24,719 bases of DNA from a virus (IMGVR_UViG_3300018080_000571:1-24719); one strand, 5' to 3'; shown: positions 1-24,719, counted from the stretch's first letter. Notes: generated from the letters alone by a model not told the origin. A program made the numbers and translations.

Positions 1-120
1 ACTGACACTACTGACACTTACATATAATATATATAATAAGTACTTATATATAAGGATTTTTACAAAAAAGTATGTGTCGGTTAAACCTACTGACACTTTA
101 CTGACACTTACCGACACTTG
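1..120. repeat. Iteron-like ACYGACACTT repeats around an AT-rich core
   Basis: Six copies of a 8-10 bp unit, consensus ACYGACACTT, are visible: 1-9, 10-19, 89-98, 100-109 and 110-119 on the plus strand, and one inverted copy (GTGTCGGT, 74-81). Adjacent copies start 9, 11 and 10 bp apart, close to one helical turn. Between the two clusters lies an AT-only-like stretch (about 22-60) built of TATA runs with the palindrome TAAGTACTTA. Clustered short repeats beside an AT-rich melting region are typical of iteron origins or of multi-site regulator operators. Which of these applies is inference; the array begins at base 1 and may continue upstream of the window. Confidence 0.6.
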
Positions 121-448
121 ACAAGTTGTATTAACAAAAACTTTCTCATTGTAAATTGACTATCATCTTCCCCCTTTATGGTTACTTTTATATGGATATC
201 AACTAAAGGGGATCCAGGTATTGTGTTTTGATGTTCAATTACCAATGACCAGCTTGACGGTCGTTTATTGTCACTGGAATTCCATAAACGGGGAAGCCGT
301 TATTTGTCTCGTGGTTTGAAAGTCAATTTAATGACTAGATCACTACTAACAAAAATTTACTCCTATCAGCTACTAGTTAGACGTACTTTTCGGAGATTCC
401 AACCAAAAACTATGTGCAAAATAGGAGTTTCCCATCCAAACATAGGCA
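121..448. other. Non-coding stretch without a recognisable gene
   Basis: No convincing coding sequence is seen between the repeat cluster and the first gene. The only long open frame here (268-534) has no ribosome binding site, starts at a TTG and encodes a sequence that looks non-protein-like. A few short inverted motifs such as ACTAGT occur. It probably belongs to the control or origin region. Confidence 0.5.
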
Positions 449-491
449 TTCCCCTAACAAGTCTAAAGCGTTCCCCTAACAAGTCTAAAGC
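449..491. repeat. Tandem 21-bp direct repeat, 22-bp period, probable regulator sites
   Basis: Two perfect 21-bp copies containing CCCCTAACAAGTCTAAAGC occupy 449-469 and 471-491, so the period is 22 bp, two helical turns. They end 17 bp before the -35 box of the candidate promoter at 509. The core AAGTCTA also occurs twice with the same 22-bp period at 24022-24052, next to a ribbon-helix-helix regulator gene. Function as operators or activator sites is inference from position and periodicity. Confidence 0.6.
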
Positions 492-508
492 TTTTGTTTT
501 ACAGAGTA

Positions 509-537
509 TTGACATTTGTTTTACTTGGTGTTAATCT
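509..537 (+). promoter_or_regulatory. Candidate sigma70-like promoter for the first gene pair
   Basis: A perfect -35 TTGACA (509-514) is followed after 17 bp by TAATCT (532-537), which matches TATAAT at its first, second and last positions. Transcription would begin near 544, some 30 bp before the start codon at 576. The tandem repeat at 449-491 lies directly upstream. Confidence 0.45.
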
Positions 538-575
538 AGTGATAGTTAAGTAAGAAACCCAAGAAAGGTCTACAA

Positions 576-920
576 ATGGAATGTAAAAAGACTGAAATGC
601 TGGAGTTAGCTGGAAGATTTTGTCGGACGCATGATGTAGCTAATGACATTGAAGAAGTTCTTGAAGCGTTAATCCAGGATTTACCATATAAAGATGGATT
701 GATAGATTTTGATAAGGCTTCAGATTTAGCTGATTATGCTGAAACTGATGTTGAATGTCATGTATGGGGTTGTACGTTTCATTTGCTTGAGGAAGAAAAA
801 CCATATCAAGATAATAGTTTCGAGCATTGTGATTGTGATGCGCCAGAAGTTATAGATGCGTTTTTTGCATGGGCTAAGGATAAAGTAGAAGATACATGTC
901 TAGGAGAATCGAATGAGTGA
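576..920 (+). CDS. Small acidic protein, unknown function
   Basis: This 114-residue protein is not recognised. It is strongly acidic throughout, with few basic residues outside the first 16. Cysteines gather in the second half (CHVWGC, HCDCD near 61-66 and 88-93), so a small metal site is conceivable but not shown. The start ATG is preceded at 7 bp by AGAAAGG. It is the first gene after the candidate promoter at 509-537 and its last codons overlap the next gene by 8 bp (ATG inside GAATGAGTGA), which indicates translational coupling. Small acidic early phage proteins are often host-interaction or DNA-mimic factors, but nothing here establishes that. Confidence 0.65.
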   Translation: MECKKTEMLELAGRFCRTHDVANDIEEVLEALIQDLPYKDGLIDFDKASDLADYAETDVECHVWGCTFHLLEEEKPYQDNSFEHCDCDAPEVIDAFFAWAKDKVEDTCLGESNE

Positions 921-1215
921 GTTAGTTATTATATTTATCAGTTTCTGCCTTGGTGCGATCGTTAGTGTATGGCTTACAAGGAATTCATCACGCGACAAGG
1001 AAATGTATGATAAGTTGATCAAAATCCAGCAAATGGTCAAACCATTAAGCGAATTGAGCAGTGCAACCGTTTCAAAGATTGGCGAAACACTTCGCAAGTG
1101 TGATTCCAATAGACAAACATGTTCTGATTTACAGAATCGTATCATCAAATTGGAAGAAAATCTGGAGATGATAATAACCGAAGCGAACAAAAAGAAATCA
1201 AAATCTAAGGAATAA
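913..1215 (+). CDS. Small membrane-anchored coiled-coil protein, unknown function
   Basis: The 100-residue product has one N-terminal hydrophobic segment (about residues 4-21, VIIFISFCLGAIVSVWL) followed by a charged, helical, coiled-coil-like remainder and a lysine-rich tail. Two cysteines occur at about 63 and 70. The start overlaps the upstream gene by 8 bp, so the two are probably co-translated. This topology (single N-terminal transmembrane helix plus helical soluble domain) is that of an inner-membrane spanin or of a generic phage membrane protein; no partner lipoprotein overlaps it, so a spanin role is only an alternative. No catalytic motif is seen. Confidence 0.6.
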   Translation: MSELVIIFISFCLGAIVSVWLTRNSSRDKEMYDKLIKIQQMVKPLSELSSATVSKIGETLRKCDSNRQTCSDLQNRIIKLEENLEMIITEANKKKSKSKE

Positions 1216-1236
1216 TCTCCATTCGCTTAAAGAAGT

Positions 1237-1268
1237 TTGTCATGGTATAACAAGAACGAATATATTCG
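1237..1268 (+). promoter_or_regulatory. Candidate promoter with palindrome over the -10 box
   Basis: TTGTCA (1237-1242, five of six consensus bases) is separated by 18 bp from TATATT (1261-1266, five of six). The -10 box lies inside a perfect 12-bp palindrome CGAATATATTCG (1257-1268), which could be an operator. The predicted transcript would start near 1273, upstream of the AGGAG site at 1291-1295 of the RusA-like gene. Confidence 0.5.
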
Positions 1269-1301
1269 CACCACAAAAGCGATTTATCGTAGGAGTTGAC
1301 C

Positions 1302-1796
1302 ATGACAACGCTCAGTAAAAAACATGGCCCTACGTCTAAATTTGTCTATGTAATAGAGGGCTCGCCAATACCACTGGCACGCATACGAATCTCAAAAACA
1401 TCCTTTAGAATTTATGACTCGCAAAAAGAACTGAAATTAATAACTCAAATCAATTTACAAAACCAGCACGGAGATAGACGATATTACCAAGGACCATTGC
1501 ATGTAGATGCAACATTCTATTTCAAGATACCCAAAACGCGCGTCAAAAACTTACATGAAGATGATTGGATGGTATCGAAACCAGACACAGATAATCTTTT
1601 GAAGTTTCTTCTTGATATTGGCAATCATATACTTTGGCATGACGATGCAACTGTTGTATCAATTTCAACTAGAAAGAGGTACTCAAAAGACCCACGAACT
1701 GAATTTACCATTACCGAGATTAAAACGCTGGAGGACCCAAGTGGGAGTGAAGCAAAAAACCACCAAAAATACGACCAAGAGCAAGAAGAAGGCTAA
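1302..1796 (+). CDS. RusA-family Holliday junction resolvase
   Basis: The 164-residue protein matches RusA-type endodeoxyribonucleases, which cut Holliday junctions and in phages help resolve branched DNA before or during packaging. The diagnostic segment is KPDTDNLLKFLLD (about 93-105) followed by the acidic pair in LWHDDATV (about 111-118); these aspartates are the metal-binding active-site residues of the family. The N-terminal FVYVIEGSPIPLARIR fits the family's first strand and basic loop. The length is a little above that of the usual 120-140 residues. I chose ATG 1302 because AGGAG (1291-1295) stands 6 bp upstream, rather than the in-frame TTG at 1296. Its end overlaps the probable small terminase gene by 56 bp, consistent with a recombination-packaging operon. 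Confidence 0.87.
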   Translation: MTTLSKKHGPTSKFVYVIEGSPIPLARIRISKTSFRIYDSQKELKLITQINLQNQHGDRRYYQGPLHVDATFYFKIPKTRVKNLHEDDWMVSKPDTDNLLKFLLDIGNHILWHDDATVVSISTRKRYSKDPRTEFTITEIKTLEDPSGSEAKNHQKYDQEQEEG

Positions 1797-2235
1797 AGAG
1801 CTGAGCTTTAAACAGAAATATATGTATGTGAACTCATGGAGCAGACAACGTGCATCTGACACTTTTATAGAAATGCTGATTGAAAAAATGTTAGATCACT
1901 TTGCCGATGACAAACATATCTGTATGTATGAATTTCTAGCAGATAATGGCATATCTTGGTATAACATGACTGAATGGCGCAAACGTCATAAAGAACTTGA
2001 AGATGTATATCAGTTTGTTCGGATGAAGATTGGCGCAAGCCGTGAAAAGAGATCAATATACAAACGATATGGAACTAACCCACAATCTATAAATCCGACA
2101 CTAAGATATTATCATCCAGATTGGCGCAAATTAGCCGATGAAGAGAAGACTGAAGAAGATAACAAGAACAAGTCATATAACATAACATTACCACCACTTG
2201 AGGAGCTTTATGGCGTCAAAAAAGACAAAGACTGA
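1741..2235 (+). CDS. Probable terminase small subunit
   Basis: The open frame extends upstream to 1612, but the likely start is GTG 1741, 6 bp after GGAGG (1730-1734), inside the end of the RusA-like gene. The 164-residue product begins with a lysine-rich tail, then a helical region in which about residues 50-100 (FLADNGISWYNMTEWRKRH and following) resemble the helix-turn-helix of phage small terminases: an early-helix leucine-rich part, GIS turn, and a W-x-x-x-H recognition helix. It ends with an acidic, linker-like tail. Small terminase subunits bind the packaging site and recruit the large subunit; the gene lies 1.1 kb upstream of the large terminase. The assignment is by fold-like pattern and position, not strong motif identity. 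Confidence 0.55.
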   Translation: MGVKQKTTKNTTKSKKKAKELSFKQKYMYVNSWSRQRASDTFIEMLIEKMLDHFADDKHICMYEFLADNGISWYNMTEWRKRHKELEDVYQFVRMKIGASREKRSIYKRYGTNPQSINPTLRYYHPDWRKLADEEKTEEDNKNKSYNITLPPLEELYGVKKDKD

Positions 2236-2407
2236 GGCAATTCCTGGTAAGGTTTCTTTTAGCGATATTGACCAGATGTCTGAATTACAGTTGAAAAGAG
2301 CTGCTACGAAGATGTTGTTTCATGATGTTGTCACGCAGGAATACATTTTTAATGAATTGGAAAAGATCAGGCTTTTATTGGAAAAGCTCAGCGCTGACAA
2401 GGAGTAA
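2210..2407 (+). CDS. Small helical protein, unknown function
   Basis: A 65-residue protein starts at ATG 2210, 4 bp after AGGAG (2201-2205), and overlaps the preceding gene by 26 bp. The basic N-terminus (ASKKTKTE) is followed by a predominantly helical, amphipathic segment ending in ELEKIRLLLEKLSADKE, a likely coiled coil. The tight overlap suggests co-translation with the probable small terminase. No family is recognised; an assembly or packaging accessory is possible only from context. Confidence 0.6.
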   Translation: MASKKTKTEAIPGKVSFSDIDQMSELQLKRAATKMLFHDVVTQEYIFNELEKIRLLLEKLSADKE

Positions 2408-2408
2408 T

Positions 2409-2687
2409 ATGCTAAGTCATAAAGGTTTATTTTTCTGGATTATAACAATTCCATTATTCACATGGCCTTGTGATAAAGGACCTAAAGAAAACGCTGTCAA
2501 TCGGATTAGATATGCTGAAATCCAGGGGGAAATAAACCCAAAGATTGTTGTGTATGAATATGAAACGGGCAAATATACACGACCAGTTTTAAAGCGGGAG
2601 CGCTCATGCGAGGACTTACGCAAGTATATAAAGTCTGTTCATTGGAATGATCAAGGCCAAGAGGGTCGCAAAGAGAAGAAAAAGTAG
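2409..2687 (+). CDS. Small exported or membrane-anchored basic protein
   Basis: The start is ATG 2409, one base after the upstream stop codon, with AAGGAG at 2399-2404; the longer open frame from 2322 is out of register with this signal. The 92-residue product opens with a hydrophobic segment (about 7-19, LFFWIITIPLFTW) followed by a cysteine at 21, resembling a signal peptide but with a poor lipobox (TWPC). The rest is hydrophilic and ends in a run of lysines and glutamates. Function is unknown; a periplasmic or membrane-bound accessory is the most that can be said. Confidence 0.55.
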   Translation: MLSHKGLFFWIITIPLFTWPCDKGPKENAVNRIRYAEIQGEINPKIVVYEYETGKYTRPVLKRERSCEDLRKYIKSVHWNDQGQEGRKEKKK

Positions 2688-2790
2688 TTTTATCATAAGG
2701 GAAGTGTAAATGTAGAATTGCCTGACAATTTTTCTTTTAATGACGTTAAAGTGACCGCATTATGCAAATAATGTAAGTAAGGAGTAGCGC
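2688..2790 (+). other. Intergenic leader with GCAA-capped hairpin
   Basis: A perfect 6-bp stem CATTAT / ATAATG (2758-2763, 2768-2773) closes a GCAA tetraloop just upstream of the AAGGAG site of the next gene. It may stabilise or modulate the leader of the FMN-protein gene. A 17-codon open frame from TTG 2718 to TAA 2771 also lies here but has no clear start signal. Confidence 0.35.
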
Positions 2791-3282
2791 ATGAAGCAGA
2801 AAGTTCCACAAGATATCAGATGGCGCCAATATTGCAGCAGAATATTGGTGCCTGAAGAGATAATAACAACGCTAAAAGAGAAGCCGCGAATAGCAATTCT
2901 GGCAACGTTTTCAGATCAGGGAATTCCACATACTTCACCGATACAGTTTATATATCCCATAAACGAAGAGAGTTTTTTGATTGCGATCAATAAGTTTAGA
3001 CAGGGTTATAGAAATATGGTCTGGCAGAAGAAAGTTAGTTTATCTTTTCTGGAAAAAGATATTGCTTACAATATTGCATGTCGAGCTGGAGTGATTCTTG
3101 CCCCATCTATGACACATCCAATAATTAATATTGTTAGACTTGATATCATAAAGGTGAAGAAGGCCAGTTCTTTGTTGATCAATATAGATAAAGGTGTGCA
3201 ATATAGTTATGCATCTGATTATGCACAAGAAGTGTCTGAAGCAATATGGGAAGAGCTAAAGTTTTTATCTAAAAGGATATAA
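2791..3282 (+). CDS. FMN-binding split-barrel (pyridoxamine 5'-phosphate oxidase-like) protein
   Basis: The 163-residue protein has the pattern of the PNPOx-like split-barrel flavoproteins: KPRIAILATFSDQGIPHTSP (about 31-50) corresponds to the first strands, with the family's L-A-T-x-x-x-x-G-x-P-H-x-x-P signature, then a strand with acidic turn (INEESFLIAI), then a basic N-containing segment (KFRQGYRNMVWQKKVSLSF, about 68-86) at the position where family members contact FMN phosphate. The family includes PNP oxidases, flavin reductases and F420 or haem-binding relatives; which substrate is used here cannot be told. Start ATG 2791 follows AAGGAG. It lies 12 bp upstream of the large terminase gene, an unusual place for a flavoprotein. 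A non-enzymatic flavin-binding role is possible. Confidence 0.72.
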   Translation: MKQKVPQDIRWRQYCSRILVPEEIITTLKEKPRIAILATFSDQGIPHTSPIQFIYPINEESFLIAINKFRQGYRNMVWQKKVSLSFLEKDIAYNIACRAGVILAPSMTHPIINIVRLDIIKVKKASSLLINIDKGVQYSYASDYAQEVSEAIWEELKFLSKRI

Positions 3283-3294
3283 GGGCTTGTAGTA

Positions 3295-5745
3295 ATGAAA
3301 CCTGAATCAGAAGTAATTCTGAACCAATTTAAACCACGCGATTACCAGATGGACTTTGCTCGTGCATTTGAAGAACAGGGTTATAAGAAGTTATTACTGG
3401 TCTGGCCTCGCAGGTGCTTGTCTGGCGAGTCACGTATAATTATGCATGATGGATCATATAAGTTGCTTAAAGATATCCGCGTTGGCGATAAGATATTGTC
3501 TTGGAATGGTAACAATGTTGAGTGTGATGAAGTTGTCGACTTCTGGGATGCTGGTATTAAAGATGCTGTAGGTATCAAATCTTCAAAGCAGCCATATCTT
3601 GTATCGTCGGAAGATCATAAGTTTGCGTATGTAAGTAATGCGCAAGATCAAATAGTTAAGTGGGATAAAATCAAAAATAGAACTGCTCGTACGTTTTTGA
3701 TGACCTATGCGGGGTTTGATAATAACGGAGAAGATAATCCAGATCTTGCAGAGTTTTTAGGCTATATGCATTCAGATGGTTATGTTTCTGGATATCAACA
3801 GCCTAAGTTTACCAACACAAATATGGAACTATTAAAACGTGTTGAGAGATTGGCTATAGACCTTTTTGGAGTTAAGGTAATTTGGCGTCCAAAAGGGAAC
3901 GGTTATGACTTGGGATTTTCGAATGGAACAAGCGGTGGTGCTCGTAAAAATCCGGTCAAACAGTTTTTCAGAAATGATGCAAAAGATGTTCCTAAAAGAG
4001 AAAGACGAGTACATTCGCGCGTATGGTCTTTTAATAATGCGTCTTTGTTGGCCTTTCTGGCTGGTGTCATAAGTGGTGACGGATGTATATCTTCAGCACA
4101 AACGGGATTTGTCAGCAAAGATAGAAATCGTAAAATTCCACCAGGTGTAGAAGTAACAATTAACTGTGGATCCAATAAAGATTATGCCGAAGATATATAT
4201 TGGATTTGTAGGCGACTTGGTATGTTGCCGCAAATACTTCAATTAGATAAAGGCTCTAACTGGAAAGTGAGAATATCTCGCTCTCAAGATGTTAAATTAC
4301 TGCTTTCTGTTCCTATAGTTGGTAAAAGAGAACGACAACAAGAGGTTTTACAAAAGATTGAACACAACACTTTCAAAAAACAGCTCTTTAAAGGTTGTTA
4401 TAGATTTTCATTTACGTCTGAGAGTGTTGAACAAGTGCATATGTATGATTTGCGCACTAAAAACAATCATAATTTTTTTGCCAATGGATTTTTGGTCCAT
4501 AACTCAGGTAAAGATTTTACTATCTTTAACATGATTGTGCGTGCTGCCCTTGTTCGTGTCGGTTCGTATTTTTATTGTCTTCCAACGGCGCAACAAGCCC
4601 GTCTCGTACTATGGGAAAGTCTTACAATTGATGGTAAAAAGTTCCTTGATTTTATACCAGAAGAGTTGATTGTCAGGACTAATTCCCAGCAGATGACCAT
4701 AGAGCTTATAAATGGATCAATAATACGTCTTATTGGATCAGATAACTATGACCGATCTCTTGTTGGAACAAATCCAATATGTGTAGTCTTTTCTGAATAT
4801 GCATTATGTGATGATCGTGCATACAAATTTGTTCGACCTATTATGAATGCAAATAAGGGAACGGTAATTATAGCCAGCACGCCCAGAGGGTATAATCATT
4901 TTTATGATCTTTTTCAGATTGCAAAGAATGCGCCTAAAGAATGGTTCTGTCAAAAGTTGACGGTAGATCAGACGGGCCATATAGATATAAACGACATTAA
5001 GCGTGATATAGCAAATGGGGAGATATCTGAAGAATTAGCTCAGCAAGAATACTGGGTCAGCTTTGAGATGGGCATTGAAGGGTCTTATTATGGAAAATAT
5101 ATAGATAAGATGCGTCTTGAAAATAGAATAACTGAAGTACCATGGGAACCATCATATCCCGTTTATGTTTCTATGGATCTGGGTATGAATGACTCAACCG
5201 TGCTGATATTCTTCCAAAAGATTGGTGCAGTTATCCATATAATTGATTACTACGAGAACAGTTCACAAGGACTTGAACATTATGTTCGTCATATGAAAGA
5301 CAAAGAATATGTATATGGTGAGATAATTGCCCCACATGACATTAAAGTTAGAGAATTAACCACTGGTATGTCACGACTGGAAAAATGCCGCGAGCTTGGA
5401 TTAGACATGCTTGTTGCCCCAAATCTGAAAGTACTTGATGGTATTGAAGCAGTAAGAACGGTATTGCCACGCTGTTGGATAGATGAGAAAAAGTGTAAAA
5501 GGCTTATAAAGGCTTTAGAGAATTATCGCAAAGAGTTTGATAATAAGCGCAAAGTTTATCTGGATAGACCTTGTCACGATCAGTGGAGTCATGCGTGTGA
5601 CGCTTGGAGATATGCCTGTGTAACATTGCCTCAATTAGGTGGTGGTTTAACTGCTGAGGAAATTGCTACAATGAAGCAAAAAGCATTATATGGTGATCAG
5701 AAAGATTTACCATATCCGTTTAATAGCAATTATAGATATCGATAG
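3295..5745 (+). CDS. terL: Terminase large subunit, interrupted by an intein
   Basis: The 816-residue precursor is a packaging ATPase-nuclease interrupted by an intein at 41-403. Removing it leaves 453 residues, normal for a large terminase. The spliced P-loop reads WPRR-SGKD (Walker A) and is complete only after splicing. Further motifs in precursor numbering: Walker B VVFSEY (497-502, catalytic Glu 501), coupling motif ASTPRG (527-532), and the RNase H-like nuclease with VSMDLG (Asp 628), APHD (Asp 682) and the final CDAW (Asp 769). The protein docks on the portal, cuts concatemers and pumps DNA into the procapsid. The start ATG follows a weak AGGGCTTG-type site. The first residues NQFKPRDYQ are typical of the adenine-binding motif upstream of the P-loop. 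Since the P-loop is split, packaging depends on protein splicing. Confidence 0.93.
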   Translation: MKPESEVILNQFKPRDYQMDFARAFEEQGYKKLLLVWPRRCLSGESRIIMHDGSYKLLKDIRVGDKILSWNGNNVECDEVVDFWDAGIKDAVGIKSSKQPYLVSSEDHKFAYVSNAQDQIVKWDKIKNRTARTFLMTYAGFDNNGEDNPDLAEFLGYMHSDGYVSGYQQPKFTNTNMELLKRVERLAIDLFGVKVIWRPKGNGYDLGFSNGTSGGARKNPVKQFFRNDAKDVPKRERRVHSRVWSFNNASLLAFLAGVISGDGCISSAQTGFVSKDRNRKIPPGVEVTINCGSNKDYAEDIYWICRRLGMLPQILQLDKGSNWKVRISRSQDVKLLLSVPIVGKRERQQEVLQKIEHNTFKKQLFKGCYRFSFTSESVEQVHMYDLRTKNNHNFFANGFLVHNSGKDFTIFNMIVRAALVRVGSYFYCLPTAQQARLVLWESLTIDGKKFLDFIPEELIVRTNSQQMTIELINGSIIRLIGSDNYDRSLVGTNPICVVFSEYALCDDRAYKFVRPIMNANKGTVIIASTPRGYNHFYDLFQIAKNAPKEWFCQKLTVDQTGHIDINDIKRDIANGEISEELAQQEYWVSFEMGIEGSYYGKYIDKMRLENRITEVPWEPSYPVYVSMDLGMNDSTVLIFFQKIGAVIHIIDYYENSSQGLEHYVRHMKDKEYVYGEIIAPHDIKVRELTTGMSRLEKCRELGLDMLVAPNLKVLDGIEAVRTVLPRCWIDEKKCKRLIKALENYRKEFDNKRKVYLDRPCHDQWSHACDAWRYACVTLPQLGGGLTAEEIATMKQKALYGDQKDLPYPFNSNYRYR
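3415..4503 (+). mobile_element. Intein with LAGLIDADG homing endonuclease in terL
   Basis: The insert runs from Cys 41 (CLSGESRI) to Asn 403 (FLVHN) and is followed by Ser +1. It is 363 residues, the size of a full bifunctional intein. Block A is CLSGESRIIMHDGS; block B has the SSEDH motif (His 108, with Ser in place of the usual Thr of TxxH); block F is MYDLRTKNNHNFFANG (Asp 385, His 392); block G ends in the penultimate His and Asn. Two DOD endonuclease motifs, LAEFLGYMHSDGY (151-163) and LLAFLAGVISGDG (251-263), each retain an acidic residue, so the homing enzyme appears intact. The insertion point, inside the P-loop, is a classic intein site. All splicing residues visible are present, so activity is likely. 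Confidence 0.95.
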
Positions 5746-5748
5746 TTT

Positions 5749-5778
5749 GTAATTGTTTTAATTCTCTTCTTAGAATGT
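5749..5778 (+). promoter_or_regulatory. Weak candidate promoter upstream of the portal gene
   Basis: In the 74-bp gap after terL, TTGTAA (5749-5754) is followed after 18 bp by TAGAAT (5773-5778). The -10 box matches five of six bases but the -35 only four. The portal gene may equally be read through from terL. Confidence 0.3.
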
Positions 5779-5819
5779 CGATATAACATATGTTGTATTA
5801 AATTTTTAGGGGAGTCTCC

Positions 5820-7874
5820 ATGTCTTTGTTCCCGCGAAATTCTAAGTACTCCGACAGTGATGCGCGCTGGTTGCTCTCGATGATGGAGTCAAGTTATAAT
5901 GAAGCGATAACAATAAATCAGGTCTATTGGGCTGAAGGTGATATAGATTCACGTTTTGAAGCAGGTGATCAATCTGCATGGAATGAGTATTATTCTCATT
6001 TACCAGTAAATCAGCGCAAACAGTTCAATTTTAATAGAATTAGACGTATAAAAAACATGATTTCTGGTCATCAGCGCAAACATCGCAAGTCTATCGTTGC
6101 TGAACCAATAGAAAATGGCGATGAAATGACCGCTGATCAGTTCACAAAGATATTTATGTGGCTGAACAAAAAAGAAAGCATACTTGAGACCATATCAGAT
6201 GCGTTTGATAGTGCATTAACAACGGGTTTAAGTTTCATTCAGTTATGGATGGACTATAGAAATGACCCGATAAATGGAGATATAAAGATTAATAACTGCG
6301 CTTATAATAGCTTTTTGGTAGATCCGTTCTTCAGGAAGACCGATTTAAGTGATTGCAATTACCTCTGGAAGCGAAGTTATCTTACGCGGGCTGAATGTAT
6401 ATCACTTCTTCCTGATATGGAAGAAGAAATTATGAGTCTGAATGGCTCAGATAAAGACGGCAAGTTTCAATATATGCCTGAAAATTACGCATATAAAGAC
6501 AATTGTCTGTTAACGTATGATGAATTCTACTATCGTACGTATCGCAGACAAAAGATGCTGGTTGATACACAAACGGGTGAGACGCTTGAGTGGAAATCAA
6601 AAAACAATGACTCTTTACGGGAGTTTTTGAGCCAATATCCGCAAATTGACGTGGTAGATGCAACAGTCCCAACGGTTAATCTTGGCATAATTGTCCAAGG
6701 CAAGGTTATGTACAACGATCGTGAGCCTATGGGTCTAGATACATACCCATTTATACCAATTGTTGCGTATTATAATCCTGATTTACCCTCGTATCATTTG
6801 CGTTTACAGGGAATTGTTCGTGGATTACGCGATGCACAGTTTTTGTACAATCGCCGCAAAGTAATTGAACTTGATATGCTTGAGTCGCAGATAAATTCTG
6901 GATTGATAGTAAAAGATGGCGCTCTTGTTGATCCAAATAGTGCACATCAGACTGGGCAAGGCCGTGTATTGTTCCTTAAAAAGGGCGCAGAAATAAGCGA
7001 TGTTCAGCCGATAGCGCCACCACAAGTTCCACCATCAACTATTGAGCTTTCACGATTACTTGGGGAAGAGATGCAGCAAATATCAGGTGTATCTGATGAA
7101 CTTCTTGGTGCAGCTGATGATGACAAAGCGGGTATTTTAAGTATGTTGCGACAAGGTGCAGCATTAACTACGCTTGAGGGTTTATTTGATAATCTGGATA
7201 ACTCGCAAAAGCTGATTGGCCGTATGATATTAAAGTTAGTGCAGAACAACTTCACGCCTGGAAAAGTAAAAAATATTATTGAACAAGATCCATCAGAGCA
7301 GTTTTATAATAAGTTCTTTGGGAAATATGATTGTGCAATAGTTGCAGGTCAAAATACCGATACACAAAGACAAATGGCTCTGTCACAAGGTCTCCAATTA
7401 CGTAATGCAGGGATTGCTATACCAGATGAGTTCTTCATAGAGAATCTATCGATACAGAACAAGACCGAGCTTAAGCAGATGCTGCAACAACAACAGCAAC
7501 AAGCACAACAAGCACAGCAAATGCAGCAACAAGCGCAGATGGAACTTATACAAGCGCAGAAACAAGAACAAGAAGCGCTGGCAAACGAAAGAAATACAAG
7601 GTCTGCTGCCAATATTGGCCTGGCTGAAGAACGACGTTGGGAGGCATATTCTAACCTGGAAGATGCGCAACTGTCTAAGATTAAAGCGCTTTCAGAACTT
7701 GAAAAGCTTGATATAGATAAATTGAATCAATTAATAGTAATATTGAATGCAATAAAGCAAGACTCGCAAGAAGAAGTTAATCAAACAGGTTTAAATAGTG
7801 ATCAAATGCAGGCTCGTTCAAGCTCCTCGGGCCTGCAAAAGCAAATGCCGCAAGAGCAGATGCCTGGTAGTTAG
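5820..7874 (+). CDS. Portal protein, P22-like
   Basis: This 684-residue protein forms the dodecameric ring at one capsid vertex through which the terminase pumps DNA. The N-terminal region matches P22-type portals: a helical start, then QFNFNRIRRIKNMISGHQRKH (about 71-91), a conserved element of the family, and SALTTGLSFIQLW about 130-142. The C-terminal 160 residues are glutamine-rich, including a run LQQQQQQAQQAQQMQQQAQ (about 557-575) and then a long charged helix; P22's portal likewise ends in a helical barrel. GGGGAG (about 5809-5814) precedes ATG 5820. The CAA/CAG run is a possible slippage or length-variation site. The gene follows terL, the usual order. Confidence 0.9.
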   Translation: MSLFPRNSKYSDSDARWLLSMMESSYNEAITINQVYWAEGDIDSRFEAGDQSAWNEYYSHLPVNQRKQFNFNRIRRIKNMISGHQRKHRKSIVAEPIENGDEMTADQFTKIFMWLNKKESILETISDAFDSALTTGLSFIQLWMDYRNDPINGDIKINNCAYNSFLVDPFFRKTDLSDCNYLWKRSYLTRAECISLLPDMEEEIMSLNGSDKDGKFQYMPENYAYKDNCLLTYDEFYYRTYRRQKMLVDTQTGETLEWKSKNNDSLREFLSQYPQIDVVDATVPTVNLGIIVQGKVMYNDREPMGLDTYPFIPIVAYYNPDLPSYHLRLQGIVRGLRDAQFLYNRRKVIELDMLESQINSGLIVKDGALVDPNSAHQTGQGRVLFLKKGAEISDVQPIAPPQVPPSTIELSRLLGEEMQQISGVSDELLGAADDDKAGILSMLRQGAALTTLEGLFDNLDNSQKLIGRMILKLVQNNFTPGKVKNIIEQDPSEQFYNKFFGKYDCAIVAGQNTDTQRQMALSQGLQLRNAGIAIPDEFFIENLSIQNKTELKQMLQQQQQQAQQAQQMQQQAQMELIQAQKQEQEALANERNTRSAANIGLAEERRWEAYSNLEDAQLSKIKALSELEKLDIDKLNQLIVILNAIKQDSQEEVNQTGLNSDQMQARSSSSGLQKQMPQEQMPGS

Positions 7875-7877
7875 GGG

Positions 7878-7907
7878 TTGTTAACCTTGCAGGTTGTACA
7901 ATATAAG
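7878..7907 (+). promoter_or_regulatory. Candidate promoter between portal and the next small gene
   Basis: TTGTTA (7878-7883) and TATAAG (7902-7907) are separated by 18 bp in the 68-bp gap after the portal gene. The -10 box matches five of six consensus bases. A GTTAAC palindrome overlaps the -35 region. Confidence 0.38.
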
Positions 7908-7942
7908 AATCGTTAATCTGCAGTTTCTACAAGAGGTGAAAT

Positions 7943-8161
7943 ATGACTAAGAAAAAATATTACGGTGTTCGAGAGACCGCTGGAATAGGAAATGCATCGG
8001 GAGGACGTTGTAATCTTCCGGGTGGTGTTAAATTTGTTAATGTTCCGTTTTTCCCAACAGCTGGTAAAGAGGGGCTTGATGATTCCATGTATGAAATAGA
8101 TCGTCAGATCCATGCAGATATGGGATTTCTTAACAGAATGCCAAGCAAGCTAGGAAAATAA
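7943..8161 (+). CDS. Small glycine-rich phage protein, unknown function
   Basis: A 72-residue protein is preceded by AAGAGGTGA at good distance from ATG 7943. It starts MTKKKYYGVRETAGIG and contains glycine-rich turns and a central FVNVPFFP segment. No family is recognised. It sits between the portal gene and the scaffold-capsid pair, among other small plus-strand proteins, so a virion or assembly accessory role is plausible but not shown. Its stop codon is one base before the ATG of a 23-codon frame. Confidence 0.6.
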   Translation: MTKKKYYGVRETAGIGNASGGRCNLPGGVKFVNVPFFPTAGKEGLDDSMYEIDRQIHADMGFLNRMPSKLGK

Positions 8162-8162
8162 G

Positions 8163-8234
8163 ATGCCTTGTGCTCCACGATCTAAAGGGAAAGCTAGAAA
8201 AATAGCAAAGAAAATACTTGGAAACGGGTATTGA
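8163..8234 (+). CDS. Possible 23-residue basic peptide
   Basis: An ATG one base after the preceding stop opens a 23-codon frame encoding MPCAPRSKGKARKIAKKILG and three more residues. The peptide is strongly basic and amphipathic, and a weak AGGA site lies about 10 bp upstream. It resembles the basic C-terminal tails of nearby genes (8684-9227). It could be a genuine tiny gene coupled to its neighbour or a chance frame. Confidence 0.35.
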   Translation: MPCAPRSKGKARKIAKKILGNGY

Positions 8235-8247
8235 AAAAGTCCCATGT

Positions 8248-8292
8248 AAAAACCCCGACCGAGAGAAACCATTCTTCACAAATCGGTCGAGG
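8248..8292 (-). terminator. Rho-independent terminator on the minus strand
   Basis: Arms CCCCGACCGA (8253-8262) and TCGGTCGAGG (8283-8292) pair. In the minus-strand transcript all ten positions pair, one as U-G, while the plus-strand transcript has a C-A mismatch. The minus-strand stem is followed directly by five U (8252-8248). Inside the 20-nt loop GAGAA and TTCTT can also pair. It therefore serves the minus-strand lipoprotein gene that ends at 8312. Confidence 0.75.
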
Positions 8293-8311
8293 CATCTTAA
8301 AATAAGCTTTT

Positions 8312-8611
8312 TTAGTCTAATGTATCATCTATAAACTTACAACCTTCGCCCGTTGTTTCATTATTGCCGTCTTCATTGAAATTTAACTTAATTGTTAAGT
8401 TATTTATTTCATCAAGGTCATCAAGAAGGTCTTCTGTAAAACTTAGTTTTGCCCCTGGAATATCCCAGTCAGCTGCACACATGGCTTCAATAAATTTAGG
8501 TGGTAATCCGTTTAGTCGTACAACTTCTCCTGTATCGGTCATTCGTTCATGGTATAAACACCCTTGGTTAGACAGTAAAACCAGTGCTATAAATACAGTA
8601 ATGTACGTCAT
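8312..8611 (-). CDS. Small secreted or lipoprotein-like protein, unknown function
   Basis: The frame extends to 8842, but the likely start is ATG 8611, preceded on the minus strand by GGGAAG. The 99-residue product begins with a signal-like hydrophobic stretch and a cysteine, MTYITVFIALVLLSNQGC, though the lipobox (NQGC) is poor. The mature part is acidic, with TEDLLDDLDEINN and two further cysteines (CAADW, EGCKF) that may form a disulphide in the periplasm. It is antisense to the surrounding genes and has its own terminator at 8248-8292, so it is a separately transcribed unit, a pattern typical of host-altering cargo or exclusion genes. Function is not recognised. Confidence 0.6.
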   Translation of the reverse strand: MTYITVFIALVLLSNQGCLYHERMTDTGEVVRLNGLPPKFIEAMCAADWDIPGAKLSFTEDLLDDLDEINNLTIKLNFNEDGNNETTGEGCKFIDDTLD

Positions 8612-8683
8612 AGACTTCCCTTTTTTTAGAAAATTTATAATGCCTAAGGTTAGAACAGTAGAAGCTATAAAACAAGGAGTGCA
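8611..8683 (+). promoter_or_regulatory. Gap between divergent genes with a perfect -10 box
   Basis: TATAAT occurs at 8636-8641, with only a weak -35 candidate (TAGACT, 8611-8616, 19 bp spacing). It could drive the plus-strand gene at 8684, whose AAGGAG lies at 8673-8678. A minus-strand promoter for the gene starting at 8611 must lie here or inside the plus-strand gene; none is clear. Confidence 0.35.
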
Positions 8684-9055
8684 ATGAAAATATCTGAAGA
8701 TAAAATGAAAAGGCTTGCTAAAGAGCTTGATATTAAAAAGAACAATATTCCCTACGCTGCGTTTAAGCGTGGTGTTCAAACTGAGCTCGAACATGGCCCC
8801 AAAAGTAAAGGCGGTATTTCCAATAAAACCGACGTAACGCATGGCAATTTAAAAAAGACTGCAAAGATAGCCAAGGCCCATTTGTTGGAGGGACCAAAGT
8901 ATTATCAATATCTAGATAAGTTGGAGAAAAAACTTGAAAAACCAAAAAGGAGAATGTTTAATGGAAAAGGCACGAAAACGAGAGCAAAAGCGACTTCACA
9001 AGCCAAAAAAAGCTACAAAAAAAGCATATCCAAAAGGGCCAAAAGCAAAGGCTAA
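8684..9055 (+). CDS. DUF5661-like phage protein with basic tail
   Basis: The first 85 residues of this 123-residue protein match the pattern I know for DUF5661: an F-x-x-G-[VL]-x-x-E-L-E-H-G element (FKRGVQTELEHG, about 27-38), then a T-[DN]-V-T segment (KTDVTHGN), then KIAKAHLLEGPKYYQYLDKLEK (about 67-88), corresponding to the family's K-I-A-x-A-H-L-x-E-x-P-x-Y-Y. The biochemical role of the family is unknown; members are common in phage genomes. The last 35 residues are a lysine and serine-rich tail that overlaps the start of the next gene by 95 bp. AAGGAG stands at 8673-8678. Confidence 0.7.
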   Translation: MKISEDKMKRLAKELDIKKNNIPYAAFKRGVQTELEHGPKSKGGISNKTDVTHGNLKKTAKIAKAHLLEGPKYYQYLDKLEKKLEKPKRRMFNGKGTKTRAKATSQAKKSYKKSISKRAKSKG

Positions 9056-9227
9056 GATAAAAAAAATTTTTCGTGAAGCAAAAGCAGGAAAATTAAGATC
9101 TGGAAGTAAGACTGGACCTAAAGTTACTTCACAAGACCAGATTCTCGCGATAGCATTATCAGAAGCAAGAAAAGCATCCAAGCGTCCGAGCCGCAAAAAA
9201 CAAGCACGTAAAACGAGTAAGAAATAG
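8961..9227 (+). CDS. DUF6496-like basic protein
   Basis: The start is ATG 8961 (AAAGGAG at 8946-8952), giving 88 residues. The N-terminal half is lysine-arginine-rich. The second half, KIFREAKAGKLRSGS (about 39-53) and KVTSQDQILAIALSEARKA, matches the DUF6496 pattern of E-x-K-x-G-K-L-x-S-G-S followed by V-T-x-x-x-Q-x-x-A-I-A-L-S-E-A. Members are small basic proteins found in phages and bacteria; function is unknown, though DNA binding or condensation would suit the charge. The 95-bp overlap with the upstream gene means both frames encode basic sequence over the same DNA. Confidence 0.7.
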   Translation: MEKARKREQKRLHKPKKATKKAYPKGPKAKAKIKKIFREAKAGKLRSGSKTGPKVTSQDQILAIALSEARKASKRPSRKKQARKTSKK

Positions 9228-9249
9228 CATATTAATGAGAGTAATATGC
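9227..9249. terminator. Perfect inverted repeat between convergent genes
   Basis: GCATATTA (9227-9234) and TAATATGC (9242-9249) form an 8-bp stem with a 7-nt loop spanning the stop codons of the convergent genes ending at 9227 (plus) and 9232 (minus). Neither side has a clean U-run, so it is at best a weak bidirectional terminator or an RNA end-protecting hairpin. Confidence 0.4.
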
Positions 9250-9732
9250 AGCTAGTGCGGCAGAGACGCTTGTTGCAATGGTAGATACAAGACCAATAGA
9301 AGCGATAATAATTTTCTGTTTTTTGTGTAATTTCACTTCATCTTTTTTGCGAATAACGTTCTCAGATAATTCTTTGATGATGTATTCAGTAATTTCATCA
9401 CGGTCTATTTTGGATTTTCCTTTTTTAGATTCAGCAATTTTTTGAAGTGCTTTTCTTGTTTGACGCAATTCTTTATACAATTTACCTTCACGGTCTCTCT
9501 CGAGACTTTTGCCAATTGTTTTGATAACAAACGCATCTGAGTTTCCATTCATTGCTTTATGAACAAGTTTATAAGCAAATGGGTGCATCTTGCGTGCGTA
9601 GTCAACAGCCGATGGAGATCCGGGTTCGATTTCAATAATTATGGAATTTGATCGGTCACGTTGTGATGTTTGTAATTCCATTGAGCACGATGCTATACAT
9701 GCACTAATGAGTAAAAATATTAACTTGTTCAT
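9232..9732 (-). CDS. Lipoprotein with C-terminal membrane helix, candidate unimolecular spanin
   Basis: The 166-residue product begins MNKLIFLLISACIASC, a signal peptide ending in a good lipobox (IASC, Cys 16), and ends with a hydrophobic helix, about 138-162 (KIIIASIGLVSTIATSVSAAL). Lipidation at the N-terminus with a C-terminal inner-membrane anchor is the defining topology of u-spanins, which join outer and inner membranes and fuse them at the end of the lytic cycle in Gram-negative hosts. The middle is charged and largely helical, unlike the beta-rich T1 example, so the role is inferred from topology alone. AAGGAG precedes ATG 9732 at 5 bp. No holin or endolysin is adjacent. It lies antisense within the plus-strand structural cluster. 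Confidence 0.55.
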   Translation of the reverse strand: MNKLIFLLISACIASCSMELQTSQRDRSNSIIIEIEPGSPSAVDYARKMHPFAYKLVHKAMNGNSDAFVIKTIGKSLERDREGKLYKELRQTRKALQKIAESKKGKSKIDRDEITEYIIKELSENVIRKKDEVKLHKKQKIIIASIGLVSTIATSVSAALAAYYSH

Positions 9733-9738
9733 ACATCT

Positions 9739-9755
9739 CCTTGTTTTTTACAAGG
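9739..9755 (-). promoter_or_regulatory. Hairpin that includes the ribosome binding site of the minus-strand gene
   Basis: CCTTGT (9739-9744) and ACAAGG (9750-9755) form a perfect 6-bp stem with a 5-nt loop. In the minus-strand transcript the 3' arm ACAAGG contains most of the AAGGAG site of the spanin-like gene, so folding would hide the site and lower translation. Regulation is inferred. Confidence 0.4.
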
Positions 9756-9784
9756 ATAACTAAGAATGGTAAAAAGGAGCAAGA

Positions 9785-10273
9785 ATGAAAGAGAAGCGTG
9801 ATACTGTAGGAAGATTAGCCCGAATGGCGTTTGAGAAATATGCGGGTGAATATGATATTGAAGATATACGTGAAGAAGCCCAAAAAGATTACTTAAATAA
9901 ACTTGTAGATACAGCCTATCAGGGAACAAAGTCTTATAATGATGACTTTTTTGTTGTAGTTGAGTCAAAGATTGAACCACTAATGAAAAACGTCATAAGA
10001 AACTATATTTTCCATAGATCAACATGTCCTACACCACATTATGGCCAAACAGTTTACAGATATCGATATACAACTGATGAACTTGAGTATTTATGGTGTG
10101 TTCCAGATAAAAACCAGGCCGAACATATAAGAGAACATGTGTTTGAATATCCTGAAAGTTATCGGGGGTTAGTTGAGCATGTTATCGATTTTTATGATGG
10201 AACACTCGCACGCAAAGCCCTTGAGCTAAATAAAGAAGATATGAGAATAGCGGAGCATGTAGTAATACACTAA
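9785..10273 (+). CDS. Conserved-looking phage protein between portal and scaffold, unknown function
   Basis: The 162-residue protein starts at ATG 9785, 5 bp after AAGGAG. It is hydrophilic and mostly helical, with an aromatic-rich central stretch (YIFHRSTCPTPHYGQTVYRY, about 77-96) and the segment LEYLWCVPDKNQAEHIREH. Its end, FYDGTLARKALELNKEDMR, looks like an ordered helix. No signal peptide or membrane segment is present. It immediately precedes the scaffold gene (8 bp gap), so an assembly or virion-associated role is the best guess. I do not recognise a named family. Confidence 0.6.
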   Translation: MKEKRDTVGRLARMAFEKYAGEYDIEDIREEAQKDYLNKLVDTAYQGTKSYNDDFFVVVESKIEPLMKNVIRNYIFHRSTCPTPHYGQTVYRYRYTTDELEYLWCVPDKNQAEHIREHVFEYPESYRGLVEHVIDFYDGTLARKALELNKEDMRIAEHVVIH

Positions 10274-10281
10274 GGAGTAAT

Positions 10282-11025
10282 ATGTTAGAAAATGAAGAAT
10301 TAAGCGAGGTTCAAAATGAATCTGAAGTCACTGCTGAGTTTATTCAAGAAACCGAAGCACAACAAGACAACGAACAAACTCAAACAGAAGAAGAATCTCA
10401 AGAACAAAAAGCGCAAATTCCCAATCAAGCAAATGATCCTTACGTCGATCAAGTACAAAACTGGAGAGCACTCCGAGAAAAAGTAGCCCAAGCTGAACGC
10501 GAACGAGATGAAGCGCTGGCGAGATTAAATCAAAATCAACCCAATACTCAAACAAACCAAGAATCGTTTAATATAGGCGATGATGATTTGGCTGAGGGCA
10601 AGCATCTTAAGTATTACTATCAACAAAGCGAGCAAAAGCTAAAGCAAGTTGAAGAACAATTAATTGAGACTAAATTGCGTAATGCATATCCTGATTTTGA
10701 TAGCGTTGTAAATCAAGAAACATTAAGTATGCTTCGTGATGCAGATCCAGAACTTACTGAATCACTTGCAGCAAATCCAAACTTGTATTCAAAAGCAGTA
10801 GCTGCGTATAAATCAATCAAACGCTATGGATTATCGCCAAAAAGTTACGACAAAGAAAAAGAAATGGTGAAAAATAATTCAGCTAAACCACGAACAGTAA
10901 ATTCATTAAGTCCACAACAAGGAAATAGCCCGCTATCAAAAGCAAATGAATTTGCCCAGCGTCTTACTCCAGAACGAAAAAAACAAATTCGTGAAGAAAT
11001 GCGAGAGATTATTCGCAACGGTTGA
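10282..11025 (+). CDS. Capsid scaffolding protein (probable)
   Basis: This 247-residue protein has the composition of a scaffold: an acidic, glutamate-glutamine-rich first 60 residues, a coiled coil about 60-82 (WRALREKVAQAERERDEALA) and another about 108-130 (YYQQSEQKLKQVEEQL), a serine-asparagine-rich linker, and a short, charged C-terminal helix (LTPERKKQIREEMREIIRNG). A C-terminal helix of this kind binds the coat protein in P22-like systems. It lies directly upstream of the capsid gene, the standard position, and is separated from it by a strong terminator. It would direct procapsid assembly and then leave the shell. AAGGAG precedes ATG 10282. Confidence 0.75.
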   Translation: MLENEELSEVQNESEVTAEFIQETEAQQDNEQTQTEEESQEQKAQIPNQANDPYVDQVQNWRALREKVAQAERERDEALARLNQNQPNTQTNQESFNIGDDDLAEGKHLKYYYQQSEQKLKQVEEQLIETKLRNAYPDFDSVVNQETLSMLRDADPELTESLAANPNLYSKAVAAYKSIKRYGLSPKSYDKEKEMVKNNSAKPRTVNSLSPQQGNSPLSKANEFAQRLTPERKKQIREEMREIIRNG

Positions 11026-11059
11026 AAATTAATGGTGCTTCATCCGCTTCTCTTATTGG

Positions 11060-11088
11060 CCCCCATTTAACTATGGGGGTTTGTTTTA
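11060..11088 (+). terminator. Rho-independent terminator after the scaffold gene
   Basis: CCCCCAT (11060-11066) and ATGGGGG (11073-11079) form a 7-bp stem with a 6-nt loop, followed by TTTGTTTTA. It separates the scaffold gene from the capsid gene, so capsid mRNA needs read-through or its own promoter. Confidence 0.85.
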
Positions 11089-11249
11089 CTTTAATTTTTC
11101 ATGATACAAATTCATTGAGTTGTAATGGAAGTCGCTCATCCAAAAAATGGCCGTATCGAATCTCGCCAGTTCATGACTGTAGCGGAATTATCCGCATAAG
11201 ACTCGTCATCTTGTATGAATGGTTAAATCTATTTGTATAAGGAAAAAAT
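11089..11249 (+). promoter_or_regulatory. Capsid gene leader
   Basis: These 161 bp between the terminator and the capsid start must contain the capsid promoter if read-through is low, but no consensus promoter is clear. A 5-bp hairpin GCGGA-ATTA-TCCGC lies at 11182-11195. The ribosome binding site is a modest AAGGA at about 11239-11243. Confidence 0.4.
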
Positions 11250-11287
11250 ATGCCTATAACTACAACAACCCAGTTACCGGCTCAGGT
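11250..11287 (+). CDS. Major capsid protein, exon 1
   Basis: ATG 11250 opens a 38-nt exon encoding MPITTTTQLPAQ and the first two bases of a valine codon. This matches the well-known N-terminus of N4-gp56-family capsid proteins (short T-rich start, then QLPAQVQQ). Unspliced, the frame would stop two codons later at TGA 11292-11294. The last base is U, which forms the conserved U-G pair with the intron guide. Spliced to 12029 it continues V-QQTWDNRLLAAETPELIH. Confidence 0.88.
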
Positions 11288-12028
11288 AAAATGATGTGCC
11301 TGACTAAAATTCGAGGTAATTACTTGGAAAGTCTAAACATAAGTAACAATCCTTGCTATACTACATATGGTGCAACATATATAGATAAAAAGGACTACTT
11401 ATGCATGATAACCAGAGGCAAACGCATTGGGCGTATATAGCAGGTGTTATGGATTCTGATGGAACGTTTATGATAACAAGGCACAAACGAAAAACTACGC
11501 GAAAAAACCATCCACATACAGTGGATCAATGGTCTTGGACGTATTTGCCAGCCATAAAGGTTTCTCAAGTTGAGCCAGAAGCAATAAACTTTCTTGCAGA
11601 ATTTACAGGACAAAAAACTATATACCTCCATGGCGCTTCTCCTTCGCGACCAACAAGACGACCTATTTATAGTTGGGGAATTAGAAAAAGATCTAATTTG
11701 ATACCTTTTTTAGAAGGTGTTATCCCATACTTGCGTATTAAGAAGAATAGGGCTTTATTTTTGTTAAAATACTGCAAACATGTAATAGAATGTCCTAATC
11801 CGTATAGGTATTTTGGTTTATCGAAGGAAGAGCTAGATTTTCGAGAGGATTCGTATCAGAAAATGCGAAAGCTCAATGAAAATAAAGTAGCCGCAGAGAC
11901 TAAACCCTTGAAACGCGAGAGCGTAAGTGATAGTCCAAACTTATAGGAAACTATAAGAGGATTGATCGAAGCGTCAGTCCCGCCAGAAATGGTCAGTAGG
12001 GCTTAACCCACCCGAAAGTAATAGCTAG
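11288..12028 (+). mobile_element. Group I self-splicing intron in the major capsid gene
   Basis: The 741-bp intron begins after exon base T 11287 and ends with G 12028, as group I introns do. The guide GCCTGA (11298-11303) pairs with exon TCAGGT (11282-11287), ending in U-G (P1). TGT just before the guide (11295-11297) can pair with ACA at the start of exon 2 (P10). P7 is GACTA (11898-11902) with TAGTC (11931-11935); P8 is ACGC-GAGA-GCGT (11913-11924); P9 is TTATAG-GAAA-CTATAA (11941-11956), both with GNRA loops. Splicing restores the frame exactly (951 nt, 317 codons including stop). The endonuclease gene sits inside at 11401-11946 and its 3' end overlaps the catalytic core. Confidence 0.93.
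11401..11946 (+). CDS. Intron-encoded LAGLIDADG homing endonuclease
   Basis: The 181-residue protein has a single LAGLIDADG motif near its start, WAYIAGVMDSDGTF (about 10-23), including the catalytic aspartate, then a basic strand (ITRHKRKTTRKNHP) and a second helix region FLEGVIPYLRIKKNRALFLLKY typical of this family. One motif implies action as a homodimer, as with I-CreI. It would cut an intronless capsid gene near the TCAGGT-ACAACA junction and so spread the intron. AAGGA lies at about 11389-11394. The frame's last 45 codons run through P7, P8 and the first part of P9, so protein and ribozyme constrain the same bases. Basic tail residues may reflect that. Confidence 0.9.
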   Translation: MHDNQRQTHWAYIAGVMDSDGTFMITRHKRKTTRKNHPHTVDQWSWTYLPAIKVSQVEPEAINFLAEFTGQKTIYLHGASPSRPTRRPIYSWGIRKRSNLIPFLEGVIPYLRIKKNRALFLLKYCKHVIECPNPYRYFGLSKEELDFREDSYQKMRKLNENKVAAETKPLKRESVSDSPNL

Positions 12029-12941
12029 ACAACAAACATGGGATAACCGGTTGCTTGCAGCAGAAACTCCAGAATTAATTCATGGATTCGCTGCAATGTA
12101 CAGAAATATGCCTAAAAATGGTGGCCGTTTCTTGCGTTCAAGCAGATATGAACTCTTACCAACTAGCCCAGTTCCTCTTGGAAATACGGGTGTTACACCT
12201 CCGGCGGTAACTCCAGATAGAGTAGATATTGATGTTCAAATGCAATTTTATGGTCAATACGTAATTTTAAATGAGCAATGTACGCTCCAAAACCAAGATC
12301 CCGCGCTCACGGCCGTAACAGAGCGTCTTGGTGTATCCATGCGTATGACTGAAGATGAATTGACTCGTGATATGCTGGCAGCCAGCGCAGGGTTCATAAA
12401 CTGCGTCGGCGGCGGAAATGGAGATAATCCTACAGAAATCACCGCTTCAGATTGTGCAGTTGCATACCAGGCCTTGCGTAGTAATAACGCAAAGACGGTT
12501 GCAACAAACATTGAAGGCGCGGATAAGTTTGGTACTTCTCCAATTAGAAATTCTTATTTGGCGATGTGTGACTCTGACTTGTCTACAGATATCCAGAATG
12601 TAAATGGATTTGTACATGCTGCGCAGTATCCACAACAGGCAAATATTCGCCCAAGTGAGTGGGGTAATGTACAGAACTTGCGCTTCTTCACATCGAGTGT
12701 TGGATCAATAACAACTGCAGCTTCTGCTGCCGGTGCTGATGTTTATAACATCTTTGTCACTGGTATGGAAGCGTACATGCTGGTTGATCAAGAATCTTAT
12801 GGAAATCATTTTGTGTACTTGCCACCTGAATTTTCTGGGCCTCTAGCGCTAAATGCGTCGGTGGGATGGAAGATGTCGTTTGCAAGTACAATCACAAATG
12901 ACCTTTGGGTTCTTAATCTTCGCACAACGCGTCGATTCTAA
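12029..12941 (+). CDS. Major capsid protein, exon 2 (N4-gp56 family)
   Basis: Joined to exon 1 (11250-11287) this gives a 316-residue coat protein. Family features are clear: SPVPLGNTGVTPPA (spliced residues about 73-86), a VDIDVQMQFYGQYVILNEQ segment, TEDELTRDMLAASA, GADKFGTSPI and the C-terminal SVGWKMSFASTITNDLWVLNLR. The protein forms the icosahedral shell by the HK97 fold. Read without splicing, the frame could be taken to begin at TTG 12051, which would lose the N-terminal arm; no ribosome binding site supports that start. The upstream in-frame stop is TAG 11997-11999, inside the intron. Next downstream gene follows at 14 bp. Confidence 0.92.
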
Positions 12942-12955
12942 TAAAGGAGATTATT

Positions 12956-13948
12956 ATGTCGATGGATAACACTATAATCCAGCAAGGTTCATTTACTGCT
13001 GATGGTAATGATCATTACATAGTACTCAGATCAGATATTGACTGGATAAAAGTCTATAATCTTACGCAAGCTGATGCAGCAAATAATGGTTATGGATTTG
13101 AGTATTACTGGCAACGTGGTATGACCGATGGTCGTGGTATGTTGTGGTATCATCCTGCAGGCGATCAGACTGTTGCAGTTGATCAAATTGCTGCAGGTGG
13201 CGGATTCTTTTATGTTGATTCTTCAGATACTGATCCTGATGCTGCGATTATCTTGAATGGTGCATTTGCAACTAATGCCACACAACCTGTAGTTTCAACC
13301 GGTAATACAGCAGGTTTGGCAACCGGTTCGATAGTACGTTTATCTGGAACAACAGCTGCAGAATCGCTTTCCGGTTGGGATTTCGAGATAGACACAGTTA
13401 TAGCAAACACGTCATTCAGAATGCGTTATGCAATGGCTAATGCGCCTGGTGCAGCAGCAACTGCCGGATATTATCGAAGAGTACCATTTGATCCGATTTT
13501 CTATCCACGCTGGAGAAACATTGTAAATATCACACAAGCAAATCCAGCTGTGATAACAACATCAGTTCAACATGGATATACCGTTGGACAAAAGATCAGG
13601 ATTAGTCTTCCAGATGCAAACTTTGGCATGACTGAAATCAACGGTCTTCGTGCAACTGTGACTGCAGTTACAGCCAGCACAATAACAACTGATATTGATG
13701 CAAGCGCGTTCACCGCATTTGCATTTGCATTACCTGCAACTGTTCCATTTACCATGCCTAGCGTCGTACCGGTCGGTATGGATACGGGCGTTGCCCTGTC
13801 TGGTGCAGTCGATCTACTTGCTGATGCAAAATATAACACTGCTTATATTGGCATGCAGCTTAAAGGTGGAACTGTTGGACCTGCAGGAAATAATAATGAT
13901 GAAGTTTACTGGGTAGCTGGTAAATCATTTAGCAATCTAGCAGAGTAA
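12956..13948 (+). CDS. Structural protein with two FCCH-like domains
   Basis: A 330-residue virion-type protein starts at ATG 12956, 5 bp after AAAGGAG. The N-terminal 100 residues look beta-rich and unassigned. About residues 109-161 and 191-253 are two beta modules of the same plan: PAVITTSVQHGYTVGQKIRI, then MTEINGLRATVTAVT and a final strand. This matches the FCCH-like domain (named for the ubiquitin-activating enzyme E1 domain) that recurs in phage head and tail proteins. The family is probably a decoration or head-tail joining component. The same module occurs in the products at 14433 and 16389. Position directly after the coat gene suggests a head-decoration or connector function; which one is not shown. 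Confidence 0.65.
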   Translation: MSMDNTIIQQGSFTADGNDHYIVLRSDIDWIKVYNLTQADAANNGYGFEYYWQRGMTDGRGMLWYHPAGDQTVAVDQIAAGGGFFYVDSSDTDPDAAIILNGAFATNATQPVVSTGNTAGLATGSIVRLSGTTAAESLSGWDFEIDTVIANTSFRMRYAMANAPGAAATAGYYRRVPFDPIFYPRWRNIVNITQANPAVITTSVQHGYTVGQKIRISLPDANFGMTEINGLRATVTAVTASTITTDIDASAFTAFAFALPATVPFTMPSVVPVGMDTGVALSGAVDLLADAKYNTAYIGMQLKGGTVGPAGNNNDEVYWVAGKSFSNLAE

Positions 13949-13960
13949 GTTAAGTAATTT

Positions 13961-13980
13961 GGGGCTCCTTCGGGAGCCTC
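13961..13980 (+). other. UUCG-capped hairpin between structural genes
   Basis: An 8-bp stem (13961-13968 with 13973-13980, one G-T pair) closes a TTCG loop, core GGCTCC-TTCG-GGAGCC. No T-run follows, so it more likely tunes mRNA stability or gives partial termination between the genes ending at 13948 and starting at 13996. Confidence 0.55.
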
Positions 13981-13995
13981 AATAAAAGGAGCATA

Positions 13996-14433
13996 ATGAT
14001 GCAAGTAAAACAAGCCGGAGAAATTTTAATTAACCCAACAGCTGAGTCACGATCAAAAAAGGTTGATATAGAGAAGTTGCGTAGGCGTGATAATCGTATA
14101 GTTAAAGGACGTTTTGTAAATTTTCTTTATCCCGGATCTGTAAAATCAATGATGTATCGTGCATATAAAGGTGACCCAGTAGTCAAATATAGTTTCCGTG
14201 ATGGAGAAATATATGAGATTCCGTTTGGTCTTGCGCGACATATAAACAATGATGTTGGTGAAAAGGAAAGTGAATATCTTTTGGATGCGGCAGGAAGGCC
14301 AAGTAAATTAGCAAACCGTCGTAAACGAACTTGTGCATTTGAAAGTCTGGATTTCATTGATTTTGAGTCTGAAGGACCTTCAAAGCATGAGACAACGATA
14401 ACCGACTTACCTCCACTTACTCAAGGAAAATAA
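13996..14433 (+). CDS. Structural-region protein, unknown function
   Basis: The 145-residue protein starts at ATG 13996 with AAAGGAG 4 bp upstream. It is hydrophilic and basic in the first half (SRSKKVDIEKLRRRDNR), followed by KYSFRDGEIYEIPFGLARHINN (about 65-86; a DGE-x-x-x-I-P strand-turn-helix) and a basic segment with ANRRKRTCAFES. It shares a one-base stop-start overlap (TAATG) with the next gene. The location in the head-tail gene block suggests a minor virion or head-completion protein. No family name is assigned. Confidence 0.62.
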   Translation: MMQVKQAGEILINPTAESRSKKVDIEKLRRRDNRIVKGRFVNFLYPGSVKSMMYRAYKGDPVVKYSFRDGEIYEIPFGLARHINNDVGEKESEYLLDAAGRPSKLANRRKRTCAFESLDFIDFESEGPSKHETTITDLPPLTQGK

Positions 14434-14789
14434 TGCCAGTATGGTACAGTGATCCCGATCCGGTATTCAGATATGCAATGCGTGTAGTAACTGGCATCAC
14501 CAATACAGAAAATGCTGTAATAACAACTTCTGTTGATCATGGTTATGATACAGGCCTGATCGTGAGATTGCATGTGCCAACGTATTATGGTATGCGTCAG
14601 ATAAACAAGAAAAGAGGTACTATTATTGTTTTAACTGATGATACATTTAGAATAGATATTGACACTACTAAGTACGATTCCTTCGCGGCCCCACCGTATT
14701 CACAATATTACTGGGAAACGGCGTATGTTGTGCCAATTGCTGTTACCGTTGATAATGATAGCTCGTTGGCTTTCAAAAATATCCTCTAG
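14433..14789 (+). CDS. Small structural protein with one FCCH-like domain
   Basis: This 118-residue protein is almost entirely one beta module: NAVITTSVDHGYDTGLIVRL, YGMRQINKKRGTIIVLTDD, TFRIDIDTTKY, the same pattern as the modules in the product of 12956-13948. It lacks the extra N-terminal domain of that protein. The start ATG overlaps the previous stop by one base, so it is translationally coupled. Family members sit in head-tail or tail-adaptor positions. Exact role is not determined. Confidence 0.65.
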   Translation: MPVWYSDPDPVFRYAMRVVTGITNTENAVITTSVDHGYDTGLIVRLHVPTYYGMRQINKKRGTIIVLTDDTFRIDIDTTKYDSFAAPPYSQYYWETAYVVPIAVTVDNDSSLAFKNIL

Positions 14790-14797
14790 GAGAGATA

Positions 14798-15808
14798 ATG
14801 AGTGCAACACTTGCCGATATACAGACAAAAGTACGTCGTTTAACCCGTTCACCATCTATATCGCAAATATCTGATGCGGATCTGAAAACATATATAAACG
14901 ATTTTATTCTGTATGACATGCCAGAGCATCTGCGTTTGTTTACTTTTAGGCGTGTTTTAAAATTTTATACATCTCCATATATTGATGAATATCCAACAAA
15001 TACGATCAATGCAGATGATCCACTGTATAACTTTAAAAATGCATACATAACATCACATGATCCAATTTATATTGCTGGAAAATTGGCATATTTCACGCAA
15101 TCTCGGATGAACTTCTACAGTTTGTTTATTCAGAATCAACAAAAGTATCAAATTGGAACTGGTGATGGTGCAACCACGTTATATACTGGAACTTTAGCAC
15201 ATCCGCTAATCCAAAAAAGTGTTTTGTTTACATCCTATGATGCAAATGGGGCCGCAATCGTACTAAAAGATGTTCCGCAAATCGACGGCGTAACTGGTAT
15301 TGCTACGTTATTAGGTGATTTATATGTGCCAGATGACACTTCAGCTAGTCTTGGAACAATAAACTATAAGACTGGTGATTATTCGCTAACATTCCCAGTC
15401 GCTCCTGATGCCAGCGCTGAGATTTATGCGCAATATGTGACACATACACCTGGATTGCCAACGTCTGTTTTGTATTTTAATAATACCTTTTTCTTGCGGC
15501 CAGTTCCTGATATTAGCTATGAAGTTAAAGTTGAGACATATGTCAGGCCAGATGCGCTTGTTAATGATGCAGATTATCCTGAATTAGAGCAGCATTGGCA
15601 GTATATATCGTATGGCGCTGCAAAGAAAATCTTTGAAGATCGTATGGATATGGAATCAGTACAGTTAATTACTCCTGAATTTGAAAAGCAACAAGAGTTA
15701 TGCGAAAGACGTACTCTTGTGCAGACCATGAACGAACGTGCTTCAACAATTTATACGGAACAAGTAAAACCAAGTGCCAGTTCATGGAGCTGGTTTAGTA
15801 ATCCATAG
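14798..15808 (+). CDS. Head-tail connector or tail structural protein (candidate)
   Basis: The 336-residue protein begins with a helical segment of about 50 residues (LADIQTKVRRLTRSPSISQISDADLKTYIND) resembling the helical start of short-tail head-completion and adaptor proteins, then a long beta-rich region (about 110-235), and ends with an E-rich helical stretch (PELEQHWQYISYGAAKKIFED) and a Trp-containing tail. ATG 14798 is preceded by AGGAGAG. The order capsid, small structural genes, this gene, then nozzle-like protein fits an adaptor ring under the portal. The assignment rests on position and secondary-structure pattern. Confidence 0.55.
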   Translation: MSATLADIQTKVRRLTRSPSISQISDADLKTYINDFILYDMPEHLRLFTFRRVLKFYTSPYIDEYPTNTINADDPLYNFKNAYITSHDPIYIAGKLAYFTQSRMNFYSLFIQNQQKYQIGTGDGATTLYTGTLAHPLIQKSVLFTSYDANGAAIVLKDVPQIDGVTGIATLLGDLYVPDDTSASLGTINYKTGDYSLTFPVAPDASAEIYAQYVTHTPGLPTSVLYFNNTFFLRPVPDISYEVKVETYVRPDALVNDADYPELEQHWQYISYGAAKKIFEDRMDMESVQLITPEFEKQQELCERRTLVQTMNERASTIYTEQVKPSASSWSWFSNP

Positions 15809-15817
15809 GAGGTAATT

Positions 15818-16387
15818 ATGCCGGTATACAATGTCACACCAAATGCGGCTGATCGAATTAGCGAGACACAAGATCCAATTAAAACAAATTTCGCTTCAAT
15901 TGGTACGGTTGTTGCGGTAAATCATAATGCTATTGATGGTGCGAATGCAGGGATGCATAAATTCCTTCAAATGCCAGAACAGGGCGCTGCGCCGACAACC
16001 GCCGCAAATACTGGTGCAATTTATACAAAGGTTGGAGCAGACTCGGCTGTTACAGAATTAGCTTTCAGGAGAGAAGGCGATGGATCAGTCATTGAGATGA
16101 CAGCTAAAGGCGCAAGTTGGACATGGTTACCTTCAGGTATTTTGATGCACTGGGGACAAAATTCATGGACGGGTACTCAAACTGCGATCGCTGCAAATGC
16201 TGGTCCCAAATTTACAACCGTTTATTCAGTCTTACTAACTCCAACTAATGGTTTTCCGAATGGTCTTATACGATTTGTTTCCGCAACCGTTATTCCGGGA
16301 ACGCGCGTTGATTTAGAGTGTCGAGGGTTCGATCTAAATAATGCTGATGCTGCTGCACAAGCAAAATATCTAATAATCGGAGTTTAA
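15818..16387 (+). CDS. Tail fibre-like structural protein
   Basis: This 189-residue protein has the layout of a small phage fibre or its capping domain. The start (SETQDPIKTNFASIGTVVAVNH) resembles the helix that organises trimers, a middle part ends in FRREGDGSVIEMT, and the C-terminal half begins LPSGILMHWGQNSWTGTQ, a common strand entrance of small fibre tips, then alternating strands to the last residue. AGGAGG precedes ATG 15818. It is followed one base later by the 746-residue tail gene. It may be a small fibre, a nozzle plug or a decoration component. Confidence 0.6.
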   Translation: MPVYNVTPNAADRISETQDPIKTNFASIGTVVAVNHNAIDGANAGMHKFLQMPEQGAAPTTAANTGAIYTKVGADSAVTELAFRREGDGSVIEMTAKGASWTWLPSGILMHWGQNSWTGTQTAIAANAGPKFTTVYSVLLTPTNGFPNGLIRFVSATVIPGTRVDLECRGFDLNNADAAAQAKYLIIGV

Positions 16388-16388
16388 T

Positions 16389-18629
16389 ATGCCACGAAAT
16401 GCTTTTTTAGTTGGTCCATATGAATCCGGATTTGTAAATGCAGTCAAGCCATACGCACTACCGGAAGATGCATTTAATAGAATGGAAAATGCATACGTAT
16501 GGCGTGGCCATGTGAAAAAGCGTTTTGGAAGCAGATTATTTACCAGCACTGCTGGCGTTGCATATGAGCATTTAAATTCACGACTGCGTGTTGCTCTGAC
16601 AAATGCGGGTACAGGCGCAGCAGTTGTTACAGATGGAACAGGCGCCGCAGCTGATACAGTTCCTGGGGCTAAGTTTAATGTCGGGCAAATGTTTTCCATT
16701 GGAACTACGCTATATACCGTCTATCAAAATGGAGCAATGCATAAAACTGATGGAACGACTACAGCAACGTTTAATACTGGAACAGGTGCGTTTGTTTTTG
16801 CTGGAGCGCCCATAAATACCCAAGTGTATTGGTATCCAGCTGATCCGGTAATGGGGATAACACAGTATGAAGCAACAGACATTAATGATGAGCCTACTTT
16901 TGCCTTTGATACTCAGTTTGCCTATCAACGAGCAGGTGGTGCTTGGTCTCGGCTTGGAGCCGGTATATGGACTGGGAGCGACTCACAATTTTTCTGGGCC
17001 ACAAATTATCGCGGAGCTGCAAATGATGATTACTATTTGTTCGTGGTAAATAATAACCGTGCAGATGGAATTAGTTATTGGACAGGTGCTGCATGGGCCA
17101 CTATTACTCCTCAGACAGCGTTAAATGTAGCAAATGCAGTTAATTATGTGCTTGAATCAGCGCGATTAATTATTGCTTTCAAGGATCGCTTAATAGCTCT
17201 TAACACTATTGAGACGGTTGATGATGGAGCGGCTAATCCAATTGATGTGATTTATCCACAGCGTGCTCGTTGGTGTAGAAATGGCGACCCAACAACTCCA
17301 ATAGGTGCCAATGGCAGTTGGTATGATGATATTCCGGGTCGTGGTGGATGGATAGATGCTCCAACAAAAGAAGCAATTATAACAGCACGTATCTTAAAAG
17401 ATCGTCTTTTAGTTTACTTTGAGCGTAGTACGTGGGAATTGGTATATACAGGCAACCAGGTATTGCCGTTTGTATGGCAAACAATTGATGCTGAACTTGG
17501 GGCAGAGTCAACATTTTCATCCATATTGTTGGATCGTACTGTTTTAGGTGTTGGCCAAAGTGGTATTCATCAAAGTGATGGTTTGCATGTAAGCCGTATT
17601 GATGACAAGATCCCGCAAGAAGTATTTAAAATCCATAATGATAATGTCGGTGTTGAGCGGGTTGCGGGTGTGCGTGATTATAATACCGAAATGGCATATT
17701 GGGCTTTTCCTGATGCAACATATGGTGGAACATATCCAAACCGTGTATTGGTCTACAATTATAAAAACAATTCATGGTCGTTTAATGATGATGCAATAAC
17801 CGCTTTTGGATATTATCAAAACGTTGATGATATGACATGGGGAACATGTCCATACACATGGGAAGAGTTTGATCGTTTATGGCGATCAGGATTAAACCAA
17901 AGTTTGACCAGAAATGTGCTTGCGGGAAATCAAGAAGGTTTTACGTTTATAATTGACTCTACAAAGAATTCAAATGCAGCAGCGTTGCAAATCACTGATA
18001 TGGATATAACTGTATTGCCGTTGATTAACTTGACGGTTATCAATCATAATTTGCGTCAAGGTGATTATGTATTAATCGAGTTTGTTCAGGGTATTACCAA
18101 TGTTAACGATGTTATTTATGAAGTTGTTAGCGCAGATGCGAGTGTTCCAAATACGTTAACCGTTCGTTCAACTCCAGATATAACAACAGCAGCTGGAGCA
18201 TATACTGGTGGTGGTATGATATCGCGCGTAAGTAAAATAGATCTACTGACAAAGCAATTCAACTTTTACAAAAGCGATGTTCGCATGGCTATTGATAAAG
18301 TTATCTTTGATGTGGATAAAAGTTCAGCTGGCCAGCTTTATGTAAATTTCTTTACTTCAACTTCCAGTGAAAATATGGCTACAACGGCAGTCGCAAATGG
18401 TACTGCAGTTGGTTCGTATGATCTAGATACAAGTCCGTATGCATTATATCCACAAGAAGACGCACAAAATCGCCTTGTAAGGCCTGTTTATTTGCAAGCT
18501 GAAGGTGATTGCATCCAGTTGCAATTAACGTTCACTGAGAGCCAAATGTATGATCTTGATAATATGCGAAGTGCGTTTGAATTAAACTCTATGACTTTTT
18601 ACGCTACTCCGACTTCGACCAGATATTAA
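16389..18629 (+). CDS. Large tail protein, nozzle-like, with FCCH-like insert
   Basis: At 746 residues this is the biggest tail protein in the window. The first residues (MPRNAFLVGPYESGFVNAVKPYALPEDAFNRMENAYVWRG, read in part) recall the extended arm of podoviral nozzle or stabilisation proteins, with a conserved R-x-G-x-x-x-x-RFG end. The body is beta-rich with repeated W and Y blades, consistent with a propeller-like nozzle. About residues 535-605 hold a further FCCH-like module (LTVINHNLRQGDYVLIEF, then VNDVIYEVVSAD). GGAG precedes ATG 16389. A ring-forming nozzle below the adaptor is the best reading; identity with P22 gp10 or T7 gp12 relatives is not proved. Confidence 0.6.
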   Translation: MPRNAFLVGPYESGFVNAVKPYALPEDAFNRMENAYVWRGHVKKRFGSRLFTSTAGVAYEHLNSRLRVALTNAGTGAAVVTDGTGAAADTVPGAKFNVGQMFSIGTTLYTVYQNGAMHKTDGTTTATFNTGTGAFVFAGAPINTQVYWYPADPVMGITQYEATDINDEPTFAFDTQFAYQRAGGAWSRLGAGIWTGSDSQFFWATNYRGAANDDYYLFVVNNNRADGISYWTGAAWATITPQTALNVANAVNYVLESARLIIAFKDRLIALNTIETVDDGAANPIDVIYPQRARWCRNGDPTTPIGANGSWYDDIPGRGGWIDAPTKEAIITARILKDRLLVYFERSTWELVYTGNQVLPFVWQTIDAELGAESTFSSILLDRTVLGVGQSGIHQSDGLHVSRIDDKIPQEVFKIHNDNVGVERVAGVRDYNTEMAYWAFPDATYGGTYPNRVLVYNYKNNSWSFNDDAITAFGYYQNVDDMTWGTCPYTWEEFDRLWRSGLNQSLTRNVLAGNQEGFTFIIDSTKNSNAAALQITDMDITVLPLINLTVINHNLRQGDYVLIEFVQGITNVNDVIYEVVSADASVPNTLTVRSTPDITTAAGAYTGGGMISRVSKIDLLTKQFNFYKSDVRMAIDKVIFDVDKSSAGQLYVNFFTSTSSENMATTAVANGTAVGSYDLDTSPYALYPQEDAQNRLVRPVYLQAEGDCIQLQLTFTESQMYDLDNMRSAFELNSMTFYATPTSTRY

Positions 18630-18655
18630 TGCGTGCAGTCTTTCAACTACACGCA
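18630..18655. terminator. Hairpin between convergent tail genes
   Basis: TGCGTG (18630-18635) and CACGCA (18650-18655) pair, with three further pairs inside after one mismatch. It lies right after the plus-strand gene's stop and downstream of the convergent minus-strand fibre gene. No U-run follows on either strand, so termination strength is uncertain. Confidence 0.4.
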
Positions 18656-18694
18656 CAAAAAGGGAGGAGGGTTAGGCTTATAAATAAAGCTAAA

Positions 18695-19228
18695 TCAGGC
18701 CTTGATATACTCGACGACTACGTGTGATTTTGTATAAGCAGCATAATTCGCAGCGGTTGTTATGGATACGTTTGCCGCAGTAATTTGTACTTCAATATTA
18801 TTTGCTAACACTGTAGACGAATATGGCAATGGTATGCCGCCCGGAATTGTGGGATTAGTTGCACATCCATAAATTCGCGTGAAAACAAAAGCGTTCGTTA
18901 AGTTTATGTTGTGTGCAACGGTTTTATTTGCAGCGTTTGGCAACGCGCCACAATCTATTACCTTTCTAAAAACCTGTCGATAGGTGGCAGGAGCAGACGT
19001 ATGACTATTAACCACAGAATAATCAGGATAAAAGAGCTGTCCATTTACAAATTCCTCCTGTGCATAATATCCAGAATCTTTAATATTAAGTGCTAATATC
19101 AAGTTGTTGAAATTCTGACGCAATCTAACGGTGAAATCTTCTGAATTAACATTTGATCTACCAAGATCATAAATTTGCGTAGTTCCAACAAATTGGCCCG
19201 GATTTACTTCATTTGGATATGACGCCAT
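18695..19228 (-). CDS. Tail-fibre-like protein encoded on the opposite strand
   Basis: The 177-residue product looks like a phage fibre: the N-terminal half (VGTTQIYDLG, then VRLRQNFNNLILALNIKDSGYY) is a common virion-attachment helix of such proteins, and the C-terminal half (KVIDCGALPNAANKTVAHNI, then a strand-rich end VVVEYIKA) is a typical small receptor-binding or trimer-tip fold. It is the only structural gene on the minus strand. A weak purine-rich site precedes ATG 19228. It sits between the nozzle-like and ejection genes. Separate transcription from its own promoter must be assumed; none was recognised. Receptor binding or decoration are both possible. Confidence 0.6.
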   Translation of the reverse strand: MASYPNEVNPGQFVGTTQIYDLGRSNVNSEDFTVRLRQNFNNLILALNIKDSGYYAQEEFVNGQLFYPDYSVVNSHTSAPATYRQVFRKVIDCGALPNAANKTVAHNINLTNAFVFTRIYGCATNPTIPGGIPLPYSSTVLANNIEVQITAANVSITTAANYAAYTKSHVVVEYIKA

Positions 19229-19328
19229 AACTCATTTCCCATTCGGTTAAAATTCGATCTACACTTTAATCGAGATCTCACAGGGTAGCTTCCTGTACTA
19301 TAGTAAAATTTTTAAAAGAGGTAAAAAT
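19229..19328. other. Divergent gap between fibre-like gene and ejection gene
   Basis: It contains the palindrome GAGATCTC (19272-19279) and a small stem ACAGG / CCTGT (19280-19284, 19292-19296). AGAGG at about 19316-19320 serves the plus-strand gene. Both promoters might lie here, but I could not fix either. Confidence 0.35.
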
Positions 19329-20006
19329 ATGGCCTTAGGAACAATAACAGCATTCGCAGTTCCAGCACTTGCAAGTTTATTAGGTAGTTGGTTGTCTGGT
19401 AGGAATAAATCTGGTACACCACAAAATCCACAACTTATGAACCAGCAAAATCCACAAGGGTTTCCGCAATATCAATTGCCTAATGGTGGAACTGCAGTTG
19501 GTCTACCAAATTTCAATCCACAACAAATGTCTATGTTAAGCCAATTGGGATCTAGTGGGTTGAGCGGCCTACAAAGTTTGCAAGGTCTTGGAAGTTTGCC
19601 AAGCGCAAGTTTTGCGCCAATTGAACAAGCAGCACGTTCTCAGTTTCAGCAACAAACCGTTCCTGGAATTGCAGAACAATTTACAGGGGCTGGTGCAGGA
19701 GGCCAACGTTCAAGCGCATTTACAAATGCTTTAGGGGCAGCAGGTGCAGGTCTTGATGAAAGGCTTGCAGCGATGAAGCAAGGTTTTAACATGCAAGAAC
19801 GCCAGCAATTAGTCGGAGAACGTGGACAAGAAATTAATCGCTTGATGAATATGTTGAAGTTTGGACTTACACCACAATATTCATATCAAGGATTTCAACG
19901 ACAACCTGGGTTTGGCGAGAGCTTAGTGACTGCTGCAGCACCAGGTGCAATTAAACAAGGTATTAAATATGGAATCCCAGAATTGATGAAATATTTAGGG
20001 GGTTAA
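19329..20006 (+). CDS. Probable ejected internal virion protein, small
   Basis: The 225-residue protein opens with a hydrophobic stretch (ITAFAVPALASLLGSWL, about 5-21), then is rich in Gln, Gly and Ser, including FAPIEQAARSQFQQQTVPG and an LGAAGAGLDERLAAMKQGF helix. It ends with a hydrophobic-amphipathic helix. This composition is typical of podoviral internal proteins that leave the virion with DNA and form a channel through the envelope. It is first in a three-gene set with the 20009 and 20640 genes, spaced by 2 and 1 bp. Position between tail and fibre genes is the family's usual one. Confidence 0.6.
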   Translation: MALGTITAFAVPALASLLGSWLSGRNKSGTPQNPQLMNQQNPQGFPQYQLPNGGTAVGLPNFNPQQMSMLSQLGSSGLSGLQSLQGLGSLPSASFAPIEQAARSQFQQQTVPGIAEQFTGAGAGGQRSSAFTNALGAAGAGLDERLAAMKQGFNMQERQQLVGERGQEINRLMNMLKFGLTPQYSYQGFQRQPGFGESLVTAAAPGAIKQGIKYGIPELMKYLGG

Positions 20007-20008
20007 TA

Positions 20009-20638
20009 ATGGCTATAAAATGGGCACCATTTCAACCATCTATGGGACAAAACATTGGATCTGCAATTGGAGCAGGTTTAAGCGGTGGGCTTGAAGAGTT
20101 AGATAAAATGCGTACACAAGCACTTCAGGATCAGCAAATGGCAAGCAGTTTGCAGCCATTGTTTGAACAAATGGGTTTAAATCCAGAGTTAGCAACATCA
20201 TTTGTCAAGGCTCCGTATGCAGCACAACAACAGTTTCTTGCGCAACAAAAGCCTACCCCTCAATCGCCAGATTATCTTTCAAGCCCAGGATATAGGACGC
20301 AATTATTAAAAAATTTTGATAGAAGAATTAGGCGTACGTTAGGAAAGTTTAAAAATGCACCAGAAGTGTCAGAGCTTGCCTATGGAAAACTCAGTGAATT
20401 AATTAATAATGGAATACCAATTAATCAAGCTATGGATGAAGCGATACAGTTTTCCTTGCAACGTGGACAACGAGCTCCAGTAAAAGCTACGTCGAATAAA
20501 GAACAGGAGGCGCCCAAAAAGACGGCTGTGAAAACAAAAAAGCTTACGCCTAAAATTGTAGATAAGTTTTTAAAGAAAACAAATAATAACCCTAAAGAAG
20601 CGCGAGAGCTAGCAAGAAAAGCTGGTTACGAGGTATAA
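20009..20638 (+). CDS. Probable ejected internal virion protein, middle
   Basis: This 209-residue protein starts with a glycine-rich segment (MGQNIGSAIGAGLSGGLEEL, about 12-31), a pattern often found at the start of internal virion proteins, followed by Gln-rich helices and an NFDRRIRRTLGKFKNAPEV region. The last 60 residues are lysine-rich and helical (TPKIVDKFLKKTNNNPKEAREL). It starts 2 bp after the upstream stop and ends 1 bp before the next start, so the three are tightly coupled. Its role in ejection is inferred from gene order and composition. Confidence 0.58.
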   Translation: MAIKWAPFQPSMGQNIGSAIGAGLSGGLEELDKMRTQALQDQQMASSLQPLFEQMGLNPELATSFVKAPYAAQQQFLAQQKPTPQSPDYLSSPGYRTQLLKNFDRRIRRTLGKFKNAPEVSELAYGKLSELINNGIPINQAMDEAIQFSLQRGQRAPVKATSNKEQEAPKKTAVKTKKLTPKIVDKFLKKTNNNPKEARELARKAGYEV

Positions 20639-20639
20639 A

Positions 20640-23600
20640 ATGCCAAAGGATATTTTTGATCAAAGATCTGAAGTGCTTAGTCAAGAACCACGTGCTGATA
20701 TTTTTGAACAGCAAGCCGCAAAGACAGATAAAAAGCTGCAAGATCAATATAAATTAGGACGCCAGCAAGGCGATAAGTTGCTTGATCAATTAATATTACA
20801 AAGTGGTAAAAACCTTGCACCACCAGCTCCTAAACCAGAACCAGGCAGAGGAGTTGCAGGTTCATTTCAGCGTGGATTGCAATCCGGAGTCTCTGGGATT
20901 CCATTTGGTGGTCCACCTGCAGATGTTGAAAACGAAACGTGGTACGAGCATTTAGCAAAGCTTGGCGGTGGGGTCGTTTCAGATTTGCCAGCTATAATGT
21001 TAGGCGGAGAAGCTGGCGCAATTGCTGGAAGTTCAATTCCAGTCATTGGAACTGCGGTAGGAGGTGCAATGGGAGCCTTCATGTTGCCATCTTTATTAAA
21101 TCAGTCGTATCAAGAATATGCCAGGTATGCAAAAGATGGTCACGATTTAACGTTTGGTGAGTTTTTGTCGAGTGCAGGACGTATAACAAAGCAAACGGGT
21201 AAAGCGGGCATTATGGGAGCAGCTCTTGGAAAGGCGCACAAACTTTTACCGTATTTGCGTGAAATACCAGGTATGGATAAAATTTTAAATACCAGAATTG
21301 GAAAAGCTACTGGAGAAGTAGCTGCAGATATTGGCGCATTAACTGGAACACAGGCGGTCGTTGAAGGAGAAATTCCCTCAGGTCAAGATATCGCAGACAA
21401 TGCAGCATTGGTACTTGGTGCACGTGTTGGCGGTGCAGCGGCAAAAAAGTTAAAACTTGGTGATTCTATTGAAGCGCTAAGAAAACCAGTCCAAAAAGCT
21501 ATTCAACCAGCGCTGGATGCTATTGCAGATAAAACAGCAAAATTAATTCCAGAAGGATTGCAAAAGAAAGCTACGGCTTTAACAGAAAAAATAAAGGCGC
21601 TTAAATCTACAGCGCAAGAAGCAAAATTTTTTGAGATGCTAGAAGATCATATAGGCAAGCGCGATGCCCGTATGATCAGAAGTCAATTTAAGTGGAATCG
21701 TGAGTTAGCAAAACTAGAAAAGGCCGGCAAACTCCCAAAAGGTGCGCTTGAAGATATGATGTATTATCGTCAAAAAACGGGTAATCCGTTTAAAGAAGGT
21801 GATACATATGATGCACTAAAAAAAAGGCTTCCAGAACAAGCCAAAAGTTTTGTTGATAACGTTGTCGATAAGCACTTCAAAGAGACGTTAAAGAACTGGA
21901 ATGAAAGCCCAGATACACGCAATATTAATCCACGAGAAGCTTTAGAAGAAATATACTTACCTGGATTATATGAATATGATCCCAAAAAATACGCACGTGC
22001 ATATGAAGAAGTAAGTAAGCAATTTAAAACGCGCAATCCATTTACAAGTGAAAAAAAATTCTTAAGCTATATGGAGGCTTTTCAAGAAAAAGGATTAGTT
22101 CCTCGATATAAAAACATTGTTGATCTCATGAGGGCTTATGACCAAATAATGATTAAAACAATGGGAAACAATGAACTTTTGAAAGAAGTGAAATCGTACG
22201 AAAAAAACAATGGTATTAAATTAATCGTTAACCCGACTAACACAGCAGAGTATAGAAAAGCGCGTGCTAATGGATATGTTCCATTTGATGATGTTTTTCT
22301 AAGGCGATATGTTACTGGTGTAAAAGATGGCAAGCCAGTATATGCGACATCTGCACGTCCAGCACTTGTGCATCCAGAGTTTACTCAAGCTTTTCAAGGA
22401 GTCTTCAAAAAAAATGCATATACCCCCGAAAACCCCTTTTGGAAGTATTATGATTCGTTTAATGATATTGTTAGGTTTAATCGGGTAGCTATGTCTCCTT
22501 TTCATTATGTAGCACTTATGGAAAGTGCGTTAGGGTCAAAGGGGCCAAAAGCATTGCAATTCAAAAAATGGATGCAAGAGGGAAAAAACTTATTTAATAA
22601 TGAAGAGTTTATGGTTGATGCAGCTCAATCAGGGCTTGTAACGCGACCAATAAATGAATCTTCTTATAAAAAAGGCCAGTCATTGTTAGATAAAGGCCTT
22701 GCTCAATTAGAAAATAAAGGGTGGGATGCTGCGTCTAAAAATATAAAACGAGGGATGAGCTTTTTGTTTGATGAGTTCCACCCGTATTTAAAGTTAACAA
22801 CATGGCGTGAAATTGCTGATAATGTAATAAAAGATAGAGTTGCTGCAGGTACTCCGCCAGATGCTGCAGAAATTAAACAAATAAAAAAAGACGTGGCTAA
22901 ACACGTAAACAATATTTATGGCGGCCAAAAATGGGAAACCATGAAATGGCTAAACAACCCAAAAACCATGAAGATTATTCGTCGTATGATTGGATATCCT
23001 GATTGGACTACGTCGGCTATACGACAAGCTGCGGAAGCTTTTGATCCTGGTCTTCGGGGTGAACTATCTCGAAAATATTGGCGACAATACGGAGTTTCAA
23101 TGGCTGCGATTACAGCATTAATGCGAACGTTATCTAGCGGATTTACAAATATTGATCCAGATGCTTCACCAGCTGGAATTAGATGGGACATAAATAAAGC
23201 ATTAAATGGAATCATGGAGGATGACCCGACTAGGTGGTACCATTGGGCGCTTCCAGATATACCAATGAAAATTGCTGGTAAAATTTATAATCCTGGCAGA
23301 GATGAAAAAAATAGAAAACTGTATGTCCATGTAGGTAAACAAGCACTTGAGTTGGGCGGATATCGTACTGATTTTGTAAAGACTTTATTTAGCAAGGCTA
23401 GTCCACTCATTCAAATAGTCGGCAAACAGATAATCGGAGGAAGTCCGCAGTTAAGCGGCATGCCATATCCAGCTCAAGCCACATATAAAAGTGGACGTTT
23501 AGTTCCATGGAAAGGGACTGAATTTGGATCACTTGAAAATATTTTATCCCGTGCTCGAGATGTTTTAGAAAGCATGCTTCCATTTACTGTGCGAAATATA

Positions 23601-23828
23601 ACAGAAAAAGGCATTGCTCCATTTGTTGCATCTGGTGCAGGCGCTGTCCCTATATCTAAAAGTATGAGTCTTTTTAGCGCTGAGCCGCTTATTAAAAAAG
23701 CAATGAAGAAAAAAAATACCAAGGAATTAAATCGCATTAAACGTGTCTTGAAAAATAATGGTTATAGAGAGGGCCAAATTCGTGGGCGGTTTAATAAGAT
23801 GCGCAAAGAGATAAAAGAAGAAAGTTAA
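20640..23828 (+). CDS. Large internal virion (DNA ejection) protein
   Basis: The 1062-residue protein is the largest in the window. A duplicated DIFxQ motif stands near the N-terminus (DIFDQ and DIFEQ, about 4 and 20). Residues about 111-153 form a hydrophobic, Gly and Ala-rich stretch (AGAIAGSSIPVIGTAVGGAM), a good candidate for inserting into the host membrane. The remaining 900 residues are charged and helical, with an aromatic part YPDWTTSAIRQAAEAFDPG about 782-800 and a basic C-terminal helix. Such large proteins accompany DNA into the cell in T7, N4 and P22-type phages. No lytic transglycosylase motif was recognised, so an enzymatic role is not claimed. Confidence 0.62.
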   Translation: MPKDIFDQRSEVLSQEPRADIFEQQAAKTDKKLQDQYKLGRQQGDKLLDQLILQSGKNLAPPAPKPEPGRGVAGSFQRGLQSGVSGIPFGGPPADVENETWYEHLAKLGGGVVSDLPAIMLGGEAGAIAGSSIPVIGTAVGGAMGAFMLPSLLNQSYQEYARYAKDGHDLTFGEFLSSAGRITKQTGKAGIMGAALGKAHKLLPYLREIPGMDKILNTRIGKATGEVAADIGALTGTQAVVEGEIPSGQDIADNAALVLGARVGGAAAKKLKLGDSIEALRKPVQKAIQPALDAIADKTAKLIPEGLQKKATALTEKIKALKSTAQEAKFFEMLEDHIGKRDARMIRSQFKWNRELAKLEKAGKLPKGALEDMMYYRQKTGNPFKEGDTYDALKKRLPEQAKSFVDNVVDKHFKETLKNWNESPDTRNINPREALEEIYLPGLYEYDPKKYARAYEEVSKQFKTRNPFTSEKKFLSYMEAFQEKGLVPRYKNIVDLMRAYDQIMIKTMGNNELLKEVKSYEKNNGIKLIVNPTNTAEYRKARANGYVPFDDVFLRRYVTGVKDGKPVYATSARPALVHPEFTQAFQGVFKKNAYTPENPFWKYYDSFNDIVRFNRVAMSPFHYVALMESALGSKGPKALQFKKWMQEGKNLFNNEEFMVDAAQSGLVTRPINESSYKKGQSLLDKGLAQLENKGWDAASKNIKRGMSFLFDEFHPYLKLTTWREIADNVIKDRVAAGTPPDAAEIKQIKKDVAKHVNNIYGGQKWETMKWLNNPKTMKIIRRMIGYPDWTTSAIRQAAEAFDPGLRGELSRKYWRQYGVSMAAITALMRTLSSGFTNIDPDASPAGIRWDINKALNGIMEDDPTRWYHWALPDIPMKIAGKIYNPGRDEKNRKLYVHVGKQALELGGYRTDFVKTLFSKASPLIQIVGKQIIGGSPQLSGMPYPAQATYKSGRLVPWKGTEFGSLENILSRARDVLESMLPFTVRNITEKGIAPFVASGAGAVPISKSMSLFSAEPLIKKAMKKKNTKELNRIKRVLKNNGYREGQIRGRFNKMRKEIKEES

Positions 23829-23840
23829 TTGCAGAATTTA

Positions 23841-24005
23841 TCATATTCGCTCTCTTTGTAGTCCCCTGGCGATCTGTCGCAAAATCCATGTCCTCATTGG
23901 AATATTTCGCTTTGCTGCACATGCGCGTATTTCAGATAGTACTGACTCAGGAATTTCAATATTCATCTGCTTTAAGCCGTATTTCTTGCGTGATTCGCTT
24001 TTCAT
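23841..24005 (-). CDS. Ribbon-helix-helix DNA-binding regulator, 54 residues
   Basis: On the minus strand ATG 24005 (AAGGGA upstream) to TGA 23841 encodes 54 residues. The pattern fits the Arc/CopG-like ribbon-helix-helix fold: basic start MKSESRKKYG, strand LKQMNIEIPES (11-21), helix VLSEIRACAAKRNI (22-35), then MRTWILRQIARGLQRE as the second helix. Such proteins bind as dimers, often to tandem operator sites. Its 5' flank holds two AAAGTCTAG repeats at 22-bp spacing. It separates the ejection cluster from the fibre gene and points away from the latter. It could repress itself and the divergent fibre gene. Confidence 0.75.
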   Translation of the reverse strand: MKSESRKKYGLKQMNIEIPESVLSEIRACAAKRNIPMRTWILRQIARGLQRERI

Positions 24006-24118
24006 AATTAATTCCCTTGATAAAGTCTAGACCAATCTTGTAAAAAGTCTAGTTAATCTTTTTAAATCCATATTAGTGTGAAATCGTAGTAAGAAGCAAT
24101 TAATTTAGGAGAGTAGTA
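24006..24118. promoter_or_regulatory. Divergent control region with two AAAGTCTAG sites
   Basis: AAAGTCTAG occurs at 24022-24030 and 24044-24052, 22 bp apart, the first as part of the palindrome GTCTAGAC (24025-24032). A plus-strand -35-like TTGATA (24017-24022) and -10-like TGTAAA (24039-24044) flank the first site with 16-bp spacing. Binding of the ribbon-helix-helix protein here is inference. TAGGAGAG (24107-24113) is the site for the fibre gene. Confidence 0.5.
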
Positions 24119-24719
24119 ATGGCAATAAATAGAATAGGTACTGTTCGAGCTGTTGGTGTTAATTCACCTTTCGTAGATGTATATCCGGAACCGATAGTTG
24201 TTAATCGAGCTCCAACAACGTCAGACCGTGCAGAAGTCGGAACAATATGGATTGACCAGACTGGTAACGATATTTACATGTTACTGGAAGTGGTTGCAAA
24301 TGTTTCAACATGGACATCAATTGGTGCAGGTGCTTCATCATTTGATTCAGTAACATCAACAACATTTGTTAATGCAGGCACAACTATCACAGCCGGCACA
24401 GGCTTAACGGTTACAACAGGTAATCTTACAATTGGTGATTTAACGACCGAAGGCGTATTGTTTAATACCGCAGCAGGCGTTGTTCAATCAAATGCCGGAA
24501 CCGATGGACAGGTAATCATAGCTGCTACTGGAGCAGCGCCCGCATTTGCCAGCATAGTATCCGGTGATGGTTCTATGTCGATAACAGCTGGTGCAAATTC
24601 ATTGGATCTTCGTGTAACTGGTGCCGCAGCATCTACATTCCCAACAGATGCCGGGATAGCAACCCCAGTACTTGGTGCAACTACAATCAGTGGTGGCACA
24701 AATATTGGAACAACTGGTG
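24119..24719 (+). CDS. Tail fibre or adhesin protein, 5' part only
   Basis: ATG 24119 begins a frame open to the window's end (200 codons), so only the N-terminus is seen. TAGGAGAG precedes it by 5 bp. The start contains APTTSDRAEVGTIWIDQTGN (about 32-51), a virion-attachment pattern typical of phage tail fibres, followed by W-x-S-I-G. After about residue 73 it is threonine, glycine and alanine-rich with regular short strands (TTITAGTGLTVTTGNLTI; AGTDGQVIIAATGAAPAF), as in long beta-structured fibre shafts. It probably is a receptor-binding fibre, transcribed divergently from the regulator at 23841-24005. Total length and tip domain lie outside the window. Confidence 0.78.
   Translation, partial: MAINRIGTVRAVGVNSPFVDVYPEPIVVNRAPTTSDRAEVGTIWIDQTGNDIYMLLEVVANVSTWTSIGAGASSFDSVTSTTFVNAGTTITAGTGLTVTTGNLTIGDLTTEGVLFNTAAGVVQSNAGTDGQVIIAATGAAPAFASIVSGDGSMSITAGANSLDLRVTGAAASTFPTDAGIATPVLGATTISGGTNIGTTG

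Follow-up and report, generated by a model that had tools for sequence, protein, structure and literature searches.

In crAss-like phages, as far as the accessible part of the published description goes, group I introns are found in the MCP gene and other core genes and an intein is found in TerL, and one MCP gene is split into five pieces (Yutin et al. 2021, PMC7886860). MCP introns and a TerL intein are combined in the Delta and Zeta groups of these phages, whose genomes (145-192 kb in the larger group) far exceed the coat-bearing contigs considered here, which do not exceed ca. 43 kb (PMC7886860). According to the accessible part of another report, the major capsid gene of mycobacteriophage LittleE is interrupted by an 819-bp intron, probably of group I, that contains a LAGLIDADG ORF, and splicing was demonstrated by RT-PCR and protein sequencing (PMC3706429). 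LittleE belongs to a different phage group, its intron occupies a different site, and the ORF lies on the opposite strand; that part of the report does not mention a TerL intein (PMC3706429).

The phage fragment analysed here, 24.7 kb of DNA from IMG/VR and referred to below as the window, has its late genes in the order TerL, P22-like portal (by Pfam), putative scaffold and coat. An earlier note had placed an intein in terL and a group I intron in the coat gene between positions 3415 and 12028. These positions coincide with the intein's first and the intron's last base, and both elements are confirmed as real. Both sit at highly conserved places, as the note had claimed: the intein in the Walker A motif of TerL and the intron at the V13-Q14 step of the coat protein, which is invariant across an eight-sequence alignment.

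The TerL ORF (3295-5745, plus strand, as are all features below) is interrupted by an in-frame insert of 363 codons (3415..4503) between PRR and SGKD of the Walker A motif. Codons 1-40 upstream of it, which end in WPRR, form the N-extein (3295..3414), while the C-extein (4504..5745) begins with SGKD and contains the nuclease domain and the stop codon. When joined at WPRR/SGKD, the exteins give a product that can be aligned over its full length with TerLs lacking the intein (45-69% identity). The insert has the sequence characteristics of an intein: it is absent from homologues, begins with Cys1, contains a block B His and ends in His-Asn followed by Ser+1. The putative splicing residues H68, H362 and N363 are invariant, as is Ser+1, in four homologues located at the same TerL site. 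Pfam matches (Intein_splicing, 4.4e-9; LAGLIDADG_3, 5.8e-9) and an NCBIfam intein_Cterm score over its cut-off agree with this assignment, and the predicted model (pLDDT 71.5) resembles the TliVMA intein (E 1.7e-15) and PI-SceI (3.6e-14), consistent with a HINT fold with an inserted endonuclease. Two LAGLIDADG motifs, LAEFLGYMHSDGY at 3745..3783 and LLAFLAGVISGDGCI at 4045..4089, both retain their acidic residues. A phmmer search of PDB with the intein gave weak intein matches at best, and a search of IMG/VR with the intein as query returned no relatives; relatives were found instead by extracting inserts from TerL alignments. The intein would be translated within TerL and would excise itself from the protein via Cys1/Asn363 and Ser+1, restoring the Walker A sequence PRRSGKD.

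The coat gene is broken within codon 13, between its second and third bases. Exon 1 (11250..11287) encodes MPITTTTQLPAQ plus the first two bases of V13, an N-terminus conserved in relatives, and exon 2 (12029..12941) encodes the remainder of the major head protein (PHROG 1357). Joining the exons gives a complete coat protein, and a separate spliced dynamic-programming alignment script placed the junction at identical bases. The 741-nt intron between the exons (11288..12028) has the ends expected of group I: exon 1 terminates in a U that can pair with a G of the internal guide, and the intron itself terminates in G. The guide (11295..11303) consists of UGU, which forms P10 with ACA at 12029-12031, and GCCUGA (11298-11303), which forms P1 with UCAGGU (11282..11287), leaving a U.G pair at the splice site. 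The core helices resolved by alignment are P3 (UUCGAGG, 11310..11316, with CCUUGAA, 11906-11912), P7 (GACUA, 11898..11902, with UAGUC, 11931-11935), P8 (ACGC-GAGA-GCGU, 11913..11924) and P9 (CUUAUA-GGAAAC-UAUAAG, 11940..11957); the endonuclease ORF occupies the P4-P6 part.

Nine homologous introns (the window, L015, L155, L163, L165, L172, L186, L204 and L241) were aligned, and 99.5% of cells in P3, P7, P8 and P9 were found to be paired, a value that fell to 32-50% in slid controls, where partners were moved by 1-3 columns. Changes on both sides were seen in 17 of 22 pairs (7/7 in P3, 4/4 in P8 and 1/5 in P7, whose other pairs are invariant). The guide follows the exon as well: UCAGGU/GCCUGA in the window is replaced by CACCGGU/GCUGGUG in L204 and by GCGCCU/GGGCGC in L163 and L186, where the insertion lies 2 nt upstream of the window's site and the guide is retargeted accordingly. 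At the level of comparative sequence analysis, this covariation settles the identity of the insert as a group I intron. No Rfam model matched the window at the gathering threshold, and the generic group I model gave only 18.7 bits (E 0.048; gathering 50) on the 3′ half of the intron; the Rfam library by itself would therefore miss it. Our covariance model R1 scored the intron at 101.8 bits, with the window included in the training set, and the model of the 3′ core, trained likewise, retrieved a single copy in the window (11891-12028). In the coat mRNA, guanosine would attack after U11287 and the exons would be ligated after G12028, restoring codon V13.

The intron ORF (11401..11946), whose 3′ end overlaps the P7-P9 core, contains the motif AYIAGVMDSDG (11431-11463) with the catalytic Asp, and its predicted model (pLDDT 74.7) matches the I-CreI/I-MsoI fold (Foldseek E 3e-7). 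By motif and fold, the protein is a single-motif LAGLIDADG endonuclease, although its identity to I-CreI and I-MsoI, with which it shares the fold, is just 16-24%. An HNH label (PHROG 5046) was rejected, since the top structure matches are to LAGLIDADG proteins and the alignment contains no HNH motif. In Stenotrophomonas phage StenR_269 (OR838459), a homologous endonuclease (29% identity) is annotated as a separate gene immediately preceding that for the major capsid protein. The intein endonuclease is predicted to act as a two-motif monomer and the intron endonuclease as an I-CreI-like one-motif homodimer, which bears out the note's distinction between two LAGLIDADG types.

The earlier note had proposed comparing element-free alleles and co-occurrence in related genomes. 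The relatives available are metagenome or MAG contigs, mostly fragments, and pattern-based sampling of them was uneven. Among 129 distinct TerLs, an intein in Walker A (site 40) is present only in the window, L088, L239 and L242/L243; other inteins lie near codons 123, 165, 224 or 404, and the TerL gene of L060 is interrupted by a group I intron around codon 267. No Walker A intein is present in the nearest TerL relatives recovered (66-69%), 87 of 137 distinct full-length coat genes are free of introns, and one relative (L168) has neither of the window's elements. The codon-13 intron was not found in the other carriers of the Walker A intein, nor was that intein found in other carriers of the codon-13 intron. 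Empty alleles are thus common and the elements vary separately, a pattern of mobile parasites, as judged from these contigs, and one showing that the window's two elements come and go independently. The claim of independent arrival stands on this and on the different LAGLIDADG architectures. The outcome that would have spoken against homing, i.e., both elements fixed in all relatives with degraded endonucleases, is not what was found.

The dependence of both hallmark genes of the window on splicing is real but not unusual: at least five other contigs (L026, L034, L088, L236 and L242) have insertions in TerL and coat alike, and the combination of introns and an intein is already published for the crAss-like phages, as seen in the accessible part of that description (PMC7886860). 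In 45 contigs where both genes are complete, both are interrupted in 5, coat only in 9, TerL only in 2 and neither in 29. Co-occurrence is above expectation (Fisher p 0.02), with the contigs non-independent through kinship, and is only suggestive of uneven exposure.

We consider it very probable that the window carries two independently acquired, self-splicing homing elements in essential late genes, and that both are probably still mobile. In a co-infection with a relative that has the empty allele, each endonuclease is predicted to cleave that allele, and repair would then copy the element across. Homing through exposure to related phages, as the note had suggested, is favoured by the sparse distribution of the elements, the abundance of empty alleles, the open endonuclease frames and the separate variation of the two elements. 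An unlikely variant of this scheme is that the endonucleases serve as weapons which cleave the DNA of co-infecting competitors (marker exclusion) and that the elements are kept for this benefit. The targets are indeed essential conserved genes with common empty alleles; the anatomy expected is, however, identical to that of plain homing, and sequence cannot separate the two.

Slightly less probable still is that the elements are dead relics which persist by splicing alone, with inactive endonucleases. In agreement with this possibility, the homologous intein of L242 no longer has the acidic residue in LAGLIDADG motif 1, and many coat introns of relatives are ca. 200 nt long, too short for an endonuclease ORF. 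Against it, the intein motifs and the intron ORF of the window retain acidic residues and reading frames, and none of the nine diverged copies of the intron ORF is interrupted; their median pN/pS is 0.51, which is weak evidence of selection since synonymous sites are near saturation.

The note had also raised the idea of a timing device, in which splicing is kept because it delays late proteins. Both genes are late and essential, introns have been proposed as on-switches (PMC11878797), and selection could cause the co-occurrence described above, but uneven exposure explains it equally well. Most relatives with these genes have neither element, sites and element types vary among relatives in a parasite-like manner, and no regulatory feature was found; the independent coming and going of the elements also argues against a regulatory role. 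We therefore regard the timing device as unsupported and very improbable. The last alternative, in which there is no intron at all, the endonuclease gene is free-standing and the coat gene downstream of it begins at TTG 12051, can be practically dismissed: the TTG ORF by itself does match coat families, but exons 1 and 2 together restore the N-terminus MPITTTTQLPAQVQQTWDNRLL, which is conserved in uninterrupted relatives, and P1/P10, the terminal U and G and the covarying core would have no place in it. The window adds a clearly resolved example of a phage with homing elements in both hallmark genes.

The coat genes of relatives were aligned to the genomic sequences with introns allowed, using scoring that favours exon U and intron G ends. 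More than 20 codons were found to be hit, nearly all with such ends, and two contigs (L046 and L253) have five introns each in one coat gene; in the relatives, this gene is a hot spot for introns. Scanning 71 contigs (1.31 Mb) with the covariance model retrieved 59 cores, 55 of them in coat, 3 in portal and 1 in TerL genes, a proportion biased toward coat by a model trained on coat introns and by contigs that were fetched by coat, mini-intron (see below) or TerL. The introns cluster mainly by site, the nearest neighbour being at the same site in 36 of 67 cases; clustering by genome was rejected, as the nearest neighbour was in the same genome in just 4 of 67. Some jumps to new sites are also apparent: both introns of L033 are sisters of each other, L042 (= L058) has another sister pair, and the codon-13 clade includes a full codon-88 intron from L236. 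The relatives document at high density how introns have been gained, lost and moved within a single gene in nature.

In four loci, an insert of merely 34-37 nt was noticed at coat codon 88. A pattern derived from its guide retrieved 40 contigs, and a second pattern, in which the P10 base was left free, added ca. 40 more coat genes. In total, 63 distinct insert-plus-exon sequences were collected; the inserts are 28-41 nt long and contain a guide (P1 and P10) and no core. An independent GTDB contig (L254) also carries the insert, while the window does not. Pairing of the guide with the 5′ exon UACGGU, with a U.G pair at the splice site, was imposed by the search patterns. The third base of the 3′ exon, where changes are silent, is complementary to the guide in all 63 sequences (C-G in 42, T-A in 9, A-T in 6 and G-C in 6); the C-G state was fixed by the pattern of the first scan, and the other three states were not imposed. 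The maximum reached in shuffles was 42 paired sequences.

In 57 of the 63 sequences, a full intron lies further downstream (codon 97, 105 or 117); in the remaining 6, either the contig stops too soon or its terminal part could not be aligned clearly. Introns at codons 97 and 117 also occur without the mini-insert, while in this sample the mini-insert never occurs without a partner where the case can be resolved. In 57/57 cases, the tail of the mini-insert pairs with an exon segment that stops 7 or 8 nt short of the partner's 5′ splice site, a distance that holds though the partner sits at three different places. Since the partner's P1, read by eye, is 8 bp long, the tail-exon helix and P1 abut. 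Pairing of the tail with the partner intron itself was considered as well, but a complementarity search gave no consistent segment. The whole structure, tail-exon helix included, covaries: in two sets, 98.6% and 97.4% of cells are paired, with 33 and 12 double changes, as opposed to 0-6 in slid controls.

Several other accounts of the mini-insert were discarded. An assembly error is ruled out by the 63 distinct sequences, and an in-frame peptide by lengths that fall in all three classes modulo 3 and by a stop codon met upon read-through in 63/63. Translational bypass of the T4 gene 60 type would have the take-off codon, GGT, repeated at the landing point, where it is not, and predicts neither the P10 covariation nor a partner intron. 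We consider it likely, from the comparative data, that the codon-88 insert is a natural core-less group I intron and that the ribozyme of the neighbouring intron excises both. In the simplest model, the partner's ribozyme would take the P1 of the mini-intron first, remove the mini-intron and then turn to its own P1. If confirmed, the mini-intron would be a non-autonomous (satellite) group I intron, and its partner would contain a group I ribozyme that in nature splices an intron other than its own, i.e., a natural “spliceozyme”. The relatives matter more than the window itself.

Searches of open-access literature turned up no natural counterpart of the mini-intron, and the accessible part of the crAss-like phage description makes no mention of core-less mini-introns (PMC7886860). 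Small group I introns of fungal rRNA, one of which is reported to self-splice, are one of the two nearest precedents (PMC3160393). Like the mini-introns, they are core-poor and have P1, P10 and a pairing between intron and 3′ exon; they differ in being 63-75 nt long and in being located in rRNA. The other is an engineered group I spliceozyme, in which a ribozyme removes another, core-less intron (PMC4094466); that system is artificial and acts in trans, whereas the ribozyme proposed here would belong to an intron of the same coat gene.

Core-less inserts of 28-41 nt, in which the guide pairing with the 5′ and 3′ exons (P1/P10) is present, occupy codon 88 of the coat gene in contigs of relatives (L063:3481-3515, L053:966-999, L030:3184-3220, L034:9227-9260, L042:10163-10196 and 58 more distinct sequences). 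In every resolvable case, a full group I intron follows on the 3′ side, at codon 97, 105 or 117, and the exon partner of the mini-insert tail ends 7-8 nt upstream of the 5′ splice site of this intron. The codon-88 mini-insert looks like a satellite intron, dependent on the ribozyme of the adjacent intron.

Inserts of 720 nt (L236) and 706 nt (L261:8020-8725) are found at the same site. Since the L236 intron clusters with the codon-13 lineage of the window, transposition between coat sites is suggested, as is a possible source of the mini-intron. In two further relatives (L163 and L186), the window's lineage resides at codon 12, 2 nt upstream of the window site (11287), with a guide sequence altered to fit the new exon.

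Five group I introns are predicted in a single coat gene in L046 (8384-10985) and likewise in L253 (coat match from 10001). The portal gene is also interrupted by the coat-intron core family (cores at L042:3356-3478, L172:12532-12666 and L218:13595-13717). Between the portal and scaffold genes, the window contains ORFs at 8312-8842 (-) and 9232-9732 (-), the latter starting with a lipoprotein-like signal (LLISACIASCS). A break in the TerL reading frame near Walker A (L032:4013-4041), without a splice signature, represents either sequencing error or decay.

Among the coat relatives are seven in GTDB contigs; three of these (L248, L251 and L253) lie in Chlamydiota MAGs (Simkaniaceae, Parachlamydiaceae and Parachlamydia), a hint of the host, though binning error could give the same pattern. 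The family PHROG 5046 is annotated as HNH endonuclease. Its match here is an I-CreI-like LAGLIDADG protein, and for this member the HNH label is probably wrong.
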